Assembly (NCBI GenBank): GCA_022483015.1
Contig: JAKVOB010000001.1
Coordinates: 1,574,902-1,638,901, forward strand
Reading direction: 5' to 3'
Source: Atopobiaceae bacterium
GTDB taxonomy: Bacteria; Actinomycetota; Coriobacteriia; Coriobacteriales; Atopobiaceae
DNA: 64,000 nt
The notes under the pieces are model-generated. The model was not told where the DNA came from and made no database searches. It worked only from the letters and a program-made list of their open reading frames with translations. Within the stretch, counting starts at the first letter, position 1; each line of letters starts with the position of its first letter. The position numbers and the translations under genes were made by a program. Shown here piece after piece: positions 1-64,000 of this stretch.

Positions 1-69
1 GCTGACGTCATGGGCATGTGCGGCGCCGCATCCATCGACGACATCGACGAGGACATGCTCACCTGGTAG
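1..69 (+). CDS. C-terminal end of a truncated gene, possibly an FMN-dependent alpha-hydroxy-acid oxidase
   Basis: The first codon of the window opens a frame that runs to TAG at 67-69 and gives 22 residues containing MGMCGAASIDDID. A Met-Cys-Gly-Ala-(Ser)-x-x-(Asp)-Ile tail of this kind occurs at the C-terminus of some FMN-dependent alpha-hydroxy-acid (lactate) oxidising proteins of Gram-positive anaerobes. That assignment is from memory of the family and rests on very little sequence. The rest of the gene lies outside the window. Codon use fits the neighbouring genes. Confidence 0.45.
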   Translation, partial: ADVMGMCGAASIDDIDEDMLTW

Positions 70-144
70 GGCAGGGTATCCGAGAAGGACCTTGGCCCCT
101 CTCCTCCGACCCCTGCACACCAACTGCACGCATCGGAGAGATAC

Positions 145-183
145 ACAAAAGAGCAGGCCACGACTTTCTATGCCGTGACCTGC
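145..183 (-). terminator. Rho-independent terminator downstream of tRNA-Met
   Basis: Read on the minus strand, a GCAGGTCACGGC / GTCGTGGCCTGC stem with a 7-nt loop is followed by TCTTTTGT. It lies just beyond the 3' end of tRNA-Met. Confidence 0.7.
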
Positions 184-191
184 TTGTTTGT

Positions 192-267
192 TGGTGGGCC
201 CAGTAGGATTCGAACCTACGACCTAGGGATTATGAGTCCCCTGCGCTGACCGCTGCGCCATGGGCCC
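192..267 (-). tRNA. tRNA with CAT anticodon (elongator Met, or Ile2)
   Basis: The minus strand folds as a full cloverleaf. The acceptor pairs GGGCCCA with TGGGCCC, the T arm contains GGTTCGAATCC, the anticodon loop is CTCATAA (anticodon CAT), and the CCA end is encoded at 192-194. The fully paired 1-72 end argues against initiator tRNA. Whether it is elongator Met or the lysidine-modified Ile tRNA cannot be told from the anticodon alone. Confidence 0.95.
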
Positions 268-296
268 TTCTCGTCCGATGGGGACGTGGGGGAATC

Positions 297-327
297 AAAA
301 AAAGGGCGGCGACCTTCGCCGCCGCCC
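297..327 (-). terminator. Rho-independent terminator downstream of tRNA-Ala
   Basis: On the minus strand a GGGCGGCGGCGA / TCGCCGCCC hairpin is followed by seven T residues (the A-run at 297-303). It separates tRNA-Ala from tRNA-Met, so the two are probably separate transcripts. Confidence 0.8.
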
Positions 328-338
328 CATTGTTCACA

Positions 339-414
339 TGGTGGAGATAAGGGGGTTCGAACCCCTGACCTCATGACTGCCAGTCATGCGCTCTCCCAGC
401 TGAGCTATATCCCC
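339..414 (-). tRNA. tRNA-Ala (GGC)
   Basis: Complete 76-nt cloverleaf on the minus strand with CCA encoded at 339-341. The anticodon loop CTGGCAG gives anticodon GGC. The acceptor stem GGGGATA / TATCTCC contains the G3-U70 wobble pair, the main identity element for alanyl-tRNA synthetase. Confidence 0.97.
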
Positions 415-471
415 GTGCCGTTGCGTTGATTACTATACCAAAGCGCGCCGAGCGGTCAAGGGGAGATTTGC

Positions 472-477
472 TACAGT
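472..477 (+). promoter_or_regulatory. Candidate -10 box (TACAGT) upstream of the membrane protein pair
   Basis: The context TTGCTACAGTGGG resembles the GCTACAAT -10 boxes found before other genes in this window (2043, 3863, 28852). It lies 45 nt before the start codon at 522. No convincing -35 box is visible. Confidence 0.4.
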
Positions 478-521
478 GGGTCAGGAAGGTTCTTGCCCGA
501 AGAGGCGAAGCAGGGGAGATT

Positions 522-1535
522 ATGGCGGCAAGCTCACAGGATGATGCCGAACCCAGGGGGAGAAACTATCTCCAGATCCTTGGGATCCTCTTCCTCGTCT
601 GGCACTCCATCCTCTCGATCGTGCTCGTCCTGGTGTCCCTGGCATCCATCCTGGGTGCCTTCCATGTGCTCAAGCTGCCATACGACCTGCCCGACTCCAT
701 AGCGGTCGGTCCCTATCCCGTCGACGTACGGGTGGCCTCCCTCGTCTTCCTCGTATTGTGCCTCGGGGTGGTGGCCCTTGGGTTCTTCCTCGGGATCTAT
801 TCGATCAGGGTGTCACGTCATCCCATGCTGGCGAGAAGGGCGTCGCGCCTTGCCATCGTGGTGCTGGTCCTGAGCCTGCTCGGGCTCGTGGGATACCTCT
901 CGCAGCATGACTTCGTCATGGTCCTCGTCTTCCTCTATTCGTCGCTGCTGACCGGCGCCCTTCTGGTGAACCTCGCGACGACGGCCCGGTGCGTCGAGAG
1001 CGGGAGCATCAGTGCCGAGGCACCTACGCCGGACCGGGACTCCCTCGAGAGCGCTGGTGCCTTCGGCCCCGGGCAGGCAGACCTCACGCCTGACGCCCGC
1101 GGGCTCAGGGGCTTCTCGACTATCATGCTCATCTGGGGGGTCCTCAAGGTCTTCATGGGCCTCATGCTGCTCTTCGGGATGCCTGCGGACGAGGCATTCG
1201 GCCATGACCTGCTCTCGTTCCTCGCCTCGGCCTATGGCACCGGGCTGGTGTTCGTGGTCGGCGGTGGCATCGACATGGCCTGTGGTGGCTTCTCGCGGTC
1301 GCTCTCGGCGGCTCCCACGTACGCTACGGTCGCGATTGGCCTCGCGACCCTGTGCGTCATCCTGTATGCCGTCGTACTCGTGGGGTGCGGCCTTTCGCGG
1401 GCGCTTGGTGTCTCCACTGACAGCCAGCAGGTCTTCACGGCAGCCCTCGACGTGCTCCTGGGCGCGGCTGTGCTCTGGTATGCACGCAGGGTCATCAATG
1501 ATGGTGCGGCTTCGTCCGCCGAGAGGGGAGACTGA
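522..1535 (+). CDS. Hypothetical membrane protein with eight predicted transmembrane helices
   Basis: A 337-residue hydrophobic protein of unknown function. About eight membrane segments fall into two groups of four (roughly residues 18-150 and 200-315), separated by a polar, Asp/Ser/Pro-rich linker. Each half opens with a similar helix (ILGILFLVWHSIL and IMLIWGVLKVFMG), which suggests an internal duplication of a four-helix unit. I chose ATG 522 because GGGGAGA lies 4-10 nt upstream; an earlier in-frame ATG at 426 has no such site and overlaps the tRNA promoter region. The next gene, 3 nt downstream, encodes a single copy of what looks like the same four-helix unit. I recognise no family. 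Confidence 0.75.
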   Translation: MAASSQDDAEPRGRNYLQILGILFLVWHSILSIVLVLVSLASILGAFHVLKLPYDLPDSIAVGPYPVDVRVASLVFLVLCLGVVALGFFLGIYSIRVSRHPMLARRASRLAIVVLVLSLLGLVGYLSQHDFVMVLVFLYSSLLTGALLVNLATTARCVESGSISAEAPTPDRDSLESAGAFGPGQADLTPDARGLRGFSTIMLIWGVLKVFMGLMLLFGMPADEAFGHDLLSFLASAYGTGLVFVVGGGIDMACGGFSRSLSAAPTYATVAIGLATLCVILYAVVLVGCGLSRALGVSTDSQQVFTAALDVLLGAAVLWYARRVINDGAASSAERGD

Positions 1536-1538
1536 GCC

Positions 1539-1949
1539 TTGTCTGCTGACCAGAGGCTTCTCAAGATCCTGAGCGTCCTGCTCCTCTGCTGGGCCATCGC
1601 CTGTGCCGCGATTGCGGCCTATGACGTCATGGCACTGCTCTCCACGGACTCCTACTCCGAGGGAGGCCTCTTCCTCCTCGTGGTCCTTCTCGCGGATGTC
1701 GCGCTCTCGGTCCTGATGGGCGTCACGGGTGTCATCGGGGCAAACAGCCCCCGGCGCGTCGGCGGCTTCCTCGTGTCGACGTATGTGGCCTTGGGTGTCC
1801 AGGTAGCGACCCTTGTCGCCAACCTGGTCTTCTCGCGGGTCTTTGCCTCGCAGTCCCTGGAGGCGGTCGCCTCCGGTGCCATCATGCTCGCGGTCTCCGT
1901 CGTCGCGCTGGTGCTCGGGCGTAGGGTCAGAGCCCAGGTCGAGGCCTGA
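1539..1949 (+). CDS. Hypothetical four-helix membrane protein
   Basis: A 136-residue protein with four predicted membrane helices and almost no soluble part. Its first helix (ILSVLLLCWAIAC) follows the same L-x-x-x-W pattern as the two half-repeats of the upstream protein, so the three may derive from one module. It starts at TTG 1539, eight bases after a strong GAGGGGAG site and three bases after the upstream stop codon, so the genes are probably co-transcribed and may form a complex. No catalytic motif is seen and no function can be assigned. Confidence 0.7.
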   Translation: MSADQRLLKILSVLLLCWAIACAAIAAYDVMALLSTDSYSEGGLFLLVVLLADVALSVLMGVTGVIGANSPRRVGGFLVSTYVALGVQVATLVANLVFSRVFASQSLEAVASGAIMLAVSVVALVLGRRVRAQVEA

Positions 1950-2020
1950 CGCCTCCTTTCGAGCTCGCATGGGCGGCAGCGTCGTATGCGTGCCGGCGGA
2001 GGCGGATGGCAACGTGGGCC

Positions 2021-2048
2021 TTGGCGGCGCGGGAGTCTGTGCTACAAT
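2021..2048 (+). promoter_or_regulatory. Sigma-70-type promoter of tRNA-Val
   Basis: TTGGCG at 2021-2026 and TACAAT at 2043-2048 are separated by 16 nt. The tRNA begins 28 nt after the -10 box. Confidence 0.75.
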
Positions 2049-2075
2049 GACGCTCGCCGTCTCGACGGCAAAGCG

Positions 2076-2150
2076 GGGCGACTAGCTCAGGGGTAGAGCG
2101 CTTCCTTCACACGGAAGAGGTCGCTGGTTCGAAACCAGCGTCGCCCACCA
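2076..2150 (+). tRNA. tRNA-Val (CAC)
   Basis: Complete cloverleaf: acceptor GGGCGAC / GTCGCCC, T arm CTGGTTCGAAACCAG, anticodon stem CTTCC / GGAAG with loop TTCACAC (anticodon CAC), and CCA encoded at 2148-2150. Confidence 0.97.
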
Positions 2151-2160
2151 TAAGAAAAAA

Positions 2161-2200
2161 CGAGGTCGGACCAGTCAAATGGTTCGGCCTCGTGTCTTTT
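2161..2200 (+). terminator. Terminator of tRNA-Val
   Basis: A 13-bp stem (CGAGGTCGGACCA / TGGTTCGGCCTCG, with G-T pairs) followed by TGTCTTTT. The A-run just upstream (2155-2160) would also let it act on the opposite strand for the fetAB operon. Confidence 0.85.
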
Positions 2201-2282
2201 CGGGCTGTAAGCCAACATGGGTAGCCAACGAAGTGCCCAACAGGATGGGAAGACCCGGGCCCGTGCCATGCTTCGGGAGGCC

Positions 2283-3077
2283 TCAGCGCTCCCTGAGCCC
2301 CGGTTCCAGGAAGACACCGTTCTTGTCGAACCGCTTACGGTACCCCAGGCCCACCACCAGCACGTTGCAGATGGTCGTGGCGGCAGAGATCATGAGGAGC
2401 ACCACGATCTGGTACTTGGCAGCCATGAGGGGGTCGGCTCCTGCAAGGATCTGGCCGCTCATCATGCCCGGGATGGTCACGAGCCCCGCTGCGCACATCG
2501 TGGAGAGCGTCGGTATCATCCCTGACCTGATGGAGGAGGCCATAGAGGCATGTGCTGCCTCTGCCGGTGTGGCCCCCAAGGCCGTGAGCGAGAGGATCTC
2601 GTCCGCTCGGGTGTCGAGGTCCGCATAGAGGCGGTCAAGTGCCACGGCGGCGGCGCTCATCGAGTTTCCGAGGACCATGCCCCCGAGCGTGAGTACCGTG
2701 CGAGCGTCCCAGAGTGGGTCTGGCCGTACCACGAGGGCCACCACGGCGCAGGTGACCGTGGCGCTTGTCACGAAGAGCGAGATGAAGAGCGTGGGTCCCA
2801 GTCCCGACGGCCCGTTCTTCACACGTCCCCTGGCGATGATGGTGGCGCTCACGAGCATCACGAGGAGCAGTGCCCCCACGAGCCAGGGAGTCTGGTACTG
2901 GAAGACGTACCCGAGCACGATTCCGAGCGCGATGAGCTGCAGGAACACGCGCAGCGTGGCCACTGCGATGTCTTTGGTGAGCCCCAACCGGAGGCGTCTC
3001 GAGGCGATGCCTGCTGCCAGCATGAAGCAGGCCGCGAGGGCGAGCTGCCAGTTCCCTATGGGTACGACGCCGCTCAT
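2283..3077 (-). CDS. fetB: FetB-type metal (iron) exporter permease, UPF0014 family
   Basis: A 264-residue integral membrane protein with seven or so hydrophobic helices and the family pattern GMVLGNSMSAAAVALDRL followed by LSLTALGATPAEA. FetB pairs with an ATPase, FetA, to form an inner-membrane ABC exporter linked in E. coli to iron homeostasis and peroxide resistance. I chose the ATG at 3077 because AGGAGG lies just upstream and because it overlaps the fetA stop codon (ATGA), the usual sign of translational coupling. The substrate is inferred from the family and not visible in the sequence. Confidence 0.88.
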   Translation of the reverse strand: MSGVVPIGNWQLALAACFMLAAGIASRRLRLGLTKDIAVATLRVFLQLIALGIVLGYVFQYQTPWLVGALLLVMLVSATIIARGRVKNGPSGLGPTLFISLFVTSATVTCAVVALVVRPDPLWDARTVLTLGGMVLGNSMSAAAVALDRLYADLDTRADEILSLTALGATPAEAAHASMASSIRSGMIPTLSTMCAAGLVTIPGMMSGQILAGADPLMAAKYQIVVLLMISAATTICNVLVVGLGYRKRFDKNGVFLEPGLRER

Positions 3078-3751
3078 GAGAGGTCCTCCTCGACGAAGGT
3101 GCCGTCGCCAAATGCGAGACGGCGCATCGTGTAGCGGTCCGGGTCGCGGTGGCGGATGCGAAGGCACCCCCGGTGCCCCTCGCCTACGTACCGAGCCGTG
3201 AGCTCGCCGATCCTCTCCATGCTCTCGGTGTCGAGCGATGCGTCTGCCTCGTCGAGGAGCAGCACGTCGGGGTCGGTAACGATGGTGCGGACGAGTGCCA
3301 CGCGAGCCTTCTGGCCGAGCGAGAGCCGGCTCACGTCACGTGTGAGCTCCACATCATCGAGGCCGACGTCATCGAGCAGGGCTCGCATCCTTCCCTCGTC
3401 GGGCGCCCCTGACGCGGCACGAACGGACATCGAGTAGGGGAGCAGCAGGTTCTCCGCGACCGTCCCTCGCACGAGTGCGGGGCTCTGGGGGAGCAGGGTG
3501 ACGCGTGCGCGCCAGTGCTGCGGCGTGAAGGACGAGGAGTCGGTCCCATCGAGCCGCACGCGGCCCGTGGCCCCGGGCTCGAGGAGCGCCAGCGTGCGGA
3601 GGAGCGTGGTCTTCCCGCATCCAGAGGGGCCCGTGACGTCGACGACCTCCCCCTCGTCCAGGTGGAACGCGACATCAGAGAAGACGGTCCTCTCGCTGCC
3701 GTCCTGTGCGAGCGTGACGGCGAGGTCTGAGGTATCAAGGAGGTGCTTCAT
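3074..3751 (-). CDS. fetA: FetA-type ABC transporter ATP-binding protein
   Basis: A 225-residue single ABC ATPase domain. The Walker A motif is GPSGCGKTT (near residue 37), the signature LSLGQKARVALVR (near 140) and Walker B VLLLDEADASLD. It energises the FetB permease encoded immediately downstream with a 4-nt overlap. The signature reads LSLGQ instead of the canonical LSGGQ, as in several FetA-like proteins. The ATG at 3751 is preceded by AGGATCGG. The operon is transcribed away from the VOC protein gene at 3919, and the 167-bp gap between them must hold both promoters. Confidence 0.88.
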   Translation of the reverse strand: MKHLLDTSDLAVTLAQDGSERTVFSDVAFHLDEGEVVDVTGPSGCGKTTLLRTLALLEPGATGRVRLDGTDSSSFTPQHWRARVTLLPQSPALVRGTVAENLLLPYSMSVRAASGAPDEGRMRALLDDVGLDDVELTRDVSRLSLGQKARVALVRTIVTDPDVLLLDEADASLDTESMERIGELTARYVGEGHRGCLRIRHRDPDRYTMRRLAFGDGTFVEEDLS

Positions 3752-3862
3752 ATGATCCGATCCTGTTTGAGGGTGACGTTCGAGAACCACCCTGAGTCTA
3801 GTGCTTGGCGCAGACCTCGCACCCCACCATGCTTGCCTGGAACGGCGTTCTCGCTGCCCTGC

Positions 3863-3868
3863 TACAAT
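3863..3868 (+). promoter_or_regulatory. Candidate -10 box (TACAAT) upstream of the VOC protein gene
   Basis: GCTACAATG sits 51 nt upstream of the start codon at 3919 and repeats the -10 form used before tRNA-Val. No clear -35 box is present at the right distance. Confidence 0.5.
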
Positions 3869-3918
3869 GTGGCAGGTCATACGTATGGGCGGCAGGAGCC
3901 GCAAGGATTGGAGCCACC

Positions 3919-4290
3919 ATGTCCGTCTCAGATCCGGTCGCAGACCTCGGCCTGCGCATCGCGCACATCGGTATCAACGCCGCCTCCGACGCCGAGGCAG
4001 AGGCTGTCGCCGCCAAGTTCCAGGCACTCATGGGCCTTCCTCGCAACGCGGTGGCTCCCATCTCCGTGTTCTCGGGCACGCTCGTCGAGACCATGAAGGG
4101 ATGCGGACGTGGCGAGAAGGGCCATATCGGCTTCCATGTGGATGACATCCCGGCTGCCGAGGAGTACTTCTCGGGCCGTGGCTTCGAGGTCGATGAGGCG
4201 TCTCGTAAGCTCAACCCCGATGGCACGACCTTCCTCGTCTACTTCAAGGAGCAGGTCGGTGGCTTCGCGATCCATCTCACGCAAGGCTGA
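3919..4290 (+). CDS. VOC-superfamily protein, like the C-terminal domain of some KDPG aldolases
   Basis: A 123-residue protein with the beta-alpha-beta-beta-beta pattern of the vicinal oxygen chelate fold. It runs from IAHIGINAASDAEAEAVAAKF, through a short variable core, to GHIGFHVDDIPAAEEYFSGRGF and GGFAIHLTQ. The same arrangement forms a C-terminal extension on KDPG/KHG aldolases of some Firmicutes; here it stands alone with no aldolase domain. No reaction can be assigned. The start at ATG 3919 has GGAG five bases upstream; an in-frame ATG at 3805 would lie upstream of the -10 box. A monocistronic unit is likely, as 134 bp separate it from the next gene. Confidence 0.75.
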   Translation: MSVSDPVADLGLRIAHIGINAASDAEAEAVAAKFQALMGLPRNAVAPISVFSGTLVETMKGCGRGEKGHIGFHVDDIPAAEEYFSGRGFEVDEASRKLNPDGTTFLVYFKEQVGGFAIHLTQG

Positions 4291-4424
4291 GCTGGCTGTC
4301 AGGCGCTGCCTGCCCCACGGCATGCCTCGTGCCGTCACCTTGTCGTGCGCACATTCTTGCCCGTCGTATCCAAATCCCCTCGCAGGGCGTCGCCCTGCCC
4401 GTTCACAGGACGTGAGATCTCGCA

Positions 4425-6464
4425 GTGATCCTCCTTGCAGACAAGATAGCCAAGTCCTTTGGCGGCCAGGTGCTCTATTCCGGCGCCACGCTCCAGCTCA
4501 ACGCCGGTGAGTCATGGGCCCTCGTCGGGCCCAACGGCGCCGGCAAGACCACGCTCCTCAAGATCATCATGGGCCTTGAGAGTGCCGACGAGGGCACCGT
4601 GAGCTTCGCCCGCGGTGCGAGTCTGGGCTACCTCGAGCAGGAGACCAAGCTTGCGGGAAGCAAGTCGGCACTCGGCGAGGTCGTCGACTCCGCGACCGAG
4701 ATCCGTGACCTCGGGAAGCGGATCCACGAGCTCGAGCGCCTCATCTCGACGACCGAGCCGGGTCCCGAGCTCGACTCCTTCCTCGAGGAGTATGGTCGCG
4801 CCCAGGACCGCTTCGAGCACGCCGGTGGCTACGAGCTCGAGAGCCGCGCCCGCGCCATCCTCTGCGGTCTCGGCTTTCCCGTCGAGGACCTCGACAAGTC
4901 GGCCTCCGACTTCTCGGGCGGCTGGCAGATGCGCATCGCGCTCTCGAAGCTCCTCCTCAAGCATCCCGACGTGCTTCTTCTGGACGAGCCGACCAACCAC
5001 CTCGACCTTGAGAGCGTCCAATGGCTCGAGACGTTCCTCTCGGCCTATGACGGGGCGGTCCTGCTCGTCAGCCACGACCGCTCCTTCATGGACGCGTGCG
5101 TGACGCACGTGGCCGCCCTCGAGAACCGTCGGCTCACCACCTACACCGGCAACTATTCCGCCTATCTCAAGCAACGTGCCGACAACCTCGAGCAGCTCCG
5201 TGCCAAGCGTGCCGCCCAGGAGCGCGACATCTCCCACATGGAGACCTTCATCGAGCGCTTCCGCTACAAGCCCACCAAGGCGCGTCAGGTCCAGGAGCGC
5301 GTGAAGAAGCTCGAGCGCGTGCAGAGCGAGCTGGTGATGCTTCCCGAGAACTCCAAGAAGGTGAACTTCTCGTTCCCCGAGCCGCCGCGCACTGGTGACA
5401 TGGTGATCGACGTCGAGGACGTCGCCAAGTCCTTCGACGAGAACCACGTCTACGATGATGCGACCGTGACACTCTATCGCGGTGACCATGCCGTCCTGGT
5501 CGGTCCCAACGGCGCCGGCAAGTCGACCCTCATGAAGCTCGCACTCGGCCTCGAGGAGCCTGACAAGGGGACCGTCGAGCTCGGGCAGAACGTGACCACG
5601 GCCTACTATGCCCAGCACCAGCTCGAGTCGCTCGACCCTGCCAACACGGTCATGGCCGAGATGGACGGTGCCGCCCCGGGATGGACCACTTCGCAGGAGC
5701 GCAAGCTCCTGGGTGCCTTCCTGTTCCATGGAGACGACGTCGACAAGCGCGTCGCCGTCCTCTCTGGTGGCGAGCGCGCACGGCTGGCCCTCGCCAAGAT
5801 GCTCGTGGCGCCCGACCCGCTCCTCTGCCTCGACGAGCCGACGAACCATCTGGACATCGACTCGGTCGACGTCCTCGAGCATGCCCTCATAGACTTCAAG
5901 GGCACCATCATGCTCATCAGCCACGACGAGCATCTCGTGCGCGCTGTGGCAAACAAGGTCATCGAGGTCCGCGACGGCCAGGTCACCCTCTATGACGGCG
6001 ACTATGACTACTACCTCTTCAAGCGCGCGGAGCTCGCCTCGCGGGCCGAGGAAGACGCCTCGGCCCCATCCGCGACGCCCGATGCCCCGAGGGCCCCCGA
6101 GGCCTCCCAACCTCACGAGGCATCCTCGTCCAAGGGCGCTGGCACTGTCTCGTCAGAGCCCTCGGGTGGGCGGAACGTGAAGACGAAGGAGCAGCGTCGT
6201 GCCGAGGCTGAGGCCAGGAACGCCTCCAGCAAGCGCCTGCGTTCCACCAGGAAGCGCCTCAAGCAGGTCGAGGACGCCCTTACTCCCGCACGAGCACGCC
6301 TCGCCGAGCTCGTGGACCTCATGGCCGACGAGAACCTCTATGCGGACGCCGACCGCTTCGACGCCTGCCTCAAGGAGTACAACGCGCTGAAGTCCAAGGT
6401 CCCCTCGCTCGAGGACGAGTGGCTCGAGCTCTCGACCAAGCTCGAGGAGTCGCAGGATGCCTAG
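4425..6464 (+). CDS. ABC-F family ATPase (translation factor type)
   Basis: A 679-residue soluble protein with two ABC domains and no membrane segment. NBD1 has GPNGAGKTT (near residue 36) and [14 protein letters not shown]2 has GPNGAGKST (near 361), [13 protein letters not shown] and [10 protein letters not shown]. Between them lies the charged linker typical of ABC-F proteins, and the C-terminus (about 580-679) is a Lys/Glu-rich predicted coiled coil. ABC-F proteins bind the ribosomal E site and relieve stalled or antibiotic-blocked translation. Which subfamily this is cannot be settled by eye. It starts at GTG 4425 after AGGACGTGAG. The next gene overlaps its end by 8 nt. Confidence 0.9.
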
Positions 6465-6750
6465 CGGCGGGCATGCGGCCTCGACGGCACTCCGACTGCT
6501 AGCCGTCGTCCTCAGGGTCTCCGGCATCCTCATCTCGGCGCTCGTGGTGCTTCTCGGCCTGTCGCCCCGTGTCTCGACCCTCCTGTCCTCGGTCGGCGGT
6601 ATCATCTCCATGATTCCTGCGGGCGTCTCGGGCATACTCGTGTACGAGACGCCCTTCGAGGGCATCTTCCGGGGCGACCTGGCGATCGTCGCCGCCGGCC
6701 TGCTCGTGCTCGACTGGATTCTGACCAAGGCATCTACCTCGCTGCGGTGA
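6457..6750 (+). CDS. Small hypothetical membrane protein
   Basis: A 97-residue protein with two or three hydrophobic segments (about residues 12-34, 40-60 and 72-90) and few charged residues. The start codon overlaps the end of the ABC-F gene by 8 nt, and GAGGAG in that coding sequence serves as ribosome binding site, so translation is probably coupled. I recognise no family. A site-2 protease gene follows after 24 nt. Confidence 0.65.
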
Positions 6751-6774
6751 CGTCGCGAGAGGGGAGCTCATCAC

Positions 6775-7433
6775 ATGAACCACTACGTCGGCATCGTGAT
6801 ATCCGTCATACTCGTCATGTTCTCGGCCATCCTGCACGAGGTCGCGCACGGATGGGTCGCCTATCGCTGCGGTGACAACACCGCCAAGGACGCCGGGCGG
6901 CTCACCTTGAACCCGCTGGCCCATATCGACCCCTTCGGCTCGGTCATCCTCCCGATCATCATGGGCATCGCAGGCGGCCCCATCTTCGCCTTTGCCAAGC
7001 CGTCCCGTACAACCCCTATAACCTGCGTAACCGCCGTCGTGACGAGCTCCTTGTCGCCCTGGCGGGCCCATGTGCCAACCTCCTGCAGGCCATCGTCGGT
7101 GCAGCCCTCTTCCAGGCCGCGTTCGGATGGTACTCCTCGTCGGTCTCCGAGGTCGCCTACTACGTCTGCTACATCCTCTCGAGCTATGTCTACGTGAACC
7201 TCGTGCTCATGTTCTTCAACCTCATACCGCTGCCGCCGCTCGACGGCTCCTCGATCATCGGGGTGTTCCTCTCGGGCTCGGCCCTCGAGAAGTACTACCA
7301 GATACAGCGTTACTCGCTTCCCATCCTTCTCATCGTGCTCTATCTCATCCCTATGGTCACGAGCTTCGACCCGCTCGGAATCTACCTCGACGTGACGGCC
7401 GGCAACCTCTACTCCTTGCTCCTGGGGGCCTGA
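6775..7433 (+). pseudogene. Site-2 protease family (M50) gene interrupted by a one-base deletion
   Basis: The first frame (from ATG 6775) carries the zinc motif HEVAHG and the family stretch LNPLAHIDPFGS. The second frame carries NLIPLPPLDG, the NxxPxxxLDG motif that supplies the third metal ligand. Around 7002 the sequence reads AAG CCG TCC CGT AC where AAG CCG GTC CCG TAC would restore one open frame encoding a conventional protein of about 219 residues. The simplest reading is loss of a single G. As it stands the first frame would end near 7197 and lose the LDG motif and the last membrane helices. Family role: intramembrane cleavage of a membrane-bound substrate. A base-calling error cannot be excluded. 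Confidence 0.8.
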
Positions 7434-7438
7434 GCCAC

Positions 7439-8254
7439 ATGAGCTACCGTGTGCAGACGCAGGTCTACTCGGGCCCGTTCGACCTCCTCCTGCAGCTCGT
7501 GAGCCGGCAGAAGGTCGACATCGGTGCCATCTCGATCTCGGAGGTGACCGACCAGTACCTCGCCGAGGTCGAGCGCATGCGTGACATGGACCTCGACGTG
7601 GCGAGCGACTTCGTGCTCGTGGCCGCGACGCTCCTCGACATCAAGGCAGCCTCGCTGGTGCCAGACGACCTCGTCCGGGACCTCGCTCACGACGACCTCG
7701 ACGACGAGGACGACGAGTTCGCCGACCTCTCTGCCTCTGATGCCCGTGAGGTGCTCATCGCCCGACTCATCGCCTACAAGCAGTTCAGGAATGCAGGCGC
7801 CGCCCTTGGGAGCCGCATGGAGGCCGAGGCCCATATGCACCCGCGCACGGCAGGCCCCGACCCCGAGTTCCTCGGCATCATGCCCGACTACCTCGAAGGC
7901 ATCACCCTGCGCGGCCTGGCCGTGATCTGTGCGGACATCGACAGCCGGCAGGAGACCTTCCTGCTCGAGGCGGAGCATATCGCTCCCAAACGTCTGCCGG
8001 TCGCCCTCACGGTCGCCTCGGTCGACCGCATGACGATGGCTCGGCACCACCTGACCTTCACCGACCTCCTGGACGGGCAGGCCTCCCCGGAGCAGGTCGT
8101 GGTGACCTTCCTGGCCATGCTCGAGCTGTATAAGAAGGGCTCGATCGAGGTCGTGCAGAAGGAGCTCTTCGGAACCATCGACATCGACCGCGTCGAGGGA
8201 GCGCCGGCCTACGTGGTCGACGACTCTGCCCTCGAGTACGCGGGGGAGGAGTAA
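7439..8254 (+). CDS. scpA: Segregation and condensation protein A
   Basis: A 271-residue kleisin-type subunit that bridges the SMC ATPase heads and works with ScpB in chromosome compaction and segregation. The N-terminus has the family sequence YSGPFDLLLQLVSRQKVDI and VTDQYLAEV; the C-terminal winged helix ends in VVVTFLAMLELYKKGSIEVVQ. I chose ATG 7439, which directly precedes the conserved region and lies 5 nt after the protease stop codon; a longer frame extends upstream only as an alternative reading of the protease gene. scpB follows after 2 nt. No smc gene lies in the window. Confidence 0.93.
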   Translation: MSYRVQTQVYSGPFDLLLQLVSRQKVDIGAISISEVTDQYLAEVERMRDMDLDVASDFVLVAATLLDIKAASLVPDDLVRDLAHDDLDDEDDEFADLSASDAREVLIARLIAYKQFRNAGAALGSRMEAEAHMHPRTAGPDPEFLGIMPDYLEGITLRGLAVICADIDSRQETFLLEAEHIAPKRLPVALTVASVDRMTMARHHLTFTDLLDGQASPEQVVVTFLAMLELYKKGSIEVVQKELFGTIDIDRVEGAPAYVVDDSALEYAGEE

Positions 8255-8256
8255 CC

Positions 8257-9015
8257 ATGGAGACGCTTGAGACGTTGCCGCCCGACTCGCTCAAAGGGGT
8301 GATCGAGGCCCTCCTGCTCGTGTCGGGCGATCCCGTTCCGGCCACCAGCCTGAGCTCGGTGCTCGGGGTCGCCCCCGGTGAGGTCGCCTCGGCGTTGGCC
8401 GAGCTGGCAGCCGAGTACTCGGATGCCAACCGTGGCTTCCAGCTCCGGGAGGTCGCCGGCGGTTGGAGGCTCTATACGCATCCCGCCTACCATGACCAGG
8501 TCGAGGCCTATGTCATGAGCTGGGACACTCGTCGGCTCTCGCAGGCTGCCCTCGAGACGCTCGCGGTCATTGCCTACCACCAGCCGGTCTCCCGTGAGGG
8601 GGTCAAGGCGATTCGAGGGGTCAACTCCGACGGCGTCATCTCGAGCCTTGCCGACAAGGGCCTCGTGCGCGAGGTCGGCCGCGAGGATGCCAGGGGCGGT
8701 GCCATCCTCTACGGCACCACTGCCTCGTTCCTCGAGCGTTTCGGCCTCAAGAACCTACGTGACCTTCCTGACCTCGAGGACTTCGCCCCGGACGACGAGT
8801 CGAAGAAGTTCATCCGCGAACGCCTCTCGGGTAGGTCCATACAGTCGACCCTCGAGGACGTCTCGGAGGACCTCGACGACGAGCGCGACCTCCTCGATGA
8901 CGACGAGGTCGATGACGAGGGGACCGATGACGTCGAGCATGACGATGACATCCTGCTCGACGTAGAGGTCGACGACGATGAGGACCTGGGGGATGATGAC
9001 GAGGATGACGAGTGA
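8257..9015 (+). CDS. scpB: Segregation and condensation protein B, with a long acidic tail
   Basis: A 252-residue partner of ScpA. Two winged-helix domains cover about residues 1-190, including the conserved AALETLAVIAYHQPVSREGVKAIRGV. The last 50 or so residues are almost entirely Asp and Glu (blocks such as DDERDLLDDDEVDDEG) and lie beyond the usual ScpB length of about 190 residues. The start is ATG 8257, two bases after the scpA stop. The end overlaps the following rluB start. The acidic tail may contact basic proteins or modulate DNA binding; that is inference. Confidence 0.93.
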   Translation: METLETLPPDSLKGVIEALLLVSGDPVPATSLSSVLGVAPGEVASALAELAAEYSDANRGFQLREVAGGWRLYTHPAYHDQVEAYVMSWDTRRLSQAALETLAVIAYHQPVSREGVKAIRGVNSDGVISSLADKGLVREVGREDARGGAILYGTTASFLERFGLKNLRDLPDLEDFAPDDESKKFIRERLSGRSIQSTLEDVSEDLDDERDLLDDDEVDDEGTDDVEHDDDILLDVEVDDDEDLGDDDEDDE

Positions 9016-9811
9016 GGGGTCGTCCGACGAGCGCGTCGTGCCGATGAGGCTGCAGCGGTTCCTGGCGCGTGCTGGCGTGGCAAGCCGTAGGGGTTCCGAG
9101 AACCTCATGTGCGCCGGCCGCGTCCAGGTCAACGGGGCGGTCGTCACCGAGCTGGGGAGCAAGGTCGACCCATCCTGCGACGTCGTCACCGTCGATGGCA
9201 AGGTCTGCCGTCTCGAGGACGAGCATTGCTACCTCGTGCTCGACAAGCCCGCTGGGTTCGTGACGACGATGCGTGACCCCCAGGGACGTCCGTGCGTCGC
9301 CGACCTCGTCCCGACCGATAAGTACCCCGGCCTGTTCGCGGTCGGCCGTCTGGACCGGGACACGACAGGGGCCCTCCTGTTCACCACGGACGGTGACACC
9401 GCACAGGGTCTGCTCCATCCCTCCCATCACGTGAGGAAGCACTACCTCGCCCTCGTGGAGGGGGTCGTACGGGACCATGAGCTCGACGTCCTGAGGCAGG
9501 GGATCGAGCTCGACGATGGTCGGTGCCAGCCTGCGGAGGCCGAGGTGCTGCCGGTCCACGACCCGCGGGCATCCCTCGTCGCTGGATCGTGGCCTAGTGG
9601 CTCCTCGGTGGTCGGTCTCGCCATCCATGAGGGTAGGAAGCATCAGGTGAAGCGCATGCTCTCAGCCATCGGTCACCCTGTCATAAGCCTCCACCGTGAC
9701 GCCTTCGGCCCAATCGGGGTCCGTGGGATGCAGGAGGGTACCTGGCGGCTGCTGGACGAGGGCGAGCAGCGGGCCCTCGTCGCGGCGGCACGGGGGGAGG
9801 CCGTCTCATGA
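9005..9811 (+). CDS. rluB: Pseudouridine synthase of the RsuA/RluB family
   Basis: A 268-residue enzyme that converts uridine to pseudouridine in rRNA. An S4 RNA-binding domain (MRLQRFLARAGVASRR ... RVQVNG) precedes the catalytic domain, whose motif is VGRLDRDTTGALLFTTDG with the catalytic aspartate in GRLD. The later IHEGRKHQVKRMLSAIGHPV is also conserved. RluB usually modifies 23S rRNA near position 2605. The start is uncertain: ATG 9005 overlaps scpB by 11 nt and is preceded by GACGAGG, while ATG 9044 directly precedes the S4 domain. Linkage of scpB and rluB is common in Gram-positive genomes. Confidence 0.9.
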   Translation: MTSEGSSDERVVPMRLQRFLARAGVASRRGSENLMCAGRVQVNGAVVTELGSKVDPSCDVVTVDGKVCRLEDEHCYLVLDKPAGFVTTMRDPQGRPCVADLVPTDKYPGLFAVGRLDRDTTGALLFTTDGDTAQGLLHPSHHVRKHYLALVEGVVRDHELDVLRQGIELDDGRCQPAEAEVLPVHDPRASLVAGSWPSGSSVVGLAIHEGRKHQVKRMLSAIGHPVISLHRDAFGPIGVRGMQEGTWRLLDEGEQRALVAAARGEAVS

Positions 9812-10479
9812 GCTCCATCACGGGCACCATCCTCTTCCTGCGTCATCCCGAGACGGTCGCCAACGTGGAAGGGTTCCTCTCGGGCAGGAGCGACGTCGCA
9901 CTGACTCCCAAGGGAGAGGCCCAGCGGGACCGTGCCATAGCCGCTCTTGAGGCGTGGCGCCCTGATCGCGTGCTCACGAGTCCCTTGAGCAGATGCGTAT
10001 CGATCGCAGACCCCGTGGCGGAGCATGTGGGGTGCGACTTCGACGTCGAGCCTCGGCTTGTCGAGATCGAGTTCGGCGACATCGAGGGCATCACACACGA
10101 GGAGATGGTGAAGGCGGGCTACCAGTTCCCGTGGGGCTTCTCGGAGGCGGACGACCTCTCGCAGCCGGCTCCGGGTGCCGAGAGCTTCGAGCACCTCTTC
10201 CAGCGTGCCAGATCGCTCCTGCATACCTTGAAAGGTCTTCCGGGACGTACTGCCTGCGTCACCCATGGTGGGTTCACCAGGGCCGTCATGGCGGCCGCCT
10301 ACAACGGGGACCTCCACGAGTTCTGGCACTATTCCGTAGCGAATGTCTCCTCCCAGGTCTTCTCGACCGATGGCAGGAGGCTCTATCTTGAGGCGTTCGG
10401 ACTCACCCCCGAGGAGGTCATGCGACGCATGGCCGACCCGGGTCGGATGGGGACCGTCAACGCTCGGGGGGAGTACTGA
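9808..10479 (+). CDS. Histidine phosphatase family protein
   Basis: A 223-residue phosphoglycerate-mutase-like phosphatase. The catalytic histidine is His13 in LRHPET (most members have RHGET). LTSPLSRC supplies the second arginine and THGGFTRAVM the second histidine. The substrate cannot be read from the sequence; relatives act on phosphorylated sugars, alpha-ribazole phosphate or broad substrates. It overlaps rluB and cmk by 4 nt and 1 nt, so it belongs to the same operon. Gly to Pro in the first motif is unusual but leaves the catalytic residues intact. Confidence 0.85.
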   Translation: MSSITGTILFLRHPETVANVEGFLSGRSDVALTPKGEAQRDRAIAALEAWRPDRVLTSPLSRCVSIADPVAEHVGCDFDVEPRLVEIEFGDIEGITHEEMVKAGYQFPWGFSEADDLSQPAPGAESFEHLFQRARSLLHTLKGLPGRTACVTHGGFTRAVMAAAYNGDLHEFWHYSVANVSSQVFSTDGRRLYLEAFGLTPEEVMRRMADPGRMGTVNARGEY

Positions 10480-11165
10480 TGATCGTTGCCATCGACGGGC
10501 CGGCAGGCTCTGGCAAGTCCACCGTGGCTAAGGCGCTTGCGGCCCGAGACGGGCTCACCTACCTTGACACGGGGGCCATGTACCGTGCCATCACCTGGGG
10601 CTGCCTCTCCCGGGGCGTCGACACCGCGGACGGTGATGCCGTGAGCGAGGTCGCGCGCTCGTCGAGCCTCGTTCTCGAGCCTACGCCGCAAGGTACGACG
10701 GTGCTTCTCGACGGGGAGGACGTCACGGCCCAGATACGCACCTCCGAGGTTGATGCCTCGGTGAGCGGGGTCGCCGCCATCCCTGCCGTGCGAGAGGTGC
10801 TCGTGGGGGCACAGCGAGCCATGGCCGCAGACAAGGACGTCGTCGCAGAGGGCCGGGACATCGGCACGGTCGTCTTCCCCGATGCCGAGGTCAAGGTCTT
10901 CCTCACGGCTGACGTCTCAGCGCGCGCCCGTCGCCGTGCCGTCCAGAGGGAAGGCGGGGACGAGTCCCGAGGCAGGCATGTCGACGTCTCCAGGGACGAG
11001 GAGGTCGAGGTCGCCTCCGAGCTGCGCCATCGGGACGAGCTCGACTCGAGTCGTGCCGCCTCGCCGCTCGTACCTGCCGTAGATGCCGTGCGCCTCGACT
11101 CGACCGACCTGTCGGTCGAAGGGGTCTGCGAGCGCATCGAGTCCCTCATGGAGGCCGCGCGATGA
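10479..11165 (+). CDS. cmk: Cytidylate kinase
   Basis: A 228-residue enzyme that phosphorylates CMP and dCMP with ATP. The P-loop is GPAGSGKST (residues 7-15), followed by YLDTGAMYRAI for CMP binding, VAEGRDIGTVVFPDAEVKVFLTA, and the lid arginines in RARRRAVQR. It starts at ATG 10479, one base inside the preceding stop (TGATG). It is followed by plsC and ispH, a cmk-plsC-ispH order also seen in clostridia. Confidence 0.95.
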   Translation: MIVAIDGPAGSGKSTVAKALAARDGLTYLDTGAMYRAITWGCLSRGVDTADGDAVSEVARSSSLVLEPTPQGTTVLLDGEDVTAQIRTSEVDASVSGVAAIPAVREVLVGAQRAMAADKDVVAEGRDIGTVVFPDAEVKVFLTADVSARARRRAVQREGGDESRGRHVDVSRDEEVEVASELRHRDELDSSRAASPLVPAVDAVRLDSTDLSVEGVCERIESLMEAAR

Positions 11166-11926
11166 GCGAAGAGAGCTCCAAGACCAGCACGGGTTCGGCA
11201 CCACGTCGTGCCGAGGACCCCCGTGCCCGCTACTTCGATAACGCGATGAGCACCTTCCCACTGCTCGACCGGGCGCTCTACGACATTGCCGCCGCGGTCG
11301 TCCTGGTGCTCTCGAAGCTGATGTGGCGCTGGTCGTTCGAGGGACAGCGCGAGTTCCTCGACCATGTGCGTGGCCATGGGTCGGTGGTCGTCATGAATCA
11401 TGTGAGCATGGTCGAGCCGATACTCCTCGTCATCATGATGTGGTCCCACCATCTGCGCATCCGCCCCGTGTACAAGGCAGAGTTCGATTCGACGGCGATC
11501 TCGCGATGGGTGTTCTCCCGCGTAGGAGGCATCCCGGTCCACAGGGGTACGGCCGACCTGAAGGCAGTCCGGCGGGCGCAGCACGCGCTCGAGCGCGGTG
11601 AGTGCATCCTCATATTCCCAGAGGGGACCCGCATCAAGACGGATGACCAGCCCGTCGAGATCCATGGTGGCTTCTCGCTCATGGCCCAGGTCGCAAAGAC
11701 GGACGTGGTTCCGGGGGCGGTCGTCGGTGCACGTGACGTGACCCCCAAGGGGCATCACGTCCCCCGTCCTCTCACTGTCTACCTGGCCCTTGGCGAGCCC
11801 ATCACCTTCGATGGCCTCGGTGTCGAGGGGCGCAAGGCACAGCTGAGCGCCATGGAGAGGGTCTCGATGGAGCGCGTCTATGCGCTGCGTGCGCATCTTC
11901 GCGAGGAACACCCCGGAAAGGTCTGA
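11162..11926 (+). CDS. plsC: 1-acyl-sn-glycerol-3-phosphate acyltransferase, with an altered HX4D motif
   Basis: A 254-residue membrane-associated enzyme that acylates lysophosphatidic acid to phosphatidic acid. The block MNHVSMVEP carries the catalytic histidine (His80), but the usual aspartate five residues later is Glu85, giving HX4E instead of HX4D. Motif III, FPEGTRIKTDD, and GGIPVHRG are intact. A hydrophobic segment near residues 40-52 may anchor it to the membrane. It overlaps cmk by 4 nt and is 5 nt ahead of ispH. plsY and gpsA lie 2.4 kb downstream, so three steps of phosphatidic acid synthesis are clustered. Confidence 0.88.
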   Translation: MSEESSKTSTGSAPRRAEDPRARYFDNAMSTFPLLDRALYDIAAAVVLVLSKLMWRWSFEGQREFLDHVRGHGSVVVMNHVSMVEPILLVIMMWSHHLRIRPVYKAEFDSTAISRWVFSRVGGIPVHRGTADLKAVRRAQHALERGECILIFPEGTRIKTDDQPVEIHGGFSLMAQVAKTDVVPGAVVGARDVTPKGHHVPRPLTVYLALGEPITFDGLGVEGRKAQLSAMERVSMERVYALRAHLREEHPGKV

Positions 11927-11931
11927 GTCCT

Positions 11932-12780
11932 ATGAAGGTCACCATCGCCGAACGTGCCGGCTCCTGCTATGGCGTCGAGCGCGCCCTCACGCTCGTGGGC
12001 AAGGCCTTGGATGAGGCGGCCGGCCCGGTGCGGACGCTTGGGCCGCTCATCCATAACCCGCAGGTCGTGGCTGACCTCGAGGGCCGAGGGGTCACCGTGG
12101 TCGATGAGGTCCCGAGCGACGCGGGAAGCACCCTCGTGATCCGCTCGCACGGTGTCGTGCCGGGCGTCCTCGACCAGGCACGGAAGAGGGGGCTCGTGGT
12201 CGTGGATGCCACCTGTCCCTTCGTGCAGAAGGCCCAGCTTGCTGCCGAGCGTCTGGCGCACGACGGCTGCCAGGTCCTCGTGGTGGGGGAGGCAGGGCAT
12301 CCTGAGGTCGAGGGGATCGTGGGCCATGCCCCTGGCTCCCTGGTCGTCGCGAGTGCGGATGACGTCGATGGGCTCGACCTCTCCCGCAAGGTGGGTCTGG
12401 TGGTGCAGACCACGCAGTCGCAGGCCCTTCTCGACGAGGTCGTATGCGCCATCCTGCCCCGCGTTGACGAGCTCGACTGCGCGAACACCATCTGCTCCGC
12501 CACCTCCGAGCGCCAGGCCGCGGCTGCCGAGCTTGCGGACGCGTCTGACGTGATGGTGGTCATCGGGGGGAGGAACTCCGCAAATACCGGGCATCTTGCT
12601 GAGATCTGCCAGGGGCGATGCCCCCAGACCCATCATATCGAGTGTGCGGACGAGCTCGACCCGCACTGGTTCGATGGGTGCGACGCATGCGGCATCACGG
12701 CGGGAGCCTCCACGCCCCAGGCGCAGATCGCCGAGGTCATCGAACGTATCCATGCCATATGCGACGCAGTCGGGGCGTGA
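11932..12780 (+). CDS. ispH: 4-hydroxy-3-methylbut-2-enyl diphosphate reductase
   Basis: A 282-residue iron-sulfur enzyme that performs the last step of the MEP pathway, making IPP and DMAPP from HMBPP. The three cluster cysteines are visible: Cys12 in AGSCYGVERAL, Cys95 in VDATCPFVQK and Cys188 in NTICSATSERQ. IRSHG, VGEAGHPEVEG, GGRNSANTGHLAEIC and TAGASTPQAQI are also typical. It indicates that isoprenoids are made by the MEP route in this organism. It probably ends the operon that began with scpA: 190 bp and a new promoter separate it from der. Confidence 0.95.
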   Translation: MKVTIAERAGSCYGVERALTLVGKALDEAAGPVRTLGPLIHNPQVVADLEGRGVTVVDEVPSDAGSTLVIRSHGVVPGVLDQARKRGLVVVDATCPFVQKAQLAAERLAHDGCQVLVVGEAGHPEVEGIVGHAPGSLVVASADDVDGLDLSRKVGLVVQTTQSQALLDEVVCAILPRVDELDCANTICSATSERQAAAAELADASDVMVVIGGRNSANTGHLAEICQGRCPQTHHIECADELDPHWFDGCDACGITAGASTPQAQIAEVIERIHAICDAVGA

Positions 12781-12932
12781 TCGCGACCTTGCCCGGGCGT
12801 CCGGTCGCACCTGCTGCACCGTCCGCTCGTTGCCGACGGTGCTGGCGGTCGGGCCGACTTTCCTCGTCCCTGTGGTTTCCCTCGGGCTCGCGTTGATGCC
12901 ACCCCTGCGGCCCTCGTCGCGAGGGCGCGCAT

Positions 12933-12940
12933 GCTAGACT
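12933..12940 (+). promoter_or_regulatory. Extended -10 promoter element upstream of der
   Basis: TGCTAGACT combines the TGn extension with a TAGACT hexamer (12935-12940), 30 nt before the der start codon. A GCCCTCG / CGAGGGC stem just upstream (12910-12926) could end the ispH transcript, though no T-run follows. Confidence 0.5.
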
Positions 12941-12970
12941 GGCAGGACAGCTAACGCAAGGAGTGCACCC

Positions 12971-14299
12971 ATGACCAAACCCATCGTTGCCGTCGTCGGT
13001 CGACCCAACGTCGGAAAGTCAACGCTCGTCAACCGCATATCGCAGTCCCGAGAAGCCATCGTCCATGAGTCGCGTGGCGTCACGCGTGACCGGTCATACC
13101 ATGACGCGGACTGGAACGGACGGGACTTCGTGATCGTCGACACGGGCGGCATCGAGTCTTCCCGCTCTGACGACCCGTTCGCGAACCCCATCCGCGAGCA
13201 GGCGGAGGCTGCCTGTGACCAGGCGAACGTCATCCTCTTCCTGGTTGACGGCTCCGTGGGCGTCACCGAGGAGGACGAGGCCGTGGCCCGCGTCCTGCGC
13301 AAGTCCGACAAGCCGGTCTTCCTCCTCGTCAACAAGTGTGACGACCCTGCGCGCGAGGAGGAGGCCCTCTGGGACTTCTACACGCTGGGCGTCGGTGAGC
13401 CGAGGGCCCTGTCGGCCCTCCACGGGCATGGTACCGGTGACCTTCTCGATGAGATCATCTCGTACTTTCCCGGCGAGGACGACGAGGTCGAGGAGGACGA
13501 CGGGCTCGTGAACGTCGCCATCATCGGACGTCCCAACGTGGGCAAGTCGTCGCTCACCAACCGCATCGCGGGTTCCGAGCGCTCCATCGTCTCGGACGTC
13601 GCCGGAACGACGCGTGATGCCGTGGATATCCTGGTCGAGCATGACGGGCAGCGGTTCAGGCTCGTCGACACGGCCGGTATGCGCAAGCGCAACGTCGTGC
13701 ACGAGGACATCGAGTATTACGGGCTCGTGCGTGGCCTTGCCGCCATCGAGCGCGCCGACGTGTGCCTGCTCGTCGTCGACGCGACGGTCGGTGTGACCGA
13801 GCAGGACCAGAAGGTCGCCGGACTCGCCATCGAGCGGGGCTGCGCCCTCGTGATCCTGCTCAACAAGTGGGACCTCATGCGCGATGCGGACGAGCGCGAG
13901 CACGTCATGCAGTCGCTCGCGCGTCGTATGGCCTTCGCGACCTGGACGCCCGTCCTGAGGATCTCGGCGCTCACGGGCCGCTCGGTCGACCGCATCTGGG
14001 AGCTCGTGGAGGCGGCCGCCGCCGCCCATGAGGCCCACATCCCGACCTCCAAGCTCAACGTCATGCTCACACAGATGCGCGAGACGGGGCACACCGTGGT
14101 CAAGGGACCCAAGCGGCTCAAGGTGCAATACGCCACCCAGACGGGCACCAAGCCGCCGACCTTCACCTTCTTCTGCAACCTTCCCGAGCTCGTCGATGAC
14201 AACTACGAGCGCTATGTCGAGAATCGCCTGCGTGAGTCGTTCGACCTCACGGGGACCCCTGTCAGGATGCGCTTCCGTCGGAAGGAGCAGACCTCATGA
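12971..14299 (+). CDS. der: Ribosome biogenesis GTPase Der (EngA)
   Basis: A 442-residue protein with two tandem GTPase domains and a C-terminal KH-like domain. Domain 1 has GRPNVGKST (near residue 9), DTGG and NKCD; domain 2 has GRPNVGKSS (near 180), DTAGM and NKWD. Der acts in late assembly of the 50S subunit and is generally essential. An acidic insert (EDDEVEEDDG) separates the GTPase domains. ATG 12971 has AAGGAG upstream. plsY overlaps its end by 4 nt. Confidence 0.96.
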   Translation: MTKPIVAVVGRPNVGKSTLVNRISQSREAIVHESRGVTRDRSYHDADWNGRDFVIVDTGGIESSRSDDPFANPIREQAEAACDQANVILFLVDGSVGVTEEDEAVARVLRKSDKPVFLLVNKCDDPAREEEALWDFYTLGVGEPRALSALHGHGTGDLLDEIISYFPGEDDEVEEDDGLVNVAIIGRPNVGKSSLTNRIAGSERSIVSDVAGTTRDAVDILVEHDGQRFRLVDTAGMRKRNVVHEDIEYYGLVRGLAAIERADVCLLVVDATVGVTEQDQKVAGLAIERGCALVILLNKWDLMRDADEREHVMQSLARRMAFATWTPVLRISALTGRSVDRIWELVEAAAAAHEAHIPTSKLNVMLTQMRETGHTVVKGPKRLKVQYATQTGTKPPTFTFFCNLPELVDDNYERYVENRLRESFDLTGTPVRMRFRRKEQTS

Positions 14300-14991
14300 C
14301 GCTGACGTCGCCAGCGGTCTGGCTCTGTGCGGTCTGTGTCCTCGTGACCTATCTCGTCTGCGGCATACCCTTCGGCCTCATCATCGCCTCGAGGCGCGCC
14401 GGTGTCGACGTGAGGGCTGCCGGCAGCGGCAACATCGGTACGACCAATGTCTCGCGTACCGTGGGGGCCTCGGCAGGTGGCCTCACGCTCCTCTGTGATG
14501 CAGGCAAGGGGCTCGTCTGCACCTTCGTCTCATCGCAGCTCCTGGGGTCGGTTGTCTGCTGTGGTGGCGTTGCTGCCGTCATCCCCGGCGGCATATGGTC
14601 ATGGATGATGGGGCTCGTCTACCTTGCGGCCATCTGTGGCCATGTCTTCTCGCCGTACCTGCACTTCCATGGCGGGAAGGGCATCGCGGTCGGGTTCGGT
14701 GCCGCCCTCGGGTTCATGTGGCCCGTGGCCCTGGGGCTGCTGGCGTTCTTCGTACTCTTCGCACTCCCATCGCGCTACGTGTCGCTTGGCTCCGTGGCCG
14801 CGGCGATCTCGCTGCCCTTCCTGTGCTGGTTCCTCTATCAGCCCTCCCTCGGGTTCATGGTCCCGATCGTCTGCGTGTCTGCCGTCGTGGTATGGGCGCA
14901 TAGGGCCAACATCGCCAAGCTCGCCCATGGCACCGAGAAGCGCTTCTCGTTCCATCACGACGAAGCCTCCAAGGAGGGTGACCAGGCATGA
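14296..14991 (+). CDS. plsY: Glycerol-3-phosphate acyltransferase PlsY
   Basis: A 231-residue membrane protein that transfers an acyl group from acyl phosphate to glycerol 3-phosphate. The conserved loops are GSGNIGTTNVSR (near residue 47) and HFHGGKGIAVGFGA, set among about five membrane helices. It overlaps der and gpsA by 4 nt each. GpsA makes its substrate, so the two genes encode consecutive steps. A short polar C-terminal tail follows the last helix. Confidence 0.95.
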   Translation: MTLTSPAVWLCAVCVLVTYLVCGIPFGLIIASRRAGVDVRAAGSGNIGTTNVSRTVGASAGGLTLLCDAGKGLVCTFVSSQLLGSVVCCGGVAAVIPGGIWSWMMGLVYLAAICGHVFSPYLHFHGGKGIAVGFGAALGFMWPVALGLLAFFVLFALPSRYVSLGSVAAAISLPFLCWFLYQPSLGFMVPIVCVSAVVVWAHRANIAKLAHGTEKRFSFHHDEASKEGDQA

Positions 14992-16007
14992 GCGAACGGG
15001 TCGCCGTCATCGGCGCCGGCTCGTGGGGTACGGCTGTCTGTGGGCTTGTGGCGCCTCGCGCCTCCGGGGTCGTGGCATGGTCGCACTCGCCTGAGGTCGC
15101 GGATGGTATCAACACCGGCCATATGAACCCCCGCTACCTTGCGGCCTATCGGCTCCCCGACAACGTGACTGCGACCACCGACCTTGCGTGTGCCCTCGCG
15201 GGGGCCACGCGGGTCCTGCTCGCCGTCCCGTCCGCCTTCCTCCGTCAGACGACCCACGAGATGGCACCGTTGGTCTCGGACTGCATGCCGGTCCTCGTCC
15301 TTGCCAAGGGCGTGGAGGAGTCCACCGGGCTCACGCTGACGGAGGTCGTGGCATCCGAGCTCGGCGGCCCCGAGCGCGTCGCTGCCCTCTCTGGTCCGAA
15401 CCATGCGGAGGAGGTCTGCCTCGGCAAGGTCGCCGCCGCGGTCGTGGCCGCACCGGAGGCGGAGCTCGGTAGGACCTTCCAGGACCTGCTGGTCTCGCCG
15501 TCGTTCAGGGTCTACGTCTCAGAGGACCTCGTGGGCGTCGAGACCTGCGGTGCCGCCAAGAACGTCATCGCCATCGCCTGCGGCATCTCGGCCGGGCTCG
15601 GGTTCGGCGATAACACCCAGGCTTTGCTCATGACGAGGGGGCTTGCCGAGATAAGCCGTCTCGTCGTCGCTCGGGGCGGAGACCCGCTCACGTGCATGGG
15701 CCTTGCCGGGATGGGCGACCTCATCGCCACCTGCACGTCAGAGCACTCGCGTAACCGCACCTTCGGTGAGGCCCTGGCAGCGGGGTCGAGCCTCTCCGAC
15801 TACGAGTCCAAGACCCATATGGTCGTCGAAGGTGCGGCGGCTGCGAGGAGCGTCACCGACCTCGCCACACGCCTCGGTGTCGACATGCCCATCTGCTCCG
15901 CCGTGCGCCAGATCCTCTCTGGGCGCGCCACCTATGACCAGGAGATGGAGACCCTCCTCGACCGCCTCCCCGACGTCGAGTTCTATGGCCTCGACCAACG
16001 TCAATGA
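14988..16007 (+). CDS. gpsA: NAD(P)-dependent glycerol-3-phosphate dehydrogenase
   Basis: A 339-residue cytosolic enzyme reducing dihydroxyacetone phosphate to sn-glycerol 3-phosphate for phospholipid synthesis. The nucleotide-binding motif is GAGSWGTA at residues 8-15. SGPNHAEEV, the catalytic lysine region GAAKNVIAIACGI and GLAGMGDLIATCTS with HSRN are conserved. It overlaps plsY by 4 nt. Confidence 0.96.
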   Translation: MSERVAVIGAGSWGTAVCGLVAPRASGVVAWSHSPEVADGINTGHMNPRYLAAYRLPDNVTATTDLACALAGATRVLLAVPSAFLRQTTHEMAPLVSDCMPVLVLAKGVEESTGLTLTEVVASELGGPERVAALSGPNHAEEVCLGKVAAAVVAAPEAELGRTFQDLLVSPSFRVYVSEDLVGVETCGAAKNVIAIACGISAGLGFGDNTQALLMTRGLAEISRLVVARGGDPLTCMGLAGMGDLIATCTSEHSRNRTFGEALAAGSSLSDYESKTHMVVEGAAAARSVTDLATRLGVDMPICSAVRQILSGRATYDQEMETLLDRLPDVEFYGLDQRQ

Positions 16008-16018
16008 AAGGTCACACC

Positions 16019-16696
16019 ATGCTTGGTCCCATCGAGATAGCCCCGTCCATCCTGTCTGCAGACCAGATGGCAGTGGCTGCCGACCTTGCCACGATCGAGT
16101 CCGCGGACCTCGTCCACGTCGACGTGATGGACGGGCACTTCGTGCCACCCATCACCTTCGGGGCCTCCATGGTCTCGTCGTGCCGGCGTGCTACCACGCT
16201 CCCGCTCGACGTCCATCTCATGGTCGATGACCCTGACGCCTGCTATGCCGACTACCTCGAGGCTGGTGCCGACATACTCACCTTCCATGTGGAGGCGGCC
16301 ACACATTCGCATCGCATCGTCGAGGCCATCCATGCCCATGGTTCCAAGGCCGGCGTCGCGCTGTGCCCGGCAACGCCGGTGTCTGCCCTCGAGGAACTCG
16401 TCGGCATCGTCGACCAGGTGCTCGTCATGACGGTGGACCCTGGCTACGGCGGACAGCCCTTCATCGAGGCATCGCTCGCGAAGCTCTCGAAGCTCAAGGC
16501 CCTCTGCGACCGGCTCCACTGCTCGCCTGTCATCGAGGTCGACGGTGGCATCAATGCCAGGACTGCGGCTGATGTCGTCGCTGCGGGCGCGACGAGGCTC
16601 GTGGCCGGCAGCGCGGTCTTTGGTTCCGACTATCGAGAGCAAGCAATTTCCATCCTGCGCGAGTATGCTGCCCGTGGTCTCTCTGTGGAGGCATAG
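16019..16696 (+). CDS. rpe: Ribulose-phosphate 3-epimerase
   Basis: A 225-residue TIM-barrel enzyme that interconverts ribulose 5-phosphate and xylulose 5-phosphate. Seen motifs: APSILSAD at the N-terminus, HVDVMDGHFVPPITFG with metal-binding His and Asp, HLMV, TVDPGYGGQPFI and IEVDGGINARTA near the phosphate site. I chose ATG 16019, which has GAAAGG seven bases upstream, over ATG 16004, which overlaps gpsA but would add only MKGHT. Confidence 0.95.
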   Translation: MLGPIEIAPSILSADQMAVAADLATIESADLVHVDVMDGHFVPPITFGASMVSSCRRATTLPLDVHLMVDDPDACYADYLEAGADILTFHVEAATHSHRIVEAIHAHGSKAGVALCPATPVSALEELVGIVDQVLVMTVDPGYGGQPFIEASLAKLSKLKALCDRLHCSPVIEVDGGINARTAADVVAAGATRLVAGSAVFGSDYREQAISILREYAARGLSVEA

Positions 16697-16699
16697 CCC

Positions 16700-17893
16700 A
16701 TGCCATCTGATGACCCTCGTTACGTCTATCTCGACTATGCGGCATCTGCGCCCGAGCGGCCCGAGGCCCTCGAGGCCGAGAATGCCTATGCCCGGCTTGC
16801 CTGCGCCGGTGCCAACCCGAACTCGCTCCATTCGCTCGGACGCGATGCGGCCCGCGAGCTCGACTCCGCCCGTGCCGTCATCGCCCGGGCCGTCGGTGGT
16901 CGTTTCAGGCCGGCCGACGTCGTCCTGACCTCAGGGGGGACGGAGTCGAACAACCTCGCGCTCTATGGCATCGCCGAGGGGATGCGCATGCGCGACCGTG
17001 GCCGGACGAAGGTCGTCCTCTCGGCGATTGAGCATGACTCGGTCCTCGACCTGGTGTCACCGCTCAAGGACCGAGGTTTCGAGGTCGAGCTCGCCCGTCC
17101 GGCGCGCGACGGGGTCGTCTCTGCCGAGGAGGTTGAACACCATCTTGACGGGCATGTCGCCCTTGTGAGCGTGATGTGCGCCAACAACGAGACCGGTGTG
17201 GTTCAGCCTACGGGTGCCATTGGCGATGCCGCGCATTCCGTCGGGGCGGCGTACCATGTCGATGCTGTCCAAGGCTTCGGTCGCATCCCCCTCGACGTCG
17301 CCTCTGCCGATGCCGTCAGCATCGCCGCACATAAGATCGGTGGCCCTGTCGGAATCGGTGCCCTGGCCATCAGGGGCCGTTGTGCCTTCAGGCCCCAGAC
17401 CTTCGGGGGAGGTCAGGAAGCCGGCAGGCGCCCAGGTACCCAGGACGTCCGCGGCGCCATGGCCTTCTCGGCGGCTGTGCGGACCTGCATGGGGGCGCTC
17501 GACAGCACGCGAGAGCAGGTCGCGGGATACTCCAACCATGTCTACGAACGGCTCTGCGCCGAGGGTACCGGCATCCTGCCTACCACGGTCGCCCATGTCG
17601 ACGACACGCGGCTCCCCGGTATGGTGAGCGTCATGGTCCCCGGCATCGACTCCGAGACCCTCATCGTGCGTCTGGACGAGGCAGGGTTCGAGGTCTCTGC
17701 GGGGTCGGCCTGCTCATCCGGCTCGCTCGACCCGAGCCATGTCCTCACGGCCATGGGCATCCCCAGGGATGACGCCTTCGGCTCGCTCAGGGTCTCCTTT
17801 GACGAGAGGGTCGCACCGGAGGACCTCGATGCCTTCTGCGACAGCCTCCTTGCGATCGTGGCAGACCTGACACGACGGGGACGCACCCGTTGA
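16700..17893 (+). CDS. Cysteine desulfurase (NifS/IscS type)
   Basis: A 397-residue PLP enzyme that removes sulfur from cysteine as an enzyme-bound persulfide. YLDYAASAP, the PLP lysine in IAAHKIGGPVG, RPGTQDV and the active cysteine in SAGSACSSGS are all present. The next gene, mnmA, overlaps by 4 nt, so the most likely role is sulfur supply for tRNA 2-thiouridine, and perhaps also for iron-sulfur clusters. No iscU or sufU gene is adjacent. Confidence 0.93.
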   Translation: MPSDDPRYVYLDYAASAPERPEALEAENAYARLACAGANPNSLHSLGRDAARELDSARAVIARAVGGRFRPADVVLTSGGTESNNLALYGIAEGMRMRDRGRTKVVLSAIEHDSVLDLVSPLKDRGFEVELARPARDGVVSAEEVEHHLDGHVALVSVMCANNETGVVQPTGAIGDAAHSVGAAYHVDAVQGFGRIPLDVASADAVSIAAHKIGGPVGIGALAIRGRCAFRPQTFGGGQEAGRRPGTQDVRGAMAFSAAVRTCMGALDSTREQVAGYSNHVYERLCAEGTGILPTTVAHVDDTRLPGMVSVMVPGIDSETLIVRLDEAGFEVSAGSACSSGSLDPSHVLTAMGIPRDDAFGSLRVSFDERVAPEDLDAFCDSLLAIVADLTRRGRTR

Positions 17894-18933
17894 GGGTCCT
17901 CGTGGGCCTCTCGGGAGGTGTCGACTCCTCTGCGGTGGTTGCGCATCTCGTCGAGCAGGGCGACACGGTCATCGCCGCCACGCTCGTGATGCAGCACGAC
18001 CCCATTGCGGTCCCCGGGCCCGAGGCACTCGAGCGTGCGCGTCAGACCTGCGAATCATTGGGGGTCCCCCTTATCGAGTACGATGCGTCCGAGGCGTTCC
18101 GGAAGTATGTCTCCGGACCCTTCTGCGCCGAGTACCTAAAGGGCCTGACACCAAGTCCCTGCATCGGCTGCAACGAGCACGTGAAGTTCGCGACCCTCGT
18201 GCGCCTCTCCGACGAGCTGTCCTGCGATGCGGTCGCGACCGGTCATTACGTCGGCAGGACCGAGGGGGCCGATGGGATGTGGCGTCTCGTACGAGGGAGG
18301 GACACCCTACGTGACCAGAGCTACTTCATGTGCAGGCTTGGCCCCGACGTCGTGTCCCGTTGCCTGTTCCCTCTCTGCGATGCCACGAAGGCCCAGACGA
18401 GGCACTATGCGGCAGAGGAGGAACTACCTGCCTCCGACGCCCATGACTCGCAGGGACTCTGCTTCGCGCCTGGCGGGGACTATCGCACCCTTCTCCCCAC
18501 TGAGGACCCGATGGCATTCGCACCGGGAGACATCGTGGACGAGCAGGGTAGCGTGCTCGGACATCATGAGGGGACCCCAGGTTATACCATCGGGCAGCGT
18601 AAGGGCCTCGGCCTTGCCGGGGGACCGTGGTACGTGCAGCGGATTGACGTCGATGGGCATAGGGTCGTCGTGTCGCGCCTCCATCACCCTACGGAGCCGA
18701 CGATGACCGTGCGTGACCTTGTCTATCACCCCGATGCATCCAGGCCGGAGGACGAGCTGGTCGTGCAGACGCGTTTCCATGGCCCGATCCGCCACGCCCG
18801 GGTCAGGTCACTTGGGACGCATGGTGAGGCTCGTATAGAAATGCTCGACGGCGAAGAGCTCGTGGTACCGGGTCAGACGGCAGCTCTCTATCAAGGTGAT
18901 GTCGTCGTAGGTGGGGGTATCATAACCTCGTAG
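17890..18933 (+). CDS. mnmA: tRNA-specific 2-thiouridylase MnmA
   Basis: A 347-residue enzyme that thiolates U34 of the Lys, Glu and Gln tRNAs. The ATP-binding loop is GLSGGVDSSAVVA (residues 6-18). The two catalytic cysteines are in TPSPCIGCNEHVKF and SQGLCFAPGGDY. ATGHYVG and YTIGQRKGLGL are also characteristic. It starts at TTG 17890, overlapping the cysteine desulfurase stop codon, so sulfur donor and acceptor are coupled. The last 100 bp are less G+C-rich than the rest of the gene. Confidence 0.95.
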   Translation: MRVLVGLSGGVDSSAVVAHLVEQGDTVIAATLVMQHDPIAVPGPEALERARQTCESLGVPLIEYDASEAFRKYVSGPFCAEYLKGLTPSPCIGCNEHVKFATLVRLSDELSCDAVATGHYVGRTEGADGMWRLVRGRDTLRDQSYFMCRLGPDVVSRCLFPLCDATKAQTRHYAAEEELPASDAHDSQGLCFAPGGDYRTLLPTEDPMAFAPGDIVDEQGSVLGHHEGTPGYTIGQRKGLGLAGGPWYVQRIDVDGHRVVVSRLHHPTEPTMTVRDLVYHPDASRPEDELVVQTRFHGPIRHARVRSLGTHGEARIEMLDGEELVVPGQTAALYQGDVVVGGGIITS

Positions 18934-19020
18934 GAGCCTTTGGCTGCTAACCATGTATCGAGGGTTGAGGCATTCGATTCCAGGGGTCAAGCGAACACTA
19001 TATGAGAGCTTGAGGTTAGT

Positions 19021-19818
19021 ATGAATATCGCTGAACTTGCTGGTAGACTGTTTGAATCGTTTCCTCAGGCTCAGGCTGAGGAATGGGATCACCCGGGACT
19101 GAGCGTAGGTGACCCTCTAGCAGAGGTTGAGGGAATTGCCACCGCCCTCGACCCGCTACCTGCCACGGTCCTTGCTGCCTCCGCCTCGGGGTGCAACGTC
19201 CTCCTCACGCATCATCCGGCCTTCCTCGACGCCCCCTCTCTGGTCACGCCCTCGGCCCTCACCTCGTCGCTCGCGGGAGAGGTCGTGTGGACGGCCGTGC
19301 GCTCGGGCGTCTCGCTCGTTGCGATGCACACCAACCTTGACCGGAGCGATACGGCACTCGACCTCTGCGCGTCGTCGGTGGGGCTCGTGCGGTCCGGCCG
19401 TATCGTTGAGCCCGATGGGTATGGGGCGCTCCTCGAGGGCGACGGCTCTTCCGTCGCCCTCCTCGCACGACGTCTGGACGTGCGCCTCGGAGGCGAGGCG
19501 CGCATCTACGGCGACGCCTCCTCGGTCCCCGGGTCCGTGGGCTTCCTGAGCGGGTCTGCGGGGGACCTCGGGAGGGATGCCGTCGAGCGCGGATGCACGT
19601 GTGTCATCGCTGGGGAATGTGGCTACCATCGCGTCCTGGACCTCGTCGCAGCCGGCTGCGCGGTTATACTCGTTGGACATGACATCTCCGAGCTTGCCTA
19701 CGCGGGCCTGCTCGACCGTACGGTGGCCGCATGTGCGCCTGGGATCAGGCACGTGCGGCTCAAGGACGAACCACGATGGATGACGAGCCAGATGGCTCGA
19801 GGACGGGAGAGACCATGA
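19021..19818 (+). CDS. Nif3-like dinuclear metal centre protein (YqfO/DUF34)
   Basis: A 265-residue member of the Nif3 family, which forms hexamers holding two metal ions per subunit; function is still debated. Ligand motifs LLTHHPAF (near residue 62), AMHTNLD (near 102) and VGHDISE (near 220) are all present. The first 40 codons and the 87-bp leader are clearly lower in G+C than the rest of the gene. It overlaps the next gene by 4 nt (ATGA). Pairing with a coiled-coil zinc-ribbon protein is a common arrangement in Gram-positive genomes. Confidence 0.9.
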   Translation: MNIAELAGRLFESFPQAQAEEWDHPGLSVGDPLAEVEGIATALDPLPATVLAASASGCNVLLTHHPAFLDAPSLVTPSALTSSLAGEVVWTAVRSGVSLVAMHTNLDRSDTALDLCASSVGLVRSGRIVEPDGYGALLEGDGSSVALLARRLDVRLGGEARIYGDASSVPGSVGFLSGSAGDLGRDAVERGCTCVIAGECGYHRVLDLVAAGCAVILVGHDISELAYAGLLDRTVAACAPGIRHVRLKDEPRWMTSQMARGRERP

Positions 19819-20528
19819 CGGAGCCCGAGGCGTTGGTACGACTTCAGGAGATAGACCTCTCGCTCATCCGGTGTCGCAACACGATTGCGGCCCTGCCCCA
19901 GCGCAAGAGGATCCTTGCGGTGCGCGCGGCCCGCAAGAAGATCGCCACGGAGGTCACTCGCATCGTCGGGCAGCGCAAGGACCTCGAGATGGAGATCGAG
20001 GACAACGGCAAGGAGCGCGCCTCGTTCGAGGCCAAGGTCGAGGAGGCCCAGGTCGAGGCTGCCGAGGGTTCCTCCGAGTTCAGGCATGCCAAGGATCTCG
20101 AGGAGCGGCTCTCGCTCTATGCCAAGCGCCTCGAGAAGCTCAGCTACGAGGATGACCAGCTCACCGACGAGCTCGAGAAGATCGAGCGCGCCGAGCGGAA
20201 CGCCCATGACCTCGACGCCCGTCTCGTCGAGCAGGAGGCTGCCCTCACTGAGACCTTCAGGTCGGATGCGGGCTCCATCCAGGAGGAGGTCGACCAGCTC
20301 GAGGCCGAGCGTGACCGGGTCGTCGCCGACCTCACCCCCGAGCTCGTCGCGCGCTACGATAAGGCCTGCAAGCGCTTCTCCGGCATCGCCGTCGAGCACC
20401 TCGAGGGGAACAAGCCCTCCGCCTGCCGGGTCACGCTACAGCCGAGCCAGTTCTCTGACCTCGCGCATGGCCCCGTCATCACCGAATGCCCCTACTGCCA
20501 TCGCATCCTCGTCACTGAGGCTCGCTAG
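19815..20528 (+). CDS. Coiled-coil protein with a degenerate C4 zinc-ribbon domain
   Basis: A 237-residue protein of which about residues 30-180 are heptad-like Glu/Lys/Arg-rich coiled coil. The C-terminus matches the zinc-ribbon end of the family in spacing, with ITECPYCHRILV as the second knuckle. The first knuckle, expected as CxxC, reads SACRVTLQPS with a single cysteine, so a full four-cysteine site is not formed. I chose ATG 19815, inside the Nif3 stop, with GGGAGAG upstream; an earlier in-frame ATG at 19731 lies within the Nif3 gene. The family has no firmly established function. Confidence 0.85.
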   Translation: MTEPEALVRLQEIDLSLIRCRNTIAALPQRKRILAVRAARKKIATEVTRIVGQRKDLEMEIEDNGKERASFEAKVEEAQVEAAEGSSEFRHAKDLEERLSLYAKRLEKLSYEDDQLTDELEKIERAERNAHDLDARLVEQEAALTETFRSDAGSIQEEVDQLEAERDRVVADLTPELVARYDKACKRFSGIAVEHLEGNKPSACRVTLQPSQFSDLAHGPVITECPYCHRILVTEAR

Positions 20529-20569
20529 GGGAGGCTGCCGCTGCGGATGGTAGGAAGGAACGATATCTC

Positions 20570-21844
20570 ATGATCGAGAAGCTCCCGGGCATGCGTGCCG
20601 ACGTCGTGCTCTGCGTCACCGGCGGCATCGCCGCCTATAAGGCCTGCGAGGTCCTGAGGGGGCTCCAGGACGCCTCCTGTGACATCCGCGTCGTCATGAC
20701 GCAGGACGCCACTCGCTTCGTGTCGCCGGTGACCTTCGAGGCCCTCTCCGGGCATCCGGTCGCCGTCGACCTGTACGGCTATGCGGACTCGCCCATCCCC
20801 CACGTGCACCTCGCGGAGTGGGCCGACCTCATCCTCGTCTGCCCTGCCACCGCCAACGTCCTCGCGAAGATGGCGCATGGCATCGCGGACGACTGTCTCA
20901 CGTCCTGTCTTGTGGCAGCCGACTCCCCGGTCGTCGTGGCGCCTGCCATGAACGTCCATATGTGGCAGAACCCTGCCACCCAGGCCAACGTCGCCGCCCT
21001 GCGCTCTCGTGGCGTCGGCATCGTCGGACCCGTCCAGGGCAGGCTCGCATGCGGGACTACGGGGGAGGGGAAGCTCTCCTCGGTCGACGAGGTGGTGCGC
21101 TACGCGCTGGTCGCGCTCGGCGGGGTGCCGGGGCAGGAGCTCGCCGGCGTCCGTGCCCTCGTCACCGCCGGTCCCACTCATGAACCCATAGACCCGGTAC
21201 GCTTCATCGCGAACGCGAGCTCAGGTAAGATGGGCATGGCCCTCGCCCGCGCCCTCGTGCGCCATGGCGCCGAGGTGACCGTCGTGTGCGGTCCCTGCGA
21301 GGCGGAACCTCCCGAGGACGTCGAGGTCGTACGCGTCACGACGGCAGCCGAGATGCTCGTGGCGACCGCATCCGCGTTCCAAGGCTGTGGCCTCGCGATC
21401 TGCGCAGCCGCCGTCGCCGACTACACTCCCGCAGCGACTGCCGACCACAAGCTCAAGAAGTCGAAGGAACCGCTCGAGAAGGTCGAGCTCGTCGAGAACC
21501 CCGACATCCTCAGGGCCCTCTGCCTCGAGAAGGGCAGGCGTGTCGTCGTGGGGTTCGCCGCCGAGACGGACGACCTCGTCGCGTCCGCTCGTACCAAGCT
21601 GAGGTCGAAGGGGTGTGACCTCATCGTCGCCAACGACGTGTCGCGCCCAGACTCTACCTTCGGTTCCGACACCGATACGGTGACCCTGGTCGATGCGGAC
21701 GGCGAGACCAAGCTAGGGTGCCTCTCGAAGGACCTCGTCGCTGAGGCGGTCGTCTGCCGTGCCATCGAGCTTCGAGCCAGGGGCATGGCCGTCGCGGTCG
21801 ATGCGACCATGGTGATGCCTCGACCCGGTGGTGCGCAGTGCTGA
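20570..21844 (+). CDS. coaBC: Bifunctional phosphopantothenoylcysteine decarboxylase / phosphopantothenate-cysteine ligase
   Basis: A 424-residue coenzyme A synthesis enzyme. The CoaC half has VTGGIAAYKACEVLR, the catalytic histidine in HVHLAEWADL, CPATANVLAKMAHG, PAMNVHMW and the reactive cysteine in RLACGTTGEGKLS. The CoaB half begins near residue 190 with VTAGPTHEPIDPVRFIANASSGKMG and has the conserved lysine in KLKKSKEPL. It starts at ATG 20570, 41 nt after the previous gene. The nfo start codon lies inside its last codons. Confidence 0.95.
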   Translation: MIEKLPGMRADVVLCVTGGIAAYKACEVLRGLQDASCDIRVVMTQDATRFVSPVTFEALSGHPVAVDLYGYADSPIPHVHLAEWADLILVCPATANVLAKMAHGIADDCLTSCLVAADSPVVVAPAMNVHMWQNPATQANVAALRSRGVGIVGPVQGRLACGTTGEGKLSSVDEVVRYALVALGGVPGQELAGVRALVTAGPTHEPIDPVRFIANASSGKMGMALARALVRHGAEVTVVCGPCEAEPPEDVEVVRVTTAAEMLVATASAFQGCGLAICAAAVADYTPAATADHKLKKSKEPLEKVELVENPDILRALCLEKGRRVVVGFAAETDDLVASARTKLRSKGCDLIVANDVSRPDSTFGSDTDTVTLVDADGETKLGCLSKDLVAEAVVCRAIELRARGMAVAVDATMVMPRPGGAQC

Positions 21845-22692
21845 CCCTAGGATGTCACCTCTCGTGTGCCAAGGGGTTCGCTGCCATGGGCCTCGACGCC
21901 ATCGGCATCGGCGCGAACACCTTCGCCTACTTCACCCGTAACCCGCGCGGCGGCTCCGTTCGGGCGTTGGATGCGGCTGACGTTGCAGGGCTCGCCCACG
22001 AGATGGACCAGCATGGGTTCGGCATGCTCGTGGCCCACGCCCCCTACACGTTGAACCTCGCCTCAGCCAAGCCGGAGGTCCGCGCCTTCGGCCGTGAGGC
22101 CATGGCTGACGACCTCACACGGCTCGACTCGCTGCCATCAAGCTATTACAACTTCCACCCTGGCAGCCATGTGGGCCAGGGGGTCGACGCAGGCATCGAG
22201 CTTATTGCACAGGGGCTCGATGAGGCCTTGGAACGTCCGCACCGCGCGCGGGTGCTCCTCGAGACCATGAGCGGCAAGGGCTCTGAGGTCGGGGGCACCT
22301 TCGAGGAGCTCCGTGCCATCATGGACGCGTCCTCCCATGGCGACGAGCTTGGCGTGTGCCTCGATACCTGCCATGTGAGCGATGCCGGCTATGACATCAT
22401 CGGCGACCTTGACGGTGTGCTCGATGAGTTCGACCATGTCATCGGCCTCGACCGTCTCTGCGCCCTGCACGTCAACGACTCAAAGAACCCGCCGGCGTCG
22501 CACAAGGACCGTCACGAGCGGATCGGCGAGGGCACGTTGGGCATCGACACCTTCCGCGCGATCGTCACCAACGGCCGGCTCTCCCGGCTCCCCATGATTC
22601 TCGAGACCCCGAACGACCTCGACGGTTGGGCTCGTGAGATCGCAATGCTCAGGGGCCTTGCGGACGATGCGCCCTCCAGGGACGAGGCGTAG
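21838..22692 (+). CDS. nfo: Endonuclease IV (deoxyribonuclease IV)
   Basis: A 284-residue TIM-barrel AP endonuclease that cuts DNA 5' to abasic sites in base excision repair. Metal ligands are found in NFHPGSHVG, LETMSGKGSEVG, CLDTCHVSDAGYD, HVNDSKNP and SHKDRHERIGEG, with LETP near the end. The GTG start at 21838 overlaps coaBC by 7 nt. The ABC-F gene follows after 4 nt, so repair, coenzyme and translation genes share one transcript. Confidence 0.94.
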   Translation: MLTLGCHLSCAKGFAAMGLDAIGIGANTFAYFTRNPRGGSVRALDAADVAGLAHEMDQHGFGMLVAHAPYTLNLASAKPEVRAFGREAMADDLTRLDSLPSSYYNFHPGSHVGQGVDAGIELIAQGLDEALERPHRARVLLETMSGKGSEVGGTFEELRAIMDASSHGDELGVCLDTCHVSDAGYDIIGDLDGVLDEFDHVIGLDRLCALHVNDSKNPPASHKDRHERIGEGTLGIDTFRAIVTNGRLSRLPMILETPNDLDGWAREIAMLRGLADDAPSRDEA

Positions 22693-22696
22693 GCCC

Positions 22697-24517
22697 ATGG
22701 GAATCCTCATAGGGTGCGAGCACCTCTCTCACGAGTGGCCTGGCAAGCGGGTCCTTGACGACGAGACCATCGGCATCGAGGAAGGCGACCGCATCGGCAT
22801 CGTCGGCGCGAACGGCGATGGCAAGTCGACGCTCCTCTCGCTCATAGCGCATACCCTCGAGCCCGATTCCGGGGCGGTCACCTGGAGGGGCGGCATACGG
22901 GTGGGGCTGTTGGGCCAGACCGACGAGCTCGCCGACGACGCCACGGTCTCAGGCGTGGTGGTGGGGGAGCGGCCCGAGTACGAGTGGGCGTCAGACCCCC
23001 GCACGCGAGAGATCATAGGCTCCCTCCTGGCTGACGTCGACTGGGATGCCGCAGTGGGGACCCTCTCGGGAGGCCAGCGCAGGCGCGTCGACCTCTGCCG
23101 CCTGCTCGTGGGCGACTGGGACGTGCTCGCCCTTGACGAGCCCACGAACCACCTCGACATGCGGGCCATCACCTGGCTCGCCGACCACCTGCGGAACCGC
23201 TGGCGTGACGGCGAGGGAGCGCTGCTCTGCGTGACCCACGACCGATGGTTCCTCGACGAGGTCTGCCAACGGATGTGGGAGGTCCATGACGGGACCATCG
23301 ACCCCTTCGAGGGAGGTTACTCCGCCTACATCCAGCAGCGCGTCGAGCGGGCACGTCAGGCCGCGGCACATGAGGAGCGGCGTCAGAACATGCTCAGGCG
23401 TGAGCTCGCCTGGCTCTCGCGTGGTGCGCAGGCGCGGTCGAGCAAGCCGAAGTTCCGCATCGCCGAGGCCCAGGCCGCCGTGGCCGACGTACCGGCGCTG
23501 CGAGACCCCATCGAGCTCAAGCGTCTTGCGGTCTCCCGTCTCGGCAAGCAGGTGTTCGAGATGAAGGACGTGAGCGTCGGCTTTGGTGACCTCACGGTGC
23601 TCGACCACGTCTCCTGGCTCATCGGACCCGGCGACCGTTACGGCATCCTCGGTGAGAACGGGGCCGGCAAGTCCACGTTGCTCAAGGTCATCCAGGGTAG
23701 GATCGCGCCCAGCTCGGGCTCCGTCAAGGTGGGGAAGAGCGTCAAGATAGGTACGCTCTCGCAGCATCTCGACCTCCTCTCGGACAAGGCCGACTGGCGG
23801 GTCTCCGACCTCCTCGCTCGCTATCACACCCACTACGTCATCGATGGCAAGGAGGTGACCCCGACACAGCTCCTCGAGCGCCTCGGCTTCGGAAAGCGAG
23901 AGACCTCCACCCCCATCGGTGACTTCTCGGGAGGCCAACGCCGTCGCCTCGCCCTCATGTGCGTGCTGCTGAGCGAGCCCAACGTCCTCGTCCTCGACGA
24001 GCCGGGCAACGACCTCGACACCGACATGCTTGCCGTGATGGAGGACCTTCTCGACGGCTGGCCCGGCACGCTCCTTCTGGTCTCGCACGACCGCTACCTC
24101 ATGGAACGGGTGACCGATGACCAGTTCGCGCTTCTCGACGGCCATCTTCGCCACGTCCCTGGCGGAGTCGACGAGTACCTTCACCTCCTCGACGAGCGTG
24201 ATGCCAGGAGGCAGGGGGCTGCCGATGACGACACGGATGCCACCGCCGAGAAGGTCGACCCGCCCCATGCGACCGCGGTGCCCGGTATGAGCAACGCAGA
24301 ACGTCGCGACCTCAAGCATCGCTTCGATGCCGTGACGCGCAGGCTCGAGAAGCTCTCAGGGGAGCCGGACCGTCTGCGGATTGCGATGGGTGAGGCTGAA
24401 CCGACCGACTACGTCGGCCTCGAGGCCCTCCAGGACGAGCTTGACCAGACCAATACCGAGAGATCCGAGCTCGAGGACGAATGGCTGGAGCTCTCTGAGA
24501 CGCTCGGCATAGAATGA
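22697..24517 (+). CDS. ABC-F family ATPase, Uup-like
   Basis: A 606-residue soluble protein with two ABC domains. NBD1: [36 protein letters not shown]2: GENGAGKST, FSGGQRRRLALM and VLDEPGNDLD, the EPGNDLD form typical of the Uup branch. A C-terminal coiled coil covers about residues 530-606. In E. coli Uup influences transposon excision and ribosome function. ATG 22697 begins the conserved sequence and lies 4 nt after nfo. It overlaps the ABC exporter gene by 4 nt. This is the second ABC-F gene in the window and clearly a different branch from the one at 4425. Confidence 0.9.
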   Translation: MGILIGCEHLSHEWPGKRVLDDETIGIEEGDRIGIVGANGDGKSTLLSLIAHTLEPDSGAVTWRGGIRVGLLGQTDELADDATVSGVVVGERPEYEWASDPRTREIIGSLLADVDWDAAVGTLSGGQRRRVDLCRLLVGDWDVLALDEPTNHLDMRAITWLADHLRNRWRDGEGALLCVTHDRWFLDEVCQRMWEVHDGTIDPFEGGYSAYIQQRVERARQAAAHEERRQNMLRRELAWLSRGAQARSSKPKFRIAEAQAAVADVPALRDPIELKRLAVSRLGKQVFEMKDVSVGFGDLTVLDHVSWLIGPGDRYGILGENGAGKSTLLKVIQGRIAPSSGSVKVGKSVKIGTLSQHLDLLSDKADWRVSDLLARYHTHYVIDGKEVTPTQLLERLGFGKRETSTPIGDFSGGQRRRLALMCVLLSEPNVLVLDEPGNDLDTDMLAVMEDLLDGWPGTLLLVSHDRYLMERVTDDQFALLDGHLRHVPGGVDEYLHLLDERDARRQGAADDDTDATAEKVDPPHATAVPGMSNAERRDLKHRFDAVTRRLEKLSGEPDRLRIAMGEAEPTDYVGLEALQDELDQTNTERSELEDEWLELSETLGIE

Positions 24518-26289
24518 GCCGCCCTTCGACATCGTCGAAGGCGGGTTCGGGCATGGTCGGGCTCGCCCGTAGGTTCCTCCCACGCTACCGTCGCTATCTC
24601 GTGATAGGCCCGGCGGCCAAGCTCCTCGAGGTCGTCTTCGACCTCTGCGTGCCCATCGTGGTAGCGCGTATGGTCGATGAGGGGGTGGCCCTGCGGGACT
24701 CCTCCGTGGTCCTGAGGCTCGGGGCCCTGCTCGGTGTCATGGCCGTGGCCGGCCTCGCGTCGACGCTCGTCTGCCAGAAGATGGCTGCACTCACCTCGCA
24801 GGGTGTGGGCACCGACCTGCGGCGCGAGCTCTTCTCACAGGTCAACCGGCTCTCATACGCCGACCTCGACCATCTGGGGTGCGCCTCGCTCGTGACCCGG
24901 ATCACCAACGACGTCAACCAGCTCCAGGTGGCCGTCGCCATGCTCGTCAGGCAGGTGATCAGGTGGCCCTTCCTCGCCATCGGGTCCATGCTGTGCGCCT
25001 TGGCCATAGACGTGCGGCTGGGGCTCATCTTCGTCGTCCTCACCCCAGCCATCGCCCTCGTCTTTCTCCTCGTGATGCGACGCTGCATACCCTACTTCAG
25101 GTCCATGCAGGCCAAGCTCGACAGGGTGGCCACGATCTGCCGCGAGGCGCTCTCGGGTGCCCGCGTGATACGGGCATTCGTACGTGAGGATCACGAGGAC
25201 CGCCGCTTCGAGCGGGCCGCCGCGGACCAGGCGGAGACCGCCATCGCCGCCGGAAGGCTCTCGTCGCTGCTGAACCCAGCCACATTGGCCGTCATGGACC
25301 TTGGGGTCGTGGCCATTCTCTGGGTCGGAGGTGCTCGTGTGGACCTTGGCGACCTCACACAAGGCGAGGTCATGGCCTTCGTGAACTACCTGACCCAGAT
25401 GCTCCTTGCCATCGTCTACGTCGCCAACCTCGTCGTCATCTTCACCAAGGCCTCTGCCTCCGCGTCGCGTGTCTCGGAGGTCCTTGACCTCGAGCCGGGG
25501 ATGCATGACGGGCCTGGGGTGCGGCTCGGGGCCTCCTCGGACGGGTGCCCTGCGGTAGAGCTCGACCATGTCTCGTTCGGCTTCGCCGGGAGTAAGGCTG
25601 ACGCGCTCGAGGACGTCTCGGTTCGCGTGCCGCGCGGGGGGACCCTGGGAGTCATCGGTGGGACCGGTTCTGGCAAGTCGTGCCTGGCGAACCTCGTGCC
25701 GCGTCTGTATGACGCGTGCGAAGGGTCAGTACGCCTCTTCGGCCACGATGTGAGGGACTATCGCCTCGATGAGCTCAGGTCCTTGGTCGGGGTCGTCCCA
25801 CAGGACGTCTCGCTGCTGAGTGGGACCGTTCGCTCCAACCTGCTCTGGCGTGACGCCGAGGCCGGCGATTCCGAGCTCTGGGAGGCCCTCGAGACGGCCC
25901 AGGCCGCAGACTTCGTCCGCGCACGCCCGGAGGGGCTCGACATGCCGGTCTCGGCGGGAGGGCTCAACCTCTCCGGGGGCCAGCGACAGCGCATCACGAT
26001 CGCGCGCGCCCTCGTGGGCGGGCCCTCGGTCCTCGTCCTCGACGACGCCTCCTCGGCCCTCGACTTCGCGACCGATGCGGCGCTGAGGCACGCCCTCCGC
26101 TCGAGTGCCACGCCCTTCACCTGCGTCATGATCTCACAGCGCATCTCGACGGTGCGCGATGCCGACCTCATCCTCGTGCTCGATGCCGGCAGGGTGTCGG
26201 GCTTGGGCTCGCATGATCAGCTCGTCCGTGACTGTCCCGTCTATGCCGAGCTCGCGGCCTCGCAGCTCGGCGTCGGGGAGGTGCGCTGA
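24514..26289 (+). CDS. ABC exporter half-transporter with degenerate ATPase site (heterodimer partner 1)
   Basis: A 591-residue protein with six membrane helices (about residues 25-320) fused to an ABC ATPase. Walker A is GGTGSGKS and the signature LSGGQRQR is canonical. The catalytic glutamate after Walker B is Asp (VLVLDDASSALD) and the switch histidine is Gln (MISQRISTVRDADL). These two changes are those expected of the non-hydrolysing subunit of a heterodimeric exporter such as BmrCD or TM287/288. The partner gene follows after 5 nt. The substrate is unknown; relatives export drugs, lipids or peptides. It overlaps the ABC-F gene by 4 nt. Confidence 0.9.
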   Translation: MSRPSTSSKAGSGMVGLARRFLPRYRRYLVIGPAAKLLEVVFDLCVPIVVARMVDEGVALRDSSVVLRLGALLGVMAVAGLASTLVCQKMAALTSQGVGTDLRRELFSQVNRLSYADLDHLGCASLVTRITNDVNQLQVAVAMLVRQVIRWPFLAIGSMLCALAIDVRLGLIFVVLTPAIALVFLLVMRRCIPYFRSMQAKLDRVATICREALSGARVIRAFVREDHEDRRFERAAADQAETAIAAGRLSSLLNPATLAVMDLGVVAILWVGGARVDLGDLTQGEVMAFVNYLTQMLLAIVYVANLVVIFTKASASASRVSEVLDLEPGMHDGPGVRLGASSDGCPAVELDHVSFGFAGSKADALEDVSVRVPRGGTLGVIGGTGSGKSCLANLVPRLYDACEGSVRLFGHDVRDYRLDELRSLVGVVPQDVSLLSGTVRSNLLWRDAEAGDSELWEALETAQAADFVRARPEGLDMPVSAGGLNLSGGQRQRITIARALVGGPSVLVLDDASSALDFATDAALRHALRSSATPFTCVMISQRISTVRDADLILVLDAGRVSGLGSHDQLVRDCPVYAELAASQLGVGEVR

Positions 26290-26294
26290 CGATC

Positions 26295-28163
26295 ATGGAT
26301 GCCTACCAAGGTTCCGGAACGGCGGCCAACCTCGTCGCCTCGGTCTCAGGAGGCGGCACCCACGGGCCCTCTGACCCCACCGAGGGCATGGGCTCTGGTG
26401 CCGACATGGGCCCGCTCTCCGTCATACGCCGTCTCGCCCCGGTCATGTCGCCCCATGCCCTCGGGTGCCTCGTGGCCTTCCTCTCGGCCATCGTCACGGT
26501 CGTGGCCCAGCTCTATGTGCCCATCCTGATCGGTCGAGCCATCGACCTCATGGTCGGTTCGTCGCAGGTCGATCTCACGGCGCTCATGGCGCTGCTCGTA
26601 CGGCTTGTCGTGACGGTGGTGGTCGCAGCGGCGTTCCAGTGGCTGCAGGGGTATGCGACGAACCGGCTCTCATATGAGGTCGTTCGTGACCTCAGGGTCC
26701 TCTCGTTCGATAAGATCAGGTCGCTGCCGCTCTCGACCATCGACACCCATGCGCACGGGGACCTCATCTCTCGCGTCGTGAACGACGTCGACCAGGTCGG
26801 CGACGGCCTCATCCAGGGACTCACCCAACTCTTCGGTGGCACGGTGACCATCGTGGGGACGCTCGTGTTCATGGTGTCGATATCACCGGTCATGGCGCTC
26901 GTCGTCGCGCTGGTCACCCCGGTGTCCGTCCTCGTGGCCTCGCTCATAGCGCACCTCTCGCACAAGAGCTTCGCGGAGCAGCAGCGGCTCCAGGGGGACC
27001 TCGGCGGATATGCCGAGGAGATGATAACGAACCAGCGGCTCGTCTCAGCCTTCGCCTATTCCTCTCGTGCCGAGAGGGACTTCTCCCGCAGGAACGACGA
27101 CCTCTATGTGGCGGGGGAGCGAGCACAGTTCACGAGCTCTCTCTCGAACCCCTGCACGCGGTTCGTCAACAACCTCATCTATGCCGTGGTAGCCGTCGTG
27201 GGCTTCATGTGCGTCATCACGGGCGTCCCGGCGCCCCTCACGGTCGGCGGCGTGCAGTCGTTCCTCTCGTATGCCAACCAGTACACGAAGCCGTTCAATG
27301 AGATCACGGCTGTGCTCACCCAGATCCAGACCGCCTTCGCCTCGGCGCGGAGGCTCATCGCCCTCATCGACGCCCCCGAGGAGGACCCCGATTCCCCTGG
27401 GGCCATCTGCCTCGACCACGTCCGTGGTGACATCGAGTTCGAGGACGTCGTGTTCTCGTATGACCCCCCACGACCGCTGCTCAGGGACATCGAATTCCAT
27501 GTCAGACCCGGCCAGAAGGTCGCACTCGTCGGCAGGACGGGGTGCGGCAAGACGACGCTCGTGAACCTCCTACTCCGCTTCTATGAGGCTGATGCCGGAA
27601 CCATCAGGATCGACGGCTGCGATGTCGATACCGTGACCCGCGCGAGCCTCAGACGCTCGTTCGGCATGGTGCTCCAGGACACCTGGCTCTTCGAGGGCAC
27701 GGTCCGCGACAACATCGCGTACGGTCGTCCCGACGCCTCGGACGAGGAGGTCATCGCTGCGGCCCGCGAAGCCATGGCATGGCCCTTCATAGAACGCCTC
27801 GAACGGGGCCTCGACACACATGTCGGACCTGCTGGCGGGGGACTCTCGGAGGGGCAGCGCCAGCTGCTCTGCATCTCGCGCGTGATGCTCGAGGACCCTC
27901 CGATCCTCCTGCTCGACGAAGCCACGAGCTCGATCGACTCGAGGACGGAGGCCATCGTCCAGGCGGCCTTCGACCGCATGGTCGCCAGTCGCACGAGCCT
28001 CGTCGTTGCGCACCGCCTCTCGACCGTCAGGAACGCGGACCTCATCCTCGTGCTCTCCGACGGGGTCATCGCCGAGCAGGGGACGCATGACGAGCTCCTT
28101 GCCAGGGATGGCGTGTATGCGGGGATCTACAAGAGCCAGTTCGCTGAGGTGGATGTTCGCTAG
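26295..28163 (+). CDS. ABC exporter half-transporter with consensus Walker B (heterodimer partner 2)
   Basis: A 622-residue protein with an N-terminal extension of about 40 Gly/Ser/Thr-rich residues, six membrane helices and an ABC domain. Walker A is GRTGCGKTT, Walker B ILLLDEATSSID keeps the catalytic glutamate, and the switch histidine is present in VVAHRLSTV. Its signature reads LSEGQ, the weakened form expected opposite the degenerate site of the partner. Together the two subunits form one working ATP site (this Walker B with the partner's LSGGQ) and one degenerate site. It is the last gene of the operon. Confidence 0.9.
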   Translation: MDAYQGSGTAANLVASVSGGGTHGPSDPTEGMGSGADMGPLSVIRRLAPVMSPHALGCLVAFLSAIVTVVAQLYVPILIGRAIDLMVGSSQVDLTALMALLVRLVVTVVVAAAFQWLQGYATNRLSYEVVRDLRVLSFDKIRSLPLSTIDTHAHGDLISRVVNDVDQVGDGLIQGLTQLFGGTVTIVGTLVFMVSISPVMALVVALVTPVSVLVASLIAHLSHKSFAEQQRLQGDLGGYAEEMITNQRLVSAFAYSSRAERDFSRRNDDLYVAGERAQFTSSLSNPCTRFVNNLIYAVVAVVGFMCVITGVPAPLTVGGVQSFLSYANQYTKPFNEITAVLTQIQTAFASARRLIALIDAPEEDPDSPGAICLDHVRGDIEFEDVVFSYDPPRPLLRDIEFHVRPGQKVALVGRTGCGKTTLVNLLLRFYEADAGTIRIDGCDVDTVTRASLRRSFGMVLQDTWLFEGTVRDNIAYGRPDASDEEVIAAAREAMAWPFIERLERGLDTHVGPAGGGLSEGQRQLLCISRVMLEDPPILLLDEATSSIDSRTEAIVQAAFDRMVASRTSLVVAHRLSTVRNADLILVLSDGVIAEQGTHDELLARDGVYAGIYKSQFAEVDVR

Positions 28164-28239
28164 CGCGTAGGAGACGGGCCTCGTCATGCTCTCGGCCTGT
28201 ATCATGGGCGTAGCCAGCCGAACTCGAGTCAGGAGTGAC

Positions 28240-28797
28240 ATGACCATCGACCCTTCCAGGACCGCCCTACTCGTCGTTGATGTCCTTGCGGGCGGCGCGG
28301 ACGACACGGTCTATGACCCAGCCGTCGAGGCATTCGCCGATGCCTGCGCGCGGGTGACGAAGGCCTGTCGCGATGCCGGTGTGCAGGTGATCTGCTGCGA
28401 CGATGCACACCGTGCCGGCTCGGACCACGAGTTGGCCCTCTGGGGGGAGCACGGCATGGCGGGAACGGAAGCGGCGGCGCCCGCCGACTGCCTCGATGTC
28501 GGTCCTGACGACATCGTGATCCCGAAGCGTCGCTACGATGCCTTCTTCGGGACCGACCTCGACATCACCTTGCGCGAGCTTGGCGTATGCGATGTCATCG
28601 TCATCGGGTGCGATACCAACATCTGCGTGCTCCAGACGCTCGCAGGTGCGTTCTATCGGTGCTATGGGACCATGCTTGTATCAGAGGCGACACGAACGTT
28701 CCTCGTCGGCACGCAGGAGGGTGCGCTGGAGTACTGCCAGCGCTGCTTCGGTACCAGGGTCGTCTCCCTTGACGAGCTTCTCGAGGCGCTTGCCTGA
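28240..28797 (+). CDS. Cysteine hydrolase, isochorismatase / nicotinamidase fold
   Basis: A 185-residue protein with the catalytic triad of the family: Asp in ALLVVDVLAGG, Lys in IPKRRYDAFFGTDL, and Cys in IGCDTNICVLQT. Members hydrolyse nicotinamide, isochorismate, N-carbamoylsarcosine or similar amides. KxxYDAFxGTDLDxxLR is typical of the nicotinamidase-like group, but the substrate cannot be assigned here. I chose ATG 28240, four bases after AGGAG; the open frame extends upstream without another good site. It stands between two operons and probably has its own promoter. Confidence 0.85.
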   Translation: MTIDPSRTALLVVDVLAGGADDTVYDPAVEAFADACARVTKACRDAGVQVICCDDAHRAGSDHELALWGEHGMAGTEAAAPADCLDVGPDDIVIPKRRYDAFFGTDLDITLRELGVCDVIVIGCDTNICVLQTLAGAFYRCYGTMLVSEATRTFLVGTQEGALEYCQRCFGTRVVSLDELLEALA

Positions 28798-28850
28798 TGC
28801 GAACAGCTTCAGGAAGCTCCAACTGCCGCGCATATCACTTGGTTGTTCCC

Positions 28851-28878
28851 TTACAATGATGTTACGCGATGGTTACGG
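28851..28878 (+). promoter_or_regulatory. Candidate PhoP/PhoB-type box: three TTAC repeats at 11-bp steps, overlapping a -10 box
   Basis: TTAC begins at 28851, 28862 and 28873, exactly 11 bp apart. TACAAT (28852-28857) also fits a -10 box. Direct repeats with 11-bp period are the hallmark of PhoP/PhoB binding sites, and the downstream genes encode phosphate uptake proteins. Three copies in exact phase are visible; the regulator is inferred. Confidence 0.5.
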
Positions 28879-28955
28879 GTCCCTGCCGGCCTGGCTCGAA
28901 GGCAGCCCCGCCACCTTGCGGCACATGACTGCTCCTGTCAGCTCGGAGGGGATCC

Positions 28956-29579
28956 ATGAGTAAGGTCCACAAGAAGCAAGACGCCTTCTACACGCTGTTC
29001 TCCGAGCTCAGCGCCATGACTGTCGAGGCTGCGGAGCTCTTCCGCGGTATCGTCCGTGAGTACCCGGACTCCGAGTCGCGCGTCCCTGAGATGAAGGAGT
29101 ACGAGCTCAAGTGCGATGAGAAGGCCAAGCAGCTCTTCGAGGAGCTCGATAACTCCTTCGTCACCCCGTTCGACCGCGAGGACATCGATGCGCTCATCCG
29201 CATGATGGATGACATCGTCGACAACATGCAGGGCGTTGCCTTGCGCTACCAGCTCTTTGCCGTGACGAGGTCGATTCCAGCCGCGCTCGAGATGGCCGAC
29301 CTCATACTCTCTGCGACCCAGGACATCGACAAGCTCTTCCGCAGGCTTCCCAACTACAAGCATGACGACAAGATGACCAAGATCGCGCTCCGCGTCGGGG
29401 CCACCGAGGACAAGGGCGACGTCGTCTACCACGATGCCTTGGGCGCCCTCTTCCATGACGAGACCGAGCCGCTCAAGGTCATCAAGTGGAAGACCCTCCT
29501 CGACAAGATGGAGGACACCCTCGATTCCTGCAAGGACGTCTCGGTGGTCATCCAAGGCGTGGTCATGAAAAATGCCTAG
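28956..29579 (+). CDS. DUF47 (PhoU-like) phosphate transport accessory protein
   Basis: A 207-residue all-helical protein of the DUF47 / TIGR00153 family, related to PhoU. Recognisable stretches are DAFYTLFSELSAMTVEAAELF, DREDIDALIRMMDDIVDNMQGVA and KWKTLLDKMEDTLDSCKDVSVVI. In many bacteria such proteins are encoded next to a Pit transporter and modulate phosphate uptake. It overlaps the Pit gene by 8 nt. ATG 28956 has GGAGGGG just upstream. The candidate Pho box lies about 80 bp before the start. Confidence 0.92.
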   Translation: MSKVHKKQDAFYTLFSELSAMTVEAAELFRGIVREYPDSESRVPEMKEYELKCDEKAKQLFEELDNSFVTPFDREDIDALIRMMDDIVDNMQGVALRYQLFAVTRSIPAALEMADLILSATQDIDKLFRRLPNYKHDDKMTKIALRVGATEDKGDVVYHDALGALFHDETEPLKVIKWKTLLDKMEDTLDSCKDVSVVIQGVVMKNA

Positions 29580-30564
29580 CGGCTTGCTCATAGGCGTGCT
29601 GGTGGCCGCATTCTGCTTCGAGCTCATCAATGGGTTCCACGATACGGCGAACGCGATCGCGCCTATGGTCTTCACGCGGGCGCTGACGGCCTTCCAGGCG
29701 ATCGCCCTCTGTGCGGTCATGAACTTCGTGGGTGCGCTCACCAACGAGAGCGTTGCCGAGACCATCGCAAAGGGCATCGTGAACGTCGATGTCGACCTGG
29801 TCGTCATCCTGGCCGCGCTTCTCGGGGCCACGCTGTGGGACGTCTTCACCTGGTGGCGCCGCATCCCCACGAGCTCGTCCCACGCCCTCATCGGGGGCCT
29901 CATCGGTGCGACCATGGCCTACACCGGCACGGTGCAGACCATCCGATGGGACGGTGTCCTGCAGAAGGTCATCATCCCGCTCTTCTCCTCGCCCCTCATG
30001 GGAATCGTCCTCGGCTTCGTCGGCATGCGGCTCGTCTTCGAGCTCTTCGCCAACTGGACCCCGCGTCATGCCAACGCGTTCTTCAGCAAGATGCAGATCC
30101 TCTCATCGGCATTCATGGCCTATGAGCACGGCAGCAACGACGCACAGAAGACCATGGGCATCATCACGCTCGCCTTGGTCACGGTCGGTCAGCTTGATGC
30201 GAATGCCGGCGTCCCGCTCTGGGTCAAGCTGTTCTGTGCGAGCACGATGATGTTGGGCACGGCTGTGGGCGGCAAGCGCATCATGGGCACGGTGGGGGAG
30301 GGCGTGACCAAGCTCGAGCCCGCCTCCGGGTTCGTGGCGGAGACCTCGTCGGCCCTGGCGATAGCGGTCATGACGGCCATCGGTGCCCCTGTGAGCACGA
30401 CCCAGGTGGTCACGGCCTCCGTCATGGGTGCCGGGAGCGCACACAGGCCGGGTGCGGTCAGGTGGGGGACGGTTGGCGGCATCGTGAGGTCTTGGTTCGT
30501 GACCCTACCTACCACGATCGCCCTTGGGGCTGTCATCGAGCTCGTGGTGAGGTTGCTAGTCTGA
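29572..30564 (+). CDS. pit: Inorganic phosphate transporter, Pit family
   Basis: A 330-residue membrane protein with about ten helices that imports phosphate, probably as a metal-phosphate complex driven by protons. The two inverted repeats carry the family signatures NGFHDTANAIAPMVFTRALT (near residue 22) and YEHGSNDAQKTMGII (near 184). It is shorter than E. coli PitA (about 500 residues) and matches the short Gram-positive Pit form. It shares a transcript with the DUF47 gene. An unusual hairpin that copies part of tRNA-Pro lies 10 bp beyond its stop codon. Confidence 0.93.
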   Translation: MPSGLLIGVLVAAFCFELINGFHDTANAIAPMVFTRALTAFQAIALCAVMNFVGALTNESVAETIAKGIVNVDVDLVVILAALLGATLWDVFTWWRRIPTSSSHALIGGLIGATMAYTGTVQTIRWDGVLQKVIIPLFSSPLMGIVLGFVGMRLVFELFANWTPRHANAFFSKMQILSSAFMAYEHGSNDAQKTMGIITLALVTVGQLDANAGVPLWVKLFCASTMMLGTAVGGKRIMGTVGEGVTKLEPASGFVAETSSALAIAVMTAIGAPVSTTQVVTASVMGAGSAHRPGAVRWGTVGGIVRSWFVTLPTTIALGAVIELVVRLLV

Positions 30565-30573
30565 CCATATGCA

Positions 30574-30606
30574 AGCGACCCCTTGACTGGGGGTCAAGGG
30601 GTCGCT
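30574..30606. terminator. Hairpin between the convergent pit and ilvA genes, copying part of tRNA-Pro
   Basis: Perfect 14-bp arms AGCGACCCCTTGAC / GTCAAGGGGTCGCT with loop TGGGG. No T-run follows on either side, so terminator activity is inferred from position only. Bases 30582-30609 are identical over 28 nt to tRNA-Pro from the anticodon stem to the T stem (31953-31980, inverse orientation). Confidence 0.65.
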
Positions 30607-30634
30607 GGTAGTCAGGGTCGATGCAACCGGTCCG

Positions 30635-31861
30635 TTACAGGTTCGCGTGCGTCTCTCGCGTCTTGAGGCCTGCCTCGCCGAGAGCCGAGATGATCTCATG
30701 CTTGTGCTCGGTCCCGAAGGCCTCGATCGTGATCTTGAGCTCCACGGCCTCGTAGCGGTTCGTGCTATAGAACTGGTCGTGCTCCAGCTTGATGACGTTG
30801 CCCTGGTGCTTCGCGATGATGTCGGCGACCTTCACGAGCATGCCAGGCTTGTCCGGGAGGAGCACGGACACCGTGAAGATGCGGTCGCGCAGGATGAGCC
30901 CGTTCTGGACCACCGAGGCCATCGTGATCACGTCCATGTTCCCGCCAGACAGGATGCTCACGACCTTCTTGTCCTTGGTCTTGAGATGCTTCAGGGCGGC
31001 GACCGAGAGCAGGCCCGAGTTCTCGACGACCATCTTGTGGTTCTCGACCATGTCGAGGAAGGCGGCGATGAGCTCGTCGTCGGCGATGGTGATGATGCCG
31101 TCGAGGTTCTTCTGGAGGTAGGGGAACACCTTGTCACCCGGGGTGAGGACCGCCGTGCCATCGGCGATGGTGTTGGCCGAGGGGAGCGTCACCACATGGC
31201 CGGCCTTGAGCGAGGCCGTCATGCAGGCGGCCCCCTCGGGCTCGACGCCTATCACATGGATGCTGGGGTTAAGCAGCTTGGCGAGCGTCGAGACGCCCGT
31301 CGCGAGTCCGCCGCCGCCGATGGGGACGAGGATGTAGTCCACCACGGGGAGGTCAGCCACGATCTCCATCGCGATCGTGCCTTGGCCCGTGGCGACCGCG
31401 AGGTCGTTGAAGGGCGGGATGACGGTATAACCCTTCTCGTCGGCAAGAGAGAGGGCATAGGCGCTCGCCTCGTCATAGACGTCGCCATGGAGAATGACCT
31501 CCGCACCGTAGCTCTTGGTGCGCTCGACCTTGATGAGCGGCGTGGTCGAGGGCATGACGATGACGGCATGGGCGCCGCACTTCTGGGCCGCATAGGCCAC
31601 GCCCTGGGCATGGTTGCCGGCACTCGCCGTGATGAGGCCGCGGGCCTTCTCGGCGTCCGTGAGGGTGCTGATCTTGTAGTAGGCCCCACGCACCTTGTAG
31701 GCACCGGTGCGCTGCATGTTCTCGGGCTTGAGGTAGACCTTGTTGCCGCACTCCTGGCTGAAGTAGTCGCTGTAGATGAGCGGGGTCGGAATCGTGGCTT
31801 CCTTGACCTTCTCGGCGGCTTCCTCGAACGCCTCCAGGGTGAGCATCTTCTTCGCGGCCAT
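30635..31861 (-). CDS. ilvA: Threonine ammonia-lyase (threonine dehydratase) with ACT domain
   Basis: A 408-residue PLP enzyme that deaminates threonine to 2-oxobutanoate and serine to pyruvate. The PLP lysine is Lys56 in RTGAYKVRGAYY; SAGNHAQGVA and GGGGLATG bind the cofactor. A C-terminal ACT-like domain (about 330-408, from VSVLLPDKPGML) is a single copy, as in the short IlvA/TdcB forms. Whether it is biosynthetic or catabolic cannot be told by eye. ATG 31861 is preceded by GGAG. It produces 2-aminoacrylate and 2-aminocrotonate, the substrates handled by RidA, which is encoded at 36069. Confidence 0.94.
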   Translation of the reverse strand: MAAKKMLTLEAFEEAAEKVKEATIPTPLIYSDYFSQECGNKVYLKPENMQRTGAYKVRGAYYKISTLTDAEKARGLITASAGNHAQGVAYAAQKCGAHAVIVMPSTTPLIKVERTKSYGAEVILHGDVYDEASAYALSLADEKGYTVIPPFNDLAVATGQGTIAMEIVADLPVVDYILVPIGGGGLATGVSTLAKLLNPSIHVIGVEPEGAACMTASLKAGHVVTLPSANTIADGTAVLTPGDKVFPYLQKNLDGIITIADDELIAAFLDMVENHKMVVENSGLLSVAALKHLKTKDKKVVSILSGGNMDVITMASVVQNGLILRDRIFTVSVLLPDKPGMLVKVADIIAKHQGNVIKLEHDQFYSTNRYEAVELKITIEAFGTEHKHEIISALGEAGLKTRETHANL

Positions 31862-31894
31862 GGCAGCTCCGATCGACGTATCGGTATACAAATG

Positions 31895-31920
31895 GGGCCG
31901 GAGGCAAATGCCCCCGGCCC
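31895..31920 (-). terminator. Terminator-like hairpin between tRNA-Pro and ilvA
   Basis: Read on the minus strand, GGGCCGGGGGCA / TGCCTCCGGCCC is followed by CATTTGTAT, a weak T-rich tail. It would end the tRNA-Pro transcript 10 bp downstream of the CCA end. Confidence 0.6.
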
Positions 31921-31930
31921 AGAACTCACA

Positions 31931-32007
<77 letters not shown>

Positions 32008-32035
32008 CGACCGCCGCCTCACGACAGCGAAAGAG

Positions 32036-32064
32036 ACTTTAGCATGCGCGCCGACTCCTTGCAA
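32036..32064 (-). promoter_or_regulatory. Sigma-70-type promoter of tRNA-Pro
   Basis: Read on the minus strand, TTGCAA (32059-32064) and TAAAGT (32036-32041) are 17 nt apart. The tRNA starts 28 nt after the -10 box, the same distance as at tRNA-Val. Confidence 0.75.
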
Positions 32065-32142
32065 GCGAGAAGCCATAAGAATCGGGTAGGCTCTGGAGGT
32101 GCGTGATGTCAGAAGGCGGCTCGTCGGTGGGAGGTCCGGGAC

Positions 32143-32871
32143 ATGAAACGCTCGGGGAACGTCACGACCCTGCAGGTAGGGGAGTGGTGCTGCGAGGTCT
32201 GCCGCAAGCGCATCCGTAACCTCTATCTCAAGGTCGGCCCCGACGGGACGCTGTCCGTGTCTGCACCCCTCCATACGTCGGACGCCACGATACGTCGCTT
32301 CGTGACCTCGCGAGCCGCCTGGGTCATGCGAAGGATGGCCGCGGTCGAGGCGCATCCGTCTCCAGACACGTCCGGCCTCGTGGATGGGAGCCGCCTGAGC
32401 GTGTGGGGGCATGTCTGGACGCTCGAGGTGCGCCAGACCGCCCACTGGTCAGTGGAGCCTCGGTCCTGCCCGCCAGATGTCGCGGCTGCCTGCGGGACGG
32501 TCCTGCTGGGCGCGCCGTCGGGGGCTTCCGAGGACGCACGTCGGAAGCGGCTGCTCGGCTGGTATCGATTGCTCCTCGAGCCCGAGGCCGACAGATGCTT
32601 CCTCTCCTGGCAGGAGCGCTCGGGGCTTGCGCCCGACTCGTGGCATACGAGGGTGATGAGGAGCCGCTGGGGATCGTGCGCGCCCGGGACTCGACGCATC
32701 TCACTCAACGTCCATCTGGCCGAGTACCCACCGGAATGTCTCGACTACGTGGTCGCCCATGAGCTTGCCCACCTCGTGGAGGCCAACCACGGCCCGCGGT
32801 TCTATGCGACCCTCGATGGGCTCCTTCCCGATTGGCGGGAGGCGAAGGCCACGCTCGACGGTGGGTGCTGA
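32143..32871 (+). CDS. YgjP-like M48-family metallopeptidase domain protein
   Basis: A 242-residue member of the YgjP/DUF45 group. The zinc site HELAHLVEANHGPRFY (near residue 205) gives HExxH plus a downstream His, and the preceding RVMRSRWGSCAPGTRRISLNVHL is the hallmark block of the family. The N-terminal half is variable and beta-rich. Substrate and role are not established for the family. ATG 32143 follows GGGAGG at about ten bases; the annotation of the first residues is uncertain. The neighbours give no functional clue. Confidence 0.88.
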   Translation: MKRSGNVTTLQVGEWCCEVCRKRIRNLYLKVGPDGTLSVSAPLHTSDATIRRFVTSRAAWVMRRMAAVEAHPSPDTSGLVDGSRLSVWGHVWTLEVRQTAHWSVEPRSCPPDVAAACGTVLLGAPSGASEDARRKRLLGWYRLLLEPEADRCFLSWQERSGLAPDSWHTRVMRSRWGSCAPGTRRISLNVHLAEYPPECLDYVVAHELAHLVEANHGPRFYATLDGLLPDWREAKATLDGGC

Positions 32872-32968
32872 GAGGCCTGTCTGGTCACCATGAAGGGTGT
32901 CCCGCGTTGGGAGACTTCTCGCTCTCATGGGGTACCATGGAACGACAAGCAGACTATGGGGAGGGCTC

Positions 32969-33649
32969 GTGCCACAAACGCAGGATCATGCAGACGCCGA
33001 GGTCATGGACGCACCAGGGACCTCGAACAATCCTACCCACAAGGTCCTCACCGTCGCGAACGTCATCACCGTCGCCCGCTTGGTCCTCACCTTCGTGTTC
33101 CTCTGGCTCTTCGTGACCGGTGCCGACCGCACCGTCGCCCTCGTGGTCTATGCGGTCGCTGCCTGCACGGACTGGCTCGATGGCCAGATCGCCCGACGCA
33201 CCCAGACGGTGAGCTGGTTCGGTAAGGTCCTCGACCCCATCGTCGACCGAGCCCTCCTGTTCACGGGCGTCATCGGCCTCATGCTCCGTGGCGAGCTGCC
33301 TGTGTGGGTCTGCGTCCTCGTGGTGGGACGAGACTGCTACCTCGGTCTTGGTTCGCTCTACCTGCGTCGTTTCCGCAAGCGCCCGGTCGACGTCGTCTAC
33401 ATCGGCAAGGTCACCACGGCCCTGCTCATGTTCGGCTTCTGTGACCTGCTCCTGGGGCTTCCCGTCATGCAGGGGTTCGGGATCGTGGGCGCCTCCTGGC
33501 TCCCCCTCCTGAACGCCCAAGCCGCTCCCATCGGCATGCTCTTCGTCTATGCCGGATGCATCTGCTCCGTCTGCACGGCGGTCGTCTACACCAAGAAGGG
33601 CTACGCCATCCGCAAGGAGGCCCTTCTGGGCGAAGGCGGTGCTCGCTGA
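32969..33649 (+). CDS. CDP-alcohol phosphatidyltransferase family protein
   Basis: A 226-residue membrane enzyme. The family motif is complete: DWLDGQIARRTQTVSWFGK followed by LDPIVDR, giving D-x2-D-G-x2-A-R-x8-G-x3-D-x3-D. It transfers a phosphatidyl or related group from a CDP-activated donor to an alcohol; glycerol 3-phosphate is a likely acceptor but is not proven. About six helices are predicted. The start is uncertain: GTG 32969 with GGGGAGGG upstream is preferred to an upstream in-frame ATG at 32897. A second family member, nearer to classical PgsA, lies at 58643. It overlaps the carboxypeptidase gene by 1 nt. Confidence 0.85.
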   Translation: MPQTQDHADAEVMDAPGTSNNPTHKVLTVANVITVARLVLTFVFLWLFVTGADRTVALVVYAVAACTDWLDGQIARRTQTVSWFGKVLDPIVDRALLFTGVIGLMLRGELPVWVCVLVVGRDCYLGLGSLYLRRFRKRPVDVVYIGKVTTALLMFGFCDLLLGLPVMQGFGIVGASWLPLLNAQAAPIGMLFVYAGCICSVCTAVVYTKKGYAIRKEALLGEGGAR

Positions 33650-34812
33650 TGGATGCATCGTCCCCGATAAGGCATGACCGGGCCTTCGGGTCCGTCATCG
33701 TGGCGTCCCTTGTGGCCCTCGCGCTCGCCTTCGTGGTCTCGCCGTCATCGGCGCAGGCTGCCGAGTCCAGCCCGACCTTGTCAGAGGCGCAAGGCGCCAT
33801 CGTCGTAGACGGCTCCGGCAACGAGCTCTGGGGCGTCAACGAGGACGTCGAGTATCCCATGGCCTCCATCACCAAGATCATGACGGCCATGGTCGCCATA
33901 GACTCGGGCTACTCCTTCTCGAGCACCGTCACGCTCAGTGACGTCACGCTGTCCGAGAACGCGCAGGTCGCCGGCTACAAGGGTGGGGAGACCTCGTCCT
34001 TCGAGGACCTCATGAGGGTCATGCTCGTCTATTCGGCGAACGACGCCGCCGTCGAGGTCGCCCGTGCCGTCGCCGGGAGCGAGGACGCGTTCGTCGAGCG
34101 CATGAACGAGAAGGCCGCACAGCTCGGCCTTACCCACACCCATTTCGAGAACGTGCACGGCCTCGATGCGGACGGCCACTACTCGAGCGTCTCTGACCTC
34201 GTCAAGATGGGCCGCTATGCCATGCTCAACTATCCCTTCATCAGGAAGATGGTGAGCACGCGCAGCGTGACGGTACCCGTCGGGGACTCCCAGCTCACGT
34301 TCGACTCGACGGACGACCTCATGGAGACCTATCAGGGCCTTCTCGGCATCAAGACCGGTTCCTGCGAGGGAGGCACCACGTTCCTCGGATGCTCGTCCCG
34401 TGACGGCGTCACGCTCTACACCGCGGTGCTCGGCTGCAGCACGACCCAAGGACGCTTCGATGACACCGCGACCATGATGGACTGGGCCTACGACACCTAC
34501 GTGACCTACCACCTCGCGGACCCGGACCAGTCGAAGCGCTACGTCCCCTATGCGTACCGCTTCGGGTGGTACTGCGTGCTCTCGGCCGACGCGAAGGTGG
34601 ACGGACTCGTCTGGCCCTATGGCGGGGACACCACCTACACGACCATCACCACGGGGGGCGGCAAGCTGGCTGTCCCTGACCAGACCTATAGCGTGACGCT
34701 CTATCAGCAGGACGGTCGGGTCGTGGCGGCGTGCTCGAGCTCCACGGGCTCCGGGCTCGTCAAGGGCACCTCCTTCGACTCGTCCCTGCCCTGGCTCTCC
34801 GTCGCTGCCTGA
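33649..34812 (+). CDS. D-alanyl-D-alanine carboxypeptidase (PBP5/DacF type), secreted
   Basis: A 387-residue S11-family peptidase that trims the terminal D-Ala from peptidoglycan stem peptides. A signal peptide is visible (hydrophobic core VIVASLVALALAFVVS, cleavage likely after AQA near residue 36). The active-site motifs are SITK (SxxK), SAN (SxN) and KTG. The C-terminal part beyond about residue 290 is a beta-rich region typical of this family. No membrane-anchoring amphipathic helix is obvious at the end. It starts at ATG 33649 within the stop codon of the phosphatidyltransferase gene. Confidence 0.93.
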   Translation: MDASSPIRHDRAFGSVIVASLVALALAFVVSPSSAQAAESSPTLSEAQGAIVVDGSGNELWGVNEDVEYPMASITKIMTAMVAIDSGYSFSSTVTLSDVTLSENAQVAGYKGGETSSFEDLMRVMLVYSANDAAVEVARAVAGSEDAFVERMNEKAAQLGLTHTHFENVHGLDADGHYSSVSDLVKMGRYAMLNYPFIRKMVSTRSVTVPVGDSQLTFDSTDDLMETYQGLLGIKTGSCEGGTTFLGCSSRDGVTLYTAVLGCSTTQGRFDDTATMMDWAYDTYVTYHLADPDQSKRYVPYAYRFGWYCVLSADAKVDGLVWPYGGDTTYTTITTGGGKLAVPDQTYSVTLYQQDGRVVAACSSSTGSGLVKGTSFDSSLPWLSVAA

Positions 34813-34844
34813 CCGACCCGCCCACGACAACCAGGAAGGTCCCC

Positions 34845-36039
34845 ATGGACTACGACTTCACCACGGTCCCACGACGAGAGGGGTTGGGCTCCGAGAAGTG
34901 GGAGTCCATGCTGGAGGACCAGCCTGGACTCGACCCCGACGTCGTCCCCCTTTCGGTCGCCGACATGGAGTTCGTCGAGGCGCCTGAGATCCGCGATGCG
35001 CTCGTGCGCTACGCACAGGAGGCGGTGCTCGGGTACACGGTCCCCACCGACGGGTACTTCGAAGCCGTGCTCGGCTGGCAGGCGCGTCGGCATGGGTGGA
35101 CGCCCGACCGAGATTGGGTCGTGACCTCACCGGGCGTGGTCCCCGCGCTGTTCGCTGCGGTCCATGCCCTCACGTCACCTGGCGACGGCATCATCATCCA
35201 GCCGCCGGTCTACTATCCGTTCAGGCTGGCCATCGAGGAGAACGACCGGGCCGTGGTGGAGAATCCCCTCAGGCTCGTCGACGGCATACGCTATGAGTTC
35301 GACCTCGACGACCTTGCAGCGAAGGCAGCCCTGCCATCGACCAGGATGCTGATCCTCTGCAGCCCCCATAACCCCGTGGGCCGTGTGTGGGGCGCAGACG
35401 AGCTGAGGGCAGTGTGTGACATCTGCCTGGAGAACGACGTCTTCATCGTCTGTGACGAGATCCATGACGACCTCATCATGCCTGGGCATGCCCATACGAC
35501 CCTCATGAACGTCCTCGACGCGTCCGAGCGGAACCGCTGCATGGTCGCGACGGCCCCTTCCAAGACGTTCAACCTCGCGGGGCCTCCAATGCTCCAACAC
35601 CTTCGTCCCAGACCCAGAGGTGCGCAAGGCCCTCGTCAGCGACTTCGAACGATCCGCCAGCATCGAGCTCAACACCTTCGCCTATCCTGGGGCCATCGCC
35701 GCCTACACGAGCTGCGAGGCCTGGCTCGACCAGCTCATCGGGGTCATCGAGGCCAACCATGCCCTCTGCGAGAGGTTCTTCTCGCGGAGGCTGCCCCAGT
35801 CCCATGCCTTCGAGCTCGAGGGGACCTACCTCCAGTGGGTGGACCTCAGGTGCCTCGGGATGGACCAGGCCGCGCTCGAGAGATTCATGAGGAACGAGGC
35901 GAGGCTCTACCTCGATGAGGGGTATGTTTTTGGTAGCCAGGGCGCCGGCTTCGAGCGCATCAACCTGGCGGCTCCGTCTTCGGTCATCCAGGCCTCGCTC
36001 GAGCGCCTCGCCGTGGCCTTGGACGGCGCCGGTCTGTAA
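34845..36039 (+). pseudogene. PatB/MalY-type aminotransferase (C-S lyase) gene interrupted by a one-base insertion
   Basis: The first frame (ATG 34845, AGGAAGGT upstream) has the start of a class I/II PLP enzyme: LSVADMEF, GYTVPTDGYFEAV, SPHNPVGRVW, CDEIHDDL and the PLP lysine region APSKTFNLAG. It then goes out of frame. Reading GGGG-CTC in place of GGGGCCTC at 35580-35586 restores LQCSNTF and joins the second frame, which runs to 36039 and carries the C-terminal domain. So one extra C near 35583 breaks a gene of about 397 codons. Intact relatives cleave cystathionine or cysteine. A sequencing error in the G/C run is possible. Confidence 0.85.
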
Positions 36040-36068
36040 GCGCCCTTTGAACGTGGAGGCGGTTCAAG

Positions 36069-36446
36069 ATGAAGTATCCCATCACGGCAGATGATGCCCC
36101 CAAGGCACAGGGGCCCTTCTCGCAGGGGACCACGGCGGCACGCTATGCCTTCGTGAGCGGACAGTCGGGGGTCGACCCGGCAACCGGTAGCCTCGTCTCG
36201 GGAGGCATCGGTGCGCAGACCGCCCGTGCGCTCGCGAACGTCAGCATCATCCTCGAGGACGCCGACCTCACGCTCGAGGACGTCACCAAGGTCACGGTCT
36301 ACCTCGCTGACATCACCTCATACGACGAGATGAACGAGGTCTATGCCGAGCGGTTCCCAGCACCATACCCTGCGCGCACCGTGGTCGGGGTGGCCGGGCT
36401 CGTCGGCGGGGGACTGGTCGAGATCGAATGCGTCGCATGCAGGTAA
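36069..36446 (+). CDS. ridA: RidA family enamine/imine deaminase
   Basis: A 125-residue member of the RidA (YjgF/YER057c/UK114) family. GPFSQG, FVSGQSGVDPATG, the catalytic Arg103 in PARTVVGV and LVEIECVA are conserved. RidA hydrolyses 2-aminoacrylate and related enamines released by PLP enzymes, preventing damage to other PLP proteins. It follows the PatB/MalY aminotransferase gene by 29 nt, and such C-S lyases release exactly this kind of intermediate. ATG 36069 has GGAGG upstream. Confidence 0.92.
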   Translation: MKYPITADDAPKAQGPFSQGTTAARYAFVSGQSGVDPATGSLVSGGIGAQTARALANVSIILEDADLTLEDVTKVTVYLADITSYDEMNEVYAERFPAPYPARTVVGVAGLVGGGLVEIECVACR

Positions 36447-36473
36447 GACCATGCGCGCTTGGTGGCAGTGGGG

Positions 36474-36479
36474 TACAAT
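36474..36479 (+). promoter_or_regulatory. -10 box (TACAAT) for the garA-ftsR operon
   Basis: GGGTACAATC lies 55 nt before the garA start codon. A consensus -35 is not visible at 17 bp. Confidence 0.5.
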
Positions 36480-36533
36480 CTGCGTAGTAATCGACGTATT
36501 TCAGCTGCAGAGCAATCTGGCAGGAGAGGGAAC

Positions 36534-36956
36534 ATGGCAAACGATTCAAAGAAGACCAGCGTGGACGAGGCGACGACCATCTTCAGGATGCCTCCGACCG
36601 ACGCTACGACCCCTGACCTCCTCGGCCGGGAGTCCTTGGCTCACCCCACGCTCTCCGTCATCAAGGGCCCCCAGACCGGCGTGACCTTCACGCTCGAGAC
36701 ACCCCAGATCACCATCGGTCGCGACCCGCGCAACGACGTCTTCCTGAACGACATGACCGTCTCGCGCCATCACGCGCGCATCGACTTCGTCGACGGCACT
36801 GCCGAGGTCTCCGACCTAGGAAGCCTCAACGGTACCTGGGTGGACGGGGCCATCATCAATCGTGCTCCCCTCGCGGACGGCTCCACGCTCCAGGTCGGTT
36901 CGTTCCGCATGGTGTTCCACACCACCCGGGGCACCGAGAAGATCACGGTCGGCTAG
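36534..36956 (+). CDS. garA: GarA-like FHA domain protein
   Basis: A 140-residue protein with a C-terminal forkhead-associated domain (about residues 37-135; GRDPRND, SRHHARI, DLGSLNGTWVDG) that binds phosphothreonine. The N-terminal tail has DEATTIFRMPP, which matches the ETTS/TxxF-type phosphorylation site of mycobacterial GarA and corynebacterial OdhI. In those species Ser/Thr kinases phosphorylate this tail and so switch the inhibition of 2-oxoglutarate metabolism. The target in this organism is unknown. ATG 36534 has AGGAGAGGG upstream. The downstream neighbour is an ftsR-like gene, as in mycobacteria. Confidence 0.88.
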   Translation: MANDSKKTSVDEATTIFRMPPTDATTPDLLGRESLAHPTLSVIKGPQTGVTFTLETPQITIGRDPRNDVFLNDMTVSRHHARIDFVDGTAEVSDLGSLNGTWVDGAIINRAPLADGSTLQVGSFRMVFHTTRGTEKITVG

Positions 36957-36961
36957 CGACC

Positions 36962-37687
36962 ATGGCCGAGGCAGGGTATCTCACCATCGGGAAGGTCGTT
37001 CGTAGGCTGCAGGCGCAGTACCCTGACCTCTCCGTGTCGAAGGTCCGCTACCTCGAGGACGAGGGCCTTCTCGACCCCTCGCGCACCTCGGGCGGCTACC
37101 GGCTCTACTCGCCAAAGGACATCAAGCGGCTCGAGACGATCCTCTATCTGCAGAAGCAGCGCTTCCTCCCTCTCTCGGTCATCAAGGACGAGCTCAAGGC
37201 CTCAGACGAGGGACGGGGTTCCTCCTCGTTCACGCCCGCGACACCCGATGCCCAGGTCGAGCAGGACGACGAGGAGACCTCCTCCAAGTTGCATGCCATC
37301 GAGCACATGCCCGAGATCGCGGGCGTCTCCGTGGCCTTCGTACGACAGCTCTCCGAGGTCGGCCTCATCACGCTCCAACGCTCCCCGCACGGTCGCGACC
37401 TCGTGGACGGACATGACCTCTCGCTGATTCGTGCCGCCGACGCACTGCGCCGGTTCGGCATCGAGCCTCGTAACCTCAGACAGTACGTGAGTGCGGCCAA
37501 CCGTGAGTCTGCCATGTTCGAGCAGGCCCTCGTCCCGTACGTGAGAAGGGCAGGGGAGGACTTCTCCGAGGTACAGCGGGCCGAGCTCTCCCAGGCCTTC
37601 GACCAGATACTCTCGCTCACCGACTACGTCCGGGGGGCGCTCATCAAGCGCACCATCAAGGACTCCCTCAAGGGGCTCTCAGACTGA
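36962..37687 (+). CDS. ftsR: MerR family transcriptional regulator, FtsR-like
   Basis: A 241-residue regulator. The N-terminal winged helix is of MerR type (LTIGKVVRRLQAQYPDLSVSKVRYLEDEGLL, then RTSGGYRLYSPKDIKRLE), followed by a Ser/Glu-rich linker and a second helical domain (about 115-235). This two-domain form and the position directly after garA match FtsR (Rv1828 in M. tuberculosis), which controls ftsZ in corynebacteria. No metal-binding cysteines are seen, so it is unlikely to be a metal sensor. It lies 5 nt after garA. Confidence 0.87.
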   Translation: MAEAGYLTIGKVVRRLQAQYPDLSVSKVRYLEDEGLLDPSRTSGGYRLYSPKDIKRLETILYLQKQRFLPLSVIKDELKASDEGRGSSSFTPATPDAQVEQDDEETSSKLHAIEHMPEIAGVSVAFVRQLSEVGLITLQRSPHGRDLVDGHDLSLIRAADALRRFGIEPRNLRQYVSAANRESAMFEQALVPYVRRAGEDFSEVQRAELSQAFDQILSLTDYVRGALIKRTIKDSLKGLSD

Positions 37688-37726
37688 CCCTAAGCCCAGC
37701 GGCATATCCAACGAAAGGAACCACCT

Positions 37727-38263
37727 GTGTCGAACTTCGAGTACGAGAACCTCATCGTGGACATCCCCGACTACCCCGAGCCTGGCGTCATCTTCAAGGA
37801 CATCACGCCGCTCCTCTCTGACGAGCGCGGCCTCGCTGCCGCCGTCGACCAGATGAGCGACCACTTCCTCGCCAAGGGGATCACGAAGGTCGTCGGTGCC
37901 GAGGCACGTGGGTTCCTCATCGGCGCCCCTGTGGCCTATCGTCTCGGCGCCGGCTTCGTGCCGGCCCGCAAGCCCGGCAAGCTCCCCCGGGAGGTCTTCT
38001 CGCAGACCTATGCCCTCGAGTACGGTACCGACGAGCTGCAGATCCACAAGGACGCACTCACGCCTGACGACCATGTGCTCGTGGTCGACGACCTCGTGGC
38101 CACCGGAGGTACCTCCGTCGCGACGGCCAAGCTCGTCGAGCAGTCGGGGGCTACGGTCGAGGGATTCGCCTTCATCCTGGAGCTCTCGTACCTCAAGCCA
38201 CGCGAGTGCGTCTCGGCCGAGTATCCTGGGCTCGACTTCTTCTCGCTCATCGACGTCAAGTAG
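37727..38263 (+). CDS. apt: Adenine phosphoribosyltransferase
   Basis: A 178-residue purine salvage enzyme that makes AMP from adenine and PRPP. The PRPP-binding motif is VLVVDDLVATGGT (near residue 122), and VGAEARGFLIGAPVA and FVPARKPGKLP are typical of Apt. It starts at GTG 37727 with GAAAGGA ahead. Together with the purine/uracil permeases at 43201-45910 it points to active nucleobase salvage. Confidence 0.95.
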   Translation: MSNFEYENLIVDIPDYPEPGVIFKDITPLLSDERGLAAAVDQMSDHFLAKGITKVVGAEARGFLIGAPVAYRLGAGFVPARKPGKLPREVFSQTYALEYGTDELQIHKDALTPDDHVLVVDDLVATGGTSVATAKLVEQSGATVEGFAFILELSYLKPRECVSAEYPGLDFFSLIDVK

Positions 38264-38306
38264 CAGACGTCAAGCTCTTTCATAGTGTTCCATCGCAGTA
38301 GCATAT

Positions 38307-38336
38307 GGGATGCCCATTCTGTGAAATGGGCATCCC
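38307..38336 (+). terminator. Hairpin downstream of apt
   Basis: Perfect 12-bp stem GGGATGCCCATT / AATGGGCATCCC with a 6-nt loop, 43 bp after the apt stop. The tail (TGATCTTCTGACTT) is only moderately T-rich. Confidence 0.6.
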
Positions 38337-38388
38337 TGATCTTCTGACTTCCTAAAATGGGAGGGCAACCAACGAAGGGATTCTCTCT

Positions 38389-39579
38389 ATGAAGGTACGC
38401 CAGAAAGCAGTCGTAGCCGGACTGGCGTTCGCGTTGAGCATGGGCGTGGGTGCGCCAGCGGCCTTGGCCGAGCCCTCGACGGATGACCTGGCCTCGGCAC
38501 AGTCCCAGCTCGAGAGCCTCGGCTCCGAGCTCTCGAGCCTCCAGGACCAGCTCTCGACTGCCACCGATGACGTGGAGCAGACCGACTACGAGATCAGCCA
38601 GGCGAACTCCCAGATCTCCGACACCCAGACGCAGCTCGACGCGGCCCGCTCGAAGCTCGGCGATCGCATCTCGTCCTCCTACAAGTCCGGCAGCACCAAC
38701 ATGCTCGACATCCTCCTCGGCTCCGATAGCATCTCTGACCTCATCTCGCGCGTGTATTACATGGACAAGGTCTCCGAGCAGGATGCCGACACGATAAGCC
38801 AGGTAGAGGACCTCCAGACCCAGCTCTCCCAGCAGAAGGCGTCGCTCGAGCAGAAGCAGGCCGACCAGCAGCAGGCCGTCTCGGACATGCAGTCGCAGGT
38901 CGACGACTACCAGTCGAAGGTCTCCTCGGCGCAGAGCTACTATGACTCCCTCGACTCGGACGTCCAGGCCCAGGTGACCGCAGAGGAGGGCACGAACGCC
39001 AACGTCGCCGCTGCCGTGAATGCCGTGACTGGTGGCACGACCGATGCCGACACCACCGCTGACCAAGGCGGGGATGCCACCGAGTCCGCGGGCGGCACGA
39101 CCACCACGGGCGGCGGCACGTCATCGAGCTCCAACTCCGGCTCGTCCAGCTCGGGGTCTTCAAGCTCAGGCTCATCCAGCTCGGGGTCGAGCTCCTCCAG
39201 CTCAGGCTCGTCTAGCTCAGGCTCGAGCTCGTCTGGGTCGACCTACTCAGGCGGCGGTGTCTCGTCTGCCTACGGCTGCATCGGGAAGCCGTATGTCTAT
39301 GGTGCGACGGGACCCAACAGCTTCGACTGCTCCGGGCTCGTCTGCTATTGCTTCGGCTATGGACGAGGCAGGACAACCTATGACATGATTGCGAGCCTCC
39401 AGGCCTCTGGTGACTGGAAGACGAGTAAGAGTGAGCTCTCGGTAGGTGATCTTGTCTTCCCGAGTTCGGGACATGTCGGCATATATATCGGCAATAACCA
39501 GATGATTCATGCTCCTTATCCGGGAAGAACGGTGTGTATTACCTCCGTCTACAGCTTCATCGGTGGCGGTACGTACTAG
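38389..39579 (+). CDS. Secreted NlpC/P60 peptidoglycan hydrolase with coiled coil and Ser/Gly linker
   Basis: A 396-residue secreted endopeptidase. Signal peptide at residues 1-26 (VAGLAFALSMGVGAPAALA), a long Gln/Ser/Asp-rich coiled coil (about 30-200), a low-complexity Ser/Gly linker (about 245-290), then an NlpC/P60 domain with catalytic Cys in NSFDCSGLV and His in PSSGHVGIYIG. The coiled coil resembles those of FtsX-activated hydrolases such as PcsB and RipC, so it may act in cell separation. The final 200 bp use codons richer in A+T (ATT, AAT, GTA) than the rest. No ftsEX gene is in the window. Confidence 0.9.
   Translation: MKVRQKAVVAGLAFALSMGVGAPAALAEPSTDDLASAQSQLESLGSELSSLQDQLSTATDDVEQTDYEISQANSQISDTQTQLDAARSKLGDRISSSYKSGSTNMLDILLGSDSISDLISRVYYMDKVSEQDADTISQVEDLQTQLSQQKASLEQKQADQQQAVSDMQSQVDDYQSKVSSAQSYYDSLDSDVQAQVTAEEGTNANVAAAVNAVTGGTTDADTTADQGGDATESAGGTTTTGGGTSSSSNSGSSSSGSSSSGSSSSGSSSSSSGSSSSGSSSSGSTYSGGGVSSAYGCIGKPYVYGATGPNSFDCSGLVCYCFGYGRGRTTYDMIASLQASGDWKTSKSELSVGDLVFPSSGHVGIYIGNNQMIHAPYPGRTVCITSVYSFIGGGTY
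39127..39252 (+). repeat. Short tandem repeat encoding the Ser/Gly linker
   Basis: Imperfect repeats of the unit TCCAGCTCAGGCTCG / TCCAGCTCGGGGTCG within the hydrolase gene encode runs of SSSGS. The degenerate, in-frame 12-15-nt units make length changes by slippage plausible. Confidence 0.75.
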
Positions 39580-39613
39580 GGACCTTCGTGCGCTCGTACC
39601 AACGTATCAAGAG

Positions 39614-39646
39614 GGGAGTCGGGCCCGGTGCCTGGCTCCCTTTCTT
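39614..39646 (+). terminator. Rho-independent terminator of the NlpC/P60 gene
   Basis: An 11-bp stem GGGAGTCGGGC / GCCTGGCTCCC with loop CCGGT, followed by TTTCTT. Confidence 0.8.
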
Positions 39647-39709
39647 CGTGCCGGCAATGCCTCTGCCGTGCGTGCGGTAGTACCCTAGAGCCAGACATAG
39701 GGAGGGCAT

Positions 39710-41320
39710 ATGGAGCAGGATCCGGTGAAGCGCCGCCTCTCGGGGCGCTTCCAGGTCAACATGGTATGGGAGGGAGCACTCGTCGGGCTCGTGGGCGGGG
39801 CTGCGGTGACCCTCTACCGCCTGAGCCTCTCGGGAGCCGAGTCGCTGCTCAGGCAGATCCTCTCGTTCTGCTCTGCCAACCCGCTCCTCATCGCAGGCTG
39901 GTTCGCCGTGCTCGCCCTCGTCCTCATGGGGGTCTCGCGCCTCATGGTCTGGGAGCCCTACACGCAGGGCTCAGGCATCCCACAGGTGGACGTCGAGGTC
40001 ATGGGGCGTATCGACATGCCTTGGCATAGGGTCCTGGCGGCCAAGTTCGCCGAGGGGACGCTCTGCACCTTCGCCGGGCTCTCGCTCGGTAGGGAGGGCC
40101 CCGCCGTGCAGATCGGCGGCATGGCGGGCAAGGCGGTCTCGCGCGGGCTCCACCTCGGGAGGGGAGAGGAGCGCATCCTCGTGACCTGCGGGGCCTCGGC
40201 CGGCATGGCGACGGCGTTCCATGCCCCGCTCACCGGCGTCATGTTCGCGCTCGAGGAGATCCACAAGTCCTTCTCGGCTCCGTTGGTCGTGTCGGTGATG
40301 AGCTCATGCGTCGTCGCGGACTTCTTCGTGAGCCAGGTGCTGGGCATCAAGCCCGTGCTCACGTTCCACTTCGCGAGCGACCTCCCGCACGCCTCCTACT
40401 GGCTGGTCCTCCTCATGGGAATCATGATGGGTGCCTTGGGGGCGCTTCACAACGTCGGCATGTTCTGGACGAGCGACCGGTTCTCGCGCATCTCCAAGGG
40501 AGCACCCTATACGCGTCTTGTCCTCCCGTTCGCACTCGCCGGCCTCATCGGCTTTATGGCCCCTGACCTGCTCTGCGGTGGGGACGCGATTGTCGCCCAG
40601 CTCGAGAGCGGCACGATGATCCCGCTCGTCGGCCTCGTGGCGCTCCTGGTGGGGAAGTACCTCTACACCACTATATGCTTCGGGTCTGGGGCACCAGGAG
40701 GTACGCTCTTCCCTCTGGTAGTGATGGGCGCCCTCGCTGGGGCCATCTTTGGCACGGTCTGCGTCGACTCCCTAGGCATGAGCGTGGGATACATCACGAA
40801 CTTCATGATGCTCGGGGTCGCGGCGCTCTTCGCTGGCGTCGTCAGGAGCCCTGTGACCGCCATCGTCCTGGTGTTCGAGCTCACGGGAAGCTTCGATGCG
40901 CTGTTGTCGCTCTCGATGGTCTCCATCGTTTCCTACGTGACGGCGAACCTGCTCAAGGTCGACCCGTTCTATGAGCATCTCGTCGCGCGACTCATGGGGA
41001 TGAGCTCGGAGGAGGCCGAAAGCGTCCCAGGGCGAGGTGCCTATGGCAAGGTCCTCAGGACCTATGTCATCGAGGTCGGGAGCTTCCTTGTCGGCAAGCA
41101 GATACGCGAGGTCCCATGGCCGGCACGCGTCCTTGTCGTGGAAGTACAGCGCAGCGGAGAGACCATGTTGGCCACCGGAGGGGTCCGGCTCCAGGCCCTC
41201 GACAGGATTCTCGTGCTCATGGATGGCACCACCGAGGATGATTCGGACATCATCGTACGCGGACTTGCCAGGGGATTCCTCAAGTCGCAAGAGGCCGATT
41301 CCGGGGAGAGGGACGGATAG
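39710..41320 (+). CDS. ClC family chloride transporter with C-terminal TrkA-C-like domain
   Basis: A 536-residue membrane protein. Ion-selectivity motifs are GSGIPQVDV, GREGPAVQIG (with the gating glutamate) and GSGAPGGTLFP. A glutamate in FALEEIHKSF corresponds to the internal proton glutamate of CLC-ec1, so it is more likely a Cl-/H+ exchanger than a channel. The last 80 or so residues (from TYVIEVGSFLVGKQI) look like a TrkA-C/RCK_C regulatory domain. About 14 helices are expected. ATG 39710 has GGAGGG upstream. No partner gene is adjacent. Confidence 0.9.
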   Translation: MEQDPVKRRLSGRFQVNMVWEGALVGLVGGAAVTLYRLSLSGAESLLRQILSFCSANPLLIAGWFAVLALVLMGVSRLMVWEPYTQGSGIPQVDVEVMGRIDMPWHRVLAAKFAEGTLCTFAGLSLGREGPAVQIGGMAGKAVSRGLHLGRGEERILVTCGASAGMATAFHAPLTGVMFALEEIHKSFSAPLVVSVMSSCVVADFFVSQVLGIKPVLTFHFASDLPHASYWLVLLMGIMMGALGALHNVGMFWTSDRFSRISKGAPYTRLVLPFALAGLIGFMAPDLLCGGDAIVAQLESGTMIPLVGLVALLVGKYLYTTICFGSGAPGGTLFPLVVMGALAGAIFGTVCVDSLGMSVGYITNFMMLGVAALFAGVVRSPVTAIVLVFELTGSFDALLSLSMVSIVSYVTANLLKVDPFYEHLVARLMGMSSEEAESVPGRGAYGKVLRTYVIEVGSFLVGKQIREVPWPARVLVVEVQRSGETMLATGGVRLQALDRILVLMDGTTEDDSDIIVRGLARGFLKSQEADSGERDG

Positions 41321-42094
41321 GCCATCCCTGGTCGTCCTTGTCGCCACTTAACATAACATATATTATCACGGTTATGACTATGCTTTGGACGAGCTAGCCG
41401 TGTGCAGTCGATTCATCAATGCCATAGCGTAGGACTATGAGGCACCAAGTACTTCTACTTGGAGAGACCCTCATGACACGCAACCTGGTGCTTGGCTGAC
41501 GCCTTCGGGTCCAGTCTCAAGCTCACGGTGAGCGTCCGAGGCCGGGACTCCTTGAAGCCATATACGCGTGTTTGACACGTGAGCTGCCACGGCACGGTAA
41601 CGCTCCGTTGATGGCCCTCTCAGAGGCGTTCTAAGCCCTTGGAATGAGAGGCCTGGAGCGTCGGCCCACGTAGTCTCTTGGCCCCTGCGGTCGATGGGTA
41701 TCTGAATGCCACGTAGGACCCAGAGTCAGCTGGTTGCCCTGAGATACCCGAATACCTTCGATGAAGATCGCCGCTGACAGAGTTGATGTTCGGTGGTGGG
41801 ACCGAGGAACCCTCAGCATGGGAACTCCTCTCACGCATTGCTCGCATCGCTCGGTTCGTATCTTAGCGAGGCGGCTACAATCGTGATGCCACGGCACCAG
41901 GTCGCTCGACCCGTCCCTGCCTGGTCTGATCTTTCAGGTTTACATAATCCATCTCAACAGACAACTCGTGAGTAAAGGCACCTCAGGACCTTCATCACGA
42001 TATGGAATACTCTGTCGGACACATCGAGCCATGAGGGTCAGGACTCAGGAATGCCCGTCGTACGCCTCGGCGTCCTGGGGGAGGTGCCTCTCCC
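41321..42094. other. 774-bp region with no recognisable gene
   Basis: Six-frame reading gives only short frames with no familiar motif (the longest is 88 codons, minus strand, 41631-41897). The start is A+T-rich (TTAACATAACATATATTATC at 41347-41366). Several small hairpins occur at 41440-41625, for example CCAAGTA / TACTTGG, GCTCA / TGAGC, CGTGT / ACACG and GCCTCT-type pairs, and a TACAAT -10-like box lies at 41876-41881. It could be a structured RNA, a decayed gene or simple spacer; I cannot decide. Confidence 0.5.
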
Positions 42095-43048
42095 CTACTC
42101 GGCAGTCTGACCGAGGAACTGTGCCGCGCTCGTGGCAGCGATGACTCCGTCCGAGGCCGCGGTTATCACCTGGCGCAAGGGCTTCTCGCGGGCATCTCCT
42201 GCGCAGAAGAGACCCGGGAGCGATGTTTCCATGCGCTCGTCGGTGGTCACGGTTCCTGCGGGAGTGAGATGGACCAGGTCAGAGATGAGCTCCGTCGAAG
42301 GCACATGCCCCACGAAGACGAAGACGCCGAAGCCACCCTCCGAGAAGTCCTCGTTCGTGTCACGTCCGGAGGCGTTGTCATGCAAGGTGATAGAGCAGAG
42401 CCCGTCATTGCCATGCACAGCCGCAACGCTCGTGAGATAGCGAACGGTGATCTTGTCGTTTCCCCCGAGCTGCTCGGCGATGGCTGGCGTGGCTCGCACA
42501 TGGTCCTTGCGTACGATCAGCGTCACATGGCTCGCGAAGCGCGTGAGGAAGAGTGCCTCCTCGCATGCCGTGTTGCCGCCTCCGATGACATAGACGGGCT
42601 TCCCGCGGTAGAACATGCCATCGCAGGTGGCGCAGTAGGACACGCCGTGACCTGCGTACTCCTCCTCGCCTGTGAACCCTGCATGACGAGGAGTACCGCC
42701 GGTCGCGAGGATGACCGACCTGGAGACGAGCTTCGGTTCGCTCTCGCAAGAGCATGTGAACAGGGACGAACCCTCGTCGTAGTCGATGCCCGTGACGGCA
42801 TCATAGACGAACTCACCTCCGAGCGACTCGGCCTGGGCCTGCATGCGCATGCCGAGCTCCGCCCCATTGATGGTCTCGACTCCAGGGTAGTTCTCGATCT
42901 GGTCGGTGATGGCTGCCTGCCCGCCAAAGGCACCCTGCTCCACGGTCACGGCATCAAGCAGGGCACGACTGGCATAGATGGAGGCGGAGAGCCCCGCGGG
43001 TCCTCCGCCAACTATCACGAGGTCATGAACGGTCAGGTCCTCAGACAT
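42095..43048 (-). CDS. trxB: Thioredoxin reductase-like FAD/NAD(P) oxidoreductase
   Basis: A 317-residue flavoprotein. FAD motif GGGPAGLSASIYASRA near the N-terminus, the redox-active pair CATC in GVSYCATCDGMF, the NAD(P) motif GGGNTACEEALFL, and the C-terminal FAD block GLFCAGDAREKPLRQVITAASDGV. The enzyme passes electrons from NAD(P)H to thioredoxin or a similar acceptor. ATG 43048 lies after AAGGG on the minus strand. No thioredoxin gene is adjacent. Confidence 0.92.
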   Translation of the reverse strand: MSEDLTVHDLVIVGGGPAGLSASIYASRALLDAVTVEQGAFGGQAAITDQIENYPGVETINGAELGMRMQAQAESLGGEFVYDAVTGIDYDEGSSLFTCSCESEPKLVSRSVILATGGTPRHAGFTGEEEYAGHGVSYCATCDGMFYRGKPVYVIGGGNTACEEALFLTRFASHVTLIVRKDHVRATPAIAEQLGGNDKITVRYLTSVAAVHGNDGLCSITLHDNASGRDTNEDFSEGGFGVFVFVGHVPSTELISDLVHLTPAGTVTTDERMETSLPGLFCAGDAREKPLRQVITAASDGVIAATSAAQFLGQTAE

Positions 43049-43133
43049 GTGAGCTGCCCTTCTCGAGAGTGACGGAAATCGTGTCTCACCATGTACGGTA
43101 GCATAAGCATCTGACGTCATAGGATATGCCCAC

Positions 43134-43182
43134 ATCACACGACGGGCCCCCACGTGGTGATGGTGGGGGCCCGTCGTGTGAT
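43134..43182. terminator. Long perfect hairpin between uraA and trxB
   Basis: A 20-bp perfect inverted repeat (arms 43134-43153 and 43163-43182) with a 9-nt loop. The two genes run in the same direction (minus), so it ends uraA. No T-run is present. Confidence 0.65.
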
Positions 43183-43200
43183 GCATATGTCAGGGTGAGG

Positions 43201-44505
43201 CTATTCCTGAGTCTCCGCAGCCTCCTTGGCAAGGCGCTCGTCACGCTCTGCTGGGGTCTCGGAGTGGGTCTCCTGGGGAATCAGGAGGTTCATGATGACG
43301 CCCAGCAGCGCCGAGGTGGCCATGCCAGGAAGCGTGTAGTCGCCGATCGGGAGCGAGATGCCAGAGCACTCCATGCCGACGCCGACGATGATGACGACCG
43401 CCGCGATCATGAGGTTGCGGTTGATCGAGAAGTCTACCTTGTTGCTCACGAACATACGCAGGCCATTGACGGCGATGAGTCCGAAGAGCAGCAGGCTCAC
43501 GCCACCCATGACCGGCGTGGGGATGCTCATGATGAGGGCCTCGAGCTTGGGGCAGAAGCCGCCTACGAGGAGGGCGAAACCGGCAGCATACCAGAAGACC
43601 TGGGTCGAATAGACGCGCGTCACGCTCATGACGCCGATGTTCTCGGCATACGTCGTTGTCGGGGCACCACCCAGGAAGCCGGCGATGACCGTCGCGATAC
43701 CGTCACCGGCCAGCGACTGCGGCAGCATCGGCTTGTAGTCCCTGCCGACGATCTCGCCCACGACGAGCAGGTGACCGATGTGCTCGATGATCACCACGAA
43801 GGCCACCGGGGCTATGAGCAGGATGGCGCCCATGTCGAAGCGCGGGAACGTGAACGTGGGAAGGCCGACCCGCGCGGCATCGATGACCGGTTGGAAGTCG
43901 ACGAGTCCCGCGAAGCAGGCGCTGAGATAGCCCACGACGATGGCCAGGAGCACTGGCACCGTACCGATGAGTCCGCTCATGCTCGAGAAGACAACCGCTG
44001 AGAGCAGTGTGATGCCAGCGACGATGGCACCAGTTGCCACGAAGGAGTCCGTGCTCGAGTTGAGTGCCATCTTCACGGCCGTGGCAGACAGGCCGACACC
44101 GATGACCACGATGACGGAACCGACCAGTACGGGAGGAAGGATCCTGTCCATCCATCCCGTGCCGACCAGCTTGATGACCCCTGCGACGATGAGGTAGACG
44201 AATCCGGCCACCACGATTCCCGAGAGCGCCGCATCAAGGCCCTTGGTTGCGCCGACGGCCACGATCGGGCTGATGAATGCGAACGAGCTACCGAGGTAGC
44301 TCGGGATCTTGTTGCGGGTCACGAGTAGGTAACAGATCGTACCGATGCCCGAGCACATGATCGCGATGGACGGATGAAGGCCCGTGAGCATCGGTACGAG
44401 GACGGTCGAGCCGAACATGCTCATCATGTGTTGGATTCCGAGCGGAATGGCGTGGCTAACCGGTACCCGGTCGTCGACTCCGATGATGTCTCGCTGCTTC
44501 TTCAT
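43201..44505 (-). CDS. uraA: Uracil/xanthine permease, NCS2 family
   Basis: A 434-residue membrane protein with about 14 helices that imports uracil with protons. Recognisable: GIQHMMSMFGSTVLVPML, SYLGSSFAFISPI, the glutamate in FVVIIEHIGHLL (helix 8) and GGAPTTTYAENIGVMSVTRVYS (helix 10), both part of the nucleobase site in UraA. The C-terminal tail is polar. It lies downstream of a second nucleobase permease, separated by a strong hairpin. Confidence 0.93.
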   Translation of the reverse strand: MKKQRDIIGVDDRVPVSHAIPLGIQHMMSMFGSTVLVPMLTGLHPSIAIMCSGIGTICYLLVTRNKIPSYLGSSFAFISPIVAVGATKGLDAALSGIVVAGFVYLIVAGVIKLVGTGWMDRILPPVLVGSVIVVIGVGLSATAVKMALNSSTDSFVATGAIVAGITLLSAVVFSSMSGLIGTVPVLLAIVVGYLSACFAGLVDFQPVIDAARVGLPTFTFPRFDMGAILLIAPVAFVVIIEHIGHLLVVGEIVGRDYKPMLPQSLAGDGIATVIAGFLGGAPTTTYAENIGVMSVTRVYSTQVFWYAAGFALLVGGFCPKLEALIMSIPTPVMGGVSLLLFGLIAVNGLRMFVSNKVDFSINRNLMIAAVVIIVGVGMECSGISLPIGDYTLPGMATSALLGVIMNLLIPQETHSETPAERDERLAKEAAETQE

Positions 44506-44543
44506 TGCTTGCTCCTCAAGTGAATCTTCAAGTCATCGACATG

Positions 44544-44581
44544 CAGGGAGGACCCTGCTTCACGAAGCAGGGTCCTCCCTG
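44544..44581 (-). terminator. Perfect 17-bp hairpin between the two permease genes
   Basis: Arms CAGGGAGGACCCTGCTT / AAGCAGGGTCCTCCCTG with loop CACG, 16 bp past the stop of the upstream permease (minus strand). The following sequence is not strongly T-rich, so it may be a terminator or an mRNA-processing or stability element ahead of uraA. Confidence 0.65.
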
Positions 44582-44596
44582 GAACACGAATCGTCA

Positions 44597-45910
44597 TTAG
44601 GCAAACAGGAACGAGACCAGGAAGGCCGCGGCAGCCACCCACATGAGCGGCTTGATCTGCTTGGCCTTGCCGCAGGCAAGCGCGATGATGCAGTAGCTGA
44701 TGAAGCCAAGGCCGATGCCCGTCGCGATGGAATAGGTGAACGGAATCGCAACGACGGTGATGAAGGCCGGGAAGCCGTCGAGGACGTCGGACCAATCGAT
44801 GGCCTTGACCTCGCCCATCATGAGGAAGCCGACCTCTACGAGGGCTCCGCAGGTTGCGGCGGAGGCGACGATGGAGATGAGCGGCGAGAAGAACGCCGCA
44901 AGGATGAAGAGGACGCCGGTCGTGACGGATGCGAGGCCAGTGCGGGCGCCGGAGGCCGCGCCGGCAGATGATTCGACGAAGGTCGTGATCGACGAGGCAC
45001 CGGTAAGGCCACCGACTGCGGCGGCAGCAGAGTCGACGAGCAGGATCTCCTTGATGTTCTCGACCTTGCCGTCCTCGTCGAGGAAGTCGCCTTGCTTGGC
45101 CACGGCGACTGCCGTGCCCATGGTGTCGAAGAAGTCACTCATCATGAGCGAGAAGACGAACATGAGGAGCGCTGGCGTGGTGACGACCTTCGCGATGCCC
45201 ATGATGCCGTTGGCGTCGGTCTGGAAGGGAGCACCGAAGGAGGAGAAGTCAAGCGCCGAGACGATGCCGGTGGGCATCTCCGTGATGCCCAGGGGAATGC
45301 CGACGATGACCGCGATGATGATGCCCCAGAGGACGTTGCCCTTCACCTTGAGGCAATACAGGACCATCGTGGCGACGATGGAGACGGCGGCGACGATGAA
45401 CGTCGGGCTGGTGATGGACCCCATGGTGATGAAGGTCGACTCGTTCGAGACGATGATGCCACCATCCTTGAGGCCGATGAAGGCGATGAACAGGCCAAGA
45501 CCAGCAGCGATGGCATGCCTCAGCGACTCGGGTATGGCGTCCATGACGGCCTCGCGGAGGCCGCAGATAACGAGGACCAGGATCACGAGGCCCTCGAGCA
45601 GGATGACGGCCATGGCGGCATGCCAGTCTCCGCCTGCGGCGGCCGTGAGCGAGAAGGCAACGACAGCGTTGATACCCATGCCCGACGCACAGGCCAGCGG
45701 CCGGTTGGCGATGAGGCCCATGAGGATGGTCATGACACCAGCACCGATGCAGGTGGACGTCACTGCGGCGTTCATGGGAACGCCAGCCTCGACGAGCAGC
45801 GACGGGTTGACGGCGATGATATAGGCCATCGCGAGGAACGTCACGAGGCCGGCGCGTAGCTCCTGATGCGTCGACGAGCCGCGCTCCTCGATCTTGAAGA
45901 ACTTCTCCAT
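44597..45910 (-). CDS. Purine (guanine/hypoxanthine or adenine) permease, AzgA-type NCS2
   Basis: A 437-residue membrane protein of the PbuG/PbuO/AdeP branch. It begins KIEERGSSTHQELRAGLVTFLAMAYI, and has SGMGINAVVAF, the substrate glutamate region VDSAAAAVGGLTGASSITTFVES, and SDFFDTMGTAVAVAKQGDF. About 14 helices are expected. The exact base is not readable from the sequence. GGGAGAGGG precedes the ATG at 45910. I looked for a purine riboswitch in the 85-bp leader and saw none. Confidence 0.92.
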   Translation of the reverse strand: MEKFFKIEERGSSTHQELRAGLVTFLAMAYIIAVNPSLLVEAGVPMNAAVTSTCIGAGVMTILMGLIANRPLACASGMGINAVVAFSLTAAAGGDWHAAMAVILLEGLVILVLVICGLREAVMDAIPESLRHAIAAGLGLFIAFIGLKDGGIIVSNESTFITMGSITSPTFIVAAVSIVATMVLYCLKVKGNVLWGIIIAVIVGIPLGITEMPTGIVSALDFSSFGAPFQTDANGIMGIAKVVTTPALLMFVFSLMMSDFFDTMGTAVAVAKQGDFLDEDGKVENIKEILLVDSAAAAVGGLTGASSITTFVESSAGAASGARTGLASVTTGVLFILAAFFSPLISIVASAATCGALVEVGFLMMGEVKAIDWSDVLDGFPAFITVVAIPFTYSIATGIGLGFISYCIIALACGKAKQIKPLMWVAAAAFLVSFLFA

Positions 45911-45995
45911 GTACGAACCCTCTCCCTAGTACGAAACGACGTTACCTGGCCCGTGGTGCCACCCCTGGCTGTACAGGCCTTATCGGCGCCTGCGA

Positions 45996-46439
45996 TCAGG
46001 CACCGCTAGAACCGAAACCGCCCGAGCCGCGTTTCGTGCCCTCGAGATGGTCCACCTCAACGAGCTCGACGACCGGAACCTTCTGGATGACGAGCTGGGC
46101 GATGCGCTCGCCACGCTCGATGATGATGTCACGGTGCGGGTCGAGGTTGATGGCGACCACCTTGAGCTCGCCCCGATACGCAGAGTCGATGAGGCCGGGT
46201 GTGTTGGCCATGGAAAGGCCCTGCTTGAGAGCCAGACCGCTCCTTGGTTGCACGAAGCCCGCATATCCCTTGGGAATGGCGACGGCAAGGCCGGTCGAGA
46301 TGAGCCTTCGCTCGAAGGGAGCGAGGGTCACCTCCTCGCTCGACCTGAGGTCGAGGCCCGCATCCCCCTTGTAGGCATATGAGGGAAGCTCGACATCAGG
46401 GACCAGACGCTGAATCTGTACCTCAATCTTCTTGCTCAT
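45996..46439 (-). CDS. dut: dUTP diphosphatase
   Basis: A 147-residue trimeric dUTPase that hydrolyses dUTP to dUMP, limiting uracil in DNA and feeding thymidylate synthesis. All five motifs are visible: DAGLDLRS, PRSGLALK, GLIDSAYRGELKV, RIAQLVI and GSGGFGSSG. It overlaps nrdR by 4 nt, linking dUTP control to the ribonucleotide reductase regulator. Confidence 0.95.
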   Translation of the reverse strand: MSKKIEVQIQRLVPDVELPSYAYKGDAGLDLRSSEEVTLAPFERRLISTGLAVAIPKGYAGFVQPRSGLALKQGLSMANTPGLIDSAYRGELKVVAINLDPHRDIIIERGERIAQLVIQKVPVVELVEVDHLEGTKRGSGGFGSSGA

Positions 46440-46885
46440 TGCTCAATCCTCCGAAGTTCCTCGGTGAACTCGTCAAGGTCATGGAAATCTCGATAGACGG
46501 AGGCGAAGCGCACATAGGCGACCTTGTCCAGCGTGAGGAGACGATGAAGCACCATCTCACCGAGCTTCTCCGAATGAACCTCGGTGACCGAACGGTCCCT
46601 GAGCTCGGAGACGATGTCGTCGATGAGCGAATCGAGGGAGCTCACGGGAATGTCACGCTTCACGGTGGCCGTCATGAGCCCACGCATGAGCTTCTGCCGG
46701 TCGAAGGTCTCATGAGAGCCATCGCGCTTCACGACGATAAGGGGCATCTCCTCGCGACGCTCATAGGTAGTGAACCTAAAGCCGCAGCTGATGCACTCTC
46801 GACGACGCCGGATGGCATCATTGTTCTCGGAGGGACGCGAATCCACGACCTTGGACTCTTCGCACCCGCATCTGGGACAGCGCAT
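46436..46885 (-). CDS. nrdR: Transcriptional repressor NrdR
   Basis: A 149-residue ATP/dATP-sensing repressor of ribonucleotide reductase genes. The N-terminal zinc ribbon has CPRC (3-6) and CISC (31-34), and the ATP-cone follows from VVKRDGSHETFDRQKL. Its targets carry NrdR boxes; no nrd gene lies in this window. The dut gene follows directly with a 4-nt overlap. Confidence 0.95.
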   Translation of the reverse strand: MRCPRCGCEESKVVDSRPSENNDAIRRRRECISCGFRFTTYERREEMPLIVVKRDGSHETFDRQKLMRGLMTATVKRDIPVSSLDSLIDDIVSELRDRSVTEVHSEKLGEMVLHRLLTLDKVAYVRFASVYRDFHDLDEFTEELRRIEQ

Positions 46886-46961
46886 AATCTCCCCTCGGCA
46901 TACCTATACTCCATAAGGAAGATAGCACACACGGACTCCACAATCACCCCTCACGGGCAAT

Positions 46962-47537
46962 TCAGCGGGCCGCCACGGACAGCTCCTGACCGACCGTCAG
47001 GGAGCCAGAGGAAAGGCTGTTCTCGGACTCGAGCCAATGCACCGTCTCTTGGTCAGAGAGCCCGTCAATGGGATGCGACCGGGCAAGGGACCAGAGCGAA
47101 TCTCCTTGTGAAACGACAATCTGGGTGGTCGAGAGTGAGCTGGTAGCCGTGGCCACGCCTTGCGACCGGAACGCATCGACGCCAAGGGTCACGGAAAGGC
47201 AGATTACCAGGGATGCGATAAGGAAACCAGCAGCAAGGCGATGGCTCAGGACCAACGCGGGACGCGCCGTCGGGGAAGCTGCGGCCGTAGCCAGCCGAAC
47301 ACGCATGCGAGGCGCAGCTGCGGAGGCAACGGCAGACGAGGCGGCACGGGTGCGGGTGCGGGCCATCGGGACATCCGGTGCCGAAGGGCGCGCGTGCGTT
47401 GGATGGGCGGTGACGGCCACGGACCTAGCGGGGCTGCTGGAGGCACCGCCTTCAAGGAGTGTCAGACGAGGACGTGAGACATCAAGAGCCGAGCTCCCCT
47501 CGTACACGTACTCACTGCTGCATGCCTGCTGAACCAT
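46962..47537 (-). CDS. LysM-domain membrane protein divergent from lexA, probable SOS cell-division inhibitor
   Basis: A 191-residue protein: about 95 Ala/Arg/Thr-rich cytoplasmic residues, one membrane helix (about 98-120), and a C-terminal LysM domain (about 138-190, IVVSQGDSLWSLAR) on the outside. Position and architecture match YneA (Bacillus), DivS (Corynebacterium) and Rv2719c/ChiZ (Mycobacterium), SOS-induced proteins that delay septation and lie beside lexA. Three LexA boxes fill the intergenic region. Sequence similarity outside LysM is low, so the function rests on context. The start at 47537 follows GGGGAG. Confidence 0.75.
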   Translation of the reverse strand: MVQQACSSEYVYEGSSALDVSRPRLTLLEGGASSSPARSVAVTAHPTHARPSAPDVPMARTRTRAASSAVASAAAPRMRVRLATAAASPTARPALVLSHRLAAGFLIASLVICLSVTLGVDAFRSQGVATATSSLSTTQIVVSQGDSLWSLARSHPIDGLSDQETVHWLESENSLSSGSLTVGQELSVAAR

Positions 47538-47599
47538 GAGAGCTCCCCTCGCGTAGTTGACACACAAGGTATATCCGACGCTTAGGACACCAATGGGAT

Positions 47600-47669
47600 G
47601 GAACGGATGTTCGCATCTATTGTGGAGCGTACGTATGTTCGTGTCAAGCGAGAATCGAACATCTGTTTG
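47600..47669. promoter_or_regulatory. Three LexA (SOS) boxes spaced exactly 28 bp apart
   Basis: Boxes GGAACGGATGTTCG (47600-47613), CGTACGTATGTTCG (47628-47641) and CGAACATCTGTTTG (47656-47669) each match CGAAC-N4-GTTCG at nine of ten positions. Successive boxes start 28 bp apart. They lie between lexA and the LysM gene and probably control both. Confidence 0.85.
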
Positions 47670-47695
47670 CATGGTGATCTGACAAGGCGTAAGAT
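47667..47695 (+). promoter_or_regulatory. lexA promoter overlapping the third LexA box
   Basis: TTGCAT (47667-47672) and TAAGAT (47690-47695) with a 17-bp spacer, 25 bp before the lexA start codon. The -35 box overlaps the last bases of the third SOS box, so LexA binding would block polymerase. Confidence 0.75.
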
Positions 47696-47719
47696 GCGGG
47701 TAACGAAGAAGGAGGGGCC

Positions 47720-48376
47720 ATGTCTGAGAAGCGGTCCATGAGCAAGCGCCAGCGCCAGATCTATGACTTCATCTGCTCCTATACCAACGAGCACGCATAC
47801 CCGCCGTCAGTGCGAGAGATTGGCGCCGCGGTAGGTCTCGCGTCTCCCTCAACGGTGCATGCGCACCTCAAGTTCCTCGAGGAGAACGGCTACATCCATA
47901 GGGACCCCAACAAACCGCGTACGATCGAGGTCACCGAAGGGTCGACGCCCTCCGATTCCAAGCCCGGCCTTGCCAGCGTCACGCAGGACCTCGATGCGAA
48001 CACGGTGACGCTTCCCCTGGTCGGCCGTGTCGCCGCAGGCGTCCCCATCCTCGCAGAGCAGAACGTTGAGGAGACGCTCACCTTCCCGACCTCCATCGTG
48101 GGTGACTCGAGTTCGTTCATCCTCAAGGTCCACGGCGAGTCCATGATCAACGCGGGGATACTCGACGGCGACTACATCGTCGTCCGCGAGCAGTCCACGG
48201 CCCGAAACGGCGAGATCGTGGTGGCCCTCATCGGTGAGGAGGCCACCGTGAAGACCTTCTACCGTGAGAAGGACCGCATCCGACTTCAGCCCGAGAACGA
48301 CCACATGGAGCCCATCTATGCCGACAACCCAACCATCCTCGGCCATGTCACGGCGCTCATCAGGTCGATGTCCTGA
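47720..48376 (+). CDS. lexA: LexA repressor
   Basis: A 218-residue SOS repressor. The N-terminal winged helix (KRQRQIYDFICSY ... PPSVREIGAAVGLASPSTVHAHL) binds the operators upstream. Self-cleavage occurs at Ala106-Gly107 in RVAAGVPI, with catalytic Ser141 (HGESM) and Lys178. RecA, encoded at 56830, triggers the cleavage. ATG 47720 has AGGAGGGGC ahead. Confidence 0.97.
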   Translation: MSEKRSMSKRQRQIYDFICSYTNEHAYPPSVREIGAAVGLASPSTVHAHLKFLEENGYIHRDPNKPRTIEVTEGSTPSDSKPGLASVTQDLDANTVTLPLVGRVAAGVPILAEQNVEETLTFPTSIVGDSSSFILKVHGESMINAGILDGDYIVVREQSTARNGEIVVALIGEEATVKTFYREKDRIRLQPENDHMEPIYADNPTILGHVTALIRSMS

Positions 48377-49109
48377 GACGGGTCATCCGGCTCGTCTTCG
48401 CGGGTTTGACGTCCTTAGAGGCATTGCCTGCCTCTCGATGGTGGGTTTTCACCTCTGCTATGACCTCACGGCACTCAAGGGCATGGTGCTCTGGTTCTTC
48501 GTGCCACCGTTCGAGGACATCTGGAGGGCCTCGATATCATGGACGTTCCTGCTCCTGGCCGGGTGCATGTGCGCGCTCTCGCGTAGCAACCTGAGGCGCT
48601 CGGTGGTCTACCTGGCCGTTGCCGCGCTCATCACGTTGGTCACGACCTTGGCCGGAGTCGACCTTCCCATCACCTTCGGCATAATATTCTGCATGGGGGC
48701 CTCGACGCTCGTCGCATGGGCCCTCGAGCGATTCGGAGTCGCTCCCCATGGCCCCGTGGCTGCGATGGTACTCGCCTCCCTCTTCGTGCTGTGTCTCGAG
48801 GTCCCTTCTGGCCGTGTGGGTCTGGGACCTCTCTCGATCGCACTCCCGCATTCGATGTACGGTACCGACTGGCTCAGTTGGCTCGGCCTTCCAGGTCCGA
48901 CGTTCTCCTCGGGTGACTACTACCCACTTCTCCCCTACTGCCTGCTCTATCTCTGCGGTAGCGCCCTCGGCTCGTGGTGGTCCGCAAGAGGGTGGCCTCG
49001 CTTCTGCAGCAGCCTCCATGCGAGGCCGCTCGAGTTCGTGGGTCGTCACTCGCTTGCGCTCTATGTCCTGCACCAACCGCTGCTTCTGGTCCTTCTCGGC
49101 CTTCTCTAG
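48345..49109 (+). CDS. DUF1624 / heparan-alpha-glucosaminide N-acetyltransferase-like membrane protein
   Basis: A 254-residue membrane protein with about seven helices. It begins LRGFDVLRGIACLSMVGFHLCYDL, the conserved first helix of the DUF1624 / acyltransferase-3-like group, and ends HSLALYVLHQPLLL. Members may acylate surface sugars; the substrate here is unknown. The start is uncertain: between the lexA end and the first conserved residue there is no ATG, GTG or TTG in frame, so the earliest reasonable start is ATG 48345 inside lexA. It would then be coupled to lexA and so be SOS-inducible. Confidence 0.75.
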   Translation: MSRRSSGRCPETGHPARLRGFDVLRGIACLSMVGFHLCYDLTALKGMVLWFFVPPFEDIWRASISWTFLLLAGCMCALSRSNLRRSVVYLAVAALITLVTTLAGVDLPITFGIIFCMGASTLVAWALERFGVAPHGPVAAMVLASLFVLCLEVPSGRVGLGPLSIALPHSMYGTDWLSWLGLPGPTFSSGDYYPLLPYCLLYLCGSALGSWWSARGWPRFCSSLHARPLEFVGRHSLALYVLHQPLLLVLLGLL

Positions 49110-49113
49110 AGGG

Positions 49114-50406
49114 TCATTCCTCCACGAGGTAGGCTTCCAGAGTCGAGGCCATTCGCTTCGAGACCTTCGCCGTCACGAGCAGGCCAAAACCCTCATAGCT
49201 CTCGTGTACCACCTGGCATCGCTCGTGCACCAGCTTCATGAGCATCCCCTTCTCATAGGGGATGAGGGCGGTCACCGTGACGTCCCCTGCAGAGGCCTCT
49301 CTGGCAATGGCATGGAGCAACGACGAGAGGCCATATCCCGTCGTTGCGGAGACCAGTTGCGCCTCAGGATGATGGGCGCCCAACACGGTGAGGCCCTCAT
49401 CCTCGAGGCAGTCGCACTTGTTGAAGACGGTTATGGAGCGGATGGCAGAGGCGCCGACGAGCGCGAGCGTCTCATCGACCGCCTGGACCTGCTTGTCGAG
49501 GTTCACGTCGCTCGCGTCCACGACCTTCAGGATGAGGTCGGCACCAGAGACCTCAGCGAGGGTCGATTTGAATGCCTCGATGATGTCAGTCGGGAGCTTC
49601 TGGATGAACCCGACCGTATCGGTGATGGTGATTCGACGTCCCTCATCGAGGTCCAAGGCCCTTGTCGTGGGGTCAAGCGTGGCAAAGAGCTCGTCCTTGG
49701 CATAGACGCTGGAATCGGTGAGCGCGTTAAGCAGGGTCGACTTGCCGGCGTTGGTATACCCGGCAAGCGCCACACGGTAGATGCCGGACTCCCATCGCGC
49801 CTTGCTCTGGACACCGCGCTGGGTCTCGACCTTGGCGAGGTCGGCCTTGATGGAGACGATCCTGTCACGCACGAGCCTTCGGTCCACCTCCAGCTGGCTC
49901 TCTCCCTGGCCGAACCGGCTCCCGATGCCACCTCGAGTCTGCTGGCCCATGAGGTGACTCCACATGCCTCTCAGGCGAGGATAGAGGTACTGCAGCTGTG
50001 CGAGCTGGACCTGAAGGCGACCGGCTCGGGTGCTCGCATGCTGCCCGAAGATGTCGAGCACCAAGGCCGTTCGGTCGATGACCTTGACGGGCTCATGAAG
50101 GACCTTCTCGAGGTTGGCCTGTTGCGAGGGCGTCAGCTCGTCGTCGAATATGACGACATCGGCCTCGCACCTCTGCACGAGCGAGACGAGCTCTTCGACT
50201 TTGCCGCTTCCGATGAAGGTCTTGGGGATGGGTGCGTCGAGACGTTGCGTGAGGGTCGCGATGACATCGGCCCCGTCCGTCTCGGCAAGACGTGCAAGCT
50301 CTGCCATCGAGTCATCAAGCGGCCAGTCATGGCTCCCGATGTCTACACCCACGAGCACCGCGCGCTCGCGCGCCTGCTGGGTCACATAAGGCTTGAACCT
50401 ACCCAT
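49114..50406 (-). CDS. hflX: GTPase HflX
   Basis: A 430-residue ribosome-associated GTPase that splits stalled ribosomes under stress. An N-terminal HflX-specific domain (VGVDIG ... FIGSGKVEEL) and a coiled linker are followed by the G domain: GYTNAGKSTL, DTVGFIQKLP and NKCD. I chose ATG 50406, preceded by GGAAGG. Its start codon overlaps the miaA stop by one base. HflX next to miaA is a frequent pairing. Confidence 0.95.
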   Translation of the reverse strand: MGRFKPYVTQQARERAVLVGVDIGSHDWPLDDSMAELARLAETDGADVIATLTQRLDAPIPKTFIGSGKVEELVSLVQRCEADVVIFDDELTPSQQANLEKVLHEPVKVIDRTALVLDIFGQHASTRAGRLQVQLAQLQYLYPRLRGMWSHLMGQQTRGGIGSRFGQGESQLEVDRRLVRDRIVSIKADLAKVETQRGVQSKARWESGIYRVALAGYTNAGKSTLLNALTDSSVYAKDELFATLDPTTRALDLDEGRRITITDTVGFIQKLPTDIIEAFKSTLAEVSGADLILKVVDASDVNLDKQVQAVDETLALVGASAIRSITVFNKCDCLEDEGLTVLGAHHPEAQLVSATTGYGLSSLLHAIAREASAGDVTVTALIPYEKGMLMKLVHERCQVVHESYEGFGLLVTAKVSKRMASTLEAYLVEE

Positions 50407-51350
50407 CAACCGACCTTCCAGTCCGAGACGATCGTCTCCACCGCATGTCCGACATCGGTGACATCCATATCGATCCATCTGACACGGTCATCATGGCGAA
50501 GCCAGGTGAGCTGCCGCTTCGCATATCGCCTTGATCGCCGCTTCACCCTCGTGACCGCCTCGTCGAGCGTGCAGGCGCCCGCGAGATACTCCAGGAGCTC
50601 CTTGTAGCCTATGGCTTGGGAAGCGGTTGGTGCCCGATCGAGGCCATGCGCTCCTAGGGTGCGCACCTCGTCGAGAAGCCCCGAGGCCATCATCCCGTCG
50701 ACCCGAGCGTCGATACGGTCGTAGAGGCGTTGGCGGTCTGTCGCCAGGCCCCAGATCCTCGCATCGTAATGCGGCTCATGGCTGCGAGAGGAGCCATAGG
50801 AAGCGGCATAGGACGTGCCATCGTCTAAGAGCTCGATCGCACGAATGGTCCTCCGAACGTTGTGAGGATGGATGAGGGCCGCGCTCCTGGGGTCTCGGGC
50901 CTCAAGCTCGTCATGGAGGACCTGGCCCCCTTCTACCTCTGCGCGTCTCTCGAGGGCCTTACGACGAGCGTCGCCGCCCGACCCCTCCGGCAACGAGAGC
51001 TCGTCGATGGTCGCATCGAGGTAGAGCCCCGTGCCTCCGCAGAGCACCGGTACGATGCCCCTGCACGTAAGGTCGTCTATGACCTGACGTGCATCATGCT
51101 GGAAGCGCTGGGCAGAGTACCCCTCTCCCGGGTCGCAGACATCGACCATGAGTAGAGGGGCTCGACGCGACGAGGGAGGCGTCTTGGCTGTTCCGATATC
51201 CATCCCCCGATAGACCTGCATCGCGTCGACCGAGATGACAGCCCCTCCGAGCCGTTCGGCGACGCGGTCGGCGACCTCGCTCTTCCCAGACCCGGTCGGC
51301 CCCACGACGCAGATCGTCCTGCCATGGGAAGCCTGCGCGTCCTGGCTCAC
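50406..51350 (-). CDS. miaA: tRNA dimethylallyltransferase
   Basis: A 314-residue enzyme that adds a dimethylallyl group to A37 of tRNAs reading UNN codons. The P-loop is GPTGSGKSE (near residue 17), with DAMQVYRGMDIGTAK, CGGTGLYLDA, HPHNVRRTIRAIE and TASQAIGYKELLEYL. MiaB, encoded just upstream with a 4-nt overlap, performs the next step on the same base. Its substrate DMAPP comes from the MEP pathway (ispH at 11932). Confidence 0.96.
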   Translation of the reverse strand: MSQDAQASHGRTICVVGPTGSGKSEVADRVAERLGGAVISVDAMQVYRGMDIGTAKTPPSSRRAPLLMVDVCDPGEGYSAQRFQHDARQVIDDLTCRGIVPVLCGGTGLYLDATIDELSLPEGSGGDARRKALERRAEVEGGQVLHDELEARDPRSAALIHPHNVRRTIRAIELLDDGTSYAASYGSSRSHEPHYDARIWGLATDRQRLYDRIDARVDGMMASGLLDEVRTLGAHGLDRAPTASQAIGYKELLEYLAGACTLDEAVTRVKRRSRRYAKRQLTWLRHDDRVRWIDMDVTDVGHAVETIVSDWKVG

Positions 51351-52711
51351 CGAGGGTCACCGGCCGGTGTCCCCTTGAGGTACCACGGATGGGCTTCGTC
51401 TATGGTCATCGGCAGTATCGAGCCGACGAGGGCAGCAGAATCGAGGTCCTTGCCCGGAGAGAAGAGCACCGTCTGGTTCTTCTCGGAATGTCCTACCAGG
51501 ACGTCCGTGTTGCGCTTCGAGGGACCTTCGACGAGCACCTGGTCGACCCCTCCTACGTCATTGCGGTTCGATGCGAGGGATTGGGCCTCGACCAGGCGCG
51601 CGAGCCTATCGAAACGGTCCTGTATCACCTCTTGCGGGGTGTCGTCCTCGATGCGTGCGGCCGGGGTACCGTCACGGCGCGAATAGATGAAGGTGAAGGC
51701 AGCGTCGAAGTCGGCCTCGCTCACAAGGCTCATCGTGTCATCGAAGTCGGTCTCGGTCTCACCGGGGAACCCGACGATGAGGTCGGTCGTGAGTGCTATG
51801 CCGGGCATGGCAGCACGGATCCTCCTGGCGAGGGCAAGGTAGTCCTCACGGGTGTAGTGGCGGTTCATGGCCTTGAGGACGCGGGTCGAACCGCTCTGCA
51901 CGGCAAGGTGGAGCTGGGGCATCACGGACGGGGTCTCGGCCATGGCAGCGATCGTATCGTCCGTGAGGTCCTTGGGGTGAGACGAGGTGAACCTGATGCG
52001 CTCGATGCCCGTTGCACCCACGGCGCGGAGCAGCTCGGCGAAGCGAGGGTCACCATATCGGTCGCGGCCGTAGGAGTTCACGTTCTGTCCGAGCAGGCAG
52101 ACCTCCCGGACGCCATCGGCCACGAGATGGTCGACCTCCTGCACGACCTCGTCGAAGTCGCGGCTGCGCTCACGACCACGGACATAGGGAACTATGCAGT
52201 AGCTGCAGAAGTTATTGCATCCGTACATGATGGGGACCCAAGCGTGGAAGGCGGTCGCACGCGAGGACGGCAGGTCAGTCGAGAAGGACGACGACTCGCT
52301 GACGTCGACCTCGAGCTCGTCGCCGACGTCACCACGAGACTCGGCAAGGAGATGCGGGAGGTTCTGGATGGCACCCGTGCCGAAGACCACGTCCACGTTA
52401 GGAAGATGTTCGCGGAGGTTCTCGCCGTCACGCTGGGCGATGCAGCCACCTATGGCGATGGTCCGCCTGCCACTCGGAGGCATGGGCGCACCAAACACGC
52501 CGGTGACGTTGCCATAGAGGCGCGTGTCCGCCTTCTCGCGCACGCAGCACGTCATGAAGACGACGATGTCAGCATCGTCAGCAGAGCCGACCTCGAGACA
52601 ACCGCAGGCATCCAGAAGTCCCGAGACACGCTCTGAGTCGTGGAGGTTCATCTGGCAGCCGAAGGTACGGACGAAATAGGTGAGCCCAACGAGCACGGAC
52701 GGATAGGTCAT
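51347..52711 (-). CDS. miaB: tRNA-2-methylthio-N6-dimethylallyladenosine synthase MiaB
   Basis: A 454-residue radical SAM methylthiotransferase that turns i6A37 into ms2i6A37. The N-terminal domain has its three cysteines (TFGCQMNLHDSERV, MTCCVREKAD, GGCIAQRDG), the radical SAM cluster motif is YGCNNFCSYCIVPYVRGRERSR, and a C-terminal TRAM domain follows. It is co-transcribed with spoVS, whose stop abuts its start. A related enzyme, RimO, is encoded at 59245. Confidence 0.96.
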   Translation of the reverse strand: MTYPSVLVGLTYFVRTFGCQMNLHDSERVSGLLDACGCLEVGSADDADIVVFMTCCVREKADTRLYGNVTGVFGAPMPPSGRRTIAIGGCIAQRDGENLREHLPNVDVVFGTGAIQNLPHLLAESRGDVGDELEVDVSESSSFSTDLPSSRATAFHAWVPIMYGCNNFCSYCIVPYVRGRERSRDFDEVVQEVDHLVADGVREVCLLGQNVNSYGRDRYGDPRFAELLRAVGATGIERIRFTSSHPKDLTDDTIAAMAETPSVMPQLHLAVQSGSTRVLKAMNRHYTREDYLALARRIRAAMPGIALTTDLIVGFPGETETDFDDTMSLVSEADFDAAFTFIYSRRDGTPAARIEDDTPQEVIQDRFDRLARLVEAQSLASNRNDVGGVDQVLVEGPSKRNTDVLVGHSEKNQTVLFSPGKDLDSAALVGSILPMTIDEAHPWYLKGTPAGDPR

Positions 52712-53029
52712 CTAACAAACCGTCCTCACACCATCATCGGTGAGGGCCTGCGAGTCCTGAGGCACCAGGCGATGCACGTAGACGGCGAACCTGATGGCCG
52801 TTCGCGGCTGGCCATTGATCTCGATATCCGAGAAGGTGGGGGCACAGGAGATGTCCACGCCCGTCGGTATGAGGAAGCCTCGGGCGATGGCCATTGCCTT
52901 GACAGCTTGGTTGACGGCACCAGCCCCGACGCACTGCATGTTGACGGGTACGCCATCCTTCACGAGCCCCGCGATGGCCCCGGCGACCGATGCCGGCGAG
53001 GATTTGCTTGATACCTTGAGGTAGTCCAT
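52712..53029 (-). CDS. spoVS: SpoVS-like protein with a C-terminal extension
   Basis: A 105-residue protein whose first 85 residues match stage V sporulation protein S, a small Alba-fold nucleic-acid-binding protein: LKVSSKSSPASVAGAIAGL, VGAGAVNQAVKAMAIARGFL, CAPTFSDIEINGQPRTAIRF. The usual length is about 86 residues; the last 20 here (VPQDSQALTDDGVRTVC) are extra. The organism carries no other sporulation gene in this window, so the role is presumably in vegetative RNA or DNA biology. ATG 53029 has AGGAGA upstream. It lies between rny (one gene upstream) and miaB, as in Bacillus. Confidence 0.93.
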   Translation of the reverse strand: MDYLKVSSKSSPASVAGAIAGLVKDGVPVNMQCVGAGAVNQAVKAMAIARGFLIPTGVDISCAPTFSDIEINGQPRTAIRFAVYVHRLVPQDSQALTDDGVRTVC

Positions 53030-53161
53030 GCATGTCTCCTGGTTCGAGGTCATACGATGCTGCTGCGATTCGAGGTACTTGGATATCTGGCACAAGAACT
53101 GCTATGCATATTCTACCGATTGGAGGGATTCCCGTACGCGGGAATGCAAGGAGGCGAACGG

Positions 53162-54274
53162 TCAATCCCGCTTGTCGACGTCGAAGGTGACGGTGACACG
53201 GCTTCCTGTCACCCGGATATGGGGTTCTCCAGAGAGCTGCAGGTAGTACCTATCAGCAAGGTAAGAGAAGTCTCGCTCGAGGAGCCTTGAGAATCCCTGC
53301 GCGTCCTGGTCGGATATGTGAAGGCCCCGGCAGTCCTTGGTGAGGTCGACCTCATGAGCTTGGCCTCCCGAGACATGTTGCAGACGTGCCAGGACCGAGC
53401 GGGTGGGCTTGATCTGACCGGAGAGTATCCGATGCGCCGTGCGTTCCGAGAGGTCAAGGCCTATTCCAGAGGCGATGCGCATGAGCTCGTCGGCATCGGC
53501 GGCAACCGACGGCCGCGAGACGACCGGAATCGTGGCGACGTCATCGACGAAGAGTAGGTCGCAGGAAGGTGTGGACCCATCGCCGTGCGCACGGAGCGTA
53601 GAGAGGATCTCGGAAGCGCTTCCCAGATACACCTCGCAGGCCGAACGCTCCTCGAGGGCGAACTCGCAGCAGGCGCGGATGATGTTGTGAGGCCCACGCG
53701 AGACGCCGGCGACCCCATCGTCGTCCACACCGACATGTGGCCAGGTGGACTGGTCGGCACGCTCGGACAGGCGCGAGCAGTCGACGTCGACGCGAAGAGA
53801 GCTACCCAACCCAGGAGCCGAGGTGACGACCCGTGCCGAAGAGACGTTCTCGCTGATGGAGAAGAGCGCCATGCCTCTGCCATGGACGCCCCAGCGATCC
53901 ATATGGACTGACTCGAGCTTCGAGGTCACGCGTGCGTCGAAGATGCGGTCCTGCATGTCATCCGGGATGCCCACACCATCATCGATCATCGTGAGGTAAC
54001 GGGCATCACCCTCACGTCCCGTCGCCACATAGATGTGGTGGGCCCCGGCATCACGGGCGTTGCGCAACATCTCGACGACAGCGTCCTCGACAGACTGGAT
54101 GTCGTGCTTTGCCTGCCTGCGCTCGGCCTCCCCGACACGAAGTCGAACGAATCCCTCACCGAGGTTCTCCTCGACCTTGAGCTGCGAGCCCCCAGAGACC
54201 GAAGCGACGAACCCGACCAGGTCATCCTGGGCGGGTTCGTCATGTGAGGCATCGATATGGGACGTTTGCGTCAT
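53162..54274 (-). CDS. GHKL-type ATPase of unknown function
   Basis: A 370-residue protein. The N-terminal part (about 45-165) has a Bergerat fold: N box VVEMLRNARDAGA, G1 box DDGVGIPDD, and G2 box GVHGRGMALFSI, with ARVVTSAPGLGSSLRV completing the sheet. This arrangement is closest to MutL/Hsp90/histidine-kinase ATPases of the HATPase_c_3 kind. The remaining 200 residues match no family I know; there is no MutL transducer, kinase dimerisation helix or membrane segment. It is 6 nt after rny and upstream of spoVS, where Bacillus has ymdB. An RNA-turnover or nucleoid role is suggested by context only. Confidence 0.85.
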   Translation of the reverse strand: MTQTSHIDASHDEPAQDDLVGFVASVSGGSQLKVEENLGEGFVRLRVGEAERRQAKHDIQSVEDAVVEMLRNARDAGAHHIYVATGREGDARYLTMIDDGVGIPDDMQDRIFDARVTSKLESVHMDRWGVHGRGMALFSISENVSSARVVTSAPGLGSSLRVDVDCSRLSERADQSTWPHVGVDDDGVAGVSRGPHNIIRACCEFALEERSACEVYLGSASEILSTLRAHGDGSTPSCDLLFVDDVATIPVVSRPSVAADADELMRIASGIGLDLSERTAHRILSGQIKPTRSVLARLQHVSGGQAHEVDLTKDCRGLHISDQDAQGFSRLLERDFSYLADRYYLQLSGEPHIRVTGSRVTVTFDVDKRD

Positions 54275-54280
54275 GCCGTC

Positions 54281-55840
54281 CTACTTGGCAACGTCGACAG
54301 CACGCGACTCGCGGATGACGACGACGCGCACCTGACCGGGATACTCCATGCCGTCCTCGATCTCGTGGGCGATGTCATGCGCGAGCACCGTGGCCTCGGC
54401 GTCCGAGATCTTCTCGGGCTGCACCATGACGTGAAGCTCGCGACCGGCCTGCATGGCATAGGTACGCTCGACACCAGCATGGGCGTTTGAGATCTCCTCG
54501 AGCTTCTCGAGGCGCTTGATATAGGTCTCGGCAGACTCGCGACGCGCACCAGGGCGTGAGGCAGAGATGGCATCCGCAGCCTGCACGAGGACGTCGAGCA
54601 CGGTATTGGGGTCGACGTCGGCGTGATGGGCCTCGATAGCGTGGACGATCTCAGGCTTCTCGCCATAACGACGTGCCAGGTCGGCTCCGATGACCGCATG
54701 GGGGCCCTCGACCTCATGGTCGATTGCCTTGCCGAGGTCGTGAAGCAGGCCGGCCCTCTTGGCGATGACCTCGTCATAGCCAATCTCGGAAGCCATGACG
54801 CCACAGAGGATGGAGACCTCCTTGGAATGCTGTAGGACGTTCTGTCCGAAGGAGGTGCGGTACTTGAGGGCACCGAGGGTCTTGATGAGCTCAGGGTGCA
54901 GGTCATGGATTCCGGCATCATAGGCTGCCTGCTCGCCAGCCTCCTCGACGCGTTGGTTCACGAGCTCCTCTGCCTTCTTGTACATCTCCTCGATGCGGGC
55001 AGGATGGATACGTCCGTCTGCGATGAGGTTCTCGAGCGCCACCCGAGCGGTCTCGCGGCGGACAGGATTGAAGCTCGAAAGCACGACGGTCTCAGGCGTG
55101 TCATCAACCACGAGCGAGACACCGGAGACCTGCTCGAACGTACGGATGTTGCGGCCCTCGCGACCGATGATGCGACCCTTCAGGTCATCAGACGGGATAT
55201 GCACGGAGGTGACCGTCACCTCGCCGGCTCGATCTGCCGCACAGCGCTGGATGGCCGTGGCAACGATCTCCTGGGCGGTCTTGTTGGCCTCGGCGCGGAC
55301 GTGCTGCTCGGAGTCACGCAGTATCTGCGCCTCCTCGCGTACGGAGTCGGCCTTCACGCGATCGAGGAGCTCGGTATGGGCCTCTTCCTCGGTAAGCGAC
55401 GAGATGCGCTCAAGCTCGGTCTTCTGGCTGGCAACCATGTCGTCGAGATCGGACTTCTGCTTGTCGAGCTGGCCCTGCTGGCTGGACAGCTGGTGCTCTC
55501 GCTTGTCGAGGGCGTCGTTACGGCGGTCGAGGGACTCCTCGCGCTGCATGACGCGCTTCTCGAGGTCATGGATCTCGGCCTTGCGCTGCTTGCCATCAGC
55601 CTCAGAGCTCTGCTTGATCTTGAGGGCTTCCTCCTTGGCCGCGATGAGCGCCTCCTTCTTGGAGGTCTCCGCATCGCGCTCGGCAGAGGAACGGATGGAC
55701 TCCGCCTTCGACTTGGCGTCGTCCACCTCCTTGTTGGCGGCCTGCACCCGCGACGAGTTCTTTCCGTTGAACACGACCATTGCGACGGCTGCGCCGACGA
55801 CAAGGCACACGATCCCTATGACGATACTGATGACATCCAT
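54281..55840 (-). CDS. rny: Ribonuclease Y
   Basis: A 519-residue membrane-anchored endoribonuclease that starts mRNA decay. One N-terminal helix (IVIGIVCLVVGAAVAMVVF), a long charged coiled coil (about 25-200), a KH domain (GRIIGREGRNIRTFEQ) and an HD domain with the metal pair in LLHDLGKAIDHE, plus a C-terminal RNase Y region. ATG 55840 has AGGAG five bases upstream; a longer frame reaches 55903 without such a site. A near-perfect promoter lies at 56016-56044, giving a leader of about 170 nt. Confidence 0.96.
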   Translation of the reverse strand: MDVISIVIGIVCLVVGAAVAMVVFNGKNSSRVQAANKEVDDAKSKAESIRSSAERDAETSKKEALIAAKEEALKIKQSSEADGKQRKAEIHDLEKRVMQREESLDRRNDALDKREHQLSSQQGQLDKQKSDLDDMVASQKTELERISSLTEEEAHTELLDRVKADSVREEAQILRDSEQHVRAEANKTAQEIVATAIQRCAADRAGEVTVTSVHIPSDDLKGRIIGREGRNIRTFEQVSGVSLVVDDTPETVVLSSFNPVRRETARVALENLIADGRIHPARIEEMYKKAEELVNQRVEEAGEQAAYDAGIHDLHPELIKTLGALKYRTSFGQNVLQHSKEVSILCGVMASEIGYDEVIAKRAGLLHDLGKAIDHEVEGPHAVIGADLARRYGEKPEIVHAIEAHHADVDPNTVLDVLVQAADAISASRPGARRESAETYIKRLEKLEEISNAHAGVERTYAMQAGRELHVMVQPEKISDAEATVLAHDIAHEIEDGMEYPGQVRVVVIRESRAVDVAK

Positions 55841-56015
55841 GGCCACTCCTAGGTAAAGGTATGCAAGTGTGAGGAGACCACCGGCTAAGGTGGAGTCCGC
55901 CATACGAGTGGCTTCTCGAGTCTATGTGGAAACAAGAGCTAGACGGGCGTGCAGAAACAAGGGAAACGTCAAGCTGCCAAGACAGAAGACGAGAGGAAAC
56001 TCGAATGACCCATCA

Positions 56016-56044
56016 ATCATATGGGGGCGACTGAAACGTGTCAA
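56016..56044 (-). promoter_or_regulatory. Near-consensus sigma-70 promoter of the rny operon
   Basis: On the minus strand TTGACA (56039-56044) and TATGAT (56016-56021) are separated by exactly 17 bp. It lies 175 bp before the rny start and would also drive the GHKL ATPase, spoVS, miaB, miaA and hflX if read through. The 275-bp gap (55841-56115) contains no gene. Confidence 0.85.
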
Positions 56045-56115
56045 ACGGGTTTACAGTTGAAGTGACGACCGGGGCTGCGCCGACGGTATCTCCATAGAAT
56101 CGGCGTCGCGTCGCC

Positions 56116-56823
56116 CTACGAGCGCCAGAGGCCACGGTCCTCGAGCACGCGACGTGCCGCATCCTTCGAGACGGACAGCGAGAAGCCTCGGGCGCTCAAG
56201 AATCGCACGAGCTTCTCATAGGGGTGAGCACCAGAGAGCGACCTGGATGCGATGAGGTCATAGGCGCGGTCGGCCTCGCCGTCGGGATCAAGGTAGTCAT
56301 CAGGCCATCCGGGGACCGCTGAGGCCTCGATGCCCTTCCGTGCAAGTTCGCGCTCGATACGATAGGAACCCCAGCCGGCCTGGACCTTGGTCCGTATGAA
56401 GACATCGGCGAACCGGTCATCGTCGAGGACCCTACCCTTCTTCGCACGGTCGATGACCTCGTCTATGACCGACGGGAGATATCCGTCGTCGTGGAGCTTC
56501 GTACGGGCCTCGTGGACAGAGTAGTCACGCCGGTCCACGAGGCCCGAGAGCCGTGACACCGCACAACGTCCCTCGATGGAGCGCACGGCGTACAAGAGCT
56601 CGGCCCGAGACGAGTATCCGGGAGGGTCGCAACAAGCATCGGACGCCTTGGTCAATGCCTTCCCTACAGCCAAGGGTACCAACATCACCTCAGGAGACTG
56701 GGACGGTCCGATGAGGACCTTGGCGCGCGGCCTCCTCCCACCTAGAGACGAGCTGGTCTGCGATGGGAGCTCCACGTTCCACGCGAAGCCCTGCGAGGCC
56801 GACTGCTCGGTGTGGTGGTCCAT
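56116..56823 (-). CDS. recX: Regulatory protein RecX
   Basis: A 235-residue helical protein that binds and restrains RecA filaments. Three RecX helical repeats are seen from about residue 80, with ISSLVDRRDYSVHEARTKL-like features, FIRTKVQAGWGSYRIERELARKGI and RFLSARGFSLSVSKDAARRVL. The first 65 residues are a non-conserved extension, so the real start might be further in. It lies 6 nt after recA, the usual order. Confidence 0.88.
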   Translation of the reverse strand: MDHHTEQSASQGFAWNVELPSQTSSSLGGRRPRAKVLIGPSQSPEVMLVPLAVGKALTKASDACCDPPGYSSRAELLYAVRSIEGRCAVSRLSGLVDRRDYSVHEARTKLHDDGYLPSVIDEVIDRAKKGRVLDDDRFADVFIRTKVQAGWGSYRIERELARKGIEASAVPGWPDDYLDPDGEADRAYDLIASRSLSGAHPYEKLVRFLSARGFSLSVSKDAARRVLEDRGLWRS

Positions 56824-56829
56824 GGAAGG

Positions 56830-57948
56830 CTATTCCTTCTTCGCTTCGGGAGCCTTGTTGGCGGCGGGGTCTTCAGCATCCGTGACTGGCGCCCCCACGC
56901 GATCGTCCTCAAGGTCCAGTCCGCAGGCCACGCGGACCTTATGCTCGATCTCAGAGGAGAGGTCTGGGTTGGACCGGAGGAAGTCCTTGGCAGCCTCGCG
57001 TCCCTGGCCAAGGCGTTCTCCCTCATAGGTATACCAGGCCCCAGACTTGTTGACGATATCCTCGTCAGCCGCCATGTCGAGGATGGACCCCTCCTTCGAG
57101 ATGCCTGTGCCATACATGATGTCGAATTCGGCCTGCTTGAAGGGAGGAGCGACCTTGTTCTTGACGACCTTCACCCGGACGCGGTTGCCGACCACCTCGC
57201 CATTGACCTTGATGGAGTCGATCCGCCTGATGTCCATGCGGACGGAGGAGAAGAACTTCAGGGCACGGCCACCGGGCGTGGTCTCGGGGTTGCCGAACAT
57301 GACGCCGATCTTCTCACGGAGCTGGTTGATGAAGATGCAGGTGGTGTTCGACTTGGCAAGCGAGCCAGCGAGCTTGCGGAGCGCCTGGCTCATGAGACGG
57401 GCCTGGAGTCCGACCGTGGTGTCACCGATCTCTCCCTCGATCTCCGCGCGCGGCACGAGGGCCGCCACGGAGTCGACGACAACGACGTCGATGGCTCCGG
57501 ACCGGACGAGCATGTCACAGATCTCGAGGGCCTGCTCACCGGTGTCAGGCTGTGATATGAGGACCTCGTCGATGTCTACACCGAGCCGAGCGGCATACCC
57601 GGGGTCGAGGGCATGCTCGGCGTCTATGAACGCGACGACGCCGCCCATCGCCTGGGCCTCTGCCAGGATCTCGAGCGAGAGCGTGGTCTTGCCGGAGGAC
57701 TCGGGACCGTAGATCTCGACGATACGCCCGCGCGGGACGCCGCCTATGCCGAGAGCCGCATCAAGGGCCACCGATCCTGTGGGAATGGCCTCGATCTCGA
57801 GGTCGGGACCATCGTCCCCATACTTCATGATGGCACCCTTGCCGAACCTCTTCTCGATCTCAGCGGTGGTCGATTCGATCATTCGATCGCGCTCTGCGCC
57901 GGTGCTCGGCCCATGGACCTCTTTGGTGACGTCCTTGCTCTTGGACAT
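56830..57948 (-). CDS. recA: Recombinase RecA
   Basis: A 372-residue recombinase that forms filaments on single-stranded DNA, exchanges strands and triggers LexA cleavage. Walker [10 protein letters not shown], Walker [13 protein letters not shown], the L2 and [22 protein letters not shown] regions and the C-terminal acidic tail are all normal. The ATG at 57948 follows GAGGGGA. A SOS-controlled promoter and a second, PafBC-like promoter element lie upstream. recX follows. Confidence 0.97.
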
Positions 57949-57970
57949 GGCATCCCCTCTCGTCGTATGC

Positions 57971-57999
57971 ACTATAACCGAACATTCGTTCGTAGTCAA
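57971..57999 (-). promoter_or_regulatory. recA proximal promoter with a perfect LexA box in the spacer
   Basis: On the minus strand TTGACT (57994-57999) and TATAGT (57971-57976) are 17 bp apart. The SOS box CGAACGAATGTTCG (57979-57992), a perfect CGAAC-N4-GTTCG, fills the spacer, so LexA would block polymerase directly. Confidence 0.9.
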
Positions 58000-58012
58000 C
58001 GGACACAGGTCG

Positions 58013-58035
58013 AGGGTACCAGCGAAAACTGACAA
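58013..58035 (-). promoter_or_regulatory. Candidate PafBC-type (RecA-NDp) promoter element upstream of recA
   Basis: On the minus strand TTGTCAGTT (58027-58035), eight bases, then TACCCT (58013-58018). This is the order and spacing of the mycobacterial LexA-independent element TTGTCRGTG-N8-TANNNT, with eight of nine bases matching in the first part. The regulator itself is not in the window. Confidence 0.55.
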
Positions 58036-58050
58036 GGATTCGGTTCCGAC

Positions 58051-58066
58051 TGTCAGAATTCTGACA
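58051..58066. promoter_or_regulatory. Perfect 16-bp palindrome upstream of recA
   Basis: TGTCAGAATTCTGACA lies 50 bp upstream of the recA -35 box and 16 bp beyond the PafBC-like element, which contains the same TGTCAG core. It may be an operator. Confidence 0.4.
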
Positions 58067-58143
58067 CGAACGGTCAACCACGAGGGTCTCGAGTCCTTAC
58101 GCTCGGAGCTGTCACCGATGGACCCCCTCGACCGACCGAGACC

Positions 58144-58656
58144 TCAGGCGAGGGTGCCACCACACTCCATGAGACCCTCATGAAGCTCGGCCAACGCGAC
58201 ACGAACCGCCTGGGCACGTACCTCATCGCGATCCCCAGTGAACGTGTGCAGACGAGCTGAGGTGGACGCTGCAGTCGAGCGACCTATCCAAACCGTGCCG
58301 ACCGGCTTGCCCTCCTCGGCACCACCAGGTCCAGCGATACCCGTGACGCTCACTGAGACGTCGCAGGCGAGCACGGCTCGGGCACCTTCGGCCATGGCAC
58401 ACGCACACTCGGACGAGACTGGCCCCACTCCATCGATCACCAGGGGCGGGACACCAAGGACCGACTCCTTGACGGAGCACGCATAGCTCGTGATGCCGCC
58501 CATCATGACCTCGGAGGACCCAGGTATGTCCGTGATGGTCGCAGAGACGAGGCCGCCCGTGCACGACTCGGCCGTCCCGAGCGTGCGACCGGCTGCTCGT
58601 GCCTCGTGGACGAGCGCCTCGGCATCTCTCATGACCTCGTCGTCAATCCTCATCAC
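58144..58656 (-). CDS. cinA: Nicotinamide-nucleotide amidohydrolase, CinA C-terminal type (PncC)
   Basis: A 170-residue stand-alone CinA_C domain that deamidates NMN to NaMN in pyridine nucleotide recycling. ESCTGGLVSATITDIPGSS, GGITSYACSVKESVLGV and VTGIAGPGGAEEGKPVGTVWIG are the conserved blocks. The N-terminal MoCF-like domain found in Bacillus CinA is absent. It overlaps pgsA by 14 nt. recA lies downstream but has its own promoters. Confidence 0.93.
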   Translation of the reverse strand: MMRIDDEVMRDAEALVHEARAAGRTLGTAESCTGGLVSATITDIPGSSEVMMGGITSYACSVKESVLGVPPLVIDGVGPVSSECACAMAEGARAVLACDVSVSVTGIAGPGGAEEGKPVGTVWIGRSTAASTSARLHTFTGDRDEVRAQAVRVALAELHEGLMECGGTLA

Positions 58657-59248
58657 GAGCCCCCCCGAACAGGACGTCCTTGCCCTTCATGAAGTAGTCG
58701 ATGCCAGAGACCACCGTCAGGACGACGGCAGCGGCCATCACGAAATTCGAGACGAGGAAGAGGGCATCCGCACATGCGCCCGCCGGACAGGCCCTGGCCA
58801 CGAGCAAACCTGCGATGGCCCCCATGGTCGTGGCCGTCTTCCACTTGCCGAGGCCGCTTGCGGCCACGACGGTGCCGTCGGCCGAGAGGACCATCCTCAG
58901 ACCGGAGACAAGGAACTCCCGCGTCACGATGATGAAAGGCACCCACACGCTCGTGAGGTCCCACTGTACGAGGACAAGCAGGGCGCAGATGACCACGAGC
59001 TTGTCAGCTATGGGGTCGAGGAACTTCCCGAACACCGTCACCTCTCCCCTACTGCGGGCAAGGTAGCCGTCAAGCTTGTCGGTAAGGGCGATGATGCCGA
59101 AGGCGAAGGCCACGGCAAGGCCCCATGCCGAGATGGAGGTGCCATCAGGAAGAGGCGCGGCCTCAGCCAAGGCAAGCCAACCGAAAGTTGCGACGACACG
59201 CACGCACGTGACGACGTTCGCAGGCGTCCAGATGGAGCGTCTGCTCAT
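58643..59248 (-). CDS. pgsA: CDP-diacylglycerol-glycerol-3-phosphate 3-phosphatidyltransferase
   Basis: A 201-residue membrane enzyme that makes phosphatidylglycerol phosphate. It begins WTPANVVTCVRV and carries the full motif DKLDGYLARSRGEVTVFGKFLDPIADK. TREFLVSGLRMVLS is typical of PgsA. It overlaps rimO by 4 nt and cinA by 14 nt. A second family member lies at 32969. Confidence 0.93.
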   Translation of the reverse strand: MSRRSIWTPANVVTCVRVVATFGWLALAEAAPLPDGTSISAWGLAVAFAFGIIALTDKLDGYLARSRGEVTVFGKFLDPIADKLVVICALLVLVQWDLTSVWVPFIIVTREFLVSGLRMVLSADGTVVAASGLGKWKTATTMGAIAGLLVARACPAGACADALFLVSNFVMAAAVVLTVVSGIDYFMKGKDVLFGGARDED

Positions 59249-60615
59249 CGATGGTCCCCACCAACGAGCTCGCCCTCGAGCTCGTAGCAGAAGGAGTCCG
59301 TGAGCCTGCAGGTGACGACGTCACCGACCGAGACGCTCCCCTCGACGATATGGACCGCCCCGTCGGAGTCGGGAGCCTGGAACCAGGTGTGTCCTATGAG
59401 CTCATCGCCCGTATCGGTCGACTCGACACCGTCGATGATGACCTCGCAGGTCTCACCGACATGCCTCGCCGTAGCATCGAACCCGAGCTGCTCGGCCGTG
59501 TCGATGAGGCGCTGGGTACGCTCGAGCTTCACATCGTCTGGAATCTGGTCCTCCATCCTGCTGGCGACCGTACCCTCCTCGGGGGAGTACGAGAACACCG
59601 AGCAGTAGTCGACCCGCTCGTGCTCGAGGAACCCGACGAGCTCGTCGACCTCGTCGTCCGTCTCGCCGGGGAACCCGACGAGCGCCGTCGTTCTCAGGAC
59701 CATGCCGGGGATCTCGCTCCTGAGACGCTCGAAGAGGCGTCCGTACTCCTCGGAGGAGCCCGAGCGGTTCATGCGAGTGAGGATCCTCTCGGAGCAATGC
59801 TGTATGGGGATGTCTATATAGGGCAGCACCTCGGGAACGTCACGTATGACCGAGACCAGCTCGTCCGTCATTCCCTCGGGCTGCAGGTAGAGCACGCGTA
59901 GCCAGCCGCCATAGGGCGCGACGAGCGTCGCGAGGCGCCTGAGCAGCGAGGCGAGCGAATCGCCTTCGGAAAGGTCACACCCCCACACACCGGTGTCCTG
60001 ACCGATGAGCACGACCTCGCGCGTTCCACCCTCCATGAGCGAGGAGACCTCTTGGGCGATCTCGGCATAGGGACGCGAGTGATACCGCCCGCGAATGTAG
60101 GGAATTGCGCAGAAGGCGCAGAACCGGTCGCATCCATCGGAGATCTTCACGTAGGCACTCGTGCCGCATATGGTTCGGAGTGACTCACCGGCCAGGTCGT
60201 CAACGGAGGCAAGAGGCTTTGCCTCCTGCTCGGGCAGTCCGAGGACGCGCCTGCACACGGAGACGATATCGTCCTCCTCGTCGGTGCGGACGAAGGCTGA
60301 GACCTCCGGGAGCTCGTTCGGCAGGTCAGACCCATACCGGGAGGGAACGCACCCGCACATGACGATGGGGCACGAACGCACCCCTTCCCTGACGCCCTCG
60401 GCGAGCTCGAGGGTGCACTCGATGCTCTCTTCCGTGGCGCTGGCGAGGAATGAGCAGGTGTTGATTATGACGAGGGAGGCGTCCTCGACCTCCTCGACCT
60501 CCCTGAAGCCGCCCCTCAAGAGGAGCGCCCTCATTCGGTCGGTATCTACCTCGTTCTTTGCACAGCCGAGCGTGACGAACAGGACGCTCGGCATATCCTC
60601 AGCGATAGTTTGCAT
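59245..60615 (-). CDS. rimO: Ribosomal protein S12 methylthiotransferase RimO
   Basis: A 456-residue radical SAM enzyme that methylthiolates an aspartate of ribosomal protein S12. The N-terminal cysteines are in LGCAKNEVDTDRM, INTCSFLASATEES and CGCVPSRYG; the radical SAM motif is DGCDRFCAFCAIPYIRGRYHSR; a TRAM domain ends it. The start is uncertain: ATG 60615 overlaps yajQ by 17 nt, while an internal ATG at 60594 immediately precedes the conserved sequence. Confidence 0.95.
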   Translation of the reverse strand: MQTIAEDMPSVLFVTLGCAKNEVDTDRMRALLLRGGFREVEEVEDASLVIINTCSFLASATEESIECTLELAEGVREGVRSCPIVMCGCVPSRYGSDLPNELPEVSAFVRTDEEDDIVSVCRRVLGLPEQEAKPLASVDDLAGESLRTICGTSAYVKISDGCDRFCAFCAIPYIRGRYHSRPYAEIAQEVSSLMEGGTREVVLIGQDTGVWGCDLSEGDSLASLLRRLATLVAPYGGWLRVLYLQPEGMTDELVSVIRDVPEVLPYIDIPIQHCSERILTRMNRSGSSEEYGRLFERLRSEIPGMVLRTTALVGFPGETDDEVDELVGFLEHERVDYCSVFSYSPEEGTVASRMEDQIPDDVKLERTQRLIDTAEQLGFDATARHVGETCEVIIDGVESTDTGDELIGHTWFQAPDSDGAVHIVEGSVSVGDVVTCRLTDSFCYELEGELVGGDHR

Positions 60616-61096
60616 AGTTCAGCGGCTGCCCATAGTCGGCGGAACGGAGGAAGGTGATGACCTCTTGGAGGGCATCACGAGAGGCGGAGCTCACGCGGAG
60701 CTTGTCTCCTTCGATGGTGACCTTCACCTTGAGCTTCAGGTCACGGATGTCCTTGGATATGCGCTTGGCGACATCCGCATCGATGCCCTGGACCAAGTGG
60801 CCTGCACGCCTCAAGGACCCACCCGATGCTGCCTGGTCGACATCCCACCTCAGGGACTTGAGGTCGACCTTGCGCTTGGCGAGCCGCCCGTTGAGCACAT
60901 CGACTACCTGGCCGGCGACGAACTCCGATGGGGCCTCGACCGTGAAGGTGCCGTCAGCCTTCGAGAAGTCCACCGTCGCTCCTGACCCCTTGAGGTCATA
61001 GCGCTGCGAGAGCTCTCTGAGGGTCTGCTGGTAAGCGTTGTCGACCTCCTGGAGGTCGACCTCCGAGACGATGTCGAAACTGGCGTCCTTGGCCAT
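60599..61096 (-). CDS. yajQ: YajQ family nucleotide-binding protein
   Basis: A 165-residue protein of two ferredoxin-like domains: MAKDASFDIVSEVDLQEVDNA, then SQRYDLKGSGATVDF and ISKDIRDLKLKVKVTIEGDKLRV, ending FLRSADYGQPLNYANYR. YajQ proteins bind nucleotides, and one from Xanthomonas binds cyclic di-GMP; the usual role is unknown. ATG 61096 has AGGAG four bases upstream. It lies between the RodZ-like gene and rimO. Confidence 0.93.
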   Translation of the reverse strand: MAKDASFDIVSEVDLQEVDNAYQQTLRELSQRYDLKGSGATVDFSKADGTFTVEAPSEFVAGQVVDVLNGRLAKRKVDLKSLRWDVDQAASGGSLRRAGHLVQGIDADVAKRISKDIRDLKLKVKVTIEGDKLRVSSASRDALQEVITFLRSADYGQPLNYANYR

Positions 61097-61137
61097 GATG
61101 CTCCTCTCGGCGGGCGTCGCCCGCATTGCGCTGCTTG

Positions 61138-62715
61138 CTATGAGGTTGCCTTCGTCTGCGAGGTCGTCTGGGCCGAGGTCTGTGCCGTCGTGGCATCAGA
61201 GGTGGTGGCCGCGGATGTCGTCGCAGGGGAAGTGCCTTGTATGGTGAGCTTGCCGAGCCCCGAGGTCTTGGAATCGAACTGGACAGCGGTCCCGTTGTTC
61301 GTGACGCTCACGGCCGTGGTGTCGGCAACTTGAATCGTGATGGAACTCGTGACCACGTATGAGGCGGACCAGGGTCCCGTGATGGTCTCCGCGACCTTGC
61401 TCTCACCGTCACATTGGACCTCGAGCCAGGTGACCTGACCATCGGCCACCGTCACCACGACATCGGTCTCGGTGGCAGCCTCGGTCGTCGCAGAGCGTGC
61501 GACCGCAGCCGAGAGTGCCGCCTGCTCGGCCGCCTGCTGGGTCGCGGAGACGGTGGATGCGGACGCGGTGGAGGCTGACGAGGTGGCGACACTCACCTGC
61601 TTGCCCGTGGATGTCGTGCTCGTGGTGCAGGAACGGACGGACACCACGATGATCACCATGAGGGCTATGGCAAGGACGGCGAACATCGTGAAGATCGTCC
61701 GCCGGGTGTCCGAGAAGTAGGCCTCGATAACACCAGCGACTCCCGAACGCGGTGCCTGGGAGGAGCTCGCTCCCCTGCTCTGCAGCTGACGCTGGTACGA
61801 GTCCGGCTGACGACGCCGGACGTTGGGACGTTCGGGCGTGACGATGTTGCGCGAGGACCTCCTGCCCGCCTGGGTGGAGGCCGCCTCATAGGGGTGTGCC
61901 GTGTCGTCGTAGCGAAGGTCATCACGATATTGGCTCGGCGTCACCCGGCGGGTGGTGATGTCGCCGTTCACGGCCCTCGTACGACCAGAGGCAGGCTGCG
62001 AGGGGACGGGGGCAGAGGACTCCTGTCGTGCGGCGCGCCTCGCCTGACGGGCGGCACGACGCGCCTCGACGCTCTCGTCATCGGTGGGCAGAGCAGAGGA
62101 GTCCCGAGGCATCCGCCCGGTATAGGGCCTGCCTTGGGGGTAGCCTTGCGTCGATGGCGTCTGAGATGACGATGGGCGACGAGTGCTCCCAGCCATCGTG
62201 TCCGATGAGGGACGCTGCCAGGACGACGATGGCGTGACACCATGGCCCTGGTCTCCCGAACCGCGCCAGCCAGCCCCCTGGCTCCCCCTGCCAGGGCGTG
62301 AGGTGACCGTCCGGTAACCGGCCGGGTCCGATGCGTTCACGGCCGGCTGATACCTGCTCGAAGCGGTACGCACGGACGAGGCGCCGGTATTGGGAAGCTC
62401 ATAGATCGGCTCGTTGGCAGGGGTGTGTGTCGTCCGCCTCCGTGGGGATCCAGAACCGGGGGTCTCCGCATTGAACTCAAATAGGTCCTCAGAGAACTGG
62501 TCGATGACCTGTTGGGGGTTCAGCCCGAGGTAGCGAGCATATGACGAGAGCATCCCCTGTGCATAGCCGCTCTTGGGGAGGCTCTGGAAGTCACCCTCCT
62601 CGAAGGCCAGGAGGACCTGCTCCTTGATCCTGAGCACGTTCGAGGCCTGGGTAAGCGAGAGGCCAAGCTGCCGCCGCCTTGTGACCAGCAGCTGGCTAAA
62701 ACGCGGACGAGACAA
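61138..62715 (-). CDS. RodZ-like helix-turn-helix membrane protein
   Basis: A 525-residue protein. An N-terminal HTH_25 domain (about 5-75, SQLLVTRRRQLGLSLTQASNVLRIKEQVLLAFEEGDF), a long disordered Arg/Ser/Pro/Gln-rich region (80-335), one membrane helix (about 340-362), then an outside Ser/Thr/Ala-rich stretch and a DUF4115-like beta domain (about 420-495). RodZ organises MreB and cell shape in rods; no mre gene is nearby. The gene starts at TTG 62715 after GGGAGG. The position next to ftsK and pgsA equals ymfM in Bacillus. Confidence 0.87.
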   Translation of the reverse strand: MSRPRFSQLLVTRRRQLGLSLTQASNVLRIKEQVLLAFEEGDFQSLPKSGYAQGMLSSYARYLGLNPQQVIDQFSEDLFEFNAETPGSGSPRRRTTHTPANEPIYELPNTGASSVRTASSRYQPAVNASDPAGYRTVTSRPGRGSQGAGWRGSGDQGHGVTPSSSWQRPSSDTMAGSTRRPSSSQTPSTQGYPQGRPYTGRMPRDSSALPTDDESVEARRAARQARRAARQESSAPVPSQPASGRTRAVNGDITTRRVTPSQYRDDLRYDDTAHPYEAASTQAGRRSSRNIVTPERPNVRRRQPDSYQRQLQSRGASSSQAPRSGVAGVIEAYFSDTRRTIFTMFAVLAIALMVIIVVSVRSCTTSTTSTGKQVSVATSSASTASASTVSATQQAAEQAALSAAVARSATTEAATETDVVVTVADGQVTWLEVQCDGESKVAETITGPWSASYVVTSSITIQVADTTAVSVTNNGTAVQFDSKTSGLGKLTIQGTSPATTSAATTSDATTAQTSAQTTSQTKATS

Positions 62716-62716
62716 C

Positions 62717-64000
62717 CTACACCTCCCGGAACTCGGTCTCGGCGGACCTCAGCTCCTCGAGTCCAGCCGCGTCGAGAAGCACCTCTCGTGGCTTGGATCC
62801 GTCGGGGGGACCGACGACGCCCTTCTGCTCGAGCATGTCCATGATTCTACCTGCCCTAGCGTACCCCACCTTCAGCCTACGCTGCAGTCCGGATGTCGAA
62901 CCGAGTTGAGAGTCCACAACTATCTGCGCTGCCTCCCATACGAGCGGGTCGTCGTCCGAGGCGACCTCATCGGACGTATCCGCCCTCCCTGGGACCACCG
63001 CCGACAGGATCTCGTCATGATACTCCGGCGTGACCTGCTGCTTGATGAACTCGACCGTCTGCTCGATCTCGCTGTCGGAGACGAAGCACCCTTGGGCGCG
63101 GCGCGGGCGCTTGCCACGGAGCTTCACGAGCATGTCTCCGTTGCCCAGGAGGCGTTCGGCGCCGGTCTGGTCGAGGATGATGCGCGAGTTCATGCCATTG
63201 TCGACCGAAAGGGCCACACGATTGTCGATGTTGGCCTTGATGAGGCCCGTGACAACGTCAGCCGAGGGACGCTGCGTTGCGACGACGAGATGAATTCCAG
63301 CAGCCCGGCCGAGCTGGGCGATCCGCACGATCGAGGCCTCGACGTCCTTCCCAGCCACCATCATGAGGTCAGCGAGCTCGTCGATCACGATGACGAAGTA
63401 GGGCATGGCCTTCGGCGGGTTGTCCATGCTATCCCACTTGCCCCCGCTCACGTTCCGGTTGTACGTCTTTATGTCACGTACCCGATAGTGCTCGAAGACC
63501 TTGAGCCTGCGCTCCATCTCGGAGACACCCCACTGGAGCGCGCTCGCAGCCTGGCGAGGCTCGGTCACCACAGGCACATAGAGGTGAGGAAGCCCTGCAT
63601 AGCCGGTGAACTCCACGCGCTTGGGATCGACCATGATGAGCCGCACCTGGTCAGGCGTGGCCCTCATGAGAATTGACATGATGATGGAGTTCAGCATGAC
63701 CGACTTGCCCGATCCCGTGGTACCTGCCACCAGGAGGTGCGGAAGCGTCGCGAGGTCGACGACGATGGGCTTGCCCTCCGAGTCGCGCCCGAAGGCGACG
63801 TCGAGCGGTCCACCCTGCGCATAAGGAAGCACGTCGCCGAGGCAGACGCTCTGCGACTCCTTGTTCGGAATCTCGATGCCCACGAGCGAGGTCCCGGGAA
63901 TGGGAGCGAATATGCGGACGCTCTTGGAGGCGAGCGATAGGGCGATGTCATCCTCGAGGTTCGTGATCTTGCTCACCCGCTCGCCCTCGCCCATGGAGAT
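62717..64000 (-). CDS. ftsK: DNA translocase FtsK/SpoIIIE, C-terminal part (truncated by window edge)
   Basis: The last 427 residues of a DNA translocase that pumps chromosomal DNA through the closing septum. Walker A GTTGSGKSV, the VDPKRVEF and LPHLYVPVVTEP blocks, Walker B YFVIVIDELADLMM, ATQRPSADVVTGLIKANI, and the C-terminal gamma winged helix (LQRRLKVGYARAGRIMDMLE) that reads KOPS-type sequences. The open frame continues to the right edge, so the N-terminal membrane part lies outside. The RodZ-like gene follows directly. Confidence 0.95.
   Translation of the reverse strand: MSMGEGERVSKITNLEDDIALSLASKSVRIFAPIPGTSLVGIEIPNKESQSVCLGDVLPYAQGGPLDVAFGRDSEGKPIVVDLATLPHLLVAGTTGSGKSVMLNSIIMSILMRATPDQVRLIMVDPKRVEFTGYAGLPHLYVPVVTEPRQAASALQWGVSEMERRLKVFEHYRVRDIKTYNRNVSGGKWDSMDNPPKAMPYFVIVIDELADLMMVAGKDVEASIVRIAQLGRAAGIHLVVATQRPSADVVTGLIKANIDNRVALSVDNGMNSRIILDQTGAERLLGNGDMLVKLRGKRPRRAQGCFVSDSEIEQTVEFIKQQVTPEYHDEILSAVVPGRADTSDEVASDDDPLVWEAAQIVVDSQLGSTSGLQRRLKVGYARAGRIMDMLEQKGVVGPPDGSKPREVLLDAAGLEELRSAETEFREV

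Follow-up and report, generated by a model that had tools for sequence, protein, structure and literature searches.

Three candidate LexA boxes between lexA and a divergent LysM gene in an Atopobiaceae bacterium, and the conserved spacing of the two nearest lexA

Three LexA sites upstream of lexA and of a divergent YneA-like LysM gene are known from Bacillus subtilis and Clostridium thermocellum (PMC8457756). As far as the available part of that account describes them, lexA-yneA of the former and Clo1313_1449/1450 of the latter resemble the locus presented here in having three sites, a divergent LysM SOS gene and a shared upstream region. Given that the three-site divergent lexA-yneA region is already published, the arrangement itself is known and our locus adds a member, carrying the three-site type of lexA control into Coriobacteriia. 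It differs from the two described cases in its class, in a single spacing of 27-31 bp between the two boxes nearest lexA, and in that the divergent partner lacks a LysM domain in some families. Firmicutes have been credited with one to three boxes per lexA promoter (PMC2248561, published in 2008); the excerpts of that paper state neither a spacing rule nor an overlap with the -35 element for the Firmicutes lexA footprint, and its Actinobacteria set comprised 17 sequences, 11 of them from Corynebacterineae. The lexA promoter of Streptomyces venezuelae likewise carries more than one LexA box (lexA1 and lexA2), with differing measured affinities, but there the boxes number two, and LysM goes unmentioned in the text available from that study (PMC9380542). 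For Mycobacterium (lexA/Rv2719c, that is, ChiZ) and Corynebacterium (lexA/divS) the likeness lies in the SOS-induced division inhibitor, and the passages on these genera do not describe a three-box array.

The window, by which we mean the entire 64-kb stretch of DNA, from a gut-type Atopobiaceae bacterium, that was analysed, contains three sites that match CGAACN4GTTCG at nine of ten positions: box A at 47600..47613 (GGAACGGATGTTCG), box B at 47628..47641 (CGTACGTATGTTCG) and box C at 47656..47669 (CGAACATCTGTTTG). They lie exactly where the original prediction had put them, and a motif scan of the window bore out its further statement that each has one mismatch whereas the box at recA (57979..57992, CGAACATTCGTTCG), which precedes the likely start of that gene at 57948 by 30 nt, is perfect. 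The neighbours, too, are as had been claimed, judging by open reading frames and Pfam domains: lexA on one side (47720..48376, + strand; 218 aa with LexA_DNA_bind and Peptidase_S24) and on the other a divergent LysM protein (46962..47537, - strand; 191 aa, a hydrophobic stretch preceding the LysM domain), after which the next gene is nrdR (46436..46885, - strand). The order lexA/LysM/nrdR is also that of Mycobacterium. All three boxes fall within the 182-bp gap between the likely start of the LysM gene (47537, - strand), which has GAGGGGAG upstream of its ATG, and that of lexA (47720, + strand). A longer, mechanically called ORF would have the LysM gene begin at 47672, beside box C; we dropped this start in favour of 47537.

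Seven sites with no more than one mismatch occur in the window against 2.23 expected, a number that none of 100 shuffles reached, and arithmetic from the single-site rate gives an expectation of about 7e-6 per window for three sites inside 70 bp. Across the whole genome, one-mismatch boxes are not enriched (90, against 152 for a backwards-read control pattern). We therefore do not take single one-mismatch sites as evidence; it is the cluster that counts. Within this genome the motif is found at recA (perfect) and at lexA (three nine-of-ten sites), which fits the Gram-positive type of LexA operator, and boxes also stand upstream of ORFs that we read, by eye from their translations, as ruvC, dinB and uvrB, so that together with recA the set looks like an ordinary SOS regulon. 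Elsewhere in the genome, the sole perfect box besides that at recA (L336 1246-1259; G000:C1:505545-505558) was assigned no downstream gene by a simple ORF filter. Two one-mismatch boxes 34 bp apart (L335 1314-1361; G000:C1:1830313-1830360) precede an ORF of 443 aa that appears radical SAM-like by eye, and a one-mismatch box, GGAACGGGTGTTCG (L339 1207-1220; G000:C1:1856006-1856019), is found some 180 nt ahead of an ORF judged MraZ-like by eye. In the part of the source available, LexA is reported to bind an mraZ site of gut-metagenome origin (PMC3998124).

How are the boxes placed relative to the promoters? A promoter scan returned TTGACA-17-CACAAT around box B, with 10 of 12 matches. The -35 hexamer TTGACA (47642..47647, - strand) directly abuts box B and the -10 hexamer CACAAT (47619..47624, - strand) follows after 17 bp, so that box B takes up the spacer of the putative LysM promoter, whose transcript would be expected to start under box A. 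On the opposite strand, the final TTG of box C, whose right half reads GTTTG instead of GTTCG, would supply the beginning of a putative lexA -35, TTGCAT (47667..47672, + strand), which we infer from conserved geometry; the first base of a putative -10, TAAGAT (47690..47695, + strand), lies at +34 counted from the start of box C. This -35 is weak (three of six positions), and the promoter scan makes no call there. By position relative to these promoter-like elements the LexA sites are common to both divergent promoters, and we consider it likely, arguing from sequence, that SOS control runs from this gap in both directions, through two promoters set back to back that contain the three LexA operators.

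The conserved geometry emerged from a survey in which C was defined as the last box with a right half ending in TTG and the offset of TANNNT was taken from the start of C. TANNNT stands at exactly +34 in 77/109 loci of the window's family (130 examined), in 28/48 from other Coriobacteriia (68 examined), in 39/44 from the Clostridia-like set (58 loci examined), in 15/16 from Bacilli (18 examined) and in 15/18 from other Actinomycetota (26 examined), while means at other offsets range from 0.3 to 2.7. These figures pool loci that are not always one per genome and include three genomes of another Bacillota class. From one 30-locus set, L353 and L358 were left out (the assumed lexA position being wrong near a contig end), whereas L368, where lexA appears to be misplaced from the same cause, and L391 were kept and counted as misses; the distance histograms of the survey contain only loci with both a TTG-ending box and a -10 at +34. 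In the window's family the -10 stands at +34 in 76 genomes; position 13 of box C is T in all 76 of them and the TTG is intact in 75. Box C would thus be off consensus because its right half doubles as the lexA -35, and its missing base is, on these counts, better read as a -35 element than as a simple setting of affinity. The region thereby offers a testable reason for the departure of C from consensus.

In Coriobacteriia, a TGTCAA-like -35 with at least five of six matches directly abuts a box in 116/198 genomes; a good -35 of this type beside a box is missing in 64/198, which counts against the promoter model, and in other orders TTGCAT-like variants, noted by eye, tend to occur slightly farther out. 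A TANNNT-like -10 for the LysM gene is irregular in position across the window's family, which again counts against the model, as does family f10, where C keeps GTTTG in 13/13 and yet a -10 at +34 is present in just one of 13. In f2, which we take to be Eggerthellaceae-like (the family names of f1, f2 and f10 are tentative), no genome has a -10 at +34 from C, and C reads GTTCG in 13/16. Here a promoter-like pair, TTG...TATAAT or TATACT, flanks box A in all 15 genomes that have one, with a -35 of varying quality. In line with the promoter model, C thus seems no longer to serve as a promoter element in f2, and the candidate lexA promoter there lies at box A instead.

To what extent is the array itself conserved? 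Our sample of lexA upstream regions came from 198 genomes of Coriobacteriia, with 130 in the window's family and 68 outside it, and in these regions we sought, within 220 nt, lax sites with an AC-N4-GT core and at least seven of ten matches. At least three such sites are present in 182/198 regions, compared to 1/198 for the reversed control and a mean of 0.26 for Markov shuffles, and a pair of sites 26-31 bp apart is found in 162/198 (reversed control: two). In all comparative tests available the boxes act like LexA operators, which supports reading them as probable binding sites for LexA.

The original prediction had further proposed an exact 28-bp register of all three boxes, with cooperative or phased binding of LexA. 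The only relative from the same genus has spacings of 28 and 27 bp. As a rule, however, the 28/28 register fails: the A-B distance is 22-25 bp in 73/100 genomes of the window's family and 28 bp in just 6/100, although it is 28 bp in 13/13 f10 genomes and in the 15/15 f2 genomes with a box A. With A-B so variable, a tight triple register is ruled out as the conserved unit. What did survive of the proposed conservation is B-C, which measures 27-31 bp nearly everywhere the pair is present: in 96/103 genomes of the window's family (130 examined), 13/13 of f10 and 16/16 of f2 (27-29 bp in both families), 7/7 of f3-f9 (13 examined) and 25/26 from other orders. The pair was sought at 24-34 bp for these family counts, which were redone with limits of 14-75 and 22-52 bp. 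Within 24-34 bp it is absent in 27/130 genomes of the window's family, including six of 32 genera entirely, a further point against the promoter model. Nor do the boxes share one face of the helix, as simple arithmetic rules out: 28 bp corresponds to 2.67 turns, so that B and C lie on different faces, with a phase that is fixed but non-zero.

We also followed the phase in Clostridia. The 391 genomes provisionally assigned to this class were scanned for a module in which a gap of any length from 22 to 52 bp separates one box from a GAACN4GTTTG box that has its -10 at +34. The module was matched in 69 genomes, the backwards control scoring 0 throughout (69 of 70 matches were analysed; an overlapping second match of 41 bp in G463 was dropped). 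B-C distances were 27-31 bp in 32 genomes, 33 in one, 38-42 in 32, 47 in one and 49-51 in three. At a period of 10.5 bp the concentration of phase is R = 0.84, whereas 20000 draws from a uniform null never exceeded 0.40. It is still 0.65 when the 69 modules are collapsed into 22 clusters, a procedure that joins modules of equal length only and so favours length diversity. A-B distances are unphased (R = 0.06, 26 loci). Helical phase is fixed for B-C but, in Clostridia, not for A-B, and the window occupies the shortest rung of the B-C ladder, Coriobacteriia having the single rung of 27-31 bp. This ladder is the interesting part of the finding. The literature searched, in which subscription journals were thinly covered, gave no account of B-C phasing, of a helical ladder, or of the overlap of box C with the -35 as a cross-phylum rule.

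What sets the B-C distance? One scenario, which we regard as doubtful and which follows the original prediction for B-C only, is that LexA dimers at these two boxes influence each other, by direct contact or via bending of the DNA, so that cooperative, helically phased binding dictates the spacing. The Clostridia ladder is what it would lead one to expect, as is f2, where B-C stays at 27-29 bp in 16/16 although C is without a lexA -35; that the pair is kept there without a promoter role for C favours the boxes as the carrier of the constraint. Yet spacings of 28, 29, 40 and 50 bp place the dyads roughly 70-120 degrees apart rather than on one face, direct contact would be unable to span all three distances, A-B shows no phase, and LexA of B. 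thuringiensis bound two adjacent or overlapping boxes independently and non-cooperatively, at least in the part of that study available (PMC4551915). Phased binding does make a precise prediction: the interval from B to C should tolerate an insertion of 10 bp but not one of 5 bp. It is also conceivable, and we hold to this only tentatively, that the geometry runs from promoter to promoter: the LysM -35 would hold B in place and the lexA -35 would do so for C, the boxes taking over the promoters' phase, and the A/T-rich linker would be a shared upstream element or serve to avoid a clash of two polymerases. The linker is indeed A/T rich, a TGTCAA-like -35 lies 0-3 bp from B in 67/69 Clostridia modules (the remaining two are without GTCAA), and the -35 hexamers would be some 2.4-2.6, 3.5 or 4.5 turns apart by arithmetic on the window's geometry. 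Phase measured from GTCAA to C is equally sharp (R = 0.85 versus 0.84), leaving the promoters as a possible carrier. Against this stand f2, with B-C at 27-29 bp despite a candidate lexA promoter at box A, and f10, with the same B-C range although 12/13 genomes are without a -10 at +34.

Both scenarios assume that the spacing does something. A functionless inheritance from a common ancestor has some points in its favour: many modules are near copies, as the collapse into 22 clusters attests, and the rungs cluster on a 21-row LexA tree, with at least four changes on the best tree against a shuffled mean of 7.6. Nevertheless, mere inheritance strikes us as improbable. Linkers are diverse (87 distinct among 103 in the window's family), phase persists after collapsing, and the four changes are steps of roughly 10 bp between which few distances fall. 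The well-supported branches of the tree force fewer changes (two for the 38-41 group and one for the 28-33 group), so that a few rung jumps are proven, not many. We give about an even chance to the reading that B-C is an ancient module common to Bacillota and Coriobacteriia: the helical phase of the LexA boxes would couple the divergent SOS promoters, the spacing could jump by whole turns (about 29, 40 and 50 bp) but seldom by half turns, and the constraint would persist where the lexA promoter seems to have moved, as in f2. If this coupling were true, whatever sits at one box, LexA or polymerase, would influence the promoter opposite and so link synthesis of the repressor to the division brake.

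In the mechanism that we propose for the window, box B in the -35/-10 spacer and box A over the start would let LexA lock the gene for the division-brake candidate at two sites, whereas LexA would repress its own gene at one, the right half of C being the start of the lexA -35. The consensus of C would be compromised by this double duty as operator and -35. Cleavage of LexA driven by RecA would then open both promoters. A graded switch, as originally predicted, might operate here, and the LysM protein may be what arrests division.

By its anatomy the divergent protein looks like YneA or ChiZ and is, on that basis, a candidate division brake. Pfam LysM scores 26.9 bits in the window's protein (cut-off 20.9) and was confirmed in four relatives as well, the membrane segment being assigned by eye only. 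A LysM-like divergent ORF is present in 161/198 Coriobacteriia. As an obligatory partner the LysM gene can be rejected, since 37/198 are without such an ORF, including 16/16 f2 genomes, all of which retain the B-C pair. Three of the genomes that have no LysM-like ORF (G033, G072 and G079) show nrdR as the first ORF, and none of these has a B-C pair. In f2 and f4-f9 the LysM ORF is mostly replaced by a short ORF with a hydrophobic end and without LysM. Some of these short membrane-type ORFs (for example at L247, L262 and L273) share G[TS]SAL with the LysM proteins. More broadly, a G[TSN][SAT]AL motif is found in 17/34 non-LysM ORFs from all families and in 58/123 LysM proteins, and a profile of LysM-protein N-termini matches many of the non-LysM ORFs weakly. 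This suggests that the LysM domain may have been lost within one SOS-linked protein family, a loss that would fit the apparent dispensability of the LysM domain of ChiZ, which seems not to need it in the available part of the relevant study (PMC3989709).

The number of boxes also varies upwards. In seven genomes (L022, L194, L009, L040, L018, L174 and L197) a fourth box (GTGTATGAT or similar) lies 24 bp past the start of C, in overlap with the lexA -10, and one actinobacterial lexA upstream region (L388) contains seven lax boxes in about 145 bp.

Follow-up and report, generated by a model that had tools for sequence, protein, structure and literature searches.

The minus-strand gene directly behind rny in the 64,000-nucleotide stretch of Atopobiaceae DNA analyzed here (the window) represents an undescribed, highly conserved family of proteins within the known GHL superfamily. 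The family is found in a deep branch of the Actinomycetota, and its gene adjoins rny in all informative loci that were read. In many bacteria mRNA decay begins with RNase Y, whose transcript targeting is known mainly from Firmicutes. We propose that this protein, here termed X, probably assists RNA decay under the control of ATP; that it acts as an accessory factor of RNase Y in particular is our favored explanation, held at somewhat less than an even chance. An earlier sequence-only reading had singled out the gene as a candidate for an undescribed system, of which the undescribed protein family stands, while the word "system" claims too much. The locus comprises the following features.

53162–54274, minus strand: X, a 370-residue GHL-type ATPase with a C-terminal half lacking a family (open reading frame; HATPase_c E 1.1e-8; orthologues in 148/149 class genomes).
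54281–55903, minus strand: rny, encoding RNase Y, the constant upstream neighbor of X (RNase_Y_N 1.5e-49, HD 6.6e-16, KH_1).
54275–54285, minus strand: rny–X junction, where the X ATG lies 6 nt past the rny stop and an AGGA overlaps the TAG stop.
52712–53029, minus strand: spoVS (Alba-fold family), the next downstream gene (SpoVS PF04232 4e-34; start at 53029 chosen for the upstream AGGAG).

The interval 53162–54274 thus holds a real gene of 370 codons on the minus strand, a strand that the earlier reading had left unstated, and all three motifs that it had quoted (RNARDAGA, DDGVGI, and GVHGRGMA) are there. The minus-strand gene order in the window is recA, recX, rny, X, spoVS, miaB, miaA, hflX, with rny, spoVS, and recX named by Pfam and the other neighbors by reading their translations. 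The listed spoVS reading frame spans 52712–53095, and its start is probably the ATG at 53029, which follows an AGGAG, and not the upstream TTG; this places the end of X 132 nt before spoVS. The distance from rny to X is 6 nt. A σ70-like site matching 11/12 positions lies upstream of rny (56044–56016), none was found between rny and spoVS in the window, including before X, and a scan of 50000–58400 detected no terminator-like site, a pattern compatible with, but not proof of, a shared rny–X transcript. Candidate rny–X gene fusions (open frames of 905 and 936 residues; G083, G096, and G008) were rejected, since a TAG stop separates the two genes in each.

X is present in 59 of 60 relatives and in 148 of 149 genomes of the class Coriobacteriia, which are gut bacteria such as Collinsella, far more often than chance would allow, and is thus a core gene; across the phylum it is found in 124/296 genomes (E below 1e-15). 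Named carriers are Collinsella, Enorma, Slackia, Atopobium, Olsenella, Lancefieldella, Candidatus Aquicultor, Candidatus Subteraquimicrobium, and Candidatus Oleimmundimicrobium, and the best 80 loci in a scan of genome contigs all carry titles that name Actinomycetota or state no phylum. One family, f38, carries a shorter, diverged X of about 300 to 320 residues that is nonetheless homologous over its whole length (profile comparison, 100% probability, E 4.6e-53), with HGAG in place of HGRG in the G2 motif of most members. A defense or phage gene was rejected as the identity of X, given that a PADLOC search with X returned 0 families, no relative was found on viral contigs, and X is a core gene.

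The linkage to RNase Y asserted in the earlier reading proved stronger than claimed. The order rny-X-spoVS is found in all of the first 69 loci, where the start of X is coupled to the rny stop: with few exceptions it lies about 1 to 25 nt past that stop, and in one locus at 62 nt (the script left a few X starts unplaced, as in L022 and L059). In 40 further, more diverse loci X again lies behind rny, as it does among the named carriers wherever the contig shows rny; the informative loci include ten from a family without spoVS. RNase Y is found in all 124 genomes that carry X, and no genome has X without RNase Y; X is missing from 80 of the 204 RNase Y-positive genomes, and 92 genomes lack both (n = 296). 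The genomic dependence on rny expected of an RNase Y partner is therefore seen both in co-occurrence (124/124) and in adjacency in the informative loci. Fisher's test of the co-occurrence gives p 1e-28, a value that ignores common ancestry. The co-occurrence is clustered by family; because nearly every family either has X throughout or lacks it, few independent events stand behind these counts. On a tree of 72 RNase Y sequences, the X label requires 7 changes under parsimony, at least four of them on well-supported branches, versus 17.7 when shuffled, and despite these changes X is always located at rny. A mirror-tree test revealed no specific covariation between X and RNase Y (77/500 permutations at a partial r of 0.15), and the value for X and MiaB was higher (0.51). 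Two X profiles found no X-like gene behind rny among the matches listed in 20 neighborhoods with RNase Y and without X, where the gene after rny is miaB, spoVS, one with a PHP domain, or an unassigned reading frame.

Other genes recur in this block. A PHP-domain gene of about 275 to 280 codons, read from sequence, lies between spoVS and miaB in many relatives outside the order of the window (L130:6614-7441, L137:6499-7320, L146:6533-7372, and similar), and in two X-less genomes (L111:2990-3829 and L115:2442-3278) it directly follows rny; Pfam confirmed the PHP assignment for the X-less loci. RNase AM is among the PHP phosphoesterases, and this gene may be another RNA-metabolism gene of the rny block. 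Small DUF948-type proteins are encoded near rny in two X-less genomes (L119:3650-4030 and L117:1677-2051).

The N-terminal half of X comprises an arm and an ATPase core.

54104–54190, minus strand: N-terminal arm, residues 29–57 (the VEENLGEGFVRLRVGEAERRQAKHD region), with E49, R53, Q54, and A55 invariant in 46/46 and 60/60 members.
53771–54103, minus strand: GHL ATPase core, residues 58–168, with E68, N72, D98, G102, T117, G129, H131, G132, R133, and G134 invariant and a match to the MutL ATPase profile (E 1.8e-9).

The Pfam HATPase_c match covers residues 58–164 (E 1.1e-8). Among 46 diverse members, the invariant residues are E49, R53, Q54, A55, and D58 in the arm; E68, N72, and D75 in the N-box; D98, G102, R115, T117, G129, H131, G132, R133, and G134 farther along; and Q175, P179, G194, N197, S276, R278, and R282 in the C-terminal half. 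Conservation peaks in the arm, with a mean majority fraction of 0.71 versus 0.63 for the core. The catalytic Glu, the Mg-binding Asn, and the DxGxG, TSK, and GxHGRG motifs are essentially invariant, and the residues that define the GHL/GHKL Bergerat fold (E68, N72, D98, G102, G129, H131, G132, R133, and G134) are conserved in 46/46 and 60/60 sequences. In an alignment with MutL, ELLRNARDAG pairs with ELVENSLDAK and TSK with TSK, and the AlphaFold model of X (mean pLDDT 87, pTM 0.74) can be superposed over its ATPase part on MutL, topoisomerase VI-B, and gyrase (Z 10 to 13). The ATPase half is GHL-type and nearest MutL, and from the invariant catalytic Glu, which separates GHL ATPases from histidine kinases, X likely hydrolyzes ATP. 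All NCBIfam matches, to MutL and to kinases, are subthreshold, the best being TIGR00585 at 41.1 bits versus a cut-off of 180.

The kinship with MutL raises another explanation, that X is an ATP-gated, DNA-binding clamp of the MutL or topoisomerase type, engaged in repair, recombination, or chromosome handling and placed in the recA-recX-rny-miaB block by chance. Besides the ATPase domain itself, the nearby recA and recX genes and a helix-turn-helix-like element in the C-terminal half that could bind DNA speak for it, as does the absence of MutL from the class: its transducer domain, PF01119, was found in 0/39 class genomes, that of the window included. However, X tracks rny and not recX, which has no match in many loci with X, and X co-occurs with RNase Y. 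Furthermore, family f38 has MutL in addition to X, and genomes that lack X lack MutL too, so that X as a replacement for MutL was rejected: among the 296 phylum genomes, MutL-type PF01119 matches occur only in f38, often two per genome, and since this sole sampled family with MutL also carries X, X is no stand-in for it. We consider a DNA clamp unlikely, at roughly one chance in five.

The C-terminal half has no counterpart among known families.

53165–53770, minus strand: C-terminal region, residues 169–370, no known family (no Pfam match and nothing credible from PDB profile or Foldseek searches; model pLDDT 87).
53366–53524, minus strand: helix-turn-helix-like element, about residues 251–303 (GLxxSxRTxxRIxxGEIxP), with S276, R278, and R282 invariant in 46/46 and 60/60 members.

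As the earlier reading had anticipated, the last ~200 residues have no known counterpart: the profile check that it proposed, a Pfam scan of residues 169–370, returned no family, NCBIfam, PDB profile, and structure searches were likewise negative, and no clear match to a histidine kinase, MutL, or a topoisomerase appeared in this region. Modeled alone (pLDDT 87, pTM 0.60), it gave no Foldseek match under E 0.4 and no VIA-align match above Z 4.5, which leaves room for a topoisomerase VI-B/GyrB fold, with its transducer and, in topoisomerase VI-B, an H2TH domain; absence of a match from the Foldseek and VIA-align lists is no proof of a new fold. Weak structural matches of residues about 217–287 to helix-turn-helix and winged-helix domains recur (Z 2 to 3.2), and PHROGs gave weak matches only, including the helix-turn-helix phrog_3642 (E 0.028). 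The GLxxSxRTxxRIxxGEIxP motif is compatible with a helix-turn-helix without proving one. If this helix-turn-helix bound DNA in the vicinity of rny, spoVS, or other genes and the GHL domain set its state by ATP, X would be an ATP-sensing transcription regulator, for which a place inside the operon would suit autoregulation and to which the invariant S276, R278, and R282 and the weak structural matches could point. Against this, the assignment is weak, as no Pfam helix-turn-helix family matches more than single members of the X family, and the element carries a net charge of about zero throughout the family; we regard a regulator as improbable, slightly more so than the DNA clamp.

That X works with SpoVS in nucleoid or ribonucleoprotein organization, as first suggested, is very doubtful: spoVS follows X in most loci and 89 of the 296 genomes carry both, but 35 of the 124 genomes with X lack SpoVS, 10 have SpoVS without X, and spoVS lies much farther from X than rny does in the window. 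Several diverse loci have no spoVS between X and miaB. The survey of neighborhoods thus bears out that X lies behind rny in the informative loci read and not that the order is always rny-X-spoVS; the absence of SpoVS from 35/124 genomes makes RNase Y, not SpoVS, the constant neighbor and leaves a specific tie to SpoVS unsupported, and nothing was found for a role in nucleoid organization. In one locus (L026:1885-2816), X and spoVS lie about 930 nt apart, versus about 20 to 300 nt in most loci.

The single class genome without X provides a natural deletion. G186, a complete, reduced genome of 1.45 Mb from the same order, retains RNase Y (56% identity) in a locus that reads recA-rny-spoVS-miaB-miaA, with no X between rny and spoVS (L213, 3797–5861, reversed locus), no X remnant in a profile search of the locus, and no match to recX there either. 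Since G186 keeps rny and spoVS without X, X is accessory and not strictly required for RNase Y; together with the 80 of 204 RNase Y-positive genomes that lack X, this loss indicates that RNase Y works without it.

The gene, its motifs and conservation, its linkage to rny, its co-occurrence with RNase Y, and its dispensability in one lineage are direct observations; for X as a helper of RNA decay, we infer the following cycle, in which X probably behaves as other GHL ATPases do. ATP binding would join two X protomers into a dimer by way of the conserved arm and the ATPase core and so close a clamp, which ATP hydrolysis would reopen. The C-terminal half, with its helix-turn-helix-like element, may contact RNA, alone or in complex with RNase Y, or else a partner, for example RNase Y itself or a RicT-like PSP1 protein. 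RNase Y would thereby be loaded onto certain transcripts, directed to them, or restrained on them. A clamp is proposed because the arm is the most conserved stretch and the N-terminal region of GHL enzymes aids ATP-dependent dimerization. In its most specific form, X would be a clamp or loader that is gated by ATP and reserved for an endoribonuclease of mRNA decay, a GHL ATPase for RNA turnover and not for DNA repair, topology, or chaperoning, perhaps with a role in early-branching Actinomycetota like that of RicA/RicF at RNase Y in Firmicutes; we advance this version tentatively, as a little better than a one-in-four prospect. A core ATPase found only with RNase Y, in the Coriobacteriia and their deep relatives, would offer a concrete, testable handle on the control of RNase Y outside Firmicutes and bring RNA decay within the range of GHL ATPases.

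Comparison with known systems begins with Bacillus, in which we take ymdB to lie between rny and spoVS. The YmdB phosphodiesterase gene shares this slot with X, but the protein is unrelated, so that X is not YmdB, and YmdB (PF13277) is found in 0/59 class genomes, which makes the contrast with Bacillus real at the gene level. The earlier statement that X stands where Bacillus has ymdB therefore holds for gene order and fails as a simple swap, as no YmdB lies behind rny in the 20 neighborhoods with RNase Y and without X. Literature searches found no paper treating RNase Y, ymdB, and spoVS together and none linking GHKL proteins with RNase Y. Sensor histidine kinases share HATPase_c (Foldseek top rows E 3e-5) but generally lack the GHL catalytic Glu; X has this residue, E68, and no HisKA/DHp, and a histidine kinase was rejected with no HisKA match at E 1 and the best NCBIfam kinase far under its cut-off. 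Topoisomerase VI-B and GyrB share the ATPase fold (Z 10 to 12 over about 120 to 147 residues), whereas X has neither a recognizable transducer nor a partner topoisomerase gene beside it. MutL/Mlh1/PMS2 come closest, sharing the catalytic Glu and Asn (ELxxNxxDA), DxGxGI, TSK, and RGxAL, the best PDB profile match (E 1.8e-9), and the first place in the structural comparison (Z 13.1 with 142 aligned, rmsd 4.2), with topoisomerase VI-B and gyrase close behind. X is nevertheless not MutL: it lacks the S5-like transducer domain PF01119, reaches 41.1 bits versus the TIGR00585 cut-off of 180, and shows no sequence match to MutL in the arm or the C-terminal half.

Finally, the RicA/RicF/RicT Y-complex of B. 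subtilis resembles X in proposed role only, that of an RNase Y partner (PMC10470536), and bears no sequence relation to it. Stable binding of RicT to RNase Y there needs RicA and RicF (PMC10470536); the YlbF family (RicA/RicF) is found in 0/39 class genomes, and PSP1 (RicT/YaaT family) is encoded separately in 29/29 (G000:C1:863436-863693 and 28 others). PSP1 and RNase Y match in the same six of 14 control genomes. Thermus, Deinobacterium, Bacteroides, and Thermotoga controls match RNase Y and PSP1 but not YlbF, and thus no replacement for RicA/RicF need exist. With YlbF absent and PSP1/RicT present in the class, a coupling of RicT to RNase Y by X is a specific, testable idea, which these control genomes weaken.
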